From NCBI RefSeq assembly GCF_008807075.1, contig NZ_CP035632.1:2170001-2234000 (forward strand): a stretch of 64,000 bases of DNA. Reading direction: 5' to 3'. The DNA comes from Synechococcus sp. RSCCF101 (GTDB lineage: Bacteria; Cyanobacteriota; Cyanobacteriia; PCC-6307; Cyanobiaceae). The translations under genes and the position numbers were made by a program. The notes below the pieces were generated by a model, which saw nothing but the letters and a program-made list of their open reading frames with translations, made no database searches and had not been told where the DNA came from. Below are positions 1 through 64,000 of the stretch, one piece after another. Each line of letters starts with the position of its first letter. The first letter of the stretch is position 1.

Positions 1-443
1 GCCTGACGCGGCGGGTGCGGCTCCAGTAGCCGGAGATCACCGGGCTCGAGCCAGCGCAGGTCGCGTTCAGCGCCATGGGCGTCCGCGAAGGCCCTGAGGC
101 GCCCCTCCTCGTCGGCATCGGCCGCCAGCAGCAGCAGGCCGGAGCGGGCGGGCAGCCGATGGCCGGCCTGCCGCAGCTCCGCGATCCATCGAGGCCACAG
201 CGCCATGGCCTCCTGGCGCAGCCGCAGGCCGCGGCCACTGCGGCGCCGGTACACCTGACCCATCAGCACACCGAGGGCGGCGGGAGAGCCCCAGGCACTG
301 GGTGCGGGGGGCGCCTGAGTGGGTCCGGTCGTCTCCGCCAGCTCGGGGTCCATCAGGGTCACGGCGCACCCCTGGCGGCTGAGCTGCCAGGCCACGGCGC
401 TGCCGACGACACCGGCGCCGACCACGATCACCTCAGGGGCCAT
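1..443 (-). CDS. FAD-dependent oxidoreductase (N-terminal part)
   Basis: The window edge cuts this gene; about 147 N-terminal codons are visible. The protein begins MAPEVIVVGAGVVGSAVAWQ, a dinucleotide-binding Rossmann start with GxGxxG, the FAD-binding signature of the DAO/glycine oxidase family. Further on it has a stretch rich in Leu and Ala (RSGLLLLAADADEEGRLRAF) typical of the substrate side of such amine or amino acid oxidases. It lies 55 bases downstream of psbQ on the same strand. The substrate (glycine, D-amino acid or another amine) cannot be told without the C-terminal half, so no gene symbol is given. Confidence 0.75.
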   Translation of the reverse strand, partial: MAPEVIVVGAGVVGSAVAWQLSRQGCAVTLMDPELAETTGPTQAPPAPSAWGSPAALGVLMGQVYRRRSGRGLRLRQEAMALWPRWIAELRQAGHRLPARSGLLLLAADADEEGRLRAFADAHGAERDLRWLEPGDLRLLEPHPPRQ

Positions 444-498
444 CTCCGGCCGATGAAGGGTTCGGCCGCTCCGGATGAGGAGCGGCGGGCAGGCCGGA

Positions 499-1065
499 TC
501 AGGCGGCCGGCAGGCCCATGGCTTCCATGGCGTCGTCGCCCTCGTCGCTCGCCTCAGTGGTGCTGTCCGCGGCGGCCCGGGCGGCGGCCTCATCGGCAGC
601 GGCCTGGATGCTGGCGATGGCCTGGGCCGGAATCACCTCGGCGTAGCTGGCGAACCCGGCGGCCACGCCGGAGTAGGCCCGATCCATGCGCATCGGCTCC
701 TGCAGGCGTGCCGCTTCATCCAGCTCGGCCATGGAGCGCTTCAGGGCGGCGGCGCGGGAGTTGGCCTCGGCCCGATCGCCCGGCAGCAGGCGCTGGTTGA
801 TGTAAAGCATCTCCCGGCCCACCTCCTGCATCGGGCCGTGGATCAGGTTGCGCGCGAAGATCCAGTTGCGCTGGGAGACCAGCGCCGCCAGCTCAGGCAG
901 ACGCTCCATCGAGGCCAGATAGCCCTCTGCCTGACGGGTGATCACCGCCATGTCCTCGGGTGGGATGCCGGGCTGGGCGGACTGGGCGCCGGAGCAGGCC
1001 ACCAGGGACACCGCCAGGGCCAGGCTGAGGCAGGCCTTGAGCAGGCGACGCAGGGTGGGGGCCAT
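499..1065 (-). CDS. psbQ: Photosystem II protein PsbQ (CyanoQ lipoprotein)
   Basis: This 188-residue protein matches the cyanobacterial PsbQ of the lumenal side of photosystem II, which stabilises the oxygen-evolving complex. It begins MAPTLRRLLKACLSL, a basic N-terminus followed by a hydrophobic stretch and the lipobox LVAC, so residue 24 is the expected lipidated cysteine. The mature part is helical and carries the family stretch RNWIFARNLIHGPMQEVG. The last 30 residues are rich in Ala, Glu and Asp, a low-complexity tail. The ATG at 1065 is chosen because it places the signal peptide at the N-terminus; the reading frame stays open further upstream but that part is not PsbQ-like. It is divergent from purU. 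Confidence 0.9.
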   Translation of the reverse strand: MAPTLRRLLKACLSLALAVSLVACSGAQSAQPGIPPEDMAVITRQAEGYLASMERLPELAALVSQRNWIFARNLIHGPMQEVGREMLYINQRLLPGDRAEANSRAAALKRSMAELDEAARLQEPMRMDRAYSGVAAGFASYAEVIPAQAIASIQAAADEAAARAAADSTTEASDEGDDAMEAMGLPAA

Positions 1066-1176
1066 CGGGGGACAGCGCAAAGACGAGGCTGGACTGTACC
1101 TGCCGCGCCCGGGCCGGCGGGCCTCGAGCGGCCGTCTCGGCACAATGCCCAGGCCACCCGCCCGGACGTCGCCGCG

Positions 1177-2031
1177 ATGAGCGTGCCCACGGCCATCCTG
1201 CAGCTGATCTGTCCCGATCGCCCCGGGCTGGTGAGCGAGCTCTCGGGCTGGGTGGCGGCCAATGGAGGCAACATCCGCCACGCCGACCACCACACCGATG
1301 CCGATGCGGGTCTGTTCCTGAGCCGCCTGGAGTGGGATCTCGACGGCTTCGGCCTGCCGCGGGAGGCGATCGCACCGGCGACGGAGGCCCTGGCCCAGCG
1401 CCTGCAGGGCCGCTCCTCCCTGCACTTCTCCGATGCCCTCAGCCGGACGGCCATCTTTGTGAGCAAGCAGAGCCACTGCCTGCTCGATCTGCTCTGGCGC
1501 ACCCGCAGCGGTGAGCTGCCGATGGAGGTGCCGCTGGTGGTCTCGAATCACCCCGATCTGCGGCAGGAGGCCGAGGCCTTCGGGAGCCGCTTCGTGCACC
1601 TGCCCGTGAGCCAGGGCAGCCGGGCTGAGGTGGAACAGCAGCAGCTGGAGCTGCTGGCCGCGGAGCGCATCGACCTGGTGGTGCTGGCCAAGTACATGCA
1701 GATCCTCTCGGCCGATTTTCTCGGCCGCTTCGGGGAGGTGATCAACATCCACCACTCCTTCCTGCCGGCCTTCAAGGGCGCCCAGCCCTATCACCGGGCC
1801 TGGGAGCGGGGGGTGAAGCTGATCGGGGCCACCGCCCACTATGTCACCGAGGACCTGGATGACGGCCCGATCATCGAGCAGACCACCGTGCACGTGAGCC
1901 ACCGCGACGAAGTGGAGGATCTGATCCGCAAGGGCCGTGACACCGAGCGACTGGCCCTGGCGCGGGCAGTGCGGCTGCATCTGCGTCGCCAGGTGATGGA
2001 GTACCGCGGGCGCACGGCCGTGTTCGACTGA
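1177..2031 (+). CDS. purU: Formyltetrahydrofolate deformylase
   Basis: PurU hydrolyses 10-formyltetrahydrofolate to formate and tetrahydrofolate, balancing one-carbon pools. The 284 residues contain an N-terminal ACT regulatory domain (residues 1 to about 85, with LICPDRPGLVSELSGW) and a C-terminal formyltransferase fold. The catalytic Asn-His pair sits in NIHHSFLPAFKG near residue 190 and the Asp in the stretch EDLDDGPIIEQ. These are the residues shared with PurN-type enzymes, and the ACT domain separates it from PurN. The frame is open far upstream of the chosen ATG, but homology starts at MSVPTAILQL. Its TGA overlaps the ATG of the next gene (TGATG), which suggests translational coupling. 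Confidence 0.93.
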   Translation: MSVPTAILQLICPDRPGLVSELSGWVAANGGNIRHADHHTDADAGLFLSRLEWDLDGFGLPREAIAPATEALAQRLQGRSSLHFSDALSRTAIFVSKQSHCLLDLLWRTRSGELPMEVPLVVSNHPDLRQEAEAFGSRFVHLPVSQGSRAEVEQQQLELLAAERIDLVVLAKYMQILSADFLGRFGEVINIHHSFLPAFKGAQPYHRAWERGVKLIGATAHYVTEDLDDGPIIEQTTVHVSHRDEVEDLIRKGRDTERLALARAVRLHLRRQVMEYRGRTAVFD

Positions 2032-3299
2032 TGCGGCTCCCGGCTCTCGCCAGTGGCCTGCCGACGGGAGCCTCCCCCCTGGGCTGGCGCTGCTTTCAGA
2101 TCGGGCTGCTGCTGCTGCCCTCCAGCGCCCTGCTGGCCAGTGCCCTGTTCGTGGTGGCGCTGGTGCTGGGCTGCCGCGGCCGCAGCCCCTGGTGGCGCGA
2201 TTCCTGCAACCGGGTGCTGTTGGTGGTGGCGACCCTGATGCTGCTGGGCACCCTCCGGGCCGATCGAGCCGATCTGGCCTGGGCCGGCCTGGCGAACTGG
2301 CTCCCCTTCTTCTGGGGCTTCTGGGGATTTCAGCCCTATGTGGCCGCGCCGCCGGCTCGGCGACGGGCGGCCCTCTGGCTGGTGGCCGGCACCGTTCCGG
2401 TGATCCTCACGGGGCTGGGCCAGATGTGGGCCGGCTGGAGAGGCCCCTGGCAACTGCTGGGCGGGCTGATCATCTGGCACATGAGTCCGGGCGGCGAACC
2501 CGAGGGCCGCCTGTCCGGCCTGTTCGACTACGCCAACATCGCCGGCTCGTGGCTGGCCCTGGTCTGGCCCCTGGCCCTGGCGGCGCTGCTGCAGCGCGGT
2601 CTGTCCCGCGGGCGGCGACTCACTGTGCTGCTGATCGCGGCCGGGCTCGTGGCGGCCCTGCTGCTCACCGACTCGCGCAACGCCTGGGGGGCTCTGCTGC
2701 TGGCCCTTCCCCTGGTGGCCGGCCCCGCCAGCTGGCTCTGGCTGCTGCCGGTGCTGCTGCTCGCGCTGCTGCCGGTGCTGGTGGCCGTGCTGCCGGGGGT
2801 GCCGAGCGGCTGGCAGGAGGCGGCCCGGGCGCTGGTGCCGGAGGGCATCTGGGGGCGCCTCAGCGATGCCAAGCACGCAGCGGAGCGGGTTCCCGCCTCC
2901 ACCCGCCTCGGTCAGTGGGGTGTGGCACTGGGCCTGATCGGGGAGCGGCCCTGGCTGGGCTGGGGTGCGGCGGCCTTCACGGTGCTCTACCCGGCGCGGA
3001 CCGGCCAGTGGCACGGCCACCCCCACAACCTGCCGATCGAGATGGCGGTGAGCTTCGGTGTTCCCGCCGCGCTGCTGCTGGTGGGGATGGTGGTTGGCCT
3101 GCTGGGGCGTTCCGCCCGTCGGGGCATGGCGGGCGGGGCCCTGTTCGAACGCGCCTGGTGGGCCGCGGCGCTGGTGCTGCTCAGCCTGCACGCCACCGAC
3201 ATCCCCCTCTACGACAGCCGCCTCAACATCGCCGGCTGGATCCTGCTGGCGGGCCTGCGCGGGCGTCAGCCGGCGGAGACGAGGGCCGGAGCCCCCTGA
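2031..3299 (+). CDS. O-antigen ligase-like polytopic membrane protein
   Basis: This 422-residue protein is almost entirely hydrophobic, with roughly ten to eleven predicted membrane spans. Features of the O-antigen ligase/Wzy_C family (PF04932) are visible: GRLSGLFDYANIAGSWLAL in the middle, TDSRNAWGALLLAL, and a large periplasmic loop before GERPWLGWG and HPHNLPIEMAVSFG. In cyanobacteria, members of this family include WaaL-type ligases, exopolysaccharide polymerases and IctB-like proteins; the sequence does not decide between them. Its start overlaps the purU stop by one base. Its last 34 bases overlap the 3' end of the convergent ClC/radical SAM ORF. Confidence 0.8.
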   Translation: MRLPALASGLPTGASPLGWRCFQIGLLLLPSSALLASALFVVALVLGCRGRSPWWRDSCNRVLLVVATLMLLGTLRADRADLAWAGLANWLPFFWGFWGFQPYVAAPPARRRAALWLVAGTVPVILTGLGQMWAGWRGPWQLLGGLIIWHMSPGGEPEGRLSGLFDYANIAGSWLALVWPLALAALLQRGLSRGRRLTVLLIAAGLVAALLLTDSRNAWGALLLALPLVAGPASWLWLLPVLLLALLPVLVAVLPGVPSGWQEAARALVPEGIWGRLSDAKHAAERVPASTRLGQWGVALGLIGERPWLGWGAAAFTVLYPARTGQWHGHPHNLPIEMAVSFGVPAALLLVGMVVGLLGRSARRGMAGGALFERAWWAAALVLLSLHATDIPLYDSRLNIAGWILLAGLRGRQPAETRAGAP

Positions 3300-6200
3300 C
3301 GGACCAGCACCGCCGGAGCCACACCGCCCCGCAGGTGCTGCCAGGGGAGCACCTGCTCCTGGTCCCAGCAGCCGTGCACCACCTCCGACCAGGCCGGCGG
3401 CGGCGGCAGGGGCGGTGAACCCGGTGCCGGGGGAGCCTCGCCGGCGCGCACGGCGGCGTGGGCCCGTTTCCAGCCCCCCTGGCTGGTGCTGTTGCCCCGC
3501 ACGGCGGCGATCACCGGGGCGAGCCGCCGGTCGCCGCGGCTGAGCAGGGCCTGCACCGCGCTCCAGCCGTAGCTTTCCGGACGCAGGGTGATGCCTTTGG
3601 GCCGGAGCCGCTTGCCCAGTCGTTTCAGCCGTTTCTCGGCCTCGGGCCGGAGGCCGTGCCACTGGAATGGGGTCTGGGCCTTGGGCACGAAACTGCTCAC
3701 CCCCAGGGTCAGTCTCAGGCCGGGGTTGGCGGCCCGCAGCTGCAGCATCAGATCCGCGGTGGCCTCCACGTCGTCCTCCTCCTCCGTCGGCAGGCCGACC
3801 ATCCCGTAGAGCTTGAGGGCGCTGAGACCCCCCTCCAGGGCATGGCGTGCCGCCGCCTGGATCTGCTCGTGCGAGAGCTTCTTGTTGATCAGCTCACGCA
3901 TCCGCTCGCTGCCGCTCTCGACCGCGATCGTGAGGGAGCGGCTGCCGCGGCGGGCCAGGATCCGGCTCAGCTCGGTCGTCACCGTGGCCGCCCGCACCGA
4001 GCTCAGGCTGACGCGCACATCCTCGAAGCGCTCCTGGTCGAGCCAGTCCATCAGCTCGGCGAAGCCCGGATGCTGGGTCACCGATGCCCCCAGCAGTCCC
4101 AGGCGACGGGTGGCTCCCAGGCCTGCTTCCACCGCCGGAATCAGGCTCCCCTCCACCGCTGGAGTGCGGAACGGCAGGGTGAGGTAGCTGGCCAGGCAGA
4201 AGCGGCAGAGTTCGGGGCAGCTGCGGACCACCTCGACCATGTGGATGGCCGGCCAGGCGGCCTCCGGCGTGATCACCATCGAGCGGCTCAGCCGTTCGCC
4301 GCGCCAGGTGCGCTTGGAGAGGCTGGCGGGCAGCTCCGGTTCCACCGGCATCACGTTTTCGAGGCTGCAGTCACGGCCGTAGCGGGGTGTGTAGAGGCCC
4401 GGCACGTAGACGCCCGGGACGCGGGCCAGGGTCCGCAGCCGCTCCGCCCGCGGCCGGCCCCGGCCGGCCTGAACGGCGTCGATGAACTCGGGCAGCAGCT
4501 CCTCGCCGTCGCCCAGTAGCACGGCATCGAAGAAGGGGGCCAGCGGTTCCGGGTTGGCCGTGAGCACGGGCCCGCCGCCGAACACCAGTGGATCGTCGTC
4601 ACCGCGTTCGCAGGCCCAGATGGGGATCCGTTGGCGCTCGAGCAGATCCAGCAGCACCGGGCCGTCCAGCTCCCAGCTCAGGGAGAGACCGAAGAGATCG
4701 CAGCGGCGCGGCAGCGGCTCGCTCCGGTCGGTGAACACCCGCCGCACATCCACATCCCGCCGCCCGGCCAGGGCCGCCCACACCACCTGAAAGCCGAGGC
4801 TCGTGATCCCGACCGAGTAGGTGCTGGGAAAGGCGAGCAGGGCCGTGAGGGCGCCGGGGTCCGGTGGGACCGGGTCAAACAGGAGGGTTTCTTGATTCAG
4901 GGTCCGCTGGCGGGGGAGGGTCTGGGGCCGGCGCAGGAGATGCTCCCACTCGCGTGGATTCTCTCCCCCGCCTGCCCGGCCGGCGGGGGAGCGGCCACCG
5001 GTCTGGATCACGGGTGGGGCCTGGCTGCGGGCCGGTGCGAATTCCAGCTCCAGCTCCATCTGGCGTTCGTAGATGGAGCGGCCGTCGAACAGCCGTGCCA
5101 CCAGGAAGCTGCCGAGGCAGCTCACCAGGATCGGCTTGAGGATCAGCAGGTCCTTGGTGAGGCCGAAGGCCAGGAACATCGCTGTGATCGGCGTGCGCGA
5201 GCAGCCCGCCACGAAGGCGCCCATCCCCGCGAACACATAGGTGGTGGGCACGTGGCCGGTGGCCGCCTCCACCCAGCCGCCGCAGGCCAGACCGATCGAT
5301 CCGCCCAGGGTGAGCATCGGCGCGAACAGACCACCCGGTGCGCCCGACCCCGCGGCCATGCCGGTGCTGAAGAACAGCAGCACGAAGATCGCCAGGGCCA
5401 TGCCGATGCCCACGTGCCCCGTGGCCACGTCGTGCTGCAGGGCCGCCTGGTTGTGGAAGTCGGAGGGAAGCAGGCCGTAGACGGCCCCCAGCACCGCGCC
5501 GCTCAGCACCATCCGCAGCACGAGCCGGTTCCCGAACCACTGGTGACCCCAGCGCTGCATCCGCAGCACGTAGCGGCAGTAGAGCTCGGCCAGCACGCCG
5601 ACCACCGGACCGAGGGCGATCAGGTACAGCAGGTCTACCGGCAGGAACTGCACCAGGGGGGAGTATTCGCGCTCCAGCTGAAAGCCCACACCGGCCTGCA
5701 GGCCGCCGGCATGGGGTCCGAGACCGGACAGTCCGAGCACATCGGCCCAGGTGTCGGCCGCGAAGGTGGTGACCAGCACCAGCAGCAGCACCACCGGGCG
5801 AGCGGAGTGCAGCAGCTCCTCGATGGCATAGACGAAGCCGCCGATCGGGGCGCTGAAGGCCGCGGCGATCCCGGCGCCGCCGCCCGCGGCCACGATCACG
5901 CGCCGGAAGGCCACCGGAGCTTTCAGGACCCGGGCCATGCTCCAGGCCACCGAGGCTCCCATCTGCACCGCCGGGCCTTCCGGCCCCAGGGGAAAGCCGC
6001 TGCCGATGGCCACGATGCCGGCCATCAGCTTCACCACCCCCACCCGCAGCCCCATGGGCACCGCCCGGTGCCGGAGGAAGTTCATCACCTGCGTGACGCC
6101 CGAGCCCGAGGCGGCGGGGGCCAGCCGCTGCACCAGCTGGCCTGAGATCAGTCCCCCGAGGGCGCCGACAGCCGGCAGCACCAGCCAGGGCGGGGCGTCC

Positions 6201-6394
6201 TGCAGCAGGCGCAGGCGCCAGGTGCCCAGCCATCCCACCCCGAAGCGGAACAACAGGGCCGTGAAGGCGGCCCCGAGCCCGGTGAGCATCAGGGCCAGAA
6301 CGACGCTGAACCAGCGCTGCTCGAGCAGGCTGCGGATGCTGCGGGCCGAGGCCCGCTGCCACTGGGGCGTTCCGCTCTGGCTCAGGCCGACCAT
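3266..6394 (-). CDS. ClC chloride channel/antiporter fused in frame to a radical SAM protein
   Basis: One uninterrupted 1042-codon frame covers two normally separate proteins. Residues 1 to about 440 are a ClC family protein: GSGVTQ, GSGFPLGPEGPAVQMG (the gating Glu of the GxEGP motif is present) and GAPGGLFAPMLTLGG. A second Glu in YAIEELLH matches the proton-path Glu of ClC exchangers, so H+/Cl- antiport is more likely than a pure channel. After a Gly/Pro/Arg-rich linker of about 60 residues comes a cyanobacterial radical SAM protein with VVRSCPELCRFCLASY, whose CxxxCxxC motif binds the 4Fe-4S cluster; its N-terminal half resembles B12-binding-type radical SAM proteins. No stop separates the parts. 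If translated separately, the enzyme could start at the in-frame GTG at 5011 (581 residues). A real fusion, a lost stop or an indel error are all possible. Confidence 0.75.
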   Translation of the reverse strand: MVGLSQSGTPQWQRASARSIRSLLEQRWFSVVLALMLTGLGAAFTALLFRFGVGWLGTWRLRLLQDAPPWLVLPAVGALGGLISGQLVQRLAPAASGSGVTQVMNFLRHRAVPMGLRVGVVKLMAGIVAIGSGFPLGPEGPAVQMGASVAWSMARVLKAPVAFRRVIVAAGGGAGIAAAFSAPIGGFVYAIEELLHSARPVVLLLVLVTTFAADTWADVLGLSGLGPHAGGLQAGVGFQLEREYSPLVQFLPVDLLYLIALGPVVGVLAELYCRYVLRMQRWGHQWFGNRLVLRMVLSGAVLGAVYGLLPSDFHNQAALQHDVATGHVGIGMALAIFVLLFFSTGMAAGSGAPGGLFAPMLTLGGSIGLACGGWVEAATGHVPTTYVFAGMGAFVAGCSRTPITAMFLAFGLTKDLLILKPILVSCLGSFLVARLFDGRSIYERQMELELEFAPARSQAPPVIQTGGRSPAGRAGGGENPREWEHLLRRPQTLPRQRTLNQETLLFDPVPPDPGALTALLAFPSTYSVGITSLGFQVVWAALAGRRDVDVRRVFTDRSEPLPRRCDLFGLSLSWELDGPVLLDLLERQRIPIWACERGDDDPLVFGGGPVLTANPEPLAPFFDAVLLGDGEELLPEFIDAVQAGRGRPRAERLRTLARVPGVYVPGLYTPRYGRDCSLENVMPVEPELPASLSKRTWRGERLSRSMVITPEAAWPAIHMVEVVRSCPELCRFCLASYLTLPFRTPAVEGSLIPAVEAGLGATRRLGLLGASVTQHPGFAELMDWLDQERFEDVRVSLSSVRAATVTTELSRILARRGSRSLTIAVESGSERMRELINKKLSHEQIQAAARHALEGGLSALKLYGMVGLPTEEEDDVEATADLMLQLRAANPGLRLTLGVSSFVPKAQTPFQWHGLRPEAEKRLKRLGKRLRPKGITLRPESYGWSAVQALLSRGDRRLAPVIAAVRGNSTSQGGWKRAHAAVRAGEAPPAPGSPPLPPPPAWSEVVHGCWDQEQVLPWQHLRGGVAPAVLVRQGAPALVSAG
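4963..4991. other. Perfect 10-bp hairpin in the ClC/radical SAM linker
   Basis: CTCCCCCGCC at 4963-4972 and GGCGGGGGAG at 4982-4991 form a perfect inverted repeat with a nine-base loop. It falls exactly between the two protein modules of the long ORF. No T-run follows on either strand, so it is not a classical intrinsic terminator. A hairpin here fits an original intergenic space. Confidence 0.55.
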
Positions 6395-6412
6395 CCGCCT
6401 CCCGTTCCTGTC

Positions 6413-9013
6413 TCAGACCTCCGCCAGCACCTCCGCCTGCTCGGCGGGGCTGACCACGCGGCCCTCCTCCTCGAAACCGCTGATCTGATCGAAGTTGAGG
6501 TAGCGGTAGAGCTCATCGGAGAGGGGATCGATCTTCGAGGCGGCGATGCTGCGGTACTCCTCCACGGTGGGGATGCGACCGAGCAGGGCGCAGACCGCCG
6601 CCAGTTCGGCGCTGCCCAGGTAGACCTGCGCACCCTTGCCGAGGCGGTTGTTGAAGTTGCGCGTGCTGGTGGAGAACACGGTGGTGTTGTCCTCCACCCG
6701 GGCCTGGTTGCCCATGCAGAGCGAGCAGCCGGGCATCTCCATGCGGCAGCCGGCCGCTTCAAAGATGGCGTAATAGCCCTCCTGCTTGAGGCGTTCCTCA
6801 TCCATGCGGGTGGGCGGGCAGACCCAGAGGCGGGTCTGGAGGGTGCCGGCACCCTCGAGCACCTTGGCCGCAGCGCGGTAGTGGCCGATGTTGGTCATGC
6901 AGGAGCCGATGAACACCTCCTGCACCGGATCGCCGGCCACCTCGCTGAGCAGCTTGACATTGTCCGGATCGTTCGGACAGGCCAGAACCGGCTCGTGCAG
7001 GCTGTCGAGGTCGATCTCCAGGATGTCGGCGTACTCGGCATCGGGATCGGCCGAGAGCAGGCTGGGCTTGGCCAGCCAGTCCTCCATGGCCCGGATCCGT
7101 CGGGCCAGGGTGCGGGCGTCCTGATAACCCCTGGCGATCATGTTGCGCATCAGGCTGACGTTGCTGCGCAGGTATTCGGACACCGTCTCCTCGGACAGAC
7201 GGATCGTGCAGCCGGCGCAGGAGCGTTCGGCCGTGGCGTCGGTGAGTTCGAAGGCCTGCTCGAGCTTGAGGTCGGGCAGCCCCTCGATCTCCATGATCCG
7301 GCCGTTGAAGACGTTGATCTTGTTGGCCTTCTCCACCGTCAGCAGGCCCCGCTGGATCGCGGTCCAGGGGATGGCGTTGACCACGTCACGCAGGGTCACG
7401 CCCGGCTGCAGCGAGCCGCTGAAGCGCACCAGCACCGATTCCGGCATGTCCAGCGGCATGGCGCCGATGGCTGCGGCGAAGGCCACCACGCCCGAGCCCC
7501 CGGGGAAGGAGATGCCCAGGGGGAAGCGGGTGTGGCTGTCACCGCCCGTGCCGACCGTGTCGGGCAGCAGCATGCGGTTGAGCCAGCTGTGGATGATGCC
7601 GTCGCCCGGCCGCAGGGCCACGCCGCCGCGCTGCTCGAAGAAATCCGGCAGCTCCTTCTGCGTCTGGATGTCGACCGGTTTCGGGTAGGCCGCCGTGTGG
7701 CAGAAGCTCTGCATCACCAGATCGGCCGAGAAGCCCAGGCAGGCCAGCTCCTTCATCTCGTCCCGCGTCATCGGGCCGGTGGTGTCCTGGCTGCCGACCG
7801 TGGTCATCACCGGTTCGCAGCTGGTGCCCGGGCGCACGCCCGCCACGCCGCAGGCGCGTCCCACCATCTTCTGGGCCAGGGTGAAGCCGCGGCCGGTGTC
7901 CTCCGGCAGACCCGGCCGCACGAACAGGGTGCTGGCGGCCAGCCCCAGGCGCTGGCGCACCCGATCCGTGAGGGCCCGGCCGATCATCAGGGGGATGCGT
8001 CCGCCGGCGCGCACCTCATCGGTGAGGGTGCTCGGCTTGAGGCTGAAGCGGGCGATGACCGTGCCGGCCCCCTCCTCGGTGGCCGCCCGCTCGATCGTGC
8101 CGGCCGCGGGTCGGATGGTGATCACATCACCGCTGCGCAGGGCCGAGACATCGCATTCGATCGGCAGGGCGCCGGAATCCTGAGCGGTGTTGAAGAAAAT
8201 CGGGGCGATCTTGCCGCCGAGGATCACACCGCCGGCCCGCTTGTTGGGCACGTGGGGGATGTCGTGGCCGATGTGCCACAGCACCGAGTTGATCGCCGAC
8301 TTGCGCGAACTGCCGGTGCCCACCACATCGCCGACGTAGGCGATCGGATGGCCCTTCTGCCGCAGGGCTTCGATGGTGGCCAGCCCGTCGGGATCGCGGG
8401 TCTCCAGCATGGCCAGGGCGTGCAGGGGGATGTCCGGCCGGGTGGTGGCATGGACCGCTGGAGAGAGGTCGTCGGTGTTGGTCTCGCCCTCCACCTTGAA
8501 CACCGTCACGGTGATCGCCTCGGCCAGCTCCGGTCGCCGGGTGAACCAGTCCGCCGCCGCCCAGGAGTCCACCACCTGCCGGGCGAACCGGTTCGTCTCC
8601 GCCAACTCGAGCACGTCGTTGAAGGCGTCGTAGACCAGCAGGGTGCGGCTCAGCCCTTCGGCCGCGGCCCCGGCGATCGCCTCGCGCGGATCCGACAGCA
8701 GCTCGATCAGGGCGGCCACGTTGTATCCCCCCACCATCGTGCCGAGCAGTTCGGTGGCCTCCACGGCGCTCACCAGCGGGGAGCTGGCGCGGCCGCCGGC
8801 CACGGCGCTCAGCCAGGTGGCCTTGACGTAGGCCGCCTCATCGACTCCGGGCGGCACCCGTTCCCGCAGCAGCTCCAGCAGCTCCTGCTCCTGGCCCGCC
8901 GGGGGGTTGTGCAGCGCTTCGGTGAGCGCCCCGGTCTGCTCCGCGTTCAGGGGCAGCGGCGGGATGCCGAGGCTCAGACGCTCGGCGGCGGCCTCGTGGT
9001 ACGAGCTGAGCAT
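6413..9013 (-). CDS. acnB: Aconitate hydratase B
   Basis: AcnB interconverts citrate and isocitrate in the tricarboxylic acid pathway, feeding 2-oxoglutarate to nitrogen assimilation. The 866 residues match the family length. The N-terminal HEAT-like and swivel domains precede the catalytic part, in the order typical of AcnB rather than AcnA. The 4Fe-4S ligands are visible as [14 protein letters not shown] and [13 protein letters not shown] near the C-terminus. The start [13 protein letters not shown] at 9013 fits the family; the frame remains open 27 codons further upstream. It is divergent from the DAHP synthase gene. Confidence 0.95.
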
Positions 9014-9129
9014 GGGAGAAACGCGGACGACACAAGGCTGCCCATTCTCGATCGCCCAGGCGGCAACGGCTGTGGTGGCTGCTGCCGAATCCACCCCCTT
9101 TCCTAGGCTGAGCGCACGAGACTCCTGTT

Positions 9130-10221
9130 GTGGTCAGCGTCGTGCCCCTGTGCTCCACCTCCGATCTCCACGTGGTGGAGACCCGTCCATTGGTGCCGCC
9201 CAGCCTGCTGCATCAGGAGCTGCCGCTGGCGCCGCACACGGCTGAGTCGATCCAGGCGGCCCGCCGGCGCATTCAGGCGATCCTGCGGGGCGAGGACCGG
9301 CGCCTGCTGGTGATCGTCGGGCCCTGCTCGGTGCATGACGTGGATGCGGCGCGCGAGTACGCGGATCGCCTTCTGCCGGTGCGCCAGCGCCACGCCGAGG
9401 ATCTGGAGGTGGTGATGCGGGTGTATTTCGAGAAGCCCCGCACCACCGTGGGCTGGAAGGGTCTGATCAACGACCCCCACCTCGACGGCAGTTACGACAT
9501 CAACACCGGGCTGCGGCGGGCCCGCGGGCTGCTGCTGCATCTGGCCGGCTGCGGCCTGCCGGCGGCCACCGAGCTGCTCGACCCCGTGGTGCCCCAGTAC
9601 ATCGCCGATCTGATCAGCTGGACGGCGATCGGCGCCCGCACCACCGAGAGCCAGACCCACCGCGAGATGGCCTCCGGCCTCTCGATGCCGATCGGCTACA
9701 AGAACGGCACCGATGGCAGCGCCGCCATCGCCATCAACGCCATGCAGGCGGCCTCCCGGCCCCATCACTTCCTCGGCATCAACCACGAGGGCCATGCCTC
9801 CATCGTCACCACCACCGGCAATCCCGATGGGCACCTGGTGCTGCGGGGCGGCAAGCAGGGCCCCAACTACAGCCCCGAAGCGGTGACGGCGGCGGCCCGT
9901 CAGCTGGAGGCGGCCGGCCTGACGCCGCGACTGATGGTGGACTGCAGCCATGGCAACTCCAACAAGGACTACCGGCGTCAGGGCGAGGTGCTGGCCAGCG
10001 TGGCCGCTCAGGTGGCTGACGGTTCCGATGCCGTGCTCGGCGTGATGCTCGAGAGCCACCTGGTGGCTGGCAGCCAGGGTCTGGGCTCCGATCCGGTGAG
10101 CCTCAGCTATGGCCAGAGCATCACCGATGCCTGCATCGATTTCGAGACGACTGAGGCGCTGCTGGATCAGCTCAGCGCTGCGGTGCGCGGGTCCCGCTCC
10201 CGGCAGGCCGTGCTGACCTGA
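9130..10221 (+). CDS. aroG: 3-deoxy-7-phosphoheptulonate synthase (class I, AroG type)
   Basis: DAHP synthase joins phosphoenolpyruvate and erythrose 4-phosphate in the first step of the shikimate pathway. The 363-residue protein has the class I alpha signatures [10 protein letters not shown] (metal-binding Cys), [40 protein letters not shown] and [16 protein letters not shown]. Length and motifs match AroF/AroG/AroH enzymes; which allosteric type applies is not visible. The start is GTG at 9130; another in-frame GTG lies at 9142. A promoter for it must lie in the 116 bases shared with divergent acnB. Confidence 0.93.
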
Positions 10222-10263
10222 GGGCCCACGAGCCATCGCAGGCCGGCCACGGCTTGCGTTCGA

Positions 10264-10290
10264 CTGGCACTCTCGAGGTGAGAGTGATAA
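10264..10290. promoter_or_regulatory. CIRCE-like inverted repeat
   Basis: CTGGCACTC-N9-GAGTGATAA matches the HrcA operator consensus TTAGCACTC-N9-GAGTGCTAA at 15 of 18 arm positions, with the exact nine-base spacing. The same stretch also contains a perfect seven-base dyad, CACTCTC-GAGGT-GAGAGTG (10268-10286). It lies 100 bases upstream of the small conserved gene at 10391. A second short dyad, AGTGT-TT-ACACT, follows at 10320-10331. HrcA control is inferred from the motif only. Confidence 0.4.
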
Positions 10291-10390
10291 CAACCCCGAG
10301 TGATCTGGAAAGATTGTGAAGTGTTTACACTGAACTTCCGGTCCGGTTGCTGAAGCTACTTTGAGCCGACTTTCCTCCGGGAGATCAGGC

Positions 10391-10714
10391 ATGACCTATC
10401 TTCTGCAGCTCTGCGGCTTCTCCGATCCGCTGCGGCTGTTCTATCTGGAACAGCAGCAGGGGCCCTGCTACGGCGGCTTTCGCCGCTTCCATCTCGATGA
10501 TTTGATGGACTGGGCCCTGGCGATCGCCAGCCGCCGCCACTGGGACTCCGATCTCATCGAGAAGGCGGTGATGGACCACTGGCTGCGTCGCGCTGAACAG
10601 ATCCGTCTCTGGCAGCAGCGCCTCGGCCAGCAGCCTTCCCAGCAGCTGCTGGTGGCCGCCATCGGCACCAATCAGGACTGGCAGCGCCGCTGTGAACGCC
10701 TGCTCGAGGTCTGA
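10391..10714 (+). CDS. Conserved hypothetical protein (107 aa)
   Basis: This small protein (MTYLLQLCGFSDPLRLFYLE...) has no recognised domain. It is soluble and probably helical, rich in Leu, Gln, Arg and Trp, with no signal peptide or membrane span. The chosen ATG has GGGAG about ten bases upstream; an in-frame upstream start would only add ten unremarkable residues. A CIRCE-like dyad stands 100 bases in front of it, which would make it a heat-shock or protein-quality-control gene if confirmed. It converges on the phytol-kinase-like gene. The function is unknown. Confidence 0.75.
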   Translation: MTYLLQLCGFSDPLRLFYLEQQQGPCYGGFRRFHLDDLMDWALAIASRRHWDSDLIEKAVMDHWLRRAEQIRLWQQRLGQQPSQQLLVAAIGTNQDWQRRCERLLEV

Positions 10715-10754
10715 GCCGGGGTCATCCAGGCGGATTCAGTGTCTCCGGATGGGT

Positions 10755-11360
10755 TCAGCCGGCTCCTCCCAGCTGAACCCAGAGCCAGGAGACGCTCAGG
10801 GGCACGCTGAGGTTGTCGATGCCGGCCACCGCCACCTGCTCCAGCCCTGTGGCCACCAGTGCGAGGGCAGGCAGGGTCCACAGCTCGGGGCCGGTTCCCG
10901 TGATCATGCGTGCCAGCAGCAGCGTCAGCAGGCTGACCAGCGCCATCGCCAGCGTTCCGGCCAGGGATTTGCGCTGACCCATCACGCTCCAGCTGGGGGA
11001 CCGCACGGCCGGCCCCACGAGTCCGGCAAGCCCATCGCCCAGGGCCATCACCATCACCCCAACCGCCATGGCCGCGGCCTGAGCCGGCCAGAACCACCAG
11101 GCGAGCAGCGTGATCGCCAGTCCGTAGGCCACGGTGCCGTAGCTGTGGCGGTCCACATCCTCAACGGCCGGCAGCACCCGGATGCGGTGATTGAGGGCGG
11201 CCAGCAGGGTGACGCTGGCCGCCACGGGCAGGGCGATCCAGCGGTCCACCTGCACCGCCCAGGCGATGAGCACCACCGGCCCCGTGCCGATGTGCACGAT
11301 CTTGCGGGGCCATTCCCGCTGAGCGGGCCAGCGCCCCCGCACCCACAGGGCCAGGCCCAC
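10755..11360 (-). CDS. Phytol/dolichol kinase-like membrane protein
   Basis: This protein of about 200 residues has six or seven hydrophobic spans and the CTP-dependent lipid kinase features KIVHIGTGPVV near the N-terminus, VMALGDGLAGLVG in the middle and KSLAGTLAM after it. In cyanobacteria such proteins (VTE5-like) phosphorylate phytol for tocopherol or chlorophyll salvage; substrate specificity is inferred. The start is uncertain. The first GTG (11360) cuts into what looks like the first membrane span, and the frame is open upstream through LLALIPCFAWLLALVG to the sigma factor stop, without an ATG. A longer product from a non-ATG start is likely. Confidence 0.72.
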   Translation of the reverse strand: MGLALWVRGRWPAQREWPRKIVHIGTGPVVLIAWAVQVDRWIALPVAASVTLLAALNHRIRVLPAVEDVDRHSYGTVAYGLAITLLAWWFWPAQAAAMAVGVMVMALGDGLAGLVGPAVRSPSWSVMGQRKSLAGTLAMALVSLLTLLLARMITGTGPELWTLPALALVATGLEQVAVAGIDNLSVPLSVSWLWVQLGGAG

Positions 11361-11452
11361 CAGAGCCAGCAGCCAGGCGAAGCAGGGGATGAGGGCCAGC
11401 AGGTCGGTGCTGGCCGGCAGGGACAGAGGCTCCGTTGAACCGGGGGTGATCG

Positions 11453-12490
11453 TCAGGCGGCCTGCTGGTAGCTGGTCATGGTGCGGAGCTTGAGGATCGC
11501 CTTGGCTTCCAGCTGGCGCACCCGCTCGCGGGACACGTTGATCTGGCGGCCGATCTCAGCCAGGGTCAGGGGCTCGGCGCCGTCCAGGCCGAAGCGGAGC
11601 CTGAGGATCTTCTGCTCGCGCTCATTGAGCTGGGAGAGCCAGGTGCCCAGGTGCTCCTTCTGCAGACTGCGGTCCATCCCCTCCATGGGCTCACCGCTGC
11701 TGGGATCGGGGATCAGCTCACCCAGGGTGCTGCGGTCCTCCTCGCCGCGGGCGTGGGCGTCGAGTGAGGCGCAGGGAGCGCTCTGGGAGATCAGGTCCTC
11801 CAGCTCCAGGGTGGCGATGCCCATGGCCTCGGCCAGCTCCATCCGGTTGGGCTGGCGGCCGAGCTCATGGGAGAGCTCGCGCGTGACACGGCGCATCTTG
11901 GAGAGCTTCTCGCTCACATGGATGGGAAGACGGATGGTGCGAGCGCTGTTGTCGATGGCGCGCGTCATCCCCTGGCGGATCCACCAGTAGGCGTAGGTGG
12001 AGAACTTGTATCCCATTGCCGGGTCGAATTTCTCAACCGCCCGTTCCAGTCCGATGGCTCCTTCCTGAACCAGATCGAGAAGTTCCAGACCCTGGTTCTG
12101 ATACTTCTTGGCCACGCTGACAACGAGCCTCAGATTGGCCGCCATCATCCGGTCGCGGGCGCGACCGCCCATGCGGATCTGATGACGCTGGCGCGGTGTG
12201 AGTTCGGCTTCGGGAAGATCCTGGAGGCGCTTCATCGCCTGCACATGGTGTGCCAGCTCGATCTCCTCGGCCGGAGTGAGCAGGGGCACACGGCCAATGT
12301 TGCTGAGATACCAGCCGATGGAATCGGAGCCGTTTCGGCTACTCCCACGTGCCGCAGAGCTGGATGCGGAACCCTGTAGAGGTGATGTGCGTGGCTTCCG
12401 CCGAGAGGCGGGGAGTTTCGGCGGTAGTTGCGGTTCCACTGACGGGCGGCGTGTGCCAGCTCCGGAAGTGGAATCCAGAGGGATCCCCAT
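11453..12490 (-). CDS. RNA polymerase sigma factor, group 2 (RpoD-like)
   Basis: This 345-residue sigma-70 factor has regions 1.2 (DSIGWYLSNIGRVPLL), 2 (NLRLVVSVAKKYQNQG, FSTYAYWWIRQGMTRAID), 3 and 4 (LRLRFGLDGAEPLTLAEIG, VSRERVRQLEAKA). It lacks the long acidic N-terminus of a primary sigma factor, has a basic Ser-rich N-terminal tail of about 60 residues, and fits the nonessential group 2 factors of cyanobacteria used in stress, nitrogen or light responses. The ATG at 12490 is preferred over the one at 12532 because GGAGG stands eight bases upstream. Which of SigB to SigE it corresponds to cannot be assigned. Confidence 0.92.
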   Translation of the reverse strand: MGIPLDSTSGAGTRRPSVEPQLPPKLPASRRKPRTSPLQGSASSSAARGSSRNGSDSIGWYLSNIGRVPLLTPAEEIELAHHVQAMKRLQDLPEAELTPRQRHQIRMGGRARDRMMAANLRLVVSVAKKYQNQGLELLDLVQEGAIGLERAVEKFDPAMGYKFSTYAYWWIRQGMTRAIDNSARTIRLPIHVSEKLSKMRRVTRELSHELGRQPNRMELAEAMGIATLELEDLISQSAPCASLDAHARGEEDRSTLGELIPDPSSGEPMEGMDRSLQKEHLGTWLSQLNEREQKILRLRFGLDGAEPLTLAEIGRQINVSRERVRQLEAKAILKLRTMTSYQQAA

Positions 12491-12672
12491 CACCCTGGCC
12501 TCCAGATCTTGATTGTGCGCGGAATGTAGCACCGTGAACCGGGTGCGCCAGGCACAAAGCCGAAGAGAAAACGAAGTTCAAGGGCTGTGTTGCAGGATTT
12601 TCAACCAGCACAGTGGAAAACTGTTCACGGCAAACAGAAATTCCTGCTCCGCGGCCCCGGCTGCGGCCGGAT

Positions 12673-14814
12673 TCAGCTGGGCGTCTGAACAAAGCCGCCG
12701 TGCCAGCGGTCGATCAGCTGGAGCTGGGAGCGTTGCCCCGTCCCCTTGGCCGGGCGGCGCAGGCTGAAACTGCCGTCGCTGGCCATGTCCCAGGCGCCCG
12801 TGTCATCGGTCAGGTACAGCTCCAGCAGCTGTTCCAGCTCCTCCCGCAGCTGCGGCTCATCGATGGGAACCACCGCTTCCACGCGGCGATCGAGGTTGCG
12901 CGGCATCCAGTCGGCACTGCCCATGAACAGCTCGGGATCGCCGGCATTGGCGAACCAGAACAGGCGCGAATGCTCGAGAAAGCGGCCGATGATGCTCACC
13001 ACGGAGATGGTTTCGCTGATGTTCTCCAGGCCGGGTCTGAGGCAGCACATGCCCCGGATCACCAGTTCGATCCGCACGCCCGCCTGGCTGGCCTCGTAGA
13101 GCAGGGACACGATCTTCGGGTCCACGAGCGAATTCATCTTGGCCCGGATGTGTCCGCCGCGACCCTCGCGGGCGTGGCGGATCTCGCGCTGGATCAACGC
13201 CTCCATGCCTTTGCGCAGCGTCACCGGCGCCACCAGCAGCCGGCGGAAGTTCTGCTGCCGGGAGAAGCCGGTGAGGTAGTTGAACAGTTCCACCAGATCC
13301 TGCCCCAGCTCCGGCCGTGCCGACAGCAGGCCGAGGTCGGTGTAGAGGCGGGATGTCTTGGAGTTGTAGTTGCCGGTGCCGATGTGCACATAGCTGCGCA
13401 GATGGCCCCGCTCCCGGCGCACCACGAGAACCACCTTGGTGTGGGTCTTCAGGCCGATCACGCCGTAGACCACATGCACGCCGGAGCGTTCGAGATGGCG
13501 GGCCCACTGAATGTTGTTGTCCTCGTCGAAGCGGGCCTTGAGCTCCACCAGGGCCATCACCTGCTTGCCGTTCTCCGCTGCACGGATCAGGGCCGCAATG
13601 ATCGGTGAATCGCGCGAGGTGCGGTACAGGGTCATCTTGATCGCCAGCACCGAGTCGTCGTCGGCGGCCTGGTTGATGAACTCCTCCACCGAGGTGGCGA
13701 ACAGGTCGTAGGGGTGATGCAGCAGCACATCGCCGCGGCGGATCACCGAGAAGATGCTCTCGAACTCCTCGGTCTTGATCGAGCCGTCCTCGAGCATGCT
13801 CCGCTGCGCCCGGGCCAGGCGCGGATGGGTGCGCCCTGAGTGGGGGTCGTCGCTGGCATCGGCCAGGGGAAGGCCCGTCAGGGCGAACAGATCGTCCAGC
13901 CCCAGCGGTCCATCCACCCGATAGAGGTCCGCCGCTTCCACGGCCATGCCGTCCATCAGAACCTGCACCACCTCTTCGGGCATCTCGTCGGCCACCTCGA
14001 GACGCACCACCTCACCGCCGATGCGGCGTTTGCGCAGCCCCTCCTGCAGGGCCAGCATCAGATCGTCCGCCTCCAGATCCCGCAGCTCCAGATCGGCATC
14101 GCGGGTGACGCGGAAGAAGTAATGGCCCTCGATGGTCATGCCCGGAAAGAGGCTCTCCAGGTTGAAGGCCACCACCTGCTCGAGGGGCACCGCCGTGTAG
14201 GTGGCCCCGTCCGGGGTGTCGCTGAGTTCGATCGGGATGCTCACGAACCGGCCCAGGGTCTTCTGGGGCACCTTGAGCCGCGCGAACTGCTGCTGGCCGG
14301 TCTCCGGGTCGCGGATCGAGGCGGCCACGTTGAGGCTCAGGTTGCTGACGAAGGGGAAGGGGTGGGCCGGATCCACCGCCAGCGGTGTGAGCACCGGGAA
14401 GATCGCGGTCTGGAAGTGCTCGTGCACCCAGAGGCGCTGGGCGTCGTTGAGATGGTGATGATCGAGCAGGTGCACACCGCGCTCGGCCAGCTGCACCTTC
14501 AGGCGCTGGCGGTAGTGGTCCTGCTGGCGCTGCAGCACCGGGCGCAGCCGCTCCTGAATCGCCTCCAGCTGCTCGCGCGGGCTCAGCCCATCGACGCTGC
14601 GCTTGGTGATGCCGGCCTCCACCTGCGACTTGAGCGAGGCCACCCGGACCATGAAGAACTCATCCAGGTTGTTGCTGAAGATCGCGCTGAACTTGGCCTG
14701 CTCCAGCAGCGGCGTGCGCTCGTCGAGCGCCTGAGCCAGGACGCGCTCGTTGAAGGCGATCCAGCTCAGTTCACGGTTGATGTACAGGGAGGGCTCCAGG
14801 CCGCCAGCACTCAT
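12673..14814 (-). CDS. ppk1: Polyphosphate kinase 1
   Basis: PPK1 reversibly makes polyphosphate from ATP, the phosphate store of cyanobacteria. The 713-residue protein carries the N-terminal [16 protein letters not shown], the catalytic His region [18 protein letters not shown] and [18 protein letters not shown]. The start MSAGGLEPS at 14814 has GAGGG seven bases upstream; an ATG six codons earlier is less well placed. It is divergent from the molybdenum cofactor genes. The 182 bases between its 3' end and the sigma factor start hold the sigma factor promoter; I see no further gene there. Confidence 0.95.
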
Positions 14815-14902
14815 GGAGACACCCTCTTGCATGGGTCTCGGAAACGTAGCAATCGGGACGCGGGAACCCATGTCGCCTGCGCGCTTGCCAGGCTGCGAAG
14901 CA

Positions 14903-15490
14903 ATGGAGGATTCGGCCCTGACTCCCACCGACCCGGTGAGCACCGACCCGGCGAGGCCCGCGCAGGAGGCCCTGACGCATCTCAACAGTGCGGGTCAGGT
15001 GCACATGGTCGATGTGGGCGGCCGGCCGGCCCGCCGCCGACGGGCCGTGGCGGAGGGATGGATCCGGATGCAACCCCAGGTGTGCGATCGACTGCTGGCC
15101 GGCCGTGCTCCCAAGGGCGACGTGCTGGCGGTGGCCCGGGTTGCGGCGATTCAGGCCGCCAAGCGCACCTGGGAGCTGATTCCTCTCTGCCATCCACTTG
15201 CCCTCACATCCATTCAGGTGGCCGTGGAGCCGGCCGCTCCCCCGGGAGTGGAGGCCGGGCCGGCGGCGGCCCTGCGCCTGAGCGCCGAGGTCTCCACCGA
15301 GGGGCCCACGGGTGTGGAGATGGAGGCCCTCACGGCTGTTCAGATCGGCCTGCTCACCCTCTATGACATGGCCAAAGCCCTCGATCCGGCCATGACCATC
15401 GGTCCGGTGCGGGTGCTGAGCAAGGAGGGTGGACGCCACGGTCCCTGGCGCCACCCCGATGCGCTGCCGGCGGAGCAGCGGCATGACTGA
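14903..15490 (+). CDS. moaC: Cyclic pyranopterin monophosphate synthase MoaC
   Basis: MoaC, with MoaA, turns GTP into cyclic pyranopterin monophosphate, the first intermediate of the molybdenum cofactor. Recognised by [36 protein letters not shown] and [20 protein letters not shown], the last carrying the conserved Asp-Met. The 195 residues are about 30 longer than typical because of an N-terminal Pro/Thr-rich extension, so translation may start later than the ATG at 14903. The last eight bases overlap the start of moeA (ATGACTGA), so the two are probably translated together. Confidence 0.92.
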
Positions 15491-16721
15491 TCCCTTCCCC
15501 CGCCAGGGGCTGCCGCTGGAGGAGGCCCGCGCGCGGCTGCTGGACGGCCTCAGTGTCTCGCTGCCGGAGGAGACCCTGCCCTTGATCGCCTGTCTGGGGC
15601 GGGTGAGCGCCCGGCCCGTGGTTGCGGCCGAGGCCGTGCCCGGGTTCCGGGCCTCGGTCATGGACGGCTTCGCTCTGGCCGGCACGGCCCCGGCCGCCGG
15701 AGCGGCCTGGGAGTTGGTGGGCCGCTCGGAACCCGGCGCCCCGTACCCCGATCGCCTGCAGCCCGGTGAAGCGGTGCGGATTCTCACCGGCGCGCCGGTG
15801 CCCGATGGCTGTGAGCGGGTGGTGCCCCAGGAACTGGCCCGGCTCGAGGGCGACCGAAGCCGGCTGCTGGTGCCGGATGCCTCGAGCGGGCCGGCCTGGA
15901 TCCGGGCGGCCGATGAGGAGGCACGACCCGGGGACCGCCTGCTGGAGGCCGGTGAGCGCCTGGGTGCGGCGCACCTGGCCCGGCTGGCGGCGTGCGGCGT
16001 GGATCGGATCGCGGTGCACCGCCGCCCCACGCTGGCGCTGCTGATCAGCGGCGATGAGCTGGTGCCCCCGGGGCGGCCGCGCGGGCCCGGCAGCATCTGG
16101 GAGAGCAACGGCACCCTGCTGGAGGCCCTGCTGCAGCGTCTCGGTTACACCGTGGTATCGCGAGCCGTGGTGGCCGACCGCCGCGATCCCCTGCGTCGGG
16201 CCATGACCGACATGGCCGAGCACGCCGATGTGGTGGTGAGCACCGGTGGGGTGTCCGCCGGTGACAGCGACTGGATCCGTCCGCTGCTGGCCGAGCTGGG
16301 ATCGGTGACCTTCTGGAAGCTCGATCTCAAACCGGGCCGGCCCTTCGCCTTCGGTCAGCTCAAGGGCACCCCGTTCTTCGGGCTGCCGGGGAATCCGGTG
16401 TCTGCCGCGGTCACCGCGCTGCAGCTGCTCTGGCCTGCCCTGGAACGGCTCGAGGGCGTGACGGAGTCCCCCTGCCGGCGCTGGCGACTGCCGCTGGCGG
16501 CCCCGATCGAGCGCCGGGCCGGGCGGCCGGAGCTGATGCGGGCCGCCCTCGATCGCGACGGTGACGGCCACCCTGTGGCGCGCCTGCTGGGCTCGCAGGC
16601 CTCCTCGCGGCTCGGCTCTCTGCAGGGAGCGGACCTGCTGCTGGAGATTCCCGCGGAGGCCACCCGTCTGGAGGCCGGAGAGCGGGTCTGGGCCCAGCTC
16701 CTGGCCCTGCCCCTGCTCTGA
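15483..16721 (+). CDS. moeA: Molybdopterin molybdenumtransferase MoeA
   Basis: MoeA inserts molybdate into adenylated molybdopterin. The 412 residues show the family order: N-terminal [18 protein letters not shown], then the MoCF-binding domain with [13 protein letters not shown] and [11 protein letters not shown], and a C-terminal beta domain. Length is normal. It overlaps moaC by eight bases and is followed 12 bases later by an acetyltransferase gene. The enzyme serves NarB, the molybdoenzyme encoded 5 kb downstream. Confidence 0.94.
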
Positions 16722-16733
16722 GGCGCCATTCCT

Positions 16734-17213
16734 GTGGATCGTCCTTCCCTGCCTCTGCGTCCGATGGCGCCCCGCGACGAAGCGGAGCTGCGCGCGGTGT
16801 ATGTCGATGCGATCGACAGCACGGCCCCGGGGCTGTACAGCGAGGCGCAGGTGATGGCCTGGCGGTCCGTGGCACTGCTGCCCGGGCCGCTCGATGAGAC
16901 CCTGCGCCGCGGCATCGGCCTGGTCAGCGAAGGGGAGAGGGGCATCGAGGCCTTCGCCGTGCTGCACCCCTCGGATCGGCTGGCGCTGCTCTACTGCCGG
17001 GGGCGATCGGCGCGTCAGGGCCGGGCCGCGGCCTTGCTCGACCGGCTGGAGGCGGAGGCCCGGCGGCGCGGCTGCCGGAGCCTGCGCACCGAGGCCAGCC
17101 TGATCAGCCGGCCCCTGCTGGAGCGCCGCGGCTGGCAGGTGGTGGCCCCTGAGCGGATCGAGATCGCCGGGGTGAGCTTCGACCGCTTCCGGATGGCGCT
17201 GGCGCTGGATTGA
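16734..17213 (+). CDS. GNAT-family N-acetyltransferase-like protein
   Basis: A 159-residue protein with a GNAT layout: LRPMAPRDEAELRAVYVDAI at the N-terminus, a central strand (IEAFAVLHPSDRLALLYC) and the coenzyme-binding loop region RGRSARQGRAAALLDRLEAEA followed by RTEASLISRPLLERRGWQVV. The P-loop RxxGxxA is degenerate, so acetyl-CoA use is likely but not certain. The start is GTG. It sits between moeA and the convergent moaE, which suggests co-transcription with moaC-moeA, but no link with molybdenum metabolism can be read from it. Confidence 0.8.
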   Translation: MDRPSLPLRPMAPRDEAELRAVYVDAIDSTAPGLYSEAQVMAWRSVALLPGPLDETLRRGIGLVSEGERGIEAFAVLHPSDRLALLYCRGRSARQGRAAALLDRLEAEARRRGCRSLRTEASLISRPLLERRGWQVVAPERIEIAGVSFDRFRMALALD

Positions 17214-17230
17214 GCGCGATCGGCCCGGGA

Positions 17231-17662
17231 TCAGGTCAGGGGGGTGTTGCGGTCCAGCCAGCGCCCGCGGCCTCCCGACCACTCCCGCTTCCACAGGGCC
17301 GCCTCGCTCTTGACCCGCTCCAGCAGCGCCTGGCAGCAGCGCTGGGCCGGGCCGCGGCGGTCGGCCCGCACCGCCACCAGCACCAGCACCTCGCCGGGCC
17401 GGACCCGGCCGACCCGGTGCTGCAGCAGAACGGAGGCCACCCGGTGGCTGCCGGCCAGCTCGGCGGCCAGCCGCTGCAGCTGGGCTTCGGTCATGCCGGG
17501 GTAGTGCTCCAGATCCATCGCCTCCAGGGCCTGCCCATCGCCGGCCGTGGGCCGCATCCGGCCGATGAACTGGGCCTCGGCCGCTGCCGGTGGCGCCGTC
17601 CAGCCCTCCAGCAGCGCCGCCACGGAGATCGGTGCGGCCTGCACCCCGGTGTGGATGTGCAT
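17231..17662 (-). CDS. moaE: Molybdopterin synthase catalytic subunit MoaE
   Basis: MoaE, with thiocarboxylated MoaD, converts cyclic pyranopterin monophosphate to molybdopterin. The 143 residues contain FIGRMRP, EAMDLEHYPGMTEAQL, VGRVRPGEVLVLVAV and KSEAALWKREW, the last with the catalytic Lys pair. Its ATG overlaps the moaD stop by one base (TGATG), the usual coupling of the two subunits. Confidence 0.93.
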   Translation of the reverse strand: MHIHTGVQAAPISVAALLEGWTAPPAAAEAQFIGRMRPTAGDGQALEAMDLEHYPGMTEAQLQRLAAELAGSHRVASVLLQHRVGRVRPGEVLVLVAVRADRRGPAQRCCQALLERVKSEAALWKREWSGGRGRWLDRNTPLT

Positions 17663-17898
17663 CAGCCTCCCGTCATCGGGGGAAGGAAGGCCACCTCATC
17701 GCCGGGCTGCAGCGGTTGATCCCAGCCCACCAGCGCGTGGTTCACGGCAACGCGGATGTGGGCCGCCGGGCCGGTCCCGAGACCGAGGCTGAGCCAGAGG
17801 CCGGTGGGGGTGTCGGTTTCGCCGCGGGCGATCGCCACGTCCCGCGTTGTCCATCCGGCCTCCTCCCTCAGGGAGGCCAGCAGCCTGACCGTCAGCAT
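17662..17898 (-). CDS. moaD: Molybdopterin synthase sulfur carrier subunit MoaD
   Basis: This 78-residue ubiquitin-like protein ends in FLPPMTGG; the terminal Gly-Gly is adenylated and thiocarboxylated to deliver sulfur to the pterin. The N-terminus MLTVRLLASLREEAGW is the usual first strand and helix. Length is normal for MoaD. It is the first gene of a two-gene unit with moaE and is divergent from moaB. Confidence 0.92.
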   Translation of the reverse strand: MLTVRLLASLREEAGWTTRDVAIARGETDTPTGLWLSLGLGTGPAAHIRVAVNHALVGWDQPLQPGDEVAFLPPMTGG

Positions 17899-17962
17899 GG
17901 TCGAACGCTAACGCCGCTCCCTGGCCGCGGCCCGGCCCCCGGCCAGGATGGTTGGCCTCCGC

Positions 17963-18532
17963 ATGGCCGCTGCCGTGACCCTGTCCGTGGCTCTGCTCAC
18001 CGTCTCTGACCGGCGCACCCTGGCGGATGACCCATCGGGCGACGGCCTCAGCGAGCGGATCCGCGCGGCGGGTCATCACCTGATCGACCGGCAGCTGGTG
18101 CCGGATGACCGGTACCGCATCCGGGCCGTGCTGAGCGGCTGGATCGCGGATCCCACCGTTCAGGCCGTGATCAGCAGCGGCGGCACCGGCCTCACGGGCC
18201 GTGACGGCACCCCGGAGGCCGTGGCACCCCTGCTCGACAAGGTGATCGACGGTTTCGGTGAGCTGTTTCGCGTGCTCTCGTTCGAGAGCATCGGCACCAG
18301 TTCGCTGCAGAGCCGCGCCCTGGCCGGTGTGGCCAACGGCACGGTGATCTTCGTGCTGCCCGGCTCCCTCGACGCGGTCACCACCGCCTGGGACCGGCTG
18401 ATCCGGGCACAGCTGGACGCCACCACCACGCCCTGCAACCTGGTGCAGCTGCTGCCGCGGCTCACGGAATCCCCCAGCCGGCCTGCGGGCTCAGCCCCGT
18501 CGGTCGGCCCGAGGGCTCAGCCTCCCAGGTAG
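17963..18532 (+). CDS. moaB: Molybdenum cofactor biosynthesis protein MoaB
   Basis: MoaB/MogA-type proteins adenylate molybdopterin before molybdate insertion. The 189 residues carry VALLTVSDRRTLADDPSGD at the N-terminus and the substrate-binding VISSGGTGLTGRDGTPEA. A C-terminal tail rich in Pro, Ser and Gly extends beyond the usual end. The ATG at 17963 is chosen; one five codons earlier (17948) is possible. The last 16 bases overlap the convergent moaA end. Confidence 0.9.
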   Translation: MAAAVTLSVALLTVSDRRTLADDPSGDGLSERIRAAGHHLIDRQLVPDDRYRIRAVLSGWIADPTVQAVISSGGTGLTGRDGTPEAVAPLLDKVIDGFGELFRVLSFESIGTSSLQSRALAGVANGTVIFVLPGSLDAVTTAWDRLIRAQLDATTTPCNLVQLLPRLTESPSRPAGSAPSVGPRAQPPR

Positions 18533-19566
18533 GCCATCTCGGCATGGGCCGTTGCCGTTGCCGGATCCCGGAGCCGTTCGGACCGCTCCTCGCTGTAGCG
18601 GTCGCTCCGAGCGCCCCAGAGGGCGGCGATGGCCCGGCTCAGGGCCTCCGGCCCCTGCCGCAGGGGCTGGCGCAGGTCCGTTCCCTGGCTGGCGAACAGG
18701 CAGGTGTGGGCCATGCCGTTGGCGGTGATCCGCAGCCGGTTGCAGTCGCCGCAGAAGGGCTGGCTGATCGAGGCCACAACGGCCAGCAGGCCGCCGCCGT
18801 CCCGGTAGCGCCAGCGGGATGCTGTGCCGTGCTGCGGACGCCCCAGGGGCTCCAGCGGCCAGGCGGCGCCGATGCGCTGCACCATTTCAGCGGCCGGCAT
18901 CACCTGATCCGGCCGCCAGCCGTTGCGGGAGCCCACATCCATCGCCTCGATCAGCCGCAGCTCCACCCCCAGCTCCCGCGCGAGTCCGGCCAGGGGCACA
19001 ACCTGATCCTCATTGCGGCCGCGCACGATCACGGCGTTGAGCTTGAGGCGCCCGGCCCCGGGCTCGAACCCGGCCTGCCTGGCCGTCGCCAGCGCGGCGA
19101 GCACGGCCCGGAGGCAGTGCTCCCCCTGGGCCGGGCTCGCCTGCGGGGCCACCATCCGGGCCACCGAGGCGGCCGTGGTGCCATCGAGGCTGAGGGTGAG
19201 CCGATCGAGCCCGGCCTCGCGCAGCTCACGGGCCAGCCGGCGGGTGAGCCGCTGGCCGTTGCTGGTCATGGCGATCTCCCTGAGCCCGACCGCTCGCAGG
19301 GCGCTGAGATCCCGCACCAGTTGCGGCAGGCCGGGGTGCAGCAGGGGTTCCCCACCGGTGAGCCGCAGCGTCGAGAAGCCCAGACCGGCCGCCACCGCCA
19401 CCAGGCGGACCCGCTCGGGATCCGACAGCAGCCCCTCCGGCTCGCGGTTGTCCGGGCAGCAGTAGGGGCAATTGAGATTGCAGCGCGCCGTGAGGGAGAG
19501 CCGCAGCACGCCGGCCGGCCGGCCGAGGCGATCGCTGAGCGGGGCGTCAGAAGCGCGACCAGCCAT
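18517..19566 (-). CDS. moaA: GTP 3',8-cyclase MoaA
   Basis: MoaA is the radical SAM enzyme that cyclises GTP in the first Mo cofactor step. The N-terminal cluster motif CNLNCPYC and the second cluster in CGDCNRLRITANGMAHTCLF near the C-terminus are both present, as is the LRLTGGEPLLHPGLP motif. The protein ends in Gly-Gly, a hallmark of MoaA needed for activity. Length is 349 residues. Its first 20 bases overlap the end of mobA on the same strand, so mobA-moaA form one unit. Confidence 0.94.
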   Translation of the reverse strand: MAGRASDAPLSDRLGRPAGVLRLSLTARCNLNCPYCCPDNREPEGLLSDPERVRLVAVAAGLGFSTLRLTGGEPLLHPGLPQLVRDLSALRAVGLREIAMTSNGQRLTRRLARELREAGLDRLTLSLDGTTAASVARMVAPQASPAQGEHCLRAVLAALATARQAGFEPGAGRLKLNAVIVRGRNEDQVVPLAGLARELGVELRLIEAMDVGSRNGWRPDQVMPAAEMVQRIGAAWPLEPLGRPQHGTASRWRYRDGGGLLAVVASISQPFCGDCNRLRITANGMAHTCLFASQGTDLRQPLRQGPEALSRAIAALWGARSDRYSEERSERLRDPATATAHAEMAYLGG

Positions 19567-20128
19567 GCCCTGTCCTCGCGTCAGTCAGATCGGCCGGCGT
19601 GTTCAGGTTGTGCAGCGCCGGCTCCGGCAGCGAATGGAGCTGAACCGGGCAGCGGCGGATCCAGCCCAGCAGGCTCCGCTCTCCCTCCAGCACGGCCCGG
19701 CGCAGCGACGGCCGCAAGGCTGCGGGGTAGCGGCCGGGCAGCGGATGCCAGCGGCCGGCGGCCTCGGCGATCTGGATGGCCTCACCGGTCGCCTCCAGCC
19801 ACGGCCGGAGGCTGGGGGCGCTGAGCCCCGGCATGTCCACCGCAATCACCAGCAGATCCTCATCCGGATGGGCCTCCATCAGTCGGCTCAGGGCCAGCAG
19901 AGGGCCTTCCCAGGGTGGCGGCTCCGGAATCCGATGCACCCGGCTGCCGAAGCGGCTGGCGAGGTCGTGATGGCTGGGATGCCGGCTGATCAGGCTGACG
20001 GGGCTTCCCAGGCAGAGCAGCAACTGCAGCTGGCGCTCCAGCAGGGTGCCGCCGCAGGCCCGCCGCAGCAGAGCCTTGTCGGTTCCCATGCGCCGGCTGG
20101 CGCCACCGCTCAGCAGACACGGGCGCAT
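19547..20128 (-). CDS. mobA: Molybdenum cofactor guanylyltransferase-like protein MobA
   Basis: The 193-residue nucleotidyltransferase starts MRPCLLSGGASRRMGTDKAL, the GTP-binding LxGGxSxRMGxDK motif, and has VIAVDMPGL, the metal-binding Asp region. MobA attaches GMP to molybdopterin to give the guanine dinucleotide form used by NarB-type nitrate reductases. The ATG at 20128 is chosen because the signature begins there. It heads mobA-moaA and is divergent from nrtP. Confidence 0.88.
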   Translation of the reverse strand: MRPCLLSGGASRRMGTDKALLRRACGGTLLERQLQLLLCLGSPVSLISRHPSHHDLASRFGSRVHRIPEPPPWEGPLLALSRLMEAHPDEDLLVIAVDMPGLSAPSLRPWLEATGEAIQIAEAAGRWHPLPGRYPAALRPSLRRAVLEGERSLLGWIRRCPVQLHSLPEPALHNLNTPADLTDARTGHGWSRF

Positions 20129-20166
20129 GGAGAAGCGGTGGTGGACTGCTGACCCGGACGCATTTT

Positions 20167-20180
20167 GTAACAAAGGTCAC
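20167..20180. promoter_or_regulatory. Possible NtcA half-conserved site upstream of nrtP
   Basis: GTAACAAAGGTCAC matches GTA-N8-TAC at five of six positions. No -10 hexamer at the usual 22-base distance is visible on either strand, so this is only a weak candidate in the mobA/nrtP intergenic region. The remainder of that 166-base space holds a GC-rich dyad (20185-20198). Confidence 0.25.
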
Positions 20181-20294
20181 CGCGGCGGGGGGCCCCGCGC
20201 TGGTGAGATGCTGAGGCGGTGAGCATCTTGCGCCGTTTGTTAGTGCCTGAGCGCATTCTTTAGAAGCCAGGATTCTCACCACACTTTAATCAAC

Positions 20295-21854
20295 ATGCTT
20301 GGAGAGATCTGGTCTTTCCAGGGGAGATATCGAACCCTCCATCTCACCTGGTTCGCCTTTTTCCTGACCTTTGTGGTCTGGTTCAACCTGGCTCCACTGG
20401 CCACCACCGTTCGGGCCGACATGGGCCTTGATCTGGGCCAGATCCGCACGATCGCCATCTGCAACGTGGCGCTGACGGTCCCCGCCAGGGTGATCATCGG
20501 CATGCTGCTGGACAAGTTCGGGCCCCGCATCACTTACTCGTCCATTCTTGTCTATGCGGCCATTCCCTGTCTGATGTTCGCCACCGCCCAGACCTTTGGG
20601 CAGCTGGTGGTGGCTCGCCTGCTGCTCTCGATCGTGGGCGCGGGATTCGTGATCGGCATCCGCATGGTGGCTGAATGGTTCCCGCCCAAGGAGATCGGCC
20701 TGGCCGAAGGCATCTACGGCGGCTGGGGCAACTTCGGCTCCGCTTTCTCCGCCCTGACCCTGGTGATCGTTGCCGGCTGGCTGAGCTTCGCCGGTGGCGC
20801 CAGTGTGGACGGCGTGATCCTCAACTGGCGTGCAGCCATTGCCCTGACCGGCATCATCGCCGCCATCTACGGCGTCATCTACTTCTTCAGCGTCAGCGAT
20901 ACCCCGGAGGGCAAGACCTACCAGCGCCCCCACAAGACCGCCGGTCTGGAAGTCACTTCCATCCGCGATTTCTGGGGGCTGATGGGAATGAACGTTCCCT
21001 TCGCCGCCATTCTGGCCGTGCTCGCCTGGCGTCTTCAGAAGGTGGGCTTCCTGAACAGCACCACCTTCCCCCTGGCGATTCTTGCCATTCTCATCTGGTA
21101 CGGGGCCCAGTCATGGGGTGTGATCCGCACCAACAAGGATCTTCTGCTCGGTCGCAAGACCTATCCCAAGGAGGATCGCTACAGCTTCCGTCAGGTGGCC
21201 ATTCTGGAGCTCACCTACATCGTGAACTTCGGCTCCGAGCTCGCGGTGGTGTCGATGTTGCCGAGCTTCTTTGAATCGACCTTCTCCCTGCCCAAGTCGA
21301 CCGCCGGCATCCTGGCGGCCTCCTACGCCTTCATGAATCTGGCGGCCCGTCCGAGTGGTGGCCTCCTCTCGGACCGCCTCGGCTCGCGCAAGAACACGAT
21401 GGGCTTTCTCACCATCGGCCTCGGCATCGGCTATCTGCTGATGAGTCTGATCAAGCCGGGAACCTTCGTCGGCAGTCCCGGTGTGATTTTGGCCGTTCTG
21501 CTCACCATGTTCTGCTCCTTCTTTGTGCAGGCCGGTGAAGGCTCCACCTATGCCCTGGTGCCCCTGGTGAAGCGGCGTGTCACGGGTCAGATCGCCGGTC
21601 TGGTCGGGGCCTACGGCAACGTCGGCGCTGTGGCCTATCTGACGATCTACTCGCTGCTGCCGATGTGGATCGGTGGTGGTGCCGAGCCCACCCCTGCTGT
21701 GGTGGCGGCCTCGAACTCCACCTTCTTCCAGATCCTCGGCATCGCCGGACTGATCGTGGGCTTCCTCTGCTACTTCCTTCTGCGCGAACCGAAGGGCTCG
21801 TTCGCCGATCTGCACGAAGGGGAAGAGGAGACCCCCGCCCTCAGCGCCGTCTGA
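20295..21854 (+). CDS. nrtP: Nitrate/nitrite permease, NrtP type (MFS)
   Basis: This is a major facilitator protein of 519 residues with twelve predicted spans. The nitrate signature is present as GGWGNFGSAFSALTL after the second half of the N-terminal bundle, and MFS loop motifs DKFGPR and SDRLGSRKN are seen. Marine and euryhaline picocyanobacteria use this permease (NrtP/NapA) in place of the NrtABCD transporter. A long hydrophilic loop between the halves contains LLLGRKTYPKEDRYS. It is nine bases upstream of narB, so the two form an operon for nitrate uptake and reduction. Confidence 0.93.
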   Translation: MLGEIWSFQGRYRTLHLTWFAFFLTFVVWFNLAPLATTVRADMGLDLGQIRTIAICNVALTVPARVIIGMLLDKFGPRITYSSILVYAAIPCLMFATAQTFGQLVVARLLLSIVGAGFVIGIRMVAEWFPPKEIGLAEGIYGGWGNFGSAFSALTLVIVAGWLSFAGGASVDGVILNWRAAIALTGIIAAIYGVIYFFSVSDTPEGKTYQRPHKTAGLEVTSIRDFWGLMGMNVPFAAILAVLAWRLQKVGFLNSTTFPLAILAILIWYGAQSWGVIRTNKDLLLGRKTYPKEDRYSFRQVAILELTYIVNFGSELAVVSMLPSFFESTFSLPKSTAGILAASYAFMNLAARPSGGLLSDRLGSRKNTMGFLTIGLGIGYLLMSLIKPGTFVGSPGVILAVLLTMFCSFFVQAGEGSTYALVPLVKRRVTGQIAGLVGAYGNVGAVAYLTIYSLLPMWIGGGAEPTPAVVAASNSTFFQILGIAGLIVGFLCYFLLREPKGSFADLHEGEEETPALSAV

Positions 21855-21863
21855 CGACCCGCC

Positions 21864-24029
21864 ATGCCTGACGCCCCCGCGCCCCGCTCCCAGTGCCCCT
21901 ACTGCGGAGTGGGCTGTGGCCTCGAGCTGCTTCCGCCCGCCGCCAAGGGGCGGGCGACGCGGCGGGCCGAGGACGGAACACCGATCTGGGGCGCCCGCGG
22001 GGACCGGGCCCACCCCTCCACGGCGGGTCAGGTGTGTGTGAAGGGGGCCACGGTCACCCAGACCCTGGATGGGGAGCGGCTGCGGCAGCCGCTCTACCGA
22101 TCCAGCCTCGATGAGCCGTTCCAGCCCGTGAGCTGGGAGCAGGCGATCGATCGGATCGTGGACCAGCTGCAGCGGACCCTCGCCAGCAAGGGGCCCGAGG
22201 CCATCGCCGCCTACGGCTCCGGTCAGTTCCACACCGAGGACTACTACCTGGCCCAGAAGCTGTTCAAGGGAGCGCTGGGCACCAACAATTTCGATGCCAA
22301 CTCCCGCTTGTGCATGAGTTCGGCCGTGGCCGGCTACGCCCGCAGCCTCGGCTCCGACGGACCTCCCTGCTGTTACGAGGATCTCGACCTCTGCGATGCG
22401 GCCTTCCTGGTCGGCACGAACACCGCCGAGTGCCATCCGGTGCTGTTCCAGCGCCTGATCAAGCGGCGGCGCGGCCTGCTGACGGCGTCCGGTCCGAAGC
22501 TGGTGGTGGTGGATCCGCGCCGCACCGAAACCGCCCGCGCCGCCGATCTGCACCTGGCGATCCGCCCCGGTACCGATCTGGTGCTGCTGCACGGCCTGGC
22601 CCATCTGCTGCTGCGCCAGTCCTCGGTCGACTACGAGTTCCTGGAGAACGCCACCGAGGGCTTCTTCAGCTACGCCCGCCTGGTGCAGGAGTGGACCCCC
22701 CGGCGCGTCGCCCGGCTCTGCGGCATCCGGGAGAAGGATCTGCGCGAGGCGGCGCGGATCTGGGCCCGCTCCAAGGCGGTGCTCAGCCTCTGGTCGATGG
22801 GGGTGAACCAGTCCGTGGAGGGCACCGCCACGGTGGCCGGACTGATCAATCTGCACCTGCTGACCGGCCAGATCTGCGGTCCGGGCTGCGGTCCGTTCTC
22901 CCTCACCGGCCAGCCCAACGCGATGGGAGGCCGGGAAGCCGGCGGCCTCAGCCACCTGCTGCCCGGCTACCGGAGCGTCGGGGACGCCGAGCACCGGCGC
23001 CAGCTGGAGCAGGCCTGGGGGCTGCCTGAAGGCCAGATCGCCTCCAGCCCGGGCCTGAGCGCCTGGCAGCAGGTGGAGGCCATGGCCGAGGGCCGGCTCG
23101 ATGTCTGGTGGGTGGCCGCCACCAATCCGCTGGTGAGCATGCCGAATCTCGAGCGGGTGCGGCAGGCGATGCGCCGCTGCCCTCTGGTGATCGTGAGCGA
23201 TGCCTATGCCGGCACCGAGACGGCGGCCTTCGCCCACCTGGTGCTGCCGGCGGCCCAGTGGAGCGAGAAGGAGGGGGTGATGACCAACTCCGAGCGCCGG
23301 GTCACCCTCTGCCCGGCCTTCCGGCCGGCCCCCGGCGCCGCCCGCCCCGACTGGCAGGTGTTCGCCGAGGTGGGTCGGCGGCTGGGATACGAGGAGCAGT
23401 TCAGCTACGGCTCCGCCGCGGAGGTGTACGACGAGTTCGCCGCCCTCACCGCCGGACGGCTCTGTGATGTGTCGGGGCTGAGCCATGGGCTGCTGCGCGA
23501 GCAGGGCCCGCAGCAGTGGCCCCATCCCCGCGGCGCCGAACCCTCCAGCGGCTCCAGCCGCCTCTACGGCGACGCCGTGTTTCCCACCCCGACGGGCCGG
23601 GCCCGGCTCATCGCCGAGCAGCCCATGGGGCTGGCGGAGCCTCCGGATGACGACTATCCCCTGGTGCTCACCGTCGGCCGCTATCTGGGCCACTGGCACA
23701 CCATGACCCGCACCCGCCAGGTGCCACGCCTGCAGGGGATGCATCCGCAGCCGCTGCTGGAGATCCATCCGGAGGATGCCCGGAAGGTGGGCCTCGCCGA
23801 CGGTGCGCTGGCCTGCATCCGTTCCCGCCGCGGATCGCTCACCGCCGTCGCCTCGCTCGATGAGCGCATCCGTCCCGGGCTGGTGTTCCTGCCGATGCAC
23901 TGGGGGGCCAGCCAGGAGACACCGTGCGAGGCCAATGCCCTGATGCACGAGCAGGCCTGCCCCCGCTCCGGTCAGCCCGAGCTCAAGGCGGCGGCGGTTC
24001 AGGTGCTGCCGGCGGCAGAAACTCCCTGA
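21864..24029 (+). CDS. narB: Ferredoxin-nitrate reductase
   Basis: NarB reduces nitrate to nitrite with electrons from ferredoxin. The 721 residues start with the 4Fe-4S motif CPYCGVGC and, about 40 residues later, QVCVKG, followed by the molybdopterin oxidoreductase core (GSGQFHTEDYYLAQKLF, LTGQICGPGCGPFSLTGQPN, NPLVSMPN) and the dinucleotide-binding C-terminal domain (LGHWHTMTRTRQ). No flavin or second domain is present, as expected for the monomeric cyanobacterial enzyme. Its 3' end overlaps narM by 47 bases in the opposite direction. Confidence 0.95.
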   Translation: MPDAPAPRSQCPYCGVGCGLELLPPAAKGRATRRAEDGTPIWGARGDRAHPSTAGQVCVKGATVTQTLDGERLRQPLYRSSLDEPFQPVSWEQAIDRIVDQLQRTLASKGPEAIAAYGSGQFHTEDYYLAQKLFKGALGTNNFDANSRLCMSSAVAGYARSLGSDGPPCCYEDLDLCDAAFLVGTNTAECHPVLFQRLIKRRRGLLTASGPKLVVVDPRRTETARAADLHLAIRPGTDLVLLHGLAHLLLRQSSVDYEFLENATEGFFSYARLVQEWTPRRVARLCGIREKDLREAARIWARSKAVLSLWSMGVNQSVEGTATVAGLINLHLLTGQICGPGCGPFSLTGQPNAMGGREAGGLSHLLPGYRSVGDAEHRRQLEQAWGLPEGQIASSPGLSAWQQVEAMAEGRLDVWWVAATNPLVSMPNLERVRQAMRRCPLVIVSDAYAGTETAAFAHLVLPAAQWSEKEGVMTNSERRVTLCPAFRPAPGAARPDWQVFAEVGRRLGYEEQFSYGSAAEVYDEFAALTAGRLCDVSGLSHGLLREQGPQQWPHPRGAEPSSGSSRLYGDAVFPTPTGRARLIAEQPMGLAEPPDDDYPLVLTVGRYLGHWHTMTRTRQVPRLQGMHPQPLLEIHPEDARKVGLADGALACIRSRRGSLTAVASLDERIRPGLVFLPMHWGASQETPCEANALMHEQACPRSGQPELKAAAVQVLPAAETP

Positions 24030-24465
24030 GGGCAGGTCCGAGATTGTGGTGGTCGTGGCCCGGGCGGGCCAGCTTGCAGAGCGCGAAGCGCTGCAGCTCC
24101 GTCAACTGCTGCCAGTCCTGATCGCCGATGACTTCGCCGCAGGTCGAGGCGGAGCTCCGCACCCAGTCCGGCACGGTCTGCTCCTGCTGCCAGGGCTCGG
24201 CCTTCGCCGGGGGGAGATCCCTGGCCTGCCCATCGGCCAGACAGGCGGTGCGCTCTCTGAGGAAGGCCCGCAGCTCCTGCAGCGACGCAGGGGAGTCGTC
24301 CCAGTCCACCAGCCTCTGGCGCTCCTCCCGGGGCAGCTCGATCCAGTGGCCCAGCTTGAGCTTCACCCCGGCCAGATCCAGCTTGCGCCGCAGGCAGAGG
24401 GGGATGCAGCGCCAGCCGGAGACGAAGTCGAGCTCGAAGGCGAAGCAGTGGCTGGCCTGATCCAT
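23983..24465 (-). CDS. narM: Nitrate reductase-associated protein NarM
   Basis: The 160-residue protein matches the cyanobacterial nitrate reductase-associated family (PF09655): FAFELDFVSGWRCIPLCLR at the N-terminus and KLGHWIELPREERQRLVDW. NarM is required for active NarB in some cyanobacteria. The last 15 codons, a Pro-rich tail, run antisense over the end of narB. Its ATG overlaps the stop of the TrpD2-like gene (TGATG), so the two are probably translated in series from one NtcA-like promoter. Confidence 0.9.
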   Translation of the reverse strand: MDQASHCFAFELDFVSGWRCIPLCLRRKLDLAGVKLKLGHWIELPREERQRLVDWDDSPASLQELRAFLRERTACLADGQARDLPPAKAEPWQQEQTVPDWVRSSASTCGEVIGDQDWQQLTELQRFALCKLARPGHDHHNLGPALREFLPPAAPEPPPP

Positions 24466-25601
24466 CAGCTCTCGACCAGGCTCTGCCGCCAGGAGCGCAG
24501 GGCCCCCAGGGTGGCGAGCGGGGCGCCCCCACCGATCAGGGCCCGCGCCTGCTCCAGGGCCTGCTCCAGAGGCTGCAGGGGGTTGCTGAAGGCGAGATAG
24601 CAGGCCGCGTTCCAGAGCAATGGCAGGGCCAGTGGGCCCTCTCCCTGGAGGGCGGCCTGGGCCATGGCCGTCCAGGTCTCCGCGTCAGTCCAGCCGGGTT
24701 CGGGGGCGAAGCAGCCGTGGTCGCGCGGGTGGAGGATGCGGCGCTCGCTGCGGCCGTCCCGCACCGTGGCCGTGACGCAGGCCCGGCTGGTGGGCAGGTC
24801 GGTGCTGCCCTCCAGGCCCTTCACCGTGACCAGATCGCGTTCGCCGGCCAGCGCCAGGGCCTGCCAGGCCCGGGCCTCGGTGGGGGGATGCACAAAGCCG
24901 CTCACCAGCAGGTGGGGGCCCTGATGGGCGCTCCAGAGCAGCTCCAGGCTGGCCACGGGCGGGCGTTTGCCCAGATCCTCCCGGTAGGGGATCAGCTCCT
25001 CGGCCAGCGGGAAGTGATCCGGCTGATGCAGCAGCGCCAGGCCGTTGCGGTTGAAGCCCTCCTGCACCCGCTCCAGCGGCAGACCGGTCAGCTCCAGCCC
25101 GAGGGCCGCGAACAGCTCGGCCGCCGTGACCCCGTATTTCACGGGCATGCGCCCGGCCCCCTGCAGCACCACCGGCCGGCCGGCGCTGAGCAGCACCAGG
25201 GTGGTGAGGGGATAGATGGCTGCCGTGCGGCTGCGGCCGTCGAAGGGCATGCCGAAACAGATCGGCGGCCCCGCCCAGCCGGTGGCCTGATCCTCGGCTG
25301 TCGGTCCTGTCAGGACGGGCCCGAAGCGCCGGTAGGTGTCGAGCATGCCGGCGAGCTCCTGGGGTTCCGGGCGGCGGATGCGGTGGGCGATCAGGAAGGC
25401 CCCGATCTGGGCCGGACTGGCCGCCGCGGTGAGCATCAGCTCCATCGCCTCGGCGGCCTCCTCGCGGCTGAGGCCCTTGCTGGTGTGCTCGCCGCTGCCG
25501 ATCTTGCGGATCAGCGCCTTGAAGCGTTCCCGTCCCTCCCGTTCCGGTGTGACGGGGGAAGCGCCGCCTCGATCCGCGATCGCCGTTGCTGAGCTGACCA
25601 T
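24465..25601 (-). CDS. Anthranilate phosphoribosyltransferase-like protein (TrpD2 type)
   Basis: The 378-residue protein has the nucleoside phosphorylase/TrpD fold: an N-terminal helical part (GEHTSKGLSREEAAEAMELM) and a C-terminal alpha/beta part (VVLQGAGRMPVKYGVTAAELF, GFNRNGLALLHQPDHFP). Instead of the TrpD phosphate loop GTGGD it has PFDGRSRTAAIYP, as in TrpD2-like proteins, so it is probably not the tryptophan enzyme. The family often sits beside narM, narB or cynS in cyanobacteria, which suggests an unknown role in nitrogen assimilation. The start at 25601 is preferred over one 40 codons upstream since it lies downstream of the NtcA-like site. Confidence 0.85.
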   Translation of the reverse strand: MVSSATAIADRGGASPVTPEREGRERFKALIRKIGSGEHTSKGLSREEAAEAMELMLTAAASPAQIGAFLIAHRIRRPEPQELAGMLDTYRRFGPVLTGPTAEDQATGWAGPPICFGMPFDGRSRTAAIYPLTTLVLLSAGRPVVLQGAGRMPVKYGVTAAELFAALGLELTGLPLERVQEGFNRNGLALLHQPDHFPLAEELIPYREDLGKRPPVASLELLWSAHQGPHLLVSGFVHPPTEARAWQALALAGERDLVTVKGLEGSTDLPTSRACVTATVRDGRSERRILHPRDHGCFAPEPGWTDAETWTAMAQAALQGEGPLALPLLWNAACYLAFSNPLQPLEQALEQARALIGGGAPLATLGALRSWRQSLVES

Positions 25602-25640
25602 GACCCGATTGCCTCGCTGCAACTGCACGCCCCTCGTTGC

Positions 25641-25682
25641 AGCATCCTGAGCCAGAGCACAGACCTTTGTAACGGTTGATGC
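25641..25682 (-). promoter_or_regulatory. NtcA-like promoter of the TrpD2-like/narM operon
   Basis: Read leftward, GCATCAACCGTTAC (25682 to 25669) matches GTA-N8-TAC at five of six positions. Exactly 22 bases later comes GATGCT (25646-25641), a -10-like hexamer. The predicted transcript start would be about 33 bases before the TrpD2-like ATG. The dyad also faces cynS, but no -10 is seen at the right distance there. Confidence 0.42.
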
Positions 25683-25736
25683 CGTGCGGGACGCCGGACT
25701 GGTCAACACTCGCGCCCGCACGCTTCATGTTTTGTC

Positions 25737-26189
25737 ATGCCGACTCCTGCCCCGACGGGAACCACCGCCGCCCTCCTGGCGGCCAAGAAGGCCAAGGGGC
25801 TCACCTTCACCCAGATCGGCGAGGCGATGGGCCGCAACGACGTGTGGGTGGCATCGCTCTTCTACCGCCAGGCCACCGCGTCGGCCGAGGAGGCTGCCAC
25901 CCTCACAGGGCTGCTGGGCCTGGATGCGGCCGTGGCGGAGGAGCTGCAGGAGTTCCCCACCAAGGGCTCCCTGGAGCCGGTGATTCCCACCGATCCGCTG
26001 ATCTACCGCTTCTACGAGATCATGCAGGTCTATGGAATGCCGATGAAGGATGTGATCCAGGAGAAGTTCGGTGACGGCATCATGAGCGCCATCGATTTCA
26101 CCCTCGAAGTCGACAAGGAAGCCAACCCCTCCGGCGATCGGGTCAAGATCACCATGTGCGGCAAGTTCCTGCCCTACAAGAAGTGGTGA
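25737..26189 (+). CDS. cynS: Cyanase (cyanate hydratase)
   Basis: CynS converts cyanate and bicarbonate to ammonium and carbon dioxide. The 150 residues show an N-terminal helix-turn-helix-like part ([20 protein letters not shown]) and the catalytic domain with Arg and Glu in [13 protein letters not shown] and Ser in [10 protein letters not shown]. Length matches the decameric enzyme. It is divergent from the TrpD2-like gene and ends at a strong hairpin shared with the HEAT-repeat gene. Confidence 0.95.
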
Positions 26190-26200
26190 GCTGAGCCGCT

Positions 26201-26237
26201 CGCCCGGGCTGGCGCGATCACCGCGTCAGCCCGGGCG
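26201..26237. terminator. Bidirectional hairpin between cynS and the HEAT-repeat gene
   Basis: GCCCGGGCTGGCGCG (26202-26216) pairs with CGCGTCAGCCCGGGC (26222-26236), 15 pairs including one G-T, with a five-base loop; 26201/26237 extend it. It lies between convergent genes and covers the stop of the leftward one. No T-run follows, so efficiency is uncertain. Confidence 0.55.
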
Positions 26238-27080
26238 GCTCAACAATCGCTCGGCCCGGGCAGGGTCGAGCACGCCCGCGGCCCGGGCCTCAGCGAGCGC
26301 CTCACGCATCCGCTCGCGGTGGCGGAACTGGCTCTGGATCTGCCGGTCCAGGGCCCGTTGCCCCGCCTGATCATTCACCCGCCCGATCAACCCGATCAGG
26401 GCCAGGGCGCTCGCTTCGCTGCCGATGCAGCCGAGGGCCTCGAGAGCGGCCTCCAGCACCGGCGGCACCGGCTCATCGGCTGCAATCTGGGCGATGGTCT
26501 CCACCACCGCCGCGTCGCTGCGTCGCTGCAGCAGTCGCAGGCCCGCCACCACCACCTCAGGGCGGGGATCGGCGAGCACCGGGGCGCAGAGATCCAGCAG
26601 CGCGTCGCTGGAGTGGTGGTGCACCTGAAACTGCAGCAGCTCCAGGGCGGCGAGCCGCGCGGTGCGCTCGGCCCGCTGCAGCCCCGCTGCGATCAGCTCC
26701 GGGTCCACCTGTGCGCCCCAGCAGCGCAGGGAGGCCAGCAGCTCCGCCGCCCCCGGTGCTGATTCGTTCGCCTGCCACCACTGCAGCAGCTGATCCCGGG
26801 CGCCGGGGTGGCGGGTCATGCCCATGGCCCGAACCAGGGCCGGCTCCGGGCCGAAGCGCTCGACAAGTTCCTGCAGCAGGGGCCAGGCGTCCGGACCCTG
26901 GCAGCCCAGACGTTCGGCCAGCACCTGCCGCAGGGACGGGCTGGCCGTCTGGCCGTAGGCCGCCGTCAGTTCGCTTCGGCTCAGGGGATCGCGCCTGCCC
27001 CGGCCCAGCCGCTCCCAGAGGGCCGCATCCCGCTCCTCGGAGGGTTCCGCATGCATGGGGTCGGACAGGGGCAGGGGCAT
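26226..27080 (-). CDS. HEAT-repeat protein
   Basis: The protein of about 284 residues is almost entirely alpha-helical, built of repeating helix pairs such as RTARLAALELLQFQVHHHSS, DPRPEVVVAGLRLLQRRSD and PVLEAALEALGCIGSEASAL. This is the pattern of PBS lyase/HEAT repeats, which mediate protein binding. It resembles HEAT proteins encoded near nitrite assimilation genes in picocyanobacteria and lies downstream of the nitrite channel and nirA on the same strand, so it may assist assembly or regulation of that pathway. The start could be at 27098, 27080 or 27056. Confidence 0.78.
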   Translation of the reverse strand: MPLPLSDPMHAEPSEERDAALWERLGRGRRDPLSRSELTAAYGQTASPSLRQVLAERLGCQGPDAWPLLQELVERFGPEPALVRAMGMTRHPGARDQLLQWWQANESAPGAAELLASLRCWGAQVDPELIAAGLQRAERTARLAALELLQFQVHHHSSDALLDLCAPVLADPRPEVVVAGLRLLQRRSDAAVVETIAQIAADEPVPPVLEAALEALGCIGSEASALALIGLIGRVNDQAGQRALDRQIQSQFRHRERMREALAEARAAGVLDPARAERLLSRPG

Positions 27081-27191
27081 GGCGGGAGGATGAATCAACA
27101 GAACAGCCCCGACCGGCCTCGGGGGCAGGACGGGGCTGTGAGTGACGGGCAGCGGCGGCTGGCCACCGCTGCCCCCGGAAGGGAGAGGCGA

Positions 27192-28073
27192 TCAGCGGGC
27201 GCCGAGTTCGGCGGCCAGCTCGCGCTCGAGCTTCTCGTCATGCACGGCGGGCAGCACGTTGTCGGCCGGGGTCTTGTGGGTGCCGTAGAAGAGCATGCCG
27301 ATGAACACCATGCCTCCGACGATGTTACCAGCGGTGACCGGCAGGAAGTTCCAGAAGATCGTGCTGCCGTAGTTCACTCCTGAACCCAGCATGGGGCCGG
27401 TGGTGTGCAGGAACATGTTCACCACGATGTGCTCCATGCCCAGCGCCTGGAAGGCGGTGATCGGAAGCCAGCAGGCAAGGATCTTGCCGGGCACGCTCTT
27501 GCTGACCAGGGCCAGGGTCACACCCAGACACACCAGCCAGTTGGCGATCAGGCCGCGCAGGAAGGCGAGGAAGAAGCCCAGGGCACCGAGATTTTCATAC
27601 TTGGTGATCACATTGGCCTTGTTCAGCGCGATGATCTTGTTGGCCACGGCCACCCAGTCGCCTGAACCATTGGCAAGATCGGCCGTGCCGCCGCTGGTGA
27701 GACTGATGGCGAACAGCACACCCACGGTAAAGGTGCCGAGCCAGTTGCCGATCCAGACCCAGATCCAGTTGCGGATCGTCTTGCTCCAGGTCGTCTTGCC
27801 GGCCCACACCGCCATCGGCAGCAGGGAGAAGTTCCCGGTGACCAGCTCCATGCCGAACAGCACGATGCTGGCGAAGCCGAAGGGGAAGATGAGAGACCCG
27901 ATCCAGTTGATCCCGGTCTGATGCATGATCGTCAGGGCCAGGCAGAGGGCCAGCCCCAGGGCGGATCCGGAGTAGAAACCGCGAATCAGCAGGTTCTTGA
28001 TGCTGACTGTGGCTTTCTTGCCGCCGGCGGCAATCATGCCGTCGACGAGCTCATTGGGAAGGACGTAATCCAT
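27192..28073 (-). CDS. Formate/nitrite transporter family channel
   Basis: The 293 residues form six membrane helices of the FNT family (FocA/NirC). Family features include the N-terminal LPNELVDGMIAAGGKKATVS, LFGMELVTGNFSLLP and the pore region MEHIVVNMFLHTTGPM with the conserved His. Directly downstream of nirA, it is most simply a nitrite uptake channel. The tail PADNVLPAVHDEKLEREL is cytoplasmic and charged. It uses fewer rare GC-rich codon runs than its neighbours, as highly expressed genes in this window do. Confidence 0.9.
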   Translation of the reverse strand: MDYVLPNELVDGMIAAGGKKATVSIKNLLIRGFYSGSALGLALCLALTIMHQTGINWIGSLIFPFGFASIVLFGMELVTGNFSLLPMAVWAGKTTWSKTIRNWIWVWIGNWLGTFTVGVLFAISLTSGGTADLANGSGDWVAVANKIIALNKANVITKYENLGALGFFLAFLRGLIANWLVCLGVTLALVSKSVPGKILACWLPITAFQALGMEHIVVNMFLHTTGPMLGSGVNYGSTIFWNFLPVTAGNIVGGMVFIGMLFYGTHKTPADNVLPAVHDEKLERELAAELGAR

Positions 28074-28113
28074 CAGGGAAGGGTTGGGTGACTCGGGGGG
28101 TGAAGGGATGAGC

Positions 28114-28135
28114 GAGCGGCGGCGGCCCGCCGCTC
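28114..28135. other. Hairpin between nirA and the nitrite channel gene
   Basis: GAGCGGCGG (28114-28122) and CCGCCGCTC (28127-28135) form a perfect nine-pair stem with a four-base loop. It lies in the 75-base gap between nirA and the downstream channel gene. Without a T-run it more likely protects or attenuates the message than stops it fully. Confidence 0.4.
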
Positions 28136-28148
28136 GGGCGGCGGCGGC

Positions 28149-29702
28149 TCACATGGCTCGTGGCCGGGCGCCGTAGTGCTCGATCAGCAGGTCGCGCACC
28201 ACCTGTTTGACCTCATTGGCCGGAACCTTCTTGCGGGACGACGTCCCGATCTGGGGATCGGCCCCCTGGGAGCCGCCGATGGTGATGTCGTATCCCTCGC
28301 CCAGCTCACCGTCTGCCGATTTGGCCTTGGTGCCGGTGAGGCCGATGGCCCCCATGTAGGCCTGGCCGCAGCTGTTGGGGCAGCCGGTCCAGTGGATGCG
28401 CACCTCCTCGGGCAACTCCAGCTCCCGGTCCAGCTCCCGGGCGATGCCCATGGCCGTGTCCTTGGTGTTCGTGAGGGCGAAGCCGCAGTAGGTCTTGCCG
28501 GTGCAGGACACGGTTCCGGCCGAGACGCTGCCCGGATGCATGGGGAAGCGCTGCAGCAGCGGCTCGGCGGCCAGCGCATCGCTCCGGCTTGCCGGGATGC
28601 CGGAGAGGATCACGTTCTGATCCTCCGTGAGGCGCACCTCACCATCGCCGAAGGACTCGCTCAGGGCGGCGAGATCCTGCAGGTCCACGGCCTTGAGGCG
28701 ACCCACCGGCACGTGCAGGCCGGCGTAGAGCAGGCCCTCCTGCTTCTGGGGATGCAGACCCAGATGCTGCCTGGGCGTGGCATCGAACACCGAGCCCGGG
28801 TCCTCCGCCAGCGGCCCGAATCGCTCGACCACCTGGGCGCGGAAGGCCTCGATCCCCAGACCATCGAGGTAGAAGCGGAAGCGACCTTTGGGGCGGTTCT
28901 TGCGCTCGCCGTGGTCGCGCCAGAGGCCGATCACCGCATCGGTGAGCCGGCAGATCTCGTGAGGGGGCACCCAGGCATTGAGAGGCAGGGCGTAGGCGTT
29001 CATCTGGGAGGAGAGGATGCCGCCCACCCAGACGCCGAATCCCATCACGCCGTCGCGTTCCACGGGGTGGAAGACGATGTCGTTGTGCAGAAGGAAGTTG
29101 TCTTTGGAACCGGCCACGGCGGTGTTCCACTTGCGCGGCAGATTCGAGAAGCTGCGGTTGCCCTTGCCGCTGCCCACCAGGAAGTCCTGCAGCTCCTGGG
29201 TGTAGGGCCGGGTGTCGACGATCTCGTGCGGATCGATGCCGGCCAGCGGGTTGCCGGTGACGTTGCGGGGATTGTCGAAGCCGGACTGAATCGAGGTGAG
29301 GCCCACCTCTTTCAGGCGCTCCAGGATTTCGGGGAAGTCCTCGAGAAGCACACCCCTCAGCTGCAGGTTCTGGCGCGTGGTGATGTCGCAGCTGCCGTCG
29401 CTGCCATAGCGGGCCACGATCGAGGCCACGGCCCGCAGCTGCTCGGAGCTGATGATCCCGTTGGGCACCCGCAGGCGCAGCATGAACTGGCCGGGTGTGA
29501 CCGGTCGCCAGAACAGGCCGAACCACTTGAGGCGCAGCTGCAAATCGGTCTCATCGATGGCCTGCCAGCCCGCCTGGGCGAAGCGCTCGAGGTCGCCGGC
29601 CAGATCGAGTCCGTCGCGGGCGGCCTTGTTCTGCTCCACCTTGTTGAGGGTCTTGCCCTCGAGGTAGGGAGCCAGAGGTCGATTGCCGGCGGTGGTGGTC
29701 AT
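28149..29702 (-). CDS. nirA: Ferredoxin-nitrite reductase
   Basis: NirA reduces nitrite to ammonium with six electrons from ferredoxin, using a 4Fe-4S cluster and siroheme. The 517-residue protein has the duplicated sulfite/nitrite reductase fold. The four cluster/siroheme Cys ligands are seen in SCTGKTYCGFALTN and HWTGCPNSCGQAYMG. The start MTTTAGNRPLAPYLEGK fits the family length; the frame is open 26 codons further upstream, inside the leader. The gene has a leader of about 185 bases containing a small ORF and a hairpin (29728-29744), behind an NtcA-type promoter. Confidence 0.95.
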   Translation of the reverse strand: MTTTAGNRPLAPYLEGKTLNKVEQNKAARDGLDLAGDLERFAQAGWQAIDETDLQLRLKWFGLFWRPVTPGQFMLRLRVPNGIISSEQLRAVASIVARYGSDGSCDITTRQNLQLRGVLLEDFPEILERLKEVGLTSIQSGFDNPRNVTGNPLAGIDPHEIVDTRPYTQELQDFLVGSGKGNRSFSNLPRKWNTAVAGSKDNFLLHNDIVFHPVERDGVMGFGVWVGGILSSQMNAYALPLNAWVPPHEICRLTDAVIGLWRDHGERKNRPKGRFRFYLDGLGIEAFRAQVVERFGPLAEDPGSVFDATPRQHLGLHPQKQEGLLYAGLHVPVGRLKAVDLQDLAALSESFGDGEVRLTEDQNVILSGIPASRSDALAAEPLLQRFPMHPGSVSAGTVSCTGKTYCGFALTNTKDTAMGIARELDRELELPEEVRIHWTGCPNSCGQAYMGAIGLTGTKAKSADGELGEGYDITIGGSQGADPQIGTSSRKKVPANEVKQVVRDLLIEHYGARPRAM

Positions 29703-29755
29703 GAAGGCGCTGGATGCGGGGATGAAACGCCTCACCTGGAGGCGCCGGGACGTGA

Positions 29756-29857
29756 TCACTGCAGCGGCATGGCAAGCCATGCAGGAGGGGCAAGAGCCCT
29801 GGAGCCATTCCCGAGCGCGGCGAAACCGTCAGCGCGCCATGGGTCGTACGGGGTCAT
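29756..29857 (-). CDS. Possible 33-codon upstream ORF in the nirA leader
   Basis: After the predicted nirA promoter an ATG opens a 33-codon frame (MTPYDPWRADGFAALGNG... ending PLQ) that stops 54 bases before the nirA ATG. It has no clear ribosome binding site. In other cyanobacteria a small NtcA-controlled protein, NirP1, is encoded upstream of nirA and binds nitrite reductase; I cannot show that this is its homologue. The 468 bases between nirA and the chelatase gene hold this ORF, an NtcA site and a hairpin, and nothing else that I recognise. Confidence 0.25.
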   Translation of the reverse strand: MTPYDPWRADGFAALGNGSRALAPPAWLAMPLQ

Positions 29858-29891
29858 CGCGGTTCAAAGAAAGCGCGTCGATGACGGAGGT

Positions 29892-29933
29892 ATTAACTCT
29901 TGTTTCCGGATCAGCCGGAGTAGCCGTCGCTAC
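29892..29933 (-). promoter_or_regulatory. NtcA-activated promoter of nirA
   Basis: GTAGCGACGGCTAC (29933 to 29920, leftward) is a perfect GTA-N8-TAC NtcA box. Exactly 22 bases further comes GTTAAT (29897-29892), a plausible -10. This is the class II NtcA layout known from cyanobacterial nirA promoters. The palindrome also faces the siroheme genes to the right, but no -10 at 22 bases is seen in that direction. Confidence 0.7.
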
Positions 29934-30170
29934 GCAGCGGCTTTGGCTATCGCTCAGTGGCCTCTGCCGATCTCGCCGATCCAGCGGACGGCGCCGGTCC
30001 GTAACATCTGCCACACGACCGTCATGGCCGAGAAATCACGCTGCAGATCCGTGGTCTGACGGAGCTCGGCGGCCTCCGGTCGCCGCTGGCCGGCCCTGAC
30101 GCCGGCCCGGCCCGTTCCCTCTGAGCGGGGCCTGCGACTGGACCGTGGAAGCTGGCGAGGAGAACGTGGC

Positions 30171-30938
30171 ATGCACCTGGTGGGAACGACAGCGGACGCG
30201 ACCCCGCGAATGGACGAGCGGCTGCTGAGTTCATCAGGCCGTCCGCCCGGGCATCCGTGGCTGTTGTTACAGGATGGTCCCCGGCTCGCGCCGGGCCATC
30301 CGCTGCTGCTGGTGGTGCACGGCAGGGAAGGCGGTCATGTGCCGGAGGGCATCGAGCGCTTCGCCTCCGATCTGGCCGGCCGGCGCCGGGCCCCGGTGCG
30401 CGTGCAGGCCCTCACGGCCGATGTCGTGGAGGACGGCGCCCGTCACCCCTGCCTCTGGCTGGCTCCCCTGCTGCTGCTGCCCGGCAGCCATGTGCGCAGC
30501 GACATCCCCGCCATCGCCCGCCGCCTGCAGCGCGATGGCCACGGCGTGCGCCGGCTCCCCTTCCTCGGCGCCTGGCCGGAGCTGCTTCGGATGATGCGCG
30601 AGTGGGTGGAGCGGGAACGGGCCAACGGCCGCCGCACGGTGCTGGTGCACCATCCGCTGCGGCCCGGGCTGGCCCGGCGACACCTCACCACCCTGCAGCG
30701 CCGGCTGGGGGCGGAGCTGCTGCCGGCGGATCAGCTTCGCCACTACACTCCGGCCCATCGCTCGGCAGCCCTGCCCCTGGCCCTGGCGGCCAACCGCATG
30801 AGCGACTCGCTGCAGCACCGGCTCAGGCCCCATCCGCCGACAGGCTGCACCACGGATTTCGAGCACGTCTTCCCGCCCCTTCTCGACGACCCCCGTTGCC
30901 GGACCCTGCTTCTCCGTCTGCTGAGCGCCCTCCCCTGA
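30171..30938 (+). CDS. CbiX/SirB-like sirohydrochlorin chelatase family protein
   Basis: The 255-residue protein has the chelatase-type start HPLLLVVHGREGG, with the metal-binding His, and later LWLAPLLLLPGSHVRSDIPAIARRL, the second conserved block of CbiX-like proteins. Such enzymes insert iron into sirohydrochlorin to give siroheme, the cofactor of NirA. It is divergent from nirA, and its stop overlaps the beginning of cobA, the preceding enzyme of the same pathway. The ATG at 30210 (MDERLL) is an alternative start. Confidence 0.78.
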   Translation: MHLVGTTADATPRMDERLLSSSGRPPGHPWLLLQDGPRLAPGHPLLLVVHGREGGHVPEGIERFASDLAGRRRAPVRVQALTADVVEDGARHPCLWLAPLLLLPGSHVRSDIPAIARRLQRDGHGVRRLPFLGAWPELLRMMREWVERERANGRRTVLVHHPLRPGLARRHLTTLQRRLGAELLPADQLRHYTPAHRSAALPLALAANRMSDSLQHRLRPHPPTGCTTDFEHVFPPLLDDPRCRTLLLRLLSALP

Positions 30939-30958
30939 ACGGACGCGGCACCGGCACC

Positions 30959-31731
30959 GTGTATCTCGTGGGCGCCGGTCCAGGGGATCCGGATCTGCTC
31001 ACCCTCAGGGCCCATCAACTGCTCAGCCGCTGCGATGCCCTGGTGCACGACGCGCTGGTGCCCGAGGCCCTGCTCCAGCTCACGCCGGCCCACTGCGAGC
31101 GCCATTTCGTGGGCAAGCGGCGCGGTCACCATTCCGTTCCCCAGCCCTCCACCAATTCGGTGCTGGTGGATCTGGCCGGACGCCACCGCTGCGTGGTGCG
31201 GCTCAAGGGGGGGATCCCTTCCTCTTCGGTCGTGGTGGGGAGGAGGCGGCCCACCTCCAGGCCCATGGCATCGCGGTGGAGGTGGTGCCCGGCGTCACCG
31301 CCGGCATCGCCGCTCCGGCCTACATCGGCATCCCGGTCACCCATCGCCATGCCGGCTCATCGATCACCTTCGTGACCGGACACGAGGAGGTCGACAAGGC
31401 CCGGCCCGGAGTCGACTGGCGCGGACTGGCCCGGGCCAGCGACGGCCTGGTGATCTACATGGGCCTCCACAACCTGGCCCGCATCTGCGAGGAGCTGATG
31501 GCCGGTGGCCTGGCACCTGCCACTCCGGCCGCCGTGATCCAGCAGGGCACGGTGGCGGGCCAGCGTCACCTGATCGCGGCTCTCGGCGCCCTGGCGGAGG
31601 AGGCCCGCCGGCAGCACTTTCAGTCGCCGGCGATCGTGGTGATCGGCGAGGTGGTGGCCCGGCGGGTGGAACACTGCGCGCCGCAGCCGGCGGCGGTGAC
31701 CATGCCGATTCCGATCCCGCTGCCGCTCTGA
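30959..31731 (+). pseudogene. cobA: Uroporphyrinogen-III C-methyltransferase, one-base frameshift
   Basis: CobA methylates uroporphyrinogen III twice to precorrin-2, the root of siroheme and cobalamin. The N-terminal part (VYLVGAGPGDPDLLTLRAHQ ... CVVRLKGG) is read in one frame from GTG 30959. The rest (PFLFGRGGEEAAHL ... VEVVPGVTAGIAAPAYIGIP, VTGHEEVDK, IQQGTVAGQRHL) is in another frame. The switch is at a run of seven G (31207-31213), where the conserved RLKGGDPFLFGRGG requires eight. One base restores a full-length enzyme of about 258 residues. Either a real loss, slippage at the run, or a sequencing error; the pathway need of NirA makes error or slippage attractive. Confidence 0.85.
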
Positions 31732-31789
31732 GGCCTCCGCACCAGACAGGCCGGCCCCCCTCGGCTCTGCTCAGTCGCCCACGCGTTTG

Positions 31790-33709
31790 TCAGTCGAAGA
31801 AGCGCTTCCGCAGGCTCGTCAGCCGGCGCCGAAGGGCCACCAGCAGGGAGAAGACGCGGCCATCACGCTCCATCCGGAAGGAACGCTGCCGTTTGTGATT
31901 GGCCCGGGTGAAGGCCACGGCCTCGGTGATCGGGATCGGCCGTGCGAACAGGTAGCCCTGGCCGGTGCGGAATCCGTGCCGGATCAGCCAGGTGCGCTGA
32001 CTCTCGGTTTCCACACCCTCGGCAGTGGCATGCAGACGCATGGTGGAGCCGATGGCGAACATCGCATCGAGCAGGCGGTTGCTGGGCCGCTCCTCCTCGT
32101 TGATCCGCTGCACGAAGCTGCCGTCGATCTTGATCGTGCTGAAGGGGAAGTGATGCAGACGGCTGAGGGAGGAATAGCCGGTGCCGAAGTCATCGATGGC
32201 GATCTTCACCCCCAGTTGCTTGAGGTGGTGCATGAACTCCTCGAAGTCCTCCTCGAGTTGCTTGAAGTTGTCCTCGATCAGCTCCACCTGCAGGATCCAG
32301 TGCGGGTGCAGGGGTGTGGTGTTGAGCAGATCGAGCAGGCGCTGCCGCAGCCTCGGCGTGGTGAGCAGATCGCCGGAGAGGTTGACACTCAGTAGCAGCC
32401 GCTCCTTGACGCTGCCGCAGGCGAAATGGTGGGTGGCCTGGATCGCCTTCTCGATCACCTGCAGATCCATTTCGCCGGTGAGGCCGATGCGGCCGGCGGT
32501 GGCCAGGAACGCACCGGGGGTGCGCAGTTGGTTGTTCTCGTCGCGCCAGCGCACGAGGCATTCGAAGCCCACCACCCGGCCGGTGCGCAGGTTGATGATC
32601 GGCTGGAAGAAGGGCAGAAAGCCGCTGTGCTGCAGGGTCTTGCGCAGGCTCGTCTCCAGGTCGTATTCCCCCTTCTTGCGCAGGACCTCGCCCCGGTCGA
32701 CAAAGCGGAAGTGGCTGCCCCGGGTGTTGCTTCTGCGGGCTTCCTGCAGGGCGATGGCCGCATCGGCCAGCAGGGTGTCGCTGCTGTCGTAATCGCCGGT
32801 GCAGGGGGCGATGCCGATGGCGGCGGTGGTGCCGATCAGCCGCCCCTCGAACTGCATGGCCTCATCGAAGAGGGCCGTGAGCTGGCTCCCCAGTTGTGTC
32901 AGCGGCTCTCGCTCGGAGCGGCCGGGCAGGAGCACCAGCAGCTCCGACTCGCCGTACTGGCAGGCCCGGGCCGATCCGGGCAGGGAGTTGAGCAGTCGCT
33001 CGGCGGCCAGCTTGATCACCTGCTCGCTCATGGCCTGGCCCAGGGCCAGGGTGATCTCGGGCAGCTCGCGCAGTTCCAGCCGCAGCAGGGTGAAGCTCAC
33101 ACCACCACGCTGCAGCAGCAGCTGCTCCAGCAGATCGATCAGTTGCTGGCGCTCGTACCAGCGCCCCGGCACCGACTGGGCCACCACCGGGCCGGGGTCC
33201 TCACCGGTCCCCGGGACGGCTTCGCGGCGGGCTGGTTTGGCCTGGCCCAGCTCCCGTTCCAGTTGCAGCAGCAGGCGCCGCAGCAGGGTGTCCTGCTCGG
33301 GAGACAGTCGGATCGGGCCTTCCGCAGCCGCCTTGTCCGGCAGCAGGGTCAGGTGGGCGGAGGGTTCGCTCGCACCGGGCTCGGTGAGGGGAAAACTGTC
33401 CGGCCGTGTCGAGCCGGGAGTGCCCAGCCTGGCGATGGCGCTCTCGACCCGATCGATCGGTCCGGCGCTGGCCAGCAGCATCGGCTGACTGTGGCTGTCC
33501 GCGCTCCAGAGCAGGGCGGCGGCCACGCCGCCGATCTCGCGCGCCATCTCGCAGAGGTTGTCGAGGGCACGGCGCTGGTCCGCATCCAGCTGATCAAGCG
33601 AGAGGCCGGCCTCGGGCTGCGGCGATCGGCGTCTGGCCGCTCCGTTGGCGGCCGGGTCCATCACACCGGGACGCCGGGGAAGGTCGCTCCGGCCCGGATC
33701 GACCGTCAT
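31790..33709 (-). CDS. Cyclic-di-GMP phosphodiesterase, degenerate GGDEF plus EAL
   Basis: The 639-residue cytoplasmic protein has a GAF-like N-terminal part, a GGDEF-type domain (about 210-370) whose signature is degenerate (YGESELLVLLPG), and a C-terminal EAL domain. The EAL residues needed for c-di-GMP hydrolysis are visible: ECLVR in place of EALLR, LSVNLSG, VELIEDNF, DDFGTGYSSLSRL, TIKIDGSFV and ATAEGVET. It is therefore likely an active phosphodiesterase with a regulatory, inactive cyclase domain. A consensus -35 TTGACA (33777-33772) lies upstream of the chosen ATG, but no clear -10. Confidence 0.9.
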   Translation of the reverse strand: MTVDPGRSDLPRRPGVMDPAANGAARRRSPQPEAGLSLDQLDADQRRALDNLCEMAREIGGVAAALLWSADSHSQPMLLASAGPIDRVESAIARLGTPGSTRPDSFPLTEPGASEPSAHLTLLPDKAAAEGPIRLSPEQDTLLRRLLLQLERELGQAKPARREAVPGTGEDPGPVVAQSVPGRWYERQQLIDLLEQLLLQRGGVSFTLLRLELRELPEITLALGQAMSEQVIKLAAERLLNSLPGSARACQYGESELLVLLPGRSEREPLTQLGSQLTALFDEAMQFEGRLIGTTAAIGIAPCTGDYDSSDTLLADAAIALQEARRSNTRGSHFRFVDRGEVLRKKGEYDLETSLRKTLQHSGFLPFFQPIINLRTGRVVGFECLVRWRDENNQLRTPGAFLATAGRIGLTGEMDLQVIEKAIQATHHFACGSVKERLLLSVNLSGDLLTTPRLRQRLLDLLNTTPLHPHWILQVELIEDNFKQLEEDFEEFMHHLKQLGVKIAIDDFGTGYSSLSRLHHFPFSTIKIDGSFVQRINEEERPSNRLLDAMFAIGSTMRLHATAEGVETESQRTWLIRHGFRTGQGYLFARPIPITEAVAFTRANHKRQRSFRMERDGRVFSLLVALRRRLTSLRKRFFD

Positions 33710-33839
33710 GGAGTGGGGGCCGCGAGGGACAGGGGTGGGCACCGGCGGAGCGAACCGGGCCGGGGGGCGTCTGTCAAGCGTAGATAGATCCTCCCGGCCT
33801 GACCAGTCCGGCCGCTGCGGCCGTGGGGCCGCTGGCCGC

Positions 33840-36299
33840 TCACGGATGGCCGCTGCCCAGCTCCGGCACCTGACAGGCATCCACCGGAGCGGCGGACACC
33901 TTCCAGATGCGGGAGGCGTACTCGCTGATCGAGCGGTCGCTGCTGAAGAAGCCGCAGCGGGCGGCATTGAGGATCGACATCCGCGTCCAGCGGTCCCGGT
34001 CGTGCCAGGCGTCGTCGACGCGCTGCTGGGCCTCGCGGTAGGCCGCCAGATCGGCGATCACCTTGAAGGGGTCGCGGTTGCAGAGGTCATCGAGCAGGGG
34101 CCGGAACAGATCGCGGTTGCCCTCGCTGAAGTGGCCCGAGTCGATCAGGTCGATGGCGGCCCTGGCCATGCCGTCCTCGTGCAGGACGGCCATCGGTGAG
34201 TAGCCGTTGCGGTCGAGGGCCAGCACCTGGTCGGTGGTGTGGCCGAAGAGGAAGAAGTTGTCCTCACCCACCCGGTCGCGGATCTCCACATTGGCGCCGT
34301 CGAGGGTGCCGATGGTGAGCGCCCCGTTGAGCGCCATCTTCATGTTGCCGGTGCCGGAGGCCTCCTTGCCGGCGGTGGAGATCTGCTCGGAGAGATCCAC
34401 CGCCGGGTAGATCACCTGGGCCAGGTTCACATTGAAATTGGGCAGGAACACCACCCGCAGGCGGCCCTCCATGCGTGGATCGAGATTGACGATCTCGGCG
34501 ATGCCGTTGATCAGCCGCACGATCAGCTTCGCCATGGCGTAACCGGGGGCGGCCTTGCCGGCGAAGAGGAAGGTGCGGGCCGGCAGATCCTCGCCGCTGC
34601 GGATGCGCAGGTAGCGCTCCACGATGTGCAGGGCCGCCAGATGCTGGCGCTTGTATTCGTGGATCCGCTTCACCTGCACATCGAACAGGGTGGAGGGATC
34701 CACTAGCAGGCCCTGATCGGCATGGATGCGGCGTGAAAGCTTCTGCTTCGCCTGCTCCCGGCATTCGCGCCATTCCTGCAGCAGACTCTCATCGCCGAGC
34801 TGATCCTCCAGCCGGATCAGCTGTTCGAGATCCCGGCGCCAGCCGCTGCCGATGCGGCGGTCCAGCAGCCGGCTCAGGGGCGGGTTGGAGACCAGCATCC
34901 AGCGCCGTGGTGTGACGCCGTTGGTGACGTTGGTGAAGCGCTCCGGCCAGAGCCGGTGGAAATCGGCGAACAGGTGGGAGCGCAGCAGGGAGCTGTGCAG
35001 CTCGGCCACGCCGTTCACGTGCTGGGAGCCGACCACGGCCAGATGGGCCATGCGCACTTTGCGCGAGGGATGCTCCTGGATCAGGGAGACGCGCTCCAGC
35101 AGTTCGGTGTCGCCCGGGAAGCGGATGCGCACCATGCGCAGGAAGCGGGCGTTGATGTCGTAGATGATCTGCAGATGCCGGGGCAGCAGGTCCTCGAACA
35201 GGTCGAGATCCCAGGTCTCGAGTGCCTCCGGCAGCAGGGTGTGGTTGGTGAAGTTGATCGTGGCCGTGGTCACCGACCAGGCCGTGTCCCAGTCGAGTCC
35301 GTGCTCATCGATCAGCAGCCGCATCAGCTCGGCCACGGCGATGGCCGGGTGGGTGTCGTTGAGCTGGACGGTGAACTTGCGGTGGAACTCCCGCGGCGAG
35401 AGACCCTGGCCCTTGAGGATGCGGAACATGTCCTGCAGGGAGCAGGACACGAAGAAGATCTGCTGGCTCAGGCGCAGGCGCTTGCCCTGCACCATCTCAT
35501 CGTTGGGGTAGAGCACCTTGGAGATGGTCTCCGAGCGCATCTTCTGCAGCACGGCACGGGGATAGTCGCCGGCGTTGAAGCTGGCGAAATCGAAGGCTTC
35601 CGGTGCCTGGGCCGACCACAGCCGCAGGGTGTTCGCGGTGTGGATGCCGTAGCCGAGGATCGGCGTGTCGTAGGCGACGCCGATCACCGTCTGGCCGCCG
35701 ATCTGCACCGGATAGGACCATTCCGGCCGCACCACCTCCCAGGGATTGCCCTTGGCCAGCCAGGCGTCGGTGGTCTCCACCTGGAAGCCGCCCTCGATGC
35801 TCTGGCGGAAGATGCCGAATTCGTAGCGGATGCCGTAGCCGATGGCCGGCAGCTGTAGGCTGGCCATCGATTCCTGGAAGCAGGCGGCCAGGCGGCCGAG
35901 GCCGCCGTTGCCCAGGCCCGGTTCCGGCTCCTCCTGCAGCAGCTCCTCCAGGCTGGTGTCGAGCTCACGGCAGGCGTCCACCGCGGCCTCGCGCAGGCCC
36001 AGCATCACGAGGTTGTTCTCCAGATGCGGGCCGAGCAGGAATTCCGCCGAGAGGTAGGAGACGGTGCGCACCGCCGATCGGGTGTAGGCCTCGGCCGTGT
36101 CGGTCCAGGTCTGCAGGAGGTGGTCCCGCACCGCCAACGCCAGGCTGCGGTACAGGTCGTGCGGGGTGGCCAGCGAGGGCGACTTGGCCTGGCTGTAGAA
36201 GAGATGCCGGCGCATGGCGTCGGCCAGGCTTCTGCCGGTGGCCGAGGCGGGATGGGAAGCGTCGCTTCCACCGGCGTCGGACGGGCTCTCGTAGGTCAT
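33840..36299 (-). CDS. glgP: Glycogen/alpha-glucan phosphorylase
   Basis: GlgP releases glucose 1-phosphate from glycogen. The 819-residue protein has VSYLSAEFLLGPHLENN, EEPEPGLGNGGLGRLAACF, FTVQLNDTHPAIAVAELMR and the pyridoxal phosphate site with ISTAGKEASGTGNMKMALNG. Length matches the family. The ATG at 36299 is preferred; an in-frame ATG at 36365 would add 22 basic residues. In front of it lie 233 bases with no gene visible, including its promoter region. The position next to an EAL gene and a peptide-ligase cassette looks incidental. Confidence 0.94.
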   Translation of the reverse strand: MTYESPSDAGGSDASHPASATGRSLADAMRRHLFYSQAKSPSLATPHDLYRSLALAVRDHLLQTWTDTAEAYTRSAVRTVSYLSAEFLLGPHLENNLVMLGLREAAVDACRELDTSLEELLQEEPEPGLGNGGLGRLAACFQESMASLQLPAIGYGIRYEFGIFRQSIEGGFQVETTDAWLAKGNPWEVVRPEWSYPVQIGGQTVIGVAYDTPILGYGIHTANTLRLWSAQAPEAFDFASFNAGDYPRAVLQKMRSETISKVLYPNDEMVQGKRLRLSQQIFFVSCSLQDMFRILKGQGLSPREFHRKFTVQLNDTHPAIAVAELMRLLIDEHGLDWDTAWSVTTATINFTNHTLLPEALETWDLDLFEDLLPRHLQIIYDINARFLRMVRIRFPGDTELLERVSLIQEHPSRKVRMAHLAVVGSQHVNGVAELHSSLLRSHLFADFHRLWPERFTNVTNGVTPRRWMLVSNPPLSRLLDRRIGSGWRRDLEQLIRLEDQLGDESLLQEWRECREQAKQKLSRRIHADQGLLVDPSTLFDVQVKRIHEYKRQHLAALHIVERYLRIRSGEDLPARTFLFAGKAAPGYAMAKLIVRLINGIAEIVNLDPRMEGRLRVVFLPNFNVNLAQVIYPAVDLSEQISTAGKEASGTGNMKMALNGALTIGTLDGANVEIRDRVGEDNFFLFGHTTDQVLALDRNGYSPMAVLHEDGMARAAIDLIDSGHFSEGNRDLFRPLLDDLCNRDPFKVIADLAAYREAQQRVDDAWHDRDRWTRMSILNAARCGFFSSDRSISEYASRIWKVSAAPVDACQVPELGSGHP

Positions 36300-36532
36300 G
36301 GCCTGGCTGGGTCGGCGGACGCGGGATGAGGGCAGGCGCACTGAAGGGTCCTGCCTCTCCTTCATCGTTGGTGGGGGCGGCCCCGGTGGAGCGCCTTGTT
36401 ACCAAGAGAAGGCTTTTAAGGATTGGCAAGGGATTGCCACACGCCGCTCTGCCCGCCACCGGCCCGGCCAGCACTGGCGTTGCGGGCCTGTGGACGTGCC
36501 CCTCGCTCCCTGGGCCCGGAGGCGCCCGGCTG

Positions 36533-38623
36533 TCAGGAGCTGCTGACGCCGGCGGCCCGGCGCAGGTCGATGCAGCAGCTGCCGGGGCGCGGACGCAGGG
36601 GCTTGCGGAGCGCAGGGGCCGGATCCTCGAGGGCGCCCTGATCCAGGAAGGGCCCGTTGGGCCGCTCCATCCGGTAGCGCCGTCCCCGAGTGGCCTCCCC
36701 TCCGGCCATGGGCCAGCGCAGCTCCAGGTCGAGCGGCAGATGCACCGGCAGCAGGGGATGCAGGCAGGGGTAGAGCCGTTCGGCCCGGTAGCGGACGGCC
36801 AGAGGCGGCTGATCGAGGGGGATCGGATGCCCGTTGAGCTGCAGCTGCAGATGCTGCCGGCCGGCGGCGTTCGCCCGGATCTCGATCCGGCGGATCGAGC
36901 TGTCCACGAACCGGCTGGTGAGGCCGCCCTCCACCGGCGTGTCGCAGATCAGGGGCCAGGGTTCGAGGGCGGCGCGGATCTCCAGCTCCGCCCCCAGAGC
37001 CTCATTGCGCCAGTTCAGCAGCACCGGACAGCGCCAGTCCCACAGCTCATCGAAGGGTCCCGGCTCCAGGGCCAGTCCATCGGCCCGCAGCCGCTCCAGC
37101 ACATCGCCGAGGTCCTGACGCAGCACGCTGGGCAGCAGCATCCGGTCGTGCAGGGCCTCGCCCCAGGCCTCCAGGGCCGGCGCCCGCTCGCTGTCCAGAA
37201 GGTGGGCCGCCAGGGCGGTCCAGAGCAGGGCGATGGCCGCGCTCCAGCGGGCCTGGGGGGTGGTCTCGATCGCCCGGAACTCGATCAGCCCCTGGCAGCC
37301 GGCGGTCCAGGCGGGGTTCCAGAACTTGTCGAGGCTGATCTCGCTGCGGTGGGTGTTGCCAGAGCGATCGGCCTGCAGATGGCGCAGGGTCTCACCGATC
37401 ATCACCCGCTGATCCCCCTCCGGCAGGGTCAGGAGTGCCTGCTGGGCCAGTTCCAGGTCCTCCCAGCGGGCGCTGCCCTCATCGGCGCGCGGGCACTGGG
37501 AGGACGGTCCCACACTCGCGCTCCCGAATCCGTAGGAGAGGGCCGGATGCCGCTGCCAGAAGCGCAGGATCGCCGCCAGCCAGTGCGGCCGCCGGAAGAA
37601 CGGGTTGCGCTCCAGGCTCGGTCCACCCCAGAGCAGGTGATTGCCGCCACCGGTGCCCGAGGCCCAGGGCTGGCCGGCCCGCCAGGACCGCAGCCCCACC
37701 GCTGCGCCCGCCTCCTCCAGCAGCTGCAGCCAGCCGGCGTAGTCCCGCCAGCGGGCGCAGACCGGCAGGTTGACCTCCAGCACGCCGGGATCGGCGGTGA
37801 GCCCCAGCACCTGCCAGCGCCCGCCCACATCGAAGGGCATCACCCCGCCCAGCCGCGGCCGGCTCCAGCCGCCGGCCAGTCCGGCGATGGCGTCCAGCAG
37901 GTCCAGCCAGGGGGCCATCGCCAGGGGCGGCAGGAAGAACTGCCAGCCGTCGGGGCCGATCTCCAGGGTGAGCACCTGCCGGGGCACCCCCTCGGGCACG
38001 CGTTGCAGGGGTAGGCGCAGTCCGGCCGGTCCCGGAGCTGGCAGCAGCAGCCGGTCCGGCTCCGGCAGGTCCCAGGGAGCGGCGGACCAGCCGCCGGGTT
38101 CGGGGTGCGGATGGGTGAGCAGAATGGCCCAGGCGCTGCGCGCCGGCTCCAGCGGATCGCGGAACCGCAGCGGCTGCAGCCGGCAGCCGAGGGCGGCGGC
38201 GAGAGCCTCCAGCAGCCGCGGACCCTCTTCGGTGCCGGGTGCCGCCGCGCCGGGCACCACCTCCGGCCAGCGGGTGAGGGCCGAGCCATCGGCCTGCCGC
38301 AGCAACCGCAGGGCCCAGCGCGGGTTGGTTTCGCCTTCGTAGACCTTGCCGGGACAGAGCAGCTGGGTGGCACCCTGCCAGGCCCGCTCCTCGATGGCGT
38401 CCGCCAGGGCGCGCGCCATGGTGAGCTTGGTGGGGCCGTCGGCGGCCACACTCCATTCGGGGCCCTCCGGCTTCAGGGGGATGTAGGTGGGCTCACCGCC
38501 CAGGGTGAGCTCCACGCCGGCGGCGGCCAGGCGCGCCTCGGCCCTGGCGGCCACCGCGTCCATCCAGCCATCGGCCCAGTCGCCCGGTTCGGGGTGCAGA
38601 GCCGGTGGAGTGGAGCCTGTCAT
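36533..38623 (-). CDS. DUF2126 protein of the transglutaminase/ATP-grasp cassette
   Basis: The 696-residue protein matches the DUF2126 module (PF09899): LGGEPTYIPLKPEGPEWS near the N-terminus, GTGGGNHLLWGGPSLERNPF in the centre and RNAHEISLDKF-type residues seen here as GNTHRSEISLDKFWNP. In many bacteria this module is fused to, or follows, a transglutaminase domain and is predicted to act like a COOH-NH2 ligase of the glutamine synthetase fold. It overlaps the upstream transglutaminase gene by four bases (ATGA) and is the last gene of the cassette. No signal peptide is seen. Substrate unknown. Confidence 0.82.
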   Translation of the reverse strand: MTGSTPPALHPEPGDWADGWMDAVAARAEARLAAAGVELTLGGEPTYIPLKPEGPEWSVAADGPTKLTMARALADAIEERAWQGATQLLCPGKVYEGETNPRWALRLLRQADGSALTRWPEVVPGAAAPGTEEGPRLLEALAAALGCRLQPLRFRDPLEPARSAWAILLTHPHPEPGGWSAAPWDLPEPDRLLLPAPGPAGLRLPLQRVPEGVPRQVLTLEIGPDGWQFFLPPLAMAPWLDLLDAIAGLAGGWSRPRLGGVMPFDVGGRWQVLGLTADPGVLEVNLPVCARWRDYAGWLQLLEEAGAAVGLRSWRAGQPWASGTGGGNHLLWGGPSLERNPFFRRPHWLAAILRFWQRHPALSYGFGSASVGPSSQCPRADEGSARWEDLELAQQALLTLPEGDQRVMIGETLRHLQADRSGNTHRSEISLDKFWNPAWTAGCQGLIEFRAIETTPQARWSAAIALLWTALAAHLLDSERAPALEAWGEALHDRMLLPSVLRQDLGDVLERLRADGLALEPGPFDELWDWRCPVLLNWRNEALGAELEIRAALEPWPLICDTPVEGGLTSRFVDSSIRRIEIRANAAGRQHLQLQLNGHPIPLDQPPLAVRYRAERLYPCLHPLLPVHLPLDLELRWPMAGGEATRGRRYRMERPNGPFLDQGALEDPAPALRKPLRPRPGSCCIDLRRAAGVSSS

Positions 38624-39510
38624 CGGGGGGTCGCCTGGCTTTCGGGTGGGTGCATGACGCTGGCTGTGGCCTCGATCGACCAGTTCAGGCTGCTCTCCAC
38701 AGCGGGCGGCCCGGAGAAGCTGCCGGACACGGCGGCCGTGAGGTGGGGCTTGGAGGAGGTCGCCAGCGTGATGTAGCGGTCGTCCACCGGGCCGCGGCCG
38801 CTGGGGTCGAAGCCGCGCCAGCCGGCCCCGGGCACGTACACCTCGGCCCAGGCATGCAGGTCATAGCGCTCCGGTGCCGGCTCCAGCAGGTGGTAGCCGC
38901 TCACGAAGCGGGCGGGCAGCCCCACGCAGCGGCAGGAGGCGATCATCAGCAGCGCCAGATCCCGGCAGGAGCCCACCCGCTCGCGCAGGGTTCGGCCGGC
39001 GGGCCAGGCCGGGCCCAGGTGGCGCTCGGTGTACTTGACCCGGTCCTGAATCATGCCGACCAGCTGCTCGAGGAACAGCAGCGACCGGTTGCTGCTGCCC
39101 ATCAGGGCCTCCTGCGCCAGTTCCACGGCGGCCGGTTCGTGCTGGCCATTGGGCAGCCACCCCTCCAGGGCGCCCATCAGGTCTCCGTTCAGGTGGCCCA
39201 CCGGGTAGGGCAGTTCCGGCTCGTTGTCGCTCAGGCAGTCCGCGAGCGGCGGCGGTGTGCTGGTCAGCACGTGGCTCAGGGCGCGGATCTCCAGCAGATC
39301 GGTGCTGCCGCAGAAGCGGGCCCGCAGGATCTCATCGCCGCTGGCCGCCACCAGGCTGTGGGACTGGCTCGGCTCCGGCCAGAGGCGCAGATCGAAGCTC
39401 AGCAGGCGCTGAAAGCCATGACCGCGCGGCTGCAGGCAGAGGCGATGCCGGCCCAGCTGAACCGGGGCGCTGTAGCGGTAGCGGAGGGTATGGCTTACTT
39501 GAGCATGCAT
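38620..39510 (-). CDS. Transglutaminase-like cysteine peptidase family protein
   Basis: The 296-residue protein has an N-terminal beta domain starting VSHTLRYRYSAPVQLGRHRL and a transglutaminase-like catalytic domain. The Cys-His-Asp triad is visible in RVGSCRDLALLMIASCR, YDLHAWAEVYVPG and GFDPSGRG. Bacterial members of this type are usually peptidases or amide-forming enzymes in cassettes with an alpha-E protein and a circularly permuted ATP-grasp protein, exactly as here. It overlaps the alpha-E gene by 16 bases and the DUF2126 gene by four. Confidence 0.87.
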   Translation of the reverse strand: MHAQVSHTLRYRYSAPVQLGRHRLCLQPRGHGFQRLLSFDLRLWPEPSQSHSLVAASGDEILRARFCGSTDLLEIRALSHVLTSTPPPLADCLSDNEPELPYPVGHLNGDLMGALEGWLPNGQHEPAAVELAQEALMGSSNRSLLFLEQLVGMIQDRVKYTERHLGPAWPAGRTLRERVGSCRDLALLMIASCRCVGLPARFVSGYHLLEPAPERYDLHAWAEVYVPGAGWRGFDPSGRGPVDDRYITLATSSKPHLTAAVSGSFSGPPAVESSLNWSIEATASVMHPPESQATPR

Positions 39511-40478
39511 GCCGGGTCGGTGGTGGTGGAGCCCGGCGAACTGGTGATGAAGTAGCGCTCGTGGATCAGGCCGTGCAGCCGGTTGAGATCCGACTGCAGC
39601 TGATCGATGGCCTCGTGCAGCCCCTGGTGGATCAGTTCGTCGATGCGCACGTAGCTCCACTTGGCCAGGGTCTGGCCGCGCAGGCACTCGAGATCGTCCG
39701 GCGGACCGGGCACCGGTCGGCGCTGGATGGCCCGCAGGGTTTCGCTGATGCCCTCGAGGCAGTAGCGCACCGCCCGGGGGAAGATCGGATCCAGCAGCAG
39801 GAAGCGGGCCACCGCCCGGGGGGTGATCGCCTGCTGTTCGGCCTTGCGGAACATGTGATACGCGCCTGCCGAGCGCAGCAGGGCGATCCACTGCAGTTCA
39901 TCGAGCACCCCGCCCACCTCCTCCACCGAGGGCAGCAGCAGGTAGTACTTCACATCGAGGATGCGCGAGGTCTGGTCGGCCCGTTCGATCAGCCGACCCA
40001 GCTGGCTGAAGCGCCAGGAGAGATCACGGCTCAGGGTGGCATCGGTGATGCCGAAGAAGAGCTGGCAGCCGCGTCGGATCTCCTGCAGCCACTCCAGTTC
40101 GTGGGAGTTGCGCAGGCTGGTGCTGTCCTCGAGGCTCCAGTGCAGGTCATTAATGTGCTCCCACATCTCCGTGGTGATCACATCACGGATCTGGCGGGCG
40201 TTCTCCCGCGCCGCCGCCAGGCAGCTGACGATGCTGTTGCCGTTGCGCCGGTCCTCGACGATGAAGCGCACCACATCCTCGGCCCGTCCCTCGGGGTAGA
40301 GCCGGTCGAAGTCCTCCCGGTTGCCGCTGGCCTCCACCAGGGGCAGCCAGGGTTCAGCCGAACCCGGGGGACAGTCCAGCGCCAGCGCCTCACTCACCTC
40401 CACGAAGCGGGAGAGGTTCTCGGCGCGCTCCACGTAGCGGTTGATCCAGTAGAGCGAATCGGCGACCCGGCTGAGCAT
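39495..40478 (-). CDS. Alpha-E domain protein (DUF403)
   Basis: The 327-residue all-helical protein starts MLSRVADSLYWINRYVERAE, the hallmark of the alpha-E family, and contains RFSQLGRLIERADQTSRILDVKYY. The family is always found with ATP-grasp and transglutaminase-like genes and is thought to act as a scaffold or partner in the ligation. Its ATG overlaps the ATP-grasp stop by one base (TGATG). The role is inferred from gene context. Confidence 0.88.
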   Translation of the reverse strand: MLSRVADSLYWINRYVERAENLSRFVEVSEALALDCPPGSAEPWLPLVEASGNREDFDRLYPEGRAEDVVRFIVEDRRNGNSIVSCLAAARENARQIRDVITTEMWEHINDLHWSLEDSTSLRNSHELEWLQEIRRGCQLFFGITDATLSRDLSWRFSQLGRLIERADQTSRILDVKYYLLLPSVEEVGGVLDELQWIALLRSAGAYHMFRKAEQQAITPRAVARFLLLDPIFPRAVRYCLEGISETLRAIQRRPVPGPPDDLECLRGQTLAKWSYVRIDELIHQGLHEAIDQLQSDLNRLHGLIHERYFITSSPGSTTTDPACMLK

Positions 40479-41911
40479 CAGTGGTCCTCCACCACCCAGG
40501 TGTCCTTGCAGCCGCCGCCCTGGGAGGAATTCACCACCAGTGAGCCCCGCCGCAGGGCCACCCGGGTCAGGCCGCCGGGGCTGACCCAGCCGCTGCGGCC
40601 CCGCAGCACATAGGGGCGCAGATCCACGTGGCAGGGATAGATCTCCCCTTCACACAGGGAGGGAACCGTGGAGAGTTCCAGCGTGGGCTGGGCGATGTAA
40701 TTGCGTGGGTTGGCCTTGATGCGATCGGCGAACAGGGCGATCTCGGCCTCCGTGGCGTGGGGCCCGATGAGCATGCCGTATCCACCGGCCTCGGCCACGG
40801 ATTTCACCACCAGTTCGGGGAGATGGGCCAGCACGTGCAGGCGGTCCTTCTCGTCGTCGCAGAGATAGGTGGGCACGTTCTCCAGAATCGGCTCCTCGTC
40901 GAGGTAGTAGCGGATCATCTTCGGAACGAAGGCATAGATGAGCTTGTCGTCCGCGATGCCGGTGCCCGGGGCGTTGGCGATCGCCACCCGGCCGCGGGCA
41001 TAGACCTCCATCAGGCCGGGAATACCAAGCATCGAATCGGATCGGAACACCTTCGGGTCGAGGAAATCGTCATCGATGCGGCGGTAGAGCACATCCACCG
41101 CCACCGGGCCATCGGTGCTGCGCATCCAGACCCGGTCGTTCTCGCAGAACAGATCCCGCCCCTCCACGAGGGGCACGCCCATCTGCTGGGCCAGATAGCT
41201 GTGCTCGAAGTAGGCGCTGTTGAACACCCCCGGTGTCAGCACGGCCACGCGCGGTGCGTCGCTCCAGTCGCACAGCTCCTGCAGGGTCTGCAGCAGATGG
41301 GAGGGGTAATCGTCGATGGGCTGCACCCTGCGGCCCTCGAACAGGCTGGGGAAGATCCTCTTCATCACCCGCCGGTTCTCGAGGAAATAGGCCACGCCCG
41401 AGGGGCAGCGCAGGTTGTCCTCCAGAACCCGCCAGGTGCCCTCCCCGTCCCGCACCAGGTCGAGGCCCGAGATGTGGCACCAGACCCCCAGCGGTGGCTT
41501 GAAGCCCTGCATCGCGGGCCGCCAGCCCTGGGAGGTCTCCACCTCCTGGCGGGGGATCACGCCGTCGTTGAGGATCCGCTGCGGTCCGTACACGTCGGCC
41601 AGAAACCGGTCGATGGCCTCCAGCCGCTGCAGCAGACCCTTCTCCAACCGATGCCAGTCTGTCCGCCCGATCAGCCGGGGCAGGGGATCGAAGGGAAGAA
41701 TCCGCTCGCCGCCCCGTTCGCCGGAGTTGTTGAGGCGGAAGGTGGCTCCCAGGCGCCGCAGCAGCCGGCTCGCGGCGGCGTGGTTGTCGACCAAACGCTC
41801 CAGGCCGATCGCCGTGAGCGAGGAGAGCAGCGGGGTGAGGGTCTGCCGGGGCTCGTCAACGCTGGCGAAGTATTCGTCGTAGCCCCTGCTGGGGGTGTAG
41901 TCGTTGAACAT
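40478..41911 (-). CDS. Circularly permuted type 2 ATP-grasp protein
   Basis: The 477-residue protein matches the circularly permuted ATP-grasp family (DUF404/407): RTDWHRLEKGLLQRLEAIDRF, DVYGPQRILNDGVIPRQEV, HISGLDLVRDGEGTWRVLEDN, VAIANAPGTGIADDKLIYAF and VVKSVAEAGGYGMLIGPHA. ATP-grasp enzymes form amide bonds through acyl phosphates, so this is probably the ligase that starts the cassette ATP-grasp, alpha-E, transglutaminase, DUF2126. The genes overlap one after another, so their products should be made together. Confidence 0.88.
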   Translation of the reverse strand: MFNDYTPSRGYDEYFASVDEPRQTLTPLLSSLTAIGLERLVDNHAAASRLLRRLGATFRLNNSGERGGERILPFDPLPRLIGRTDWHRLEKGLLQRLEAIDRFLADVYGPQRILNDGVIPRQEVETSQGWRPAMQGFKPPLGVWCHISGLDLVRDGEGTWRVLEDNLRCPSGVAYFLENRRVMKRIFPSLFEGRRVQPIDDYPSHLLQTLQELCDWSDAPRVAVLTPGVFNSAYFEHSYLAQQMGVPLVEGRDLFCENDRVWMRSTDGPVAVDVLYRRIDDDFLDPKVFRSDSMLGIPGLMEVYARGRVAIANAPGTGIADDKLIYAFVPKMIRYYLDEEPILENVPTYLCDDEKDRLHVLAHLPELVVKSVAEAGGYGMLIGPHATEAEIALFADRIKANPRNYIAQPTLELSTVPSLCEGEIYPCHVDLRPYVLRGRSGWVSPGGLTRVALRRGSLVVNSSQGGGCKDTWVVEDH

Positions 41912-42082
41912 GTCGCCCGTGAATGAGGAGGAGGCTGCCGGGCGGGCGGCGCCTCACCCCGTGACCATGGCTACGGAATGCCGGCATGGCGACACCATTG
42001 TTGACGGCTCAGCACCGGCGGCGTGAGGTGCATCCGGCCAACACCTCTATGGTGCGGGCAGAGGCGATTCCGCCACGGTCCG

Positions 42083-42598
42083 ATGTCCGGCAGCAAGGCT
42101 GTGATGCCCTCCACCCCCGATGAGCAGCCGGGGGCGGCCAGCGATGACCTCGCCGGCTGCGACAACCCGTCCGGGCTTGCGGTGGGCACGGAGCTCACCC
42201 CGGTGGAACTGGTGCCCCTCAGCGAGGACGATGCCGCAGCCAATCGGCGCGATGCCGAGCGCTTCGCCGTGGGCGCCTGTCGCCCGATCGCCATTCGCGC
42301 GCTCAACGGCCCGGAGGACCAGCCGGGGGCCTGGATCGTGGCCGACATCCTCGATCTCAGTACCACGGGCTGCTGCCTGCTGGTGATGGACGGGGAGTCC
42401 TATCCCGTAGGCCAGACGGTGGAGATTGACGTGCGCGCCCATCCCGACTTCGGTCTGGGTGCACTGCGCTCCCATCTGCGCTGGTTTGTGCACTCCGATT
42501 TTGTCCACACCGTCGGGCTGCTGTTTCAGGAGCCCCTCGACCGCATTCCCTCCCTGCTGCCCTGCCGTCGCTCGGGGGTGCGCGACCCGCTCGAGTAG
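42083..42598 (+). CDS. PilZ-domain protein
   Basis: The 171-residue protein has a low-complexity N-terminal 60 residues and a PilZ domain. Both c-di-GMP-binding motifs are present: RRDAER (RxxxR) and DLSTTG (D/NxSxxG), with a barrel sequence VGQTVEIDVRAHPDFGLG. It is a likely c-di-GMP receptor, which joins the EAL and GGDEF proteins of the window. The start is uncertain; the frame is open to 42023. It converges on ureC with a five-base gap. Confidence 0.83.
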   Translation: MSGSKAVMPSTPDEQPGAASDDLAGCDNPSGLAVGTELTPVELVPLSEDDAAANRRDAERFAVGACRPIAIRALNGPEDQPGAWIVADILDLSTTGCCLLVMDGESYPVGQTVEIDVRAHPDFGLGALRSHLRWFVHSDFVHTVGLLFQEPLDRIPSLLPCRRSGVRDPLE

Positions 42599-42603
42599 CC
42601 GGC

Positions 42604-44328
<1,725 letters not shown>

Positions 44329-44390
44329 GGCTGCGCGTCGGGTGAGAGGACGTGAACGAGGGGTGAGGCGGTGCGGCGGGGGCCGGCGGT

Positions 44391-44699
44391 TCAGTCGAGC
44401 GGACCGTTGACCAGGCCGTTGAAGCCCACCACGTGGCGCCGGCCGGCCAGGGGGATCAGCCGCACCTCGCGGCTGTCGCCGGGCTCGAAGCGCACCGCGG
44501 TGCCGGCCGGGATGTCGAGCCGCATGCCCAGGGCGGCATCCCGGTCGAAGGCCAGGGCGTCGTTGGCCTCGTGAAAGTGGAAGTGGGAGCCCACCTGCAC
44601 CGGCCGGTCGCCGCGGTTGGCCACCTCCAGCAGCAGGGTCGGGCGGCCGCGATTGAGATCGAGCGTGCCGGGTTCCGGCAGCAGTTCTCCGGGGATCAT
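44391..44699 (-). CDS. ureB: Urease subunit beta
   Basis: The 102-residue structural subunit starts [16 protein letters not shown] and contains [18 protein letters not shown] and [16 protein letters not shown], all typical of UreB. It overlaps ureA by four bases (ATGA), which couples their translation and so the subunit ratio. Confidence 0.96.
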
Positions 44700-44998
44700 C
44701 GGATCGGATCGTGCAGGGTCACGAGCTTGGTGCCATCGGGGAAGGTGGCTTCGATCTGCACCTCGTGCACCAGCTCCGGCACCCCCTCCATGACCTGATC
44801 GCGGCTCAGCCAGGTGCTGCCCTCGGCCATCAGGTCGGCGACGCTGCGGCCGTCGCGGGCGCCTTCGAGCACCTGAAAGCTGAGCCAGGCCACCGATTCG
44901 GGGTGGTTGAGCTTCAGGCCCCGCGCCAGCCGGCGCTCCGCCAGGAGCGCCGCGGTGACGATCAGCAGCTTGTCCTTCTCCTGTGGGTTGAGGTGCAT
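44696..44998 (-). CDS. ureA: Urease subunit gamma
   Basis: The 100-residue subunit starts [20 protein letters not shown] and has [21 protein letters not shown] and [19 protein letters not shown]. The ATG at 44998 gives the standard 100-residue UreA; upstream in-frame codons add twelve residues not seen in the family. It lies 49 bases downstream of ureD. Confidence 0.96.
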
Positions 44999-45047
44999 GG
45001 CAGCGAGGGCTGGCCCGCAGGCGGATCGCTCCACTCTTGCAGTTGCC

Positions 45048-46097
45048 TCAGCCGCCGTCAGCCTCCGCCGGCTCCAGAGGCGCCTCCTGAAACGGCCACT
45101 CCCGCGGCACCTCCGGCTCGCTCAGCCCACGGACGGCACGGATGCCCCGCCACAGACGGGTGAACCAGAAGCGGGCATCGCGGCAGGAGGGTCCCCGGTA
45201 GCGGGCGATCAGGCCCTGGTCCAGGGCGCCGCAGGCCATCTCCCCCACCAGGTCGCCGCGATCCCGTCGGCTCCGCTCCAGCAGGCCGGCGAGATCGCCG
45301 CCGCTCAGTGGCTGCGGTGCCAGCCACACCAGGGTGCCCACCACGCTCTGACCGTCGAGGCCGTGCAGTCCGGCCGCGGCCTCCGCATCGAGCGCCAGCC
45401 GGTCCACCAGCTCCCAGCGCCGGCCGGACTCGCTGCGCCGCTGCGCCTCGAGGGCGGAGCGCCACTGGCCCTCTCCCAGCCCCTCCCCCGCCGCCGTGCG
45501 GCCCAGGCGCACCACGTCGCAGGCCAGGAAGGAGGCCCCCTCGGCCAGGTCCAGCTCGAGCCGCTGCTCGAACAGGCTGTTGCGGTAGAGCACCAGCTCC
45601 TGGGGCAGCCATTCCAGGTCGCTGCCGGGCTCCAGCCGGCAGCGCACCCGCTGCCGGGCCCAGCGCCCATCGGGCGTGCCCAGCCGCAGGCCGATGCTGC
45701 CGTAGACCTTCTGGGCCGCGGTGCTGGTGATCAGGGCGCGGCTGCCCGCCTCCAGCGTGATGTCCACGCCCAGCTGATCGCCCCCCACCAGGCCGCCTGC
45801 GGTGTGAAGCAGGGGCAGGGTGCAGCGCCCGTCCGGTTCCTGCCGCGCCCGCATCACCTTCAGTGGCGCCGTGCAGCGCGCCTGATGCAGGGTGGGCGCC
45901 GACGCTGCTCTCCGGCGGCTGAAGCGCAGCTCCGCCGCGGCCTGCCAGCCATCCGCCGCGGGCACATCCGGCGCTGCCCCATCGGGCCGGCTGCAGAAGT
46001 CGGGAGCGGGCACCGCAGCTCGGGGTCGGCCGGCAGGATGCAGGGTGCCGGGATCCGCATGCTGCCAGCTGGCTGTCAGCACGACGACCCGCGCCAT
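45048..46097 (-). CDS. ureD: Urease accessory protein UreD
   Basis: UreD (UreH) forms the scaffold on which the UreF-UreG complex delivers nickel to the apoenzyme. The 349-residue protein shows [31 protein letters not shown] and [17 protein letters not shown]. About 40 extra residues at the N-terminus before ELRFSRR make the exact start uncertain. It heads the leftward urease run and is divergent from ureE with only 29 bases between, so both directions share a very short control region. Confidence 0.92.
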
Positions 46098-46126
46098 CGC
46101 CCGGCTGCCCGCGCCGCTGCCCTCCC

Positions 46127-46666
46127 ATGCCGCATCCCTCTCCCGGCTCGTCCGCCGCGGTGCCTGTGCTCACCCGGCGCTGTGCCCGCCCCGATCCGCC
46201 GCCGTCCGGTCGGACGGACCTTCGACTGGCTCTGGCCGCCGATGAGCGCACCCGCCTGCGGGGCCGGCGGCGGTGTGTGGAGGGCACCGAGGTGCTGCTG
46301 CAGCTGGAGCGAACCGTGCCGCTGCGGCCCGGCGAATGGCTCGGCACCGGCGACGGCCTCCTCTGGGTGCAGGTGCAGGCGGCGATCGAGCCGCTGCTGC
46401 GGGTGCGGGGTGCTCCCCTTGCGTTGATGCGGGCGGCTTACCACCTGGGCAATCGCCACGTGGCGCTGGAGGTGACCGACACCCAGCTGACCCTGCTGGC
46501 CGATGGCGTGCTCGAGGCGATGCTGCAGGGGCTGGGCGTGCAGGTGGAACGCAGCCAGGGCCCCTTCGCGCCGGAACCCGGCGCCTACGGCAGCGCTGGA
46601 TTGCACAGCTACAGACATCCCCACAGCCACAGTCATGCCCCGGTGCCGCCGGAGCCGCAGCCATGA
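46127..46666 (+). CDS. ureE: Urease accessory protein UreE
   Basis: UreE stores and delivers nickel. The 179-residue protein has the peptide-binding N-terminal part, the metal-binding domain with LMRAAYHLGNRHVALEV, whose His lies at the dimer centre, and a His-rich tail HSYRHPHSHSHAPVPP that binds further nickel. It overlaps ureF by four bases (ATGA). The start shown may be early; the first 30 residues are Pro- and Ser-rich. Confidence 0.92.
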   Translation: MPHPSPGSSAAVPVLTRRCARPDPPPSGRTDLRLALAADERTRLRGRRRCVEGTEVLLQLERTVPLRPGEWLGTGDGLLWVQVQAAIEPLLRVRGAPLALMRAAYHLGNRHVALEVTDTQLTLLADGVLEAMLQGLGVQVERSQGPFAPEPGAYGSAGLHSYRHPHSHSHAPVPPEPQP

Positions 46667-47355
46667 GCCCGGCGCTGCTGCGGCTGATGCAGCTGGTGAG
46701 CCCGGCTCTGCCGGTGGGGGCCTTCAGCTACTCCGAGGGTCTCGAGAGCCTGGTGCAGCAGAACCGCGTCATCGATGCAGCGACCGTGGAGGGCTGGCTC
46801 GCCGCGGAGCTGGAGCGGGGCTGTGTGCGGATCGAAGCAGCGAGCCTGCCCCCCTTCCTCAGTGACTGGCAGAGCTGGAGTGAGGGCGATGCGGCGGCCG
46901 GGGAGCGGCTGCGCGATCGCGATGGCCGCCTGCTGGCCATGCGTGAGGCGGCTCCGGTGCGGGCCCAGCAGCGGCAGATGGGCCGTTCGCTGCTGCAGGT
47001 GCTCGAGGGGCTGGGCTGTGCCGCCCCCGGCGACTGGACCGCCGCGGCGTCGAGCGGCCCGGGCTGGACGGCGGCCTGGGCCTGGGCCGGCACGGCCTGG
47101 GACATCCCCGCCCCCGATCTGGTGATCGGCTACCTGCACAGCTGGTGCGCCAGCCAGCTCAGCGCGGCGGTGCGCCTGGTGCCCCTCGGGCCGACGGAGG
47201 CCCAGGCGGTGCTGCAGGCCCTGGATGGACGCATCCTCGAGCAGGCCTCACGCAGCCTGCAGGAGGACCCCGGGTCGCTCTGGACCGGCGGGGTGGGGGC
47301 TTCCATCAGTCAGCTGCAGCACGGAGAGCTCTATTCCCGCCTGTTCCGCAGCTGA
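46663..47355 (+). CDS. ureF: Urease accessory protein UreF
   Basis: UreF gates nickel transfer from UreG to urease. The 230-residue all-helical protein starts [20 protein letters not shown] and has [18 protein letters not shown], the family hallmark, and a C-terminal RLFRS. The ATG at 46663 overlaps the ureE stop. The gap to ureG is 65 bases. Confidence 0.93.
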
Positions 47356-47420
47356 CGGAAGCCGGCGCCGCTCATCACAATGCGCCTGAGCGGATCTGGC
47401 CTCTCCGGGAGGCGGCGAGC

Positions 47421-48035
47421 ATGAGTCAGCTTCGGGTGGGCGTGGCCGGACCGGTGGGATCGGGCAAGACGGCCCTGGTGGAGACCCTCTGCCGCCGGCT
47501 GCGGGACCGGCTCGAGATGGCGGTGGTCACCAACGACATCTACACGCAGGAGGACGCCCAGTTCCTGACGCGGGCCGGCGCCCTGGCGCCGGAGCGGATC
47601 CGGGGGGTCGAGACCGGCGGCTGCCCCCACACCGCCATCCGGGAGGACTGCTCGATCAACCGGGCGGCCGTGGAGGAGCTGGAGGGCTGCTTCCCGGATC
47701 TGGCCCTGGTGCTGGTGGAGAGCGGCGGCGACAACCTGGCGGCGAGCTTCAGCCCGGAGCTGGTCGACTGCTGCATCTATGTGATCGACGTGGCCGCCGG
47801 CGACAAGATCCCCCGCAAGGGCGGCCCGGGCATCACCCGCTCCGACCTGCTGGTGATCAACAAGACCGATCTGGCGGAGCGGGTGGGGGCCGACCTGGGC
47901 GTCATGGAGCGGGACACGCGGCGGATGCGGGGCGAGCGGCCCTGGTGCTTCACCAACCTGCGCAGCGGTGAGGGTGTCGAGACCGTGCTGGCGTTCCTGT
48001 TGCAACAGCTACCGAATGCCCCCGCCTCGCGGTGA
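47421..48035 (+). CDS. ureG: Urease accessory protein UreG
   Basis: UreG is the GTPase that drives nickel insertion. The 204 residues begin [20 protein letters not shown] with the P-loop and carry [13 protein letters not shown], the metal-binding [34 protein letters not shown] and [10 protein letters not shown]. Length is normal. A GGGAGG sequence lies about eleven bases upstream of the ATG. It is the last of the rightward accessory genes, before the urea transporter. Confidence 0.96.
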
Positions 48036-48049
48036 GGGTTCGAGGATCT

Positions 48050-48091
48050 GTCTCAACGGTTACAGGTTGGGGTTACCCCCTTCTTTACGTT
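48050..48091 (+). promoter_or_regulatory. NtcA-activated promoter of urtA
   Basis: GTCTCAACGGTTAC (48050-48063) matches GTA-N8-TAC at five of six positions. Exactly 22 bases later stands TACGTT (48086-48091), which fits the TAN3T -10 rule. The predicted start of transcription is about 40 bases before the urtA ATG. Urea transporter genes of cyanobacteria are known NtcA targets. Confidence 0.62.
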
Positions 48092-48137
48092 CCAGTCGCC
48101 GCCAGGTTGGCGTACACATCCAACGTGTGACCTTTTT

Positions 48138-49442
48138 ATGAACATTTCCCTTGCCAAGCGTGTTGCTGCCGGCTTCGCAGCAACAGCCCTGGGCGTCACC
48201 ATCACGGCCTGCGGCGGTGGCGGTGGTGGTGACACCGCCGGTGGTGACTTCGACGGCGAAGTGAAAGTGGGCATCCTCCACTCCCTGAGTGGAACGATGG
48301 CCATCTCCGAGACCACCCTCAAGGAGGTGGAGGAGATGGCGATCAAGGAGATCAACGACGCCGGTGGCGTCGAAGTGGACGGCAAGAGCTACAAGATTGT
48401 CGCCACCTCCGAAGACGGCGCCTCCGACTGGCCCACCTTCGCTGAAAAATCCCAGAAGCTGATCGATGCCGATGGCGTGGCCGTCGTCTTCGGTGGCTGG
48501 ACCTCGGCCAGCCGCAAGGCCATGCTTCCGGTCTATGAAGCGAAGAACCACATGCTCTTCTACCCGATTCAGTACGAAGGGCAGGAGTGCTCCCGCAACA
48601 TCTTCTATACCGGCGCTGTTCCCAACCAGCAGGCTGAACCGGCTGTTGACTGGCTGTTTGAGACCTACGGCGACACCTACGGCAAGAAGGTGTATCTGGT
48701 CGGTTCCGACTACGTCTACCCCCGTACCGCCAATACCATCATCAAGGAACAGGTCAAGAGCCTGGGTGGTGAAACCGTTGGTGAGGACTACATCCCTCTG
48801 GGCAACACGGAGGTGGCTCCGATCATCGCCAAGATCAAGGAGGAATTCCCTGATGGCGGCATCATCATCAACACTCTGAACGGCGACTCCAACGTCGCTC
48901 TGTTCAAGCAGTTCAAGGCCGCCGGCATCGATCCGGACAAGTATCCGATCATGTCCTTCTCCATCGCCGAGGAGGAGATCCGCCAGATCGGTCCTGAGTA
49001 TGTGACCGGCACCTACGCGGCCTGGAACTACTTCATGTCGCTCGGCACCGAGGCCGCCAACAACTTCAACGAAGCCTTCCTCTCCATGTATGGCGAGGAC
49101 CGGGTCACCAACGACCCGATGGAGTCGGCCTACAACATGGTCTACCTCTGGAAGGCCGCTGTTGAGAAGGCCGGTACCTTCGAGGATCTCGATGCCGTTC
49201 GTACGGCGATGATCGGCATTCAGCTCGATGCGCCCCAGGGCCCGATCGAGATGTACCCCAACCACCACATCTCCCAGACCGTCCGGATCGGCAAGGTTCA
49301 GGAGAACGGTCAGTTCGAGATTCTCTGGGACAGCGGCGAGCCGGTTCCCCCGATCACCTGGAACCAGTTCGTGCCCGAGACCAAGGGCTACACCTGCGAC
49401 TGGACTCAGGATCGTCCTGACGCGGGCAAGTTCAAGATGTGA
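48138..49442 (+). CDS. urtA: Urea ABC transporter substrate-binding protein
   Basis: UrtA is the high-affinity urea receptor of the transporter. The 434 residues start with a lipoprotein signal ending VTITACGGG, so Cys 25 is lipidated and followed by a Gly run. The periplasmic part has VGILHSLSGTMAISETTL, GWTSASRKAMLPVYE, LLFYPIQYEGQECS seen as MLFYPIQYEGQECS and the two-lobe fold of branched-chain amino acid type receptors. Codon use is notably biased to C-ending common codons, as in highly expressed genes. Confidence 0.96.
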   Translation: MNISLAKRVAAGFAATALGVTITACGGGGGGDTAGGDFDGEVKVGILHSLSGTMAISETTLKEVEEMAIKEINDAGGVEVDGKSYKIVATSEDGASDWPTFAEKSQKLIDADGVAVVFGGWTSASRKAMLPVYEAKNHMLFYPIQYEGQECSRNIFYTGAVPNQQAEPAVDWLFETYGDTYGKKVYLVGSDYVYPRTANTIIKEQVKSLGGETVGEDYIPLGNTEVAPIIAKIKEEFPDGGIIINTLNGDSNVALFKQFKAAGIDPDKYPIMSFSIAEEEIRQIGPEYVTGTYAAWNYFMSLGTEAANNFNEAFLSMYGEDRVTNDPMESAYNMVYLWKAAVEKAGTFEDLDAVRTAMIGIQLDAPQGPIEMYPNHHISQTVRIGKVQENGQFEILWDSGEPVPPITWNQFVPETKGYTCDWTQDRPDAGKFKM

Positions 49443-49470
49443 TCCCTGGCTCAGGGACTTGATGGACGAC

Positions 49471-49499
49471 GGGTGGATCTCGGATCCACCCTTTTTTTT
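49471..49499 (+). terminator. Intrinsic terminator between urtA and urtB
   Basis: GGGTGGATC (49471-49479), loop TCG, GATCCACCC (49483-49491), then eight T (49492-49499). This is a perfect nine-pair stem with a T-run, the strongest terminator seen in the window. It lies 28 bases after urtA and 15 before urtB, inside the operon, and probably lets only part of transcription continue. Confidence 0.9.
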
Positions 49500-49513
49500 A
49501 CCCTCCGCCGCCG

Positions 49514-50671
49514 ATGGACCTCGTACTTTCACAACTTCTTGATGGCGTCAGCATCGGCTCGGTGCTATTGCTTGCGGCCACAGGTCTCGCCATCGTCTTC
49601 GGCCTGATGGGCGTCATCAACCTCGCCCATGGCGAGCTGATGATGATCGGCGCCTATGTGACCTTTGTTGTTCAGAACCTCTTCCGCCCCCTTGGAGAAG
49701 GCCTGTTCCAGCTGTATTACCCCGTGGCGCTGGTTGCTGCTTTTCTCGTCACCGCGGTGGTGGGGGTGGTTCTGGAGAAGACCCTGATCCGCCAGCTGTA
49801 CGGTCGCCCCCTGGAAACCCTGCTGGCCACCTGGGGTGTGAGCCTGATCCTGATTCAGCTGGTTCGCAGTGTCTCACTGGCGATGACGCTGGGTGTGGCC
49901 CTCACGGTGGTCGTGGGTCTGCTGGTGCCGCGCTTCATTCCCGCCGGCATCAAGCGCAAGGCCTTTTTCCCCTACCTGCGCGGCGTGATCTGGATCGCGG
50001 CTTCCGCGGCCGGCCTGGCCCTGATCAACGGTGTGTCCGGCGTCCGTTTTCTCTCCTCCCCCTGGTTCGGTCCTCGCAACATTGATGTGACGGCGCCCAA
50101 GTGGCTGTCGGGAAGCTGGGGCAACATCGGTGGCATCGAGCTGCCGGGCATCCGGATTTTCATCATCATTCTCTCGGCGGTGCTGCTGGCCGCTGTCGCC
50201 TGGTTCCTGAGCAAGAGTGTCTGGGGGCTGCGCATCCGCTCGGTGACCCAGAACCGGGAGATGAGCAACTGCCTCGGCATTCCCACCGACAGCGTCGACA
50301 GCATCACCTTCGGACTCGGCTCCGGCCTGGCCGGAGTGGCCGGCTGTGCGATCGCGCTGCTCGGGTCCGTTGGTCCCAACCTCGGCGCGTCCTACATCGT
50401 GTCCTGCTTCATGGTGATCGTGCTCGGTGGTGTGGGCAATCTGGTGGGAACCGTGATTGCCTCGATGCTGCTGGGGATCATTCAATCGATCATCGGTTCC
50501 GGTTCGCTGCTCATCGCCTTCCCGGACATGCCCGGCGCCGCCAGGGCCGTGGTGGAGTTCTTCGCGACCACCAGCATGTCGCTGGTGCTGATCTTCATCT
50601 TCATCATCGCCTTCCTCCAGTTCCGTCCCAGCGGCATGTTCCCGCAGAAGGGACGCTCCGTTGAGGCCTGA
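49514..50671 (+). CDS. urtB: Urea ABC transporter permease UrtB
   Basis: The 385-residue permease has about nine membrane spans and the LivH-type features LAATGLAIVFGLMGVINLAH, GLRIRSVTQNREMSNCLGI (contact with the ATPase) and GSVGPNLGASYIVSCFMVIVL near the C-terminus. It pairs with UrtC. It lies directly behind the terminator that separates it from urtA, and 21 bases before urtC. Confidence 0.95.
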   Translation: MDLVLSQLLDGVSIGSVLLLAATGLAIVFGLMGVINLAHGELMMIGAYVTFVVQNLFRPLGEGLFQLYYPVALVAAFLVTAVVGVVLEKTLIRQLYGRPLETLLATWGVSLILIQLVRSVSLAMTLGVALTVVVGLLVPRFIPAGIKRKAFFPYLRGVIWIAASAAGLALINGVSGVRFLSSPWFGPRNIDVTAPKWLSGSWGNIGGIELPGIRIFIIILSAVLLAAVAWFLSKSVWGLRIRSVTQNREMSNCLGIPTDSVDSITFGLGSGLAGVAGCAIALLGSVGPNLGASYIVSCFMVIVLGGVGNLVGTVIASMLLGIIQSIIGSGSLLIAFPDMPGAARAVVEFFATTSMSLVLIFIFIIAFLQFRPSGMFPQKGRSVEA

Positions 50672-50692
50672 TCCTGCCATCGCTGCCCTGCC

Positions 50693-51832
50693 ATGACCCT
50701 CTTCCGCAAGCTGATCCCCTGGATCCTTCTGGCCTTCGCCTTCTTCGTGCTCCCATCGATCCTGAGTGAGTTCCGGCTCAATCTCTTCGGTCGCTACTTC
50801 TCGCTCGCCATCGTTGCTCTTGGAATCGACCTCATCTGGGGCTACACCGGTCTGCTGAGCCTGGGCCAGGGCATCTTCTTCACCCTGGGTGGCTATGCCA
50901 TCGCCATGCACCTGCTGCTGGTCACCCAGAACGACTTCACCACCGGCTCCAACGGCCTGCCCAAGTTCTTTGAGAACTACGGCGTCGACCAGCTGCCCTT
51001 CTTCTGGCAGCCGTTCTGGTCGTTCCCGGTCACCCTTGTGGCCATCTGGGTGATTCCGGCTGTGGTGGCGGGGCTGGTGGGCTATCTCATCTTTCGCAAC
51101 CGCATCAAGGGCGTCTATTTCTCGATCATCACCCAGGCGTCGTTGATGGTGTTCTTTCACTTCTTCAACGGCCAGCAGAAGCTTGTCAATGGCACCAACG
51201 GCCTCAAGACCAGCACCACCGAACTCTTCGGCCAGCTGGTGGGTTCCGATGGTTCGCAGCTGATCTTCTACCGCCTGACCCTGATTCTGCTCCCCATTGC
51301 CTATCTGATCTGCAAAGCCCTCACCACACGCCGCTTCGGTGATGCGCTGATCGCCATTCGTGATGACGAGCAGCGGCTTCGCTTCGCAGGCTTCAACCCC
51401 GTTCCCTTCAAGGTGGTGGTGTTCGTGGTGGCCGGTGCCCTCGCCGGTATCTCCGGCGCGCTCTATACGGTGCAATCCGGCATCGTCTCGCCGCAGTTCA
51501 TGTCGATCTCGATGTCGATCGAGATGGTCATCTGGGTTGCCGTGGGAGGCCGCGGCACCCTGATCGGACCGATCATCGGCGCCGTGGTGGTCAACTACCT
51601 CCGCAGCCTTGTGAGTGAGGCGCTGCCCGAGGTCTGGCTGTTCGTTCAGGGCGGCCTGTTCATCTTCGTGGTGGTGTTGATGCCGGATGGCATTTATGGC
51701 TGGTTCACCAAGGGCGGCTTCACTTCCATGCTCGCCGCCTTCGGCATCGCGCCCAAGACCGACACCTACCCGCGCATCGATCTCGACGAATCGATCCAGA
51801 TGGAAGCCGAAACCATCGAGAAGAAGGTCTAG
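50693..51832 (+). CDS. urtC: Urea ABC transporter permease UrtC
   Basis: The 379-residue LivM-type permease has about ten spans, with LGIDLIWGYTGLLSLGQG and GDALIAIRDDEQRLRFAGF, the cytoplasmic coupling loop. A loop region TGSNGLPKFFENYGVDQLPF is typical of urea rather than amino acid permeases. It is followed 51 bases later by urtD. Confidence 0.95.
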   Translation: MTLFRKLIPWILLAFAFFVLPSILSEFRLNLFGRYFSLAIVALGIDLIWGYTGLLSLGQGIFFTLGGYAIAMHLLLVTQNDFTTGSNGLPKFFENYGVDQLPFFWQPFWSFPVTLVAIWVIPAVVAGLVGYLIFRNRIKGVYFSIITQASLMVFFHFFNGQQKLVNGTNGLKTSTTELFGQLVGSDGSQLIFYRLTLILLPIAYLICKALTTRRFGDALIAIRDDEQRLRFAGFNPVPFKVVVFVVAGALAGISGALYTVQSGIVSPQFMSISMSIEMVIWVAVGGRGTLIGPIIGAVVVNYLRSLVSEALPEVWLFVQGGLFIFVVVLMPDGIYGWFTKGGFTSMLAAFGIAPKTDTYPRIDLDESIQMEAETIEKKV

Positions 51833-51883
51833 CCCCTCTTCCCGGAGCTGATCCTTTCATCCACTTCCGCGTCACCACCCGCC

Positions 51884-52633
51884 ATGGCCACTCCCATCCT
51901 TGAACTGAAGGACGTGAGCGTCGACTTCGACGGCTTCTTCGCCCTCACCGACCTCTCGATCAGCCTGCAGCCAGGAGAGCTGCGTTCGATCATCGGCCCG
52001 AACGGCGCCGGCAAGACCACCTTCCTCGATGTGATCACCGGCAAGGTCAAGCCCACCAAGGGTTCGGTGCTGCTGCGGGGCGGCAGCCTCAGCGGCAAGT
52101 CTGAGCAGCGTATCTCACGCATGGGTGTGGGCCGGAAGTTCCAGACCCCGCGCGTGTTCGAGAACCTCACCGTGATCCGCAACCTGGAACTGGCGGCGTC
52201 ACCCCGCAAGACGGCCTATCACCTGTTTGCCGAAACCCTGGAGCCTGCGGTGAAGGATGAGGTGCACCGGATCATGGAGTATGTGGGCCTGGCGCCCTAC
52301 GCGAAGGTGGAAGCCGGCTCCCTCTCGCACGGCCAGAAGCAGTGGCTGGCGATCTCGATGCTGGTGGCCCAGTCGCCGGACATCATCCTGCTTGATGAGC
52401 CCGTGGCCGGCCTCACCGATGAGGAAACCGATCGCACGGCTGAGCTGATCAAGTCGCTGGCCGGAGAGCACACCGTTGTCGTGATCGAGCACGACATGGA
52501 GTTCATTCGCTCCCTCGCGGCTCCTGTGACCGTGCTGCACCAGGGCAAACTGCTCACCGAAGGCAGCCTGGATGACGTGAAGGCCGATCCGCGCGTAATC
52601 GAGGTGTATCTCGGCCAATCCGACGACGACTGA
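51884..52633 (+). CDS. urtD: Urea ABC transporter ATPase UrtD
   Basis: The 249-residue ATPase has Walker A GPNGAGKTTF, the Q-loop region GRKFQTPRVFENLTV, the signature LSHGQKQWLAISM (LSHGQ in place of LSGGQ), Walker B IILLDEPVAGLTDEE and the switch His in VIEHDMEF. It belongs with LivG-type subunits and pairs with UrtE. Confidence 0.95.
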   Translation: MATPILELKDVSVDFDGFFALTDLSISLQPGELRSIIGPNGAGKTTFLDVITGKVKPTKGSVLLRGGSLSGKSEQRISRMGVGRKFQTPRVFENLTVIRNLELAASPRKTAYHLFAETLEPAVKDEVHRIMEYVGLAPYAKVEAGSLSHGQKQWLAISMLVAQSPDIILLDEPVAGLTDEETDRTAELIKSLAGEHTVVVIEHDMEFIRSLAAPVTVLHQGKLLTEGSLDDVKADPRVIEVYLGQSDDD

Positions 52634-52665
52634 CCCCCCGCTGATCCATCTGCCTGCTCCCCGCC

Positions 52666-53406
52666 ATGACCCAGACGACCGTCCACCCCACCGCCACCAA
52701 GACCATCCTCAGGGCGAGTGGCCTGAATGTGTATTACGGCGAGAGCCACATCCTGCGCGATGTGGATCTGCACATTCCCGAAGGCGAGATGATCTGCCTG
52801 ATCGGTCGCAACGGGGTGGGCAAGACCACCTTTCTGAAGACGATCATCGGGCTCCTCTCCCAGCGCTCCGGCGTGATCGAGTACCAGGGCCAGGAGCTGC
52901 TGCGTCAGCCGCCTCACCAGCGGGCGCGCCATGGCATCGGCTACGTGTCCCAGGGGCGCGACATCATTCCCCGGCTCACCGTGCGGGAGAACCTGATGCT
53001 GGGCATGGAGGCCCTGCCCGGTGGCATGGGGCGCAACCGCCGCATCGACCCGATCGTCTATGAGCTGTTTCCGATCCTCGAGCAGTTCCTGAACCGTCGC
53101 GGCGGTGATCTCAGCGGTGGTCAGCAGCAGCAACTGGCGATTGCCCGGGCACTGCTGGGCAAGCCCAAGCTGCTGCTTCTGGATGAGCCCACCGAAGGCA
53201 TTCAGCCGTCGATCATTCTCGACATCGAGCGCGCGGTGCAGCGCATCATCAAGGAGACCGGCATCAGCATTCTGCTGGTGGAGCAGCACCTCCACTTCGT
53301 GCGCCAGTCGGATTTCTATTACGCCATGCAGCGGGGCGGCATCGTCTCGAGCGGCCCCACCTCACAGCTGTCGGACGCGGTGATCGAGGAGTTCCTCACC
53401 GTCTGA
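52666..53406 (+). CDS. urtE: Urea ABC transporter ATPase UrtE
   Basis: The 246-residue LivF-type ATPase has LNVYYGESHILRDVDLHI, Walker A GRNGVGKTTFLKT, signature LSGGQQQQLAIARAL, Walker B LLLLDEPTEGIQPS and VEQHLHF. It is the last gene of the urt operon and ends in front of a convergent hairpin shared with fmdB. Confidence 0.95.
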   Translation: MTQTTVHPTATKTILRASGLNVYYGESHILRDVDLHIPEGEMICLIGRNGVGKTTFLKTIIGLLSQRSGVIEYQGQELLRQPPHQRARHGIGYVSQGRDIIPRLTVRENLMLGMEALPGGMGRNRRIDPIVYELFPILEQFLNRRGGDLSGGQQQQLAIARALLGKPKLLLLDEPTEGIQPSIILDIERAVQRIIKETGISILLVEQHLHFVRQSDFYYAMQRGGIVSSGPTSQLSDAVIEEFLTV

Positions 53407-53418
53407 CCCTCTCCCCCG

Positions 53419-53440
53419 CACGGGGCTCAGCAGCCCCGTG
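53419..53440. terminator. Bidirectional hairpin between urtE and fmdB
   Basis: CACGGGGCT (53419-53427) and AGCCCCGTG (53432-53440) form a perfect nine-pair stem with a four-base loop between convergent genes. It spans the fmdB stop codon. No T-run follows on either strand. Confidence 0.5.
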
Positions 53441-53705
53441 TGACCATCCAGGGTCGGGCCGTGCTCTCCTTGAGCCGCGGCTTCTCGGCCCGCGGTTCCA
53501 GATTTTTGCGGCTCACCAGCTCCGGTTCGCGCCGTTCCTGCTTCAGGCGCAGTCCGCTGGAGAGGGTCATGGGCGGTTGAAAGATCCGCTGGCCCGGGGC
53601 GGAGCAGACCGGGCAGTCGGTGTCGACGTCGCGGCGGTCGATCTCACGCCACACCTCGTAGGTGGGGCAGTCGCCGCTGGTGCATCGGAATTCGTAGACG
53701 GGCAT
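53427..53705 (-). CDS. fmdB: FmdB-type zinc ribbon protein
   Basis: The 92-residue protein has a zinc ribbon with two Cys pairs: MPVYEFRCTSGDCPTYEVW and DTDCPVCSAPGQRIFQPP. FmdB proteins accompany amide hydrolases as putative regulators. The remaining 45 residues are basic and disordered. The frame is open upstream, but the family start is MPVYEFRC at 53705. It lies 88 bases downstream of fmdA on the same strand. Confidence 0.85.
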   Translation of the reverse strand: MPVYEFRCTSGDCPTYEVWREIDRRDVDTDCPVCSAPGQRIFQPPMTLSSGLRLKQERREPELVSRKNLEPRAEKPRLKESTARPWMVTRGC

Positions 53706-53793
53706 TGGCTGGAATGGGCTGTTGCGTGGCAGAGCGAAGGGCCCGGCGGCGCTGCAGGAGCGCTGCCGGGCCCGCAGGGGCGACCGGGGGTCG

Positions 53794-54999
53794 TCAGCAG
53801 GGGAGGATGTCCTTCTCGAAGATGCTGGTGGGGATCGCCAGCGTGCAGCAGGCGTTGGGGATGTCGACGATGCCGCTGACCCGACCCTCCACCGGCGCAC
53901 AGCTGAGCAGCATGTAGGCCTGCTCGCCGGTGTAGCCGAACTTTTTCAGGTACTCGATGGCATTGAGGCAGGCACGCCTGTAGGCGATGTGCACATCCAT
54001 GTAGTACTGCTTGCCACTGGATTCGTCGACCGAAATCCCCTCGAACACCAGGTAATCGCTGTAGTGGGGCTCCACCGGGCTGGTCTTGAACATCGGGTTG
54101 ACCATGCTGTACTTGGCCATGCCACCCTTGATCACATCCACATGCAGATCGAGGTAGCCGGACATCTCGATCGCTCCGCAGAAGGAGATCTCGCCGTCTC
54201 CCTGGGAGAAGTGGATGTCGCCCATCGAGAGCTTGCCGCCCTCCACGTAGACAGGGAAGTAGATGCGCGTTCCCTTGGTCAGGTTCTTGATGTCGCAGTT
54301 GCCGCCATGCTCCCGTGGGGGCACGGTGCGGGCCGCCTCGTTGGCGATGCGCTCGAAGTCCGATGCGGCGGTGGTGCCGAGGATGGCGCTGTTGGGGTTG
54401 GGCAGAGCCGCCAGAACCGGCTCACTGCCGGAGAGGCCGGCACCGTAGGTGCGGCGGTCGGGGGCGGTGTTGACGAGTTCGGTCTCACGCCGGTTCCACT
54501 CCTTGAGCAGTTCGTGGGAGGGGGCGCAGCCGATCAGGCCCGGGTGGGTGATGCCGGCGAAGCGCACGCCGGGGATGTGGCGGGAGCTGGTGTAGATGCC
54601 CTCCAGATCCCAGATCGATTTGCCCGCCTTGGGGAAGTGGTCGGTGAGGAAGCCGCCGCCGTTCTCCCTGGCGAAGATGCCGTTGAAGCCCCATTCGTCA
54701 CCTTGGAGGGCGCCCACCTCGAGAATGTCCACCACGAGGATGTCGCCGGGCTGGGCGCCGTTGACCCAGATGGGGCCGCTCAGCACGTGCACCACTTCCA
54801 GGTTCACGTCCGCGACGTCCTGGGGGCTGTCGTTGTTCTTGATCTGACCGTCGGTCCAGTCCTTGCATTCGATCCGGAACACCTCGCCCGGATTGACCGA
54901 TGCGACGGCGGGGATGTCGGGATGCCAGCGGTTGTGCCCCGGCAGCTCCTGCTGATCCATGGGCTTGGTGAGATCCACCTTGAAAAGGGTCTTCGGCAT
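53794..54999 (-). CDS. fmdA: Formamidase (acetamidase/formamidase family)
   Basis: FmdA hydrolyses formamide to formate and ammonia. The 401-residue protein matches the family (PF03069): KPMDQQELPGHNRWHPDIPA, DIHFSQGDGEISFCGAIEMS, ARTVPPREHGGNCDIKNL and AYMLLSCAPVEGRVSGIVD. It stands beside the urea transporter and has an NtcA-like promoter, so it is a nitrogen source gene. Formate released could be handled with the PurU-linked one-carbon pool; this is inference. Acetamide as substrate cannot be excluded. Confidence 0.92.
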   Translation of the reverse strand: MPKTLFKVDLTKPMDQQELPGHNRWHPDIPAVASVNPGEVFRIECKDWTDGQIKNNDSPQDVADVNLEVVHVLSGPIWVNGAQPGDILVVDILEVGALQGDEWGFNGIFARENGGGFLTDHFPKAGKSIWDLEGIYTSSRHIPGVRFAGITHPGLIGCAPSHELLKEWNRRETELVNTAPDRRTYGAGLSGSEPVLAALPNPNSAILGTTAASDFERIANEAARTVPPREHGGNCDIKNLTKGTRIYFPVYVEGGKLSMGDIHFSQGDGEISFCGAIEMSGYLDLHVDVIKGGMAKYSMVNPMFKTSPVEPHYSDYLVFEGISVDESSGKQYYMDVHIAYRRACLNAIEYLKKFGYTGEQAYMLLSCAPVEGRVSGIVDIPNACCTLAIPTSIFEKDILPC

Positions 55000-55022
55000 C
55001 AGCGATCAGACATGCATTCCCG

Positions 55023-55064
55023 ATCAAACCCCTGCGCCTGCACCGGAAGGGTGACGATCACTAC
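55023..55064 (-). promoter_or_regulatory. NtcA-like promoter of fmdA
   Basis: Read leftward, GTAGTGATCGTCAC (55064 to 55051) matches GTA-N8-TAC at five of six positions. Exactly 22 bases later comes TTTGAT (55028-55023), a -10-like hexamer. The transcript start would be about 17 bases before the fmdA ATG. Confidence 0.55.
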
Positions 55065-55125
55065 GAAAGCGATTGCAGATCAGCCCATCGGAACTCTCCC
55101 GCGCCTCAGATGCAGCGATTGAGGC

Positions 55126-55144
55126 GATAATGGTTCTCATTCTT
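55126..55144. promoter_or_regulatory. Fur/Zur-like box upstream of fmdA
   Basis: GATAATGGTTCTCATTCTT matches the 19-base Fur box consensus GATAATGATTATCATTATC at 15 positions. It is about 60 bases upstream of the NtcA-like site and 130 bases before fmdA. The rest of the 230-base space between fmdA and the lipoprotein gene shows no gene. Zur boxes look similar, so the metal is undecided. Confidence 0.4.
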
Positions 55145-55229
55145 TATGCCAACGCTGCCCTGATTGCGCCGATTGATGAGAGTCATGCCCTCCCGTGGAT
55201 GCTGTGGGGCGGCCGGGTGAGGCGGCCCC

Positions 55230-55729
55230 TCAGATGGGGTCCTGGGGCGGTGTGTCGCTGAAGCTTCCCTTGCGGCAGAGGTTGCGCGCCAGCCGCTGGG
55301 CCCAGGCGGGGCTGGGCTCCGGTCCGCTCTCGCTGGGTTCGCCCTCGAAGGGCAGCAACGTCTGCCAGTGGGTGTCGCCCCCCTCCTCTCCCGCGCTGCC
55401 GGGCGTCTCCAGCCAGCGGCCGTAGATGTTGTCGTAGGCCGGCCAGCCCGGCAGGTCGGGCATGCTGCAGACGGCGTTCACCTCCGCGTGGCGCTCGTCG
55501 CCCTCGGGTCCCACCACCCGCACCTCACCGTCGTAGAGGCCGTTGGGCACCCCCGGCTCGAAGCTCCCGGCGAGATAGACCCGCTCGCCAGCGACGCTCA
55601 CCAGCAGATCGCCCGGTTCGGCCTCGTGCAGGGCCACCTCCGTGGGGGGGCACCGCCGCAGGCGACCAGCAGCACCGCCAGGCCCGTGAGGCTGGCGCCG
55701 AGGCGCGGCAACCGTGTGTCATTCCCCAT
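55230..55729 (-). pseudogene. Hypothetical lipoprotein with one-base frameshift
   Basis: The gene starts at ATG 55729 with a basic N-terminus and a hydrophobic stretch ending LLVACGG, a lipobox. After about 27 codons the frame is lost at a run of seven C on the coding strand (55644-55650). The remaining sequence (EAEPGDLLVSVAGERVYLAG ... GLYDGEVRVVGPEGDERHAE) continues in the next frame to 55230. With eight C the protein would be a 166-residue lipoprotein. It has no recognised domain. As printed it is broken, or the run was miscounted in sequencing. Confidence 0.65.
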
Positions 55730-56612
55730 CCCGGCTGTCCCCGGCGTCTTCGGCGGATCCTGGCAAAGCGGCTCCCTCGTCCCGCAGCAGGAGCCCGAAC
55801 AGCCGGTGAGCCAGCGCCGGGCTGCACCCCAGCGGCCGGCAGCCCAGGCTGTTGAGCAGCAGGGTGGGTCCCCGCAGCACCTGCGCGGCCGTGAGCGCCG
55901 CTTCCCGGGCCAGACCCAGCTGCAGGGCCCGGCCCCGCATCACACCCGGCAGGCAGCCGCTGCTGAGGGGCGGCGTCAGCCAGCCGGCCTCGCTGCCCCG
56001 CCGCCCGGGATCCGCCACCAGCACGTTCGCCGCCGTGGCACAGGCGATGCCACCACGGCTGCTGGCCAGCAGGGCGTCGTCCGCTCCGGCGTTGCGCGCT
56101 TCGAGGCGAGCCAGCACGCTGCCCGTGTAGGCGAAGCACTTGTGACGGCTCAGTGGGCTGTGGCCGTTGCGGCAGTGCAGCCGGCTGAGCACCAGCCGCA
56201 CCGGATCGTGGCTGGGACGCGCGGGGCTGAGCTGCAGCCAGAAGCGGGACCGCCCCGATCCGGCCTCGGCCGGCAGCAGCCCGCGGCCGCCGCCGCCCCG
56301 GCTCCAGTTCAGCCGCAGGGCACCGTTGCGGATGCCGCTGCGGCGCACCGCCTCCGCCAGCAGCGCCCCGATGACGGAGGCTCCCGGGGGCTGGGGCAGC
56401 CTCAGAAAGGTGGCACCGGCCCGCCAGCGCCGCAGGTGGGCCTCCAGCAGCTGGGGCCTTGCCTCCAGCACGAGCACCGTTTCGAACACGCCGTCCGCCA
56501 GGAGCAGGCCCCGCTCATCCAGCGGCAGGGTCAGCTGGTGCGGTGGTCCCCAGAGCTCGGAGCCGTCCTCCTGCAGGAGGCAGGCGATGGGGGCCGGCGG
56601 TGCAGCGCTCAC
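55719..56612 (-). CDS. pabC: Aminodeoxychorismate lyase-like aminotransferase class IV
   Basis: The 297-residue protein is a fold type IV pyridoxal phosphate enzyme: LLLADGVFETVLVLEARPQL, LSRHKCFAYTGSVLARLEA (catalytic Lys) and SSRGGIACATAANVLVADP. Next to pabB it is the lyase that releases p-aminobenzoate from aminodeoxychorismate. It begins with GTG, overlapping the pabB stop by four bases (GTGA). Its 3' end overlaps the next gene by eleven bases. Confidence 0.9.
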   Translation of the reverse strand: MSAAPPAPIACLLQEDGSELWGPPHQLTLPLDERGLLLADGVFETVLVLEARPQLLEAHLRRWRAGATFLRLPQPPGASVIGALLAEAVRRSGIRNGALRLNWSRGGGGRGLLPAEAGSGRSRFWLQLSPARPSHDPVRLVLSRLHCRNGHSPLSRHKCFAYTGSVLARLEARNAGADDALLASSRGGIACATAANVLVADPGRRGSEAGWLTPPLSSGCLPGVMRGRALQLGLAREAALTAAQVLRGPTLLLNSLGCRPLGCSPALAHRLFGLLLRDEGAALPGSAEDAGDSRDGE

Positions 56613-57928
56613 GCGTCAGCGGCCAGCGCGTCCAGCAGGGGCTGGAGTTTCCACTCCAGCTCGCGGGCTTCGGCGGACGGATCGGAGTCGGCCACGATGC
56701 CGCAGCCGGCATGGGCCTGCAGGTGGCGGCCCTGCACCATCACGCTGCGGATCAGCACGTTGCTGTCGAGGCTGCCGTCGCCGTTGCAGAGCAGGAAGCT
56801 GCCGCAGTAGGGGCCCCGGGCGATCGGCTCCAGCTCGTTGAGCCGCTGGCAGGCCCGGATCTTCGGAGCCCCGCTGATGGAACCGGGCGGCCAGCAGGCC
56901 CGCAGCAGCGCGGCGGCGGCGTGGCCAGCGGCGAGCTCGCCCCGCACCACCGAGGTGAGGTGATGCACGCGGGCGTAGCTCTCCAGCCCCACCAGCTGGG
57001 GGACGCGGATGCTGCCGGGCCGGCAGAGCCGGCCGAGGTCGTGCCGCATCAGATCCACGATCATCACGTTCTCGGCCCGGTCCTTCGGGCTGCAGACCAG
57101 CTCGGCGGCCGCATCGGCATCGGCGATCGGGTCGGCGGCCCGGGGCCGCGTGCCCTTGATCGGCCGGGTCTCCACCTGCCCCGTGGCGCTCACCTGCAGA
57201 AACCGCTCCATCGAGGTGGAGAGCACGGCGTGCTCGCCGCTCACCATCAGGCCGGAGAAGGGGGCGGGGCAGCGCCGCCGCAGCCGCAGATAGAGGGCCA
57301 GCGGGTCGGGAGGCCGCGCCCGTTCGGCGCGCCGGCAGGCGGTGAGATTGGCCTGGAACAGATCCCCGGCGGCGATCAGTTGTCGCAGCTGGCCCACCTG
57401 CTCCCGGAAGCGCTCGGGCGGGGTGAGCCACTGCCAGGCCTCCTGCGGGATGGCCGGCTCGGCGGGCGGCGGGACCGGCCGGGTCTCCAGCAGCTCCCGG
57501 ACCGGCTCCCGCCAGCGGCGCAGGGCCTGCGGCCGGCCTTCCAGCTGCAGCGTGCGTTCGGCCAGGTCGAAGTGGAGCAGTGCGTCATGCCGGCAGGCCC
57601 GCAGCACCGGCAGCCGGGGGCTCTGCCAGTGCTCGGCCGGCTCCACCCAGGCGCCGGCCTCGTAGGCCAGCCAGGCCAGCCAGCGCTCGCCACTGCCGAC
57701 CAGCTCGGCCAGCAGGGCGAAGGGATTGCGGGCGCCGGGGCTGCCGGGCAGGCCCTCGCACAGCAGAGTCTCCTCGGGCCGGAGGCCCACCACGGCCCGG
57801 CGGCCCAGGGGGCTGCCGTCGCCATCGAGCCAGCTGAGCCCGTCGCGGCCGAAGGCCTGCGCCAGCTGTGGCACCAGCTCCTCCGGCGGGCGCCAGGGCA
57901 GGGCCTCGCGGCTCAGGTCGCCGCTCAC
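56609..57928 (-). CDS. pabB: Aminodeoxychorismate/anthranilate synthase component I
   Basis: The 439-residue chorismate-binding enzyme has the C-terminal signatures [77 protein letters not shown] and [17 protein letters not shown](R/S) and PG(S)ISGAPK motifs mark PabB/TrpE; the neighbour pabC favours PabB. It starts at GTG 57928, overlapping the queC stop by four bases, and its stop overlaps pabC likewise. Confidence 0.9.
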
Positions 57929-58646
57929 CCGGCCTCGAGGGCCCGCCGGGCCCGCGGGCTGGCCAGATCCGGGCGTCCGGCCTCGATCAGGGCCGCATCG
58001 CGGATGCGGCAGCTGTCGCAGAGACCGCAGGGTTCGCTGCCGCCGCTGTAGCAGCTCCAGGTGCTGGCGATCGGCACATTCAGGCGCAGGGCCTCCTGCA
58101 CGATGCGGGTCTTGCTCCACTGCACCAGGGGCGCCCAGAGGCGCGGCGCGTGTCCCTCCCGGCCGGCCTTGCTGCTGAGGTTCGCCAGGTGCTGGAAGGC
58201 TTCCAGGTAGTCGGGACGGCAGTCGGGATAGCCTGAGTAGTCGATGGCGTTCACCCCCAGCACGAGGCGGCCGGCGCCGCGCGCCTCCGCCAGGCTCAGG
58301 GCGATGGCGATGAACACGGTGTTGCGGCCCGGCACGTAGGTGCTGGGGATGCGCCCGGCCTCCACGCCCTGCTGGGGCAGGGCCATGGCGGCATCGGTGA
58401 GGGAGGAGCCGCCCCAGCGGGCCAGATCCACCCGGATGGTGTGGTGCTCGGCCAGCCCGAGGCTCCCGGCCACCACGGCGGCGGCCTCCAGTTCGCGCCG
58501 GTGGCGCTGGCCGTAGTCGAAGGAGAGGCCGATCACCCGTTGCCCGTCCTCCAGGGCCAGGGCGGCGGCGGTGGCGGAATCCAGGCCGCCCGAGAGAAGG
58601 GCCACGGCGGTGCCGGCCGGACCCGGGGCGGAAGTGGCAGCTGCGG

Positions 58647-58650
<4 letters not shown>
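57925..58650 (-). CDS. queC: 7-cyano-7-deazaguanine synthase QueC
   Basis: QueC makes preQ0 from carboxydeazaguanine in queuosine synthesis. The 241 residues have the ATP-binding [48 protein letters not shown] and a zinc site [16 protein letters not shown]. Its ATG overlaps the GGDEF gene stop (ATGA) and its stop overlaps pabB. Confidence 0.94.
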
Positions 58651-63191
<4,541 letters not shown>

Positions 63192-63279
63192 GAAGGGTCC
63201 TGCCCGGCGAGGCATGCTCCCCTCCGGTCTAGGGCCGCCGGCGGCCACGGTCAGCTGCCCGGCCGGCGGCGGCTGAGGG

Positions 63280-64000
63280 TCATTCCGGCGGCGTCCAGGT
63301 GCTGGCCACATGCAGCTCCTCGAGCTGGCCGTCGCTGACGGCGGCGGGCGCCTGGGTCATCAGGCAGCGGGCCTGCTGGGTCTTGGGGAAGGCGATCGTG
63401 TCGCGGATCGACTCCTCTCCCGCCAGCAGCATGACCAGACGGTCGAGCCCGAAGGCCAGGCCTCCGTGGGGCGGGGCGCCGGTGGCCAGGGCGTCGATCA
63501 GGAAGCCGAACTGGCTGCGGGCCTCCTCCGCCGAGAGGCCCACGGTCTCCAGCACCTGCTGCTGCAGGGCGCTGTCGTGGATGCGCAGCGAGCCGCCGCC
63601 CAGCTCGAGGCCGTTGAGCACCAGGTCGTAGGCCTGGGCCCGGGCGGTGGGAAGGGTCTCGGACCAGCGCTGCGGGTCGCTGCCGAGATCCTCCGGGTTG
63701 GGGGCGCAGAAGGGGTGGTGCAGGGCCTCGAGGCGGTTCTCGTCGCTGTTGAGCTCGAACATCGGGAAGTCCACCACCCAGAGGAAGTGCCAGAGGTCGT
63801 TGTCCCGGTCGGCCGGGACCAGCCCCAGCTGGCGCGCCAGGAACTGACGCACCCGGTCGAGCGCCTTGTTCACCGTGGCGGTGTCGCCCGCCCCGAACAG
63901 CAGCAGGGTGCCGGGCTCGGCGCCGCTGCGCTCCAGCAGCTCGGCGCGGCGCTCGCCGGTGAGGGAGTCGCGGATGGCGCCGATCGTGTCGATCTCACCG
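63280..64000 (-). CDS. aspS: Aspartyl-tRNA synthetase (C-terminal part)
   Basis: The N-terminal part lies outside the window; about 240 codons are visible. The frame carries the bacterial insertion domain end ([20 protein letters not shown]), then [20 protein letters not shown] and the class II motif 3 region [20 protein letters not shown], followed by [16 protein letters not shown], a signature of AspRS. The tail is typical in length. Confidence 0.95.

Follow-up and report, generated by a model that had tools for sequence, protein, structure and literature searches.

The TrpD-fold gene cnaT next to narM in a picocyanobacterial nitrate gene cluster: identity, gene neighbourhood and possible function

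What does a protein with the fold of anthranilate phosphoribosyltransferase (TrpD) do in a nitrate gene cluster? This question is raised by a gene located in a 64,000-nucleotide stretch of the Synechococcus sp. RSCCF101 genome (the window, analysed at its full length). The gene lies among genes for the uptake and reduction of nitrate and nitrite (Table 1).

Table 1. Features of the window around cnaT
Feature	Coordinates	Strand	Evidence or remark
Nitrate/nitrite MFS transporter, nrtP/napA type	20295..21854	plus	TIGR00886, 367 bits (cut-off 312)
narB-type nitrate reductase, catalytic subunit	21864..24029	plus	three molybdopterin oxidoreductase domains over Pfam cut-offs
narM	23983..24465	minus	160 aa; TIGR02664, 151 bits (cut-off 110); PF09655, 153 bits
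TGATG overlap, cnaT stop/narM start	24463..24467	minus	sequence
cnaT, TrpD-fold protein (P0001)	24465..25601	minus	378 aa; NF005635, domain matches, alignment
-10-like box GATGCT	25641..25646	minus	22 nt past the NtcA-like site
NtcA-like site GCATCAACCGTTAC	25669..25682	minus	one mismatch to GTA-N8-TAC
cynS (cyanase)	25737..26189	plus	TIGR00673, 200 bits (cut-off 113); divergent from cnaT
HEAT-repeat protein	26226-27098		domain scan
Formate/nitrite channel, focA/nirC type	27192..28073	minus	PF01226, 204 bits, over cut-off; NCBIfam models below cut-offs
nirA, ferredoxin-nitrite reductase	28149..29780	minus	NF007125, 833 bits (cut-off 594)

Identity of the gene and its setting in the window

The open reading frame is real on the minus strand, and the plus-strand reading of the same positions is interrupted by a stop. 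A longer frame begins with a GTG at 25721, upstream of the ATG at 25601; the ATG, as the putative start, fits the promoter-like sequence. The product, P0001, scores 497 bits with the NF005635 model (CnaT/PRK07394), passing the curated cut-off of 287, and in the tree all 14 CnaT rows are on one side of a 100/100 branch. The family score, the tree and the genomic setting, which matches that of cnaT in Synechococcus WH7803, show that the gene is cnaT. The name cnaT dates from 2003; the WH7803 gene is described as a positive regulatory element for expression of the nirA operon, and the title and citation of the 2003 study present cnaT as needed for nir operon expression. The role of the gene had initially been considered undescribed, which does not hold since it is already cited for nirA-operon expression. 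No mechanism for cnaT was found in the literature searched; cnaT is known by name, not by mechanism.

The phosphoribosyltransferase-like fold without the TrpD loop, as read initially from the sequence, was borne out. In the domain scan, P0001 matches Glycos_trans_3N above its cut-off (58.7 bits) and Glycos_transf_3 weakly, below the cut-off (21.1 bits, cut-off 27). In TrpD, the GTGGDG motif forms the PRPP loop and the DE pair binds metal. CnaT and TrpD share the fold and align overall, but the alignment indicates that the TrpD loop GTGGDG..T.NIST is swapped for MPFDGRSRTAAIYPL, and that MPFDGRSRT and GLEGSTDL are found in CnaT where TrpD has the GTGGDG loop and the DE pair. Having lost the loop that binds PRPP as well as the DE pair, CnaT most likely does not act as an anthranilate phosphoribosyltransferase, and probably it is no longer a phosphoribosyltransferase. 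P0001 was rejected as a true TrpD (63 bits against an equivalog cut-off of 199; motifs absent), and no known catalytic family model is above its cut-off for this protein. Nine residues (P119, D121, R123, K155, K212, R213, H238, E242 and E264) are invariant across 67 CnaT sequences, which comprise the window protein and 66 of the 79 fetched CnaT loci, the rest being omitted only for size.

The name TrpD2 given by the first-pass annotation fits only loosely. P0001 scores 88.7 bits with the YbiB (TrpD2) model, the cut-off of which is 185, and in the tree CnaT falls outside the YbiB-like proteins. Membership in the PRK09071 family was rejected as well (87 bits with NF006564 against a cut-off of 257; separate tree branch). 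Identification of cnaT with nirX/nirB was also rejected: in the accessible parts of the literature, those names are never tied to the CnaT family, and the HEAT-repeat gene is their likelier counterpart.

narM, the nitrate reductase maturation gene, converges on the narB gene and overlaps its 3′ end. The name narB was taken from its gene neighbours and top-scoring models; every NCBIfam model stays below its cut-off, NasC for example reaching 514 bits of the 1100 required. The coupling of cnaT to narM through TGATG was confirmed: the stop and start codons overlap, and the TIGR02664 score makes narM genuine.

NtcA-activated promoters follow the consensus GTA-N8-TAC located about 22 nt before TAN3T. 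The window cnaT promoter reads GCA-N8-TAC, N22, GATGCT; the spacing matches, and each box is one base off the consensus. Across the 64 kb, a perfect GTA-N8-TAC occurs once, at 29920 upstream of nirA, and 39 sites carry at most one mismatch; about 0.08 such sites are expected by chance in the 135 bp gap between cnaT and cynS. Because one-mismatch sites are common, the NtcA-like site alone was dropped as a claim. Its position is better evidence than the sequence match alone: in 13 of 21 picocyanobacterial loci, a site with zero or one mismatch is found 45–111 bp ahead of the tblastn CnaT match, the zone being chosen after the data were seen and the distances being measured to the match start, which equals the ATG only in the window. 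Such a site is present in 12 of the 13 narM-bearing loci and missing in seven of the eight narM-less loci.

Gene neighbourhoods and co-occurrence

At least one of ntcB, nirA, narB, narM, focA and nrtP was found in the fetched stretch of 66 of the 79 one-per-genus cnaT loci. Members of the family are therefore not mostly outside nitrogen gene neighbourhoods, the outcome that had been named as refuting the role in nitrate assimilation. The immediate neighbours differ between groups. In 45 of 151 picocyanobacterial genomes, representing 15 genera, narM follows cnaT on the same strand, and in 38 of these 45 the gap between the profile matches is below 100 bp; the count includes G804, where narM scores 107 bits, just below the cut-off, and leaves out G816 and G274, which have only narM remnants. 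In the G833 genome, cnaT and narM form one open reading frame beside mobA- and moaA-like genes. Since the genes adjoin in 45 of 151 genomes and share a single frame in G833, the cnaT–narM tie is stronger than one window could show. Nevertheless, G833 lacks nirA, and the only molybdopterin oxidoreductase in the 18 kb seen is a distant one (104 bits to NarB); its fusion could therefore stem from an assembly error or belong to a cluster in decay.

Outside the picocyanobacterial family, narM occurs in only 7 of the 67 fetched cnaT loci, as against a LysR gene in 54. In 53 of 80 one-per-genus loci, cnaT is preceded on its own strand by a gene of one LysR cluster, which is read as ntcB and whose representative was scanned for domains; in 44 of the 80 the distance is within 200 bp. 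The NtcB profile exceeds 530 bits in six of the eight genomes tested outside the picocyanobacterial family; in a profile search, NtcB was found in none of the 26 picocyanobacterial genomes tested (the window genome and 25 others). The window cnaT has no adjoining ntcB, and this adjacency was not treated as a defining feature of CnaT.

Among 386 genomes, 156 have both cnaT and nirA, six only cnaT, five only nirA, and 219 neither; in this tally, G385 (partial cnaT; partial, broken narB) was scored as having neither. The association is very strong, but the link of cnaT to nitrate genes is not strict, with exceptions in both directions. Five of the six cnaT-only genomes have none of nirA, narB and narM (G114, G165, G223, G051 and G087), and four others have cnaT and nirA without narB or narM (G310, G350, G276 and G366). 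Conversely, G161, G209, G259, G294 and G284 contain nirA, narB and narM with no cnaT over the cut-off; therefore, cnaT is not universally needed. Within the picocyanobacterial family, five of 151 genomes have cnaT over the cut-off and lack nirA (G114, G165, G223, G809 and G833), with G844, whose nirA is cut by a contig end and below the cut-off, scored as having nirA.

The PRK09071 proteins of proteobacteria have neighbourhoods of their own. In 16 of 57 loci, a co-directional nitrate reductase gene lies no more than 3 kb upstream (15 of 56 without the seed genome G386, which is among the 57). This is the fairer sample; in a biased set of 80 loci seeded from a nitrate-linked protein, nasA is upstream in 70. 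Some PRK09071 genes are downstream of nitrate reductase and upstream of cysG, and others are near cysG/cobA or iron-uptake genes. In addition, fusions of a LysR helix-turn-helix (HTH) domain to the TrpD-like fold were found: eight plasmid proteins exceed both Pfam cut-offs, a ninth is partial, and two more cases are among the 57 loci, as detected by our own HTH profile. These fused members adjoin iron-uptake genes. Neighbourhoods were examined in 14 of 56 plasmid records, hand-picked at about one per genus, plus the Catenovulum record. A plasmid search with P0001 gave four records; the three examined hold one nitrate-linked PRK09071 gene and two trp operons. In the tree, CnaT is nearer to the two TrpD rows than to PRK09071. 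Searches of the literature by the names PRK09071, PRK07394 and Glycos_trans_3N revealed nothing related by title.

Possible function of CnaT

We propose, with reasonable though far from full confidence, that CnaT is a regulatory or accessory TrpD-fold protein of nitrate/nitrite assimilation. CnaT would be made under nitrogen control from an NtcA-type promoter. Its old substrate cleft, in which the alignment places invariant Arg and Lys residues, may hold an anionic ligand, an acidic protein segment or a nucleic acid. The ligand-bound state would then be passed to a partner, allowing both expression of the nitrate assimilation genes and maturation of their products. For most cyanobacteria, the LysR activator NtcB is the likely partner, a contact suggested by the shared neighbourhood. 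NtcB was found in none of the picocyanobacteria tested, and there NarM or another factor may have taken over as partner, as the adjacency and the one fusion suggest.

The part of the first-pass reading that ties the protein to nitrate assimilation is thus supported by the 66 nitrate-linked loci and by narM behind cnaT, while its restriction to nitrate reductase maturation fits poorly. In the latter explanation, CnaT acts with NarM on NarB, for example in molybdenum cofactor handling. The TGATG overlap, the frequent and mostly close position of narM directly downstream, the single frame of G833 beside mobA- and moaA-like genes, and the ability of proteobacterial PRK09071 genes to come after nitrate reductase and before cysG agree with it. 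However, four genomes keep cnaT and nirA without narB and narM, five others have narB and narM without cnaT, and outside the picocyanobacterial family the LysR gene is by far the more common neighbour. The G833 genome, without nirA, with its distant oxidoreductase and with a fusion of doubtful origin, weakens this explanation as well, and the published description concerns an effect on operon expression. A role confined to NarB maturation is disfavoured, and we regard the explanation as rather unlikely.

The strict conservation of the old active-site residues in 67 sequences goes beyond the needs of a bare scaffold and would also suit an enzyme. CnaT could use another phosphorylated substrate to make an inducer, or modify a precursor of molybdopterin or siroheme; the proteobacterial relatives beside cysG/cobA and nitrate reductase are in line with such chemistry. 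The replacement of the Gly-rich PRPP loop and the DE pair and the lack of any catalytic family model above its cut-off, however, make it improbable. We give little credence, too, to a wider nitrogen-status function, in which CnaT would act on some general factor, its link to nitrate being one output. It would account for the five picocyanobacterial genomes that keep cnaT without nirA, including the three (G114, G165 and G223) in which narB and narM are missing too; for the cnaT dN/dS values of 0.22 (G165 against G223) and 0.19 (G165 against G114); and for the distribution of the NtcA-like site between narM-bearing and narM-less loci. Against it are the very strong cnaT–nirA association and the retention of narM in G833. 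Moreover, the dN/dS of cnaT is the highest of the 11 genes compared in the G165/G223 pair, with dS near saturation, and may reflect slow decay after loss.

Returning to the regulatory or accessory role, a broader and quite tentative idea, which we hold to be possible but doubtful, is that the chemistry-less TrpD-like fold is a reusable sensory module. It would have been recruited to nitrate assimilation at least twice, in CnaT and in PRK09071, and would replace the LysR effector domain in one-component regulators beside iron-uptake genes. On this view, CnaT would act as a separate sensor arm for NtcB, rewired to NarM in picocyanobacteria without NtcB and thereby linking enzyme maturation with the sensing of nitrate assimilation. 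The analogy with the LysR fusions may not carry over to CnaT because the fusions belong to the PRK09071 branch, and CnaT is nearer to TrpD in the tree.

What is new here are the LysR and narM neighbourhood patterns, the non-strict link to nirA, and the PRK09071 relatives associated with nitrate genes or LysR domains. The fusions and losses hint at how the enzyme-shaped, seemingly chemistry-less CnaT might work. Whether CnaT contacts NtcB or NarM, what occupies its cleft, and why it is retained in some strains that lack nitrate or nitrite reductase are now testable questions. Should the fold prove to be a general sensor module, this would account for a set of probably misnamed "glycosyl transferase family" genes in proteobacterial nitrate and iron clusters.

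Comparison with known systems

YbiB (TrpD2) of E. coli, like CnaT, has the TrpD fold without TrpD chemistry, and both proteins carry basic residues at the position of the PRPP loop of TrpD. YbiB is reported to bind nucleic acid and the acidic tail of ObgE, and its conserved Arg92 and Arg123 to bind anions. R123/R125 and K155 of CnaT are at or beside these arginine positions and not identical to them, as counted by hand on the alignment. The PRK09071 "glycosyl transferase family protein" also shares the TrpD fold and adjoins assimilatory nitrate reductase in a part of the proteobacteria. NirX/NirB, accessory proteins of nitrite reduction, are encoded by accessory genes of the same clusters as CnaT. 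By score, P0001 belongs to the same family as CnaT of Nostoc/Anabaena PCC 7120 (all0601) and of Synechococcus WH7803. The WH7803 gene is located together with cynS in a nitrate gene region and has NtcA sites upstream, a setting shared by the window gene. In many other cyanobacteria, the LysR gene read as ntcB adjoins cnaT, whereas in the window genome cnaT is coupled to narM instead.

Family assignment and nitrate cluster of cnaT

The product of cnaT, the TrpD-fold protein CnaT (P0001), scores 497 bits with the NCBIfam model NF005635 (PRK07394), the cut-off of which is 287. The models of TrpD, YbiB and the distant TrpD-fold family PRK09071 (NF006564) were tried and rejected, as CnaT scores far below each cut-off. 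The family score, the tree and the same setting identify the gene as cnaT. The first-pass annotation was mistaken in considering a nitrate-related role undescribed: the family is already known under this name, though no mechanism was found in the literature searched. The study cited for cnaT is that of Frias, Herrero and Flores from 2003. Wet-lab background on the family exists: according to PMC9430850, cnaT in Nostoc acts positively on the expression of the nirA operon. In freshwater picocyanobacteria, PMC10161378 mentions a gene for anthranilate phosphoribosyltransferase next to nrtABCD, termed unrelated there; this gene may be cnaT itself.

The window belongs to a genome of one contig (2,984,853 bases), which, judged from its relatives, appears to be that of a picocyanobacterium. 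NCBIfam and Pfam scans place a nitrate assimilation cluster at approximately 18.5–30 kb of the window.

Features of the cnaT locus (window coordinates)
Feature	Position	Strand	Remarks
moaA and mobA	within ~18.5–30 kb		above Pfam cut-offs; NCBIfam scores a little or well below cut-off
Nitrate/nitrite MFS transporter	within ~18.5–30 kb
narB-type molybdopterin oxidoreductase	within ~18.5–30 kb		passes Pfam cut-offs; below every NCBIfam cut-off
narM/narB overlap	23983–24029		convergent 3' ends, 47 bp
narM	start overlaps cnaT stop		in cluster
cnaT	24465–25601	-	378 aa
cynS	135 bp from cnaT ATG		in cluster
HEAT-repeat protein	26226–27098	-	in line with nirA and focA
Formate/nitrite channel and nirA	within ~18.5–30 kb
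Exact GTA-N8-TAC	29920		upstream of nirA
cobA (uroporphyrinogen-III methyltransferase)	30953–31662	+	nirA side of cluster; split by frameshift near G run

The stop codon of cnaT overlaps the narM start codon in the sequence TGATG. The HEAT-repeat protein probably corresponds to NirX/NirB, which in other cyanobacteria are among the accessory genes of nitrate clusters treated in PMC6370341, PMC10119275, PMC7699953 and PMC10161378. In other cyanobacteria, a HEAT protein is also close to the LysR gene. The cobA family cut-off is reached nowhere in the whole genome, and the split gene reflects either a sequencing error or a recent loss.

The first-pass annotation placed cnaT behind an NtcA-like promoter. 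The cnaT–cynS interval contains GCATCAACCGTTAC, followed by 22 nt and GATGCT; this is NtcA-like, with the consensus spacing and one mismatch each in the site and the -10 box. Exact GTA-N8-TAC occurs only once in the window. Among related genomes, an NtcA-like site, scored 45–111 bp before the tblastn match in a zone picked after seeing the data, was found in 12 of 13 narM-bearing loci versus one of eight narM-less loci.

Genes neighbouring cnaT in cyanobacteria

The NF005635 cut-off is passed in 162 of 386 genomes evenly drawn from the phylum. Seventy-nine loci of up to 20 kb, one per genus, were taken, and the window was added as the 80th. One protein cluster, represented by a LysR regulator (PF00126 and PF03466), has members in 54 of the 80 loci; in 53 of these 54, the LysR gene precedes cnaT in the same orientation (within 200 bp in 44), the exception being locus L099, with the LysR gene ~4 kb downstream. 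We read it as NtcB because it neighbours cnaT and nirA and because of the all0601/all0602 numbering in PMC9430850 and PMC3898017. At least one of ntcB, nirA, narB, narM, focA and nrtP is present in 66/79 loci; thus, the family-wide neighbourhood analysis suggested earlier shows that the nitrogen setting prevails. The genes nirA, narB or narM occur in 30/79 loci, and 13/79 have none of the six, two of these on stretches of ~11 kb.

NtcB was not detected in any of 26 genomes of the window's own family of picocyanobacteria using profile A3, built from the LysR cluster, the best matches (100–120 bits) scoring no better than unrelated LysR proteins did with this profile; six of eight genomes outside this family score >530 bits. 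Loci outside the family contain the LysR gene in 54/67 cases and narM in 7/67. The adjacency of cnaT and narM seen in the window recurs in the family: in 45 of 151 genomes, the 45 spanning 15 genera, narM comes after cnaT in the same orientation, with a profile gap of less than 100 bp in 38. In one genome (G833), cnaT and narM form a single open frame (412 bits with NF005635, 139 bits with TIGR02664; Pfam supports both halves). This genome is a draft of ~90 contigs without nirA, and the 18 kb seen contain only a distant molybdopterin oxidoreductase where narB is expected; therefore, this single case could be a decay step or an error. Remnants similar to narM lie directly after cnaT in G816 (C1:1928682-1928801, 40 bits) and G274 (C2:229097-229270, 28 bits), the latter having a full narM elsewhere. 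Genomes of one genus (L283, L284, L287; e.g., G304) carry two cnaT copies ~10 kb apart, one adjoining nirA.

Across the 386 genomes, 156 have both cnaT and nirA, six cnaT only, five nirA only and 219 neither (Fisher p ~3e-93, with kinship ignored and many of the 219 outside the window's class). The corresponding numbers for the 151 picocyanobacterial genomes are 127, 5, 5 and 14; G844, with nirA cut at a contig end, was counted as nirA-bearing. Strong as it is, the association has exceptions. In a set of 21 genomes examined for narB and narM, four (G310, G350, G276, G366) have cnaT and nirA but neither narB nor narM, five (G114, G165, G223, G051, G087) have cnaT without any of the three, and G153 has cnaT, narM with stops and only a scrap of narB. 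Five others (G161, G209, G259, G294, G284) possess nirA, narB and narM with no cnaT above the cut-off; what matches best there (1e-21 to 1e-26) is at the level of the second, TrpD-like match of other genomes. Therefore, cnaT is not linked exclusively to narB, and some nitrate users do without it. The NtcB–CnaT pair persists after the loss of nirA and narB in G051, G087 and G153. Intact narM without cnaT or a full nirA, and with at most a scrap of narB, is found in G127 (C42:48247-48678) and G262 (C57:15515-15946).

The cnaT frames are open in strains lacking nirA. Between G165 and G223 (69% amino acid identity), the dN/dS of cnaT is 0.22 versus 0.03–0.20 for ten neighbours; of the 11 genes, cnaT is under the weakest constraint in this pair, although still well short of neutrality. 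For the pair G165/G114, the value is 0.19, inside the neighbour range of 0.04–0.22 (two of ten neighbours saturated).

PRK09071 relatives and LysR fusions

A plasmid search revealed a PRK09071 gene of Catenovulum directly after a gene annotated as nitrate reductase, with cobA and nirB close by. In a fairer sample of 398 genomes, evenly drawn from the phylum of the seed genome G386 (Pseudooceanicola), 57 pass the PRK09071 cut-off. In 16/57 loci (15/56 without the seed), the PRK09071 gene is preceded in the same orientation, at no more than 3 kb, by nitrate reductase; nirB and cobA only are found in one, a cysG-like gene 1.2–3.1 kb away on the opposite strand in 17, fusions with a LysR HTH (custom profile) adjoining iron uptake genes in two (L252, L260), and none of these settings in 21. 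PRK09071 genes annotated as 'glycosyl transferase family' follow assimilatory nitrate reductase or cobA in L111, L116, L120, L126 and 16/57 of L208–L264. The order nirB–nirD–nitrate reductase–PRK09071–cysG is annotated on plasmids of Sulfitobacter W027 and Ponticoccus; nitrate reductase–cobA–PRK09071–nasT-like was read by eye from ORFs alone on the Vibrio THAF64 plasmid.

Nine further plasmid loci encode longer proteins, and all adjoin TonB receptors or iron/siderophore transport genes. In eight (L117–L119, L121–L125), LysR HTH_1 and Glycos_trans_3N are both above the cut-off, while L127 has a partial HTH only; the LysR effector domain was not found in the scanned plasmid fusions. The Acinetobacter and Photobacterium copies have neither a nitrate nor an iron-uptake setting. 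In the midpoint-rooted tree, which included two TrpD and three YbiB-like sequences labelled by motif, the nine LysR fusions included constitute a single clade (100/100) within PRK09071 and are sister (96/94) to four standalone proteins, of which L116, L120 and L248, but not L261, are nitrate-linked. CnaT is separate from PRK09071 and groups with the two TrpD sequences.

Possible role of CnaT and of its putative cleft

The tie to nitrate reductase maturation suggested by the first-pass annotation stands as regards the narM adjacency in picocyanobacteria, whereas the genomes that keep cnaT without narB and narM, and those with the opposite pattern, argue against the rival view of CnaT as a NarB-specific maturation factor. 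CnaT might also be an enzyme of new chemistry, the TrpD fold having gained a new catalytic use, a reading supported by the invariant residues listed below and opposed by the lost TrpD motifs. A wider nitrogen role is in keeping with the constraint on cnaT in nirA-less strains and would have to accommodate the strong association with nirA. We favour instead a regulatory or accessory role, in which a ligand would sit in the basic cleft and CnaT may contact NtcB and, where NtcB is missing, NarM.

As the first-pass annotation stated, the TrpD loop is missing: GTGGDG..T.NIST is replaced by xP(Y/F)DGRx(R/K)T in the CnaT sequences compared. At this position, PRK09071 proteins mostly have YAGK(R/K) or YAAGRT, and YbiB-like proteins have PSYNGAR(K/R). 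The TrpD segment G.DG.DE is GLEG..D in CnaT. Residues P119, D121, R123, K155, G211-K212-R213-P214, H238, E242, G262, E264 and G265 are invariant in 67 CnaT sequences. According to PMC10123104, Arg92 and Arg123 of YbiB, a protein also treated in PMC5445326, bind an acidic tail on ObgE, and the groove involved is proposed to accommodate DNA. As counted on the alignment, basic residues of CnaT fall at these positions or next to them; for this reason, its old cleft would most plausibly bind an anion, a peptide or a nucleic acid.
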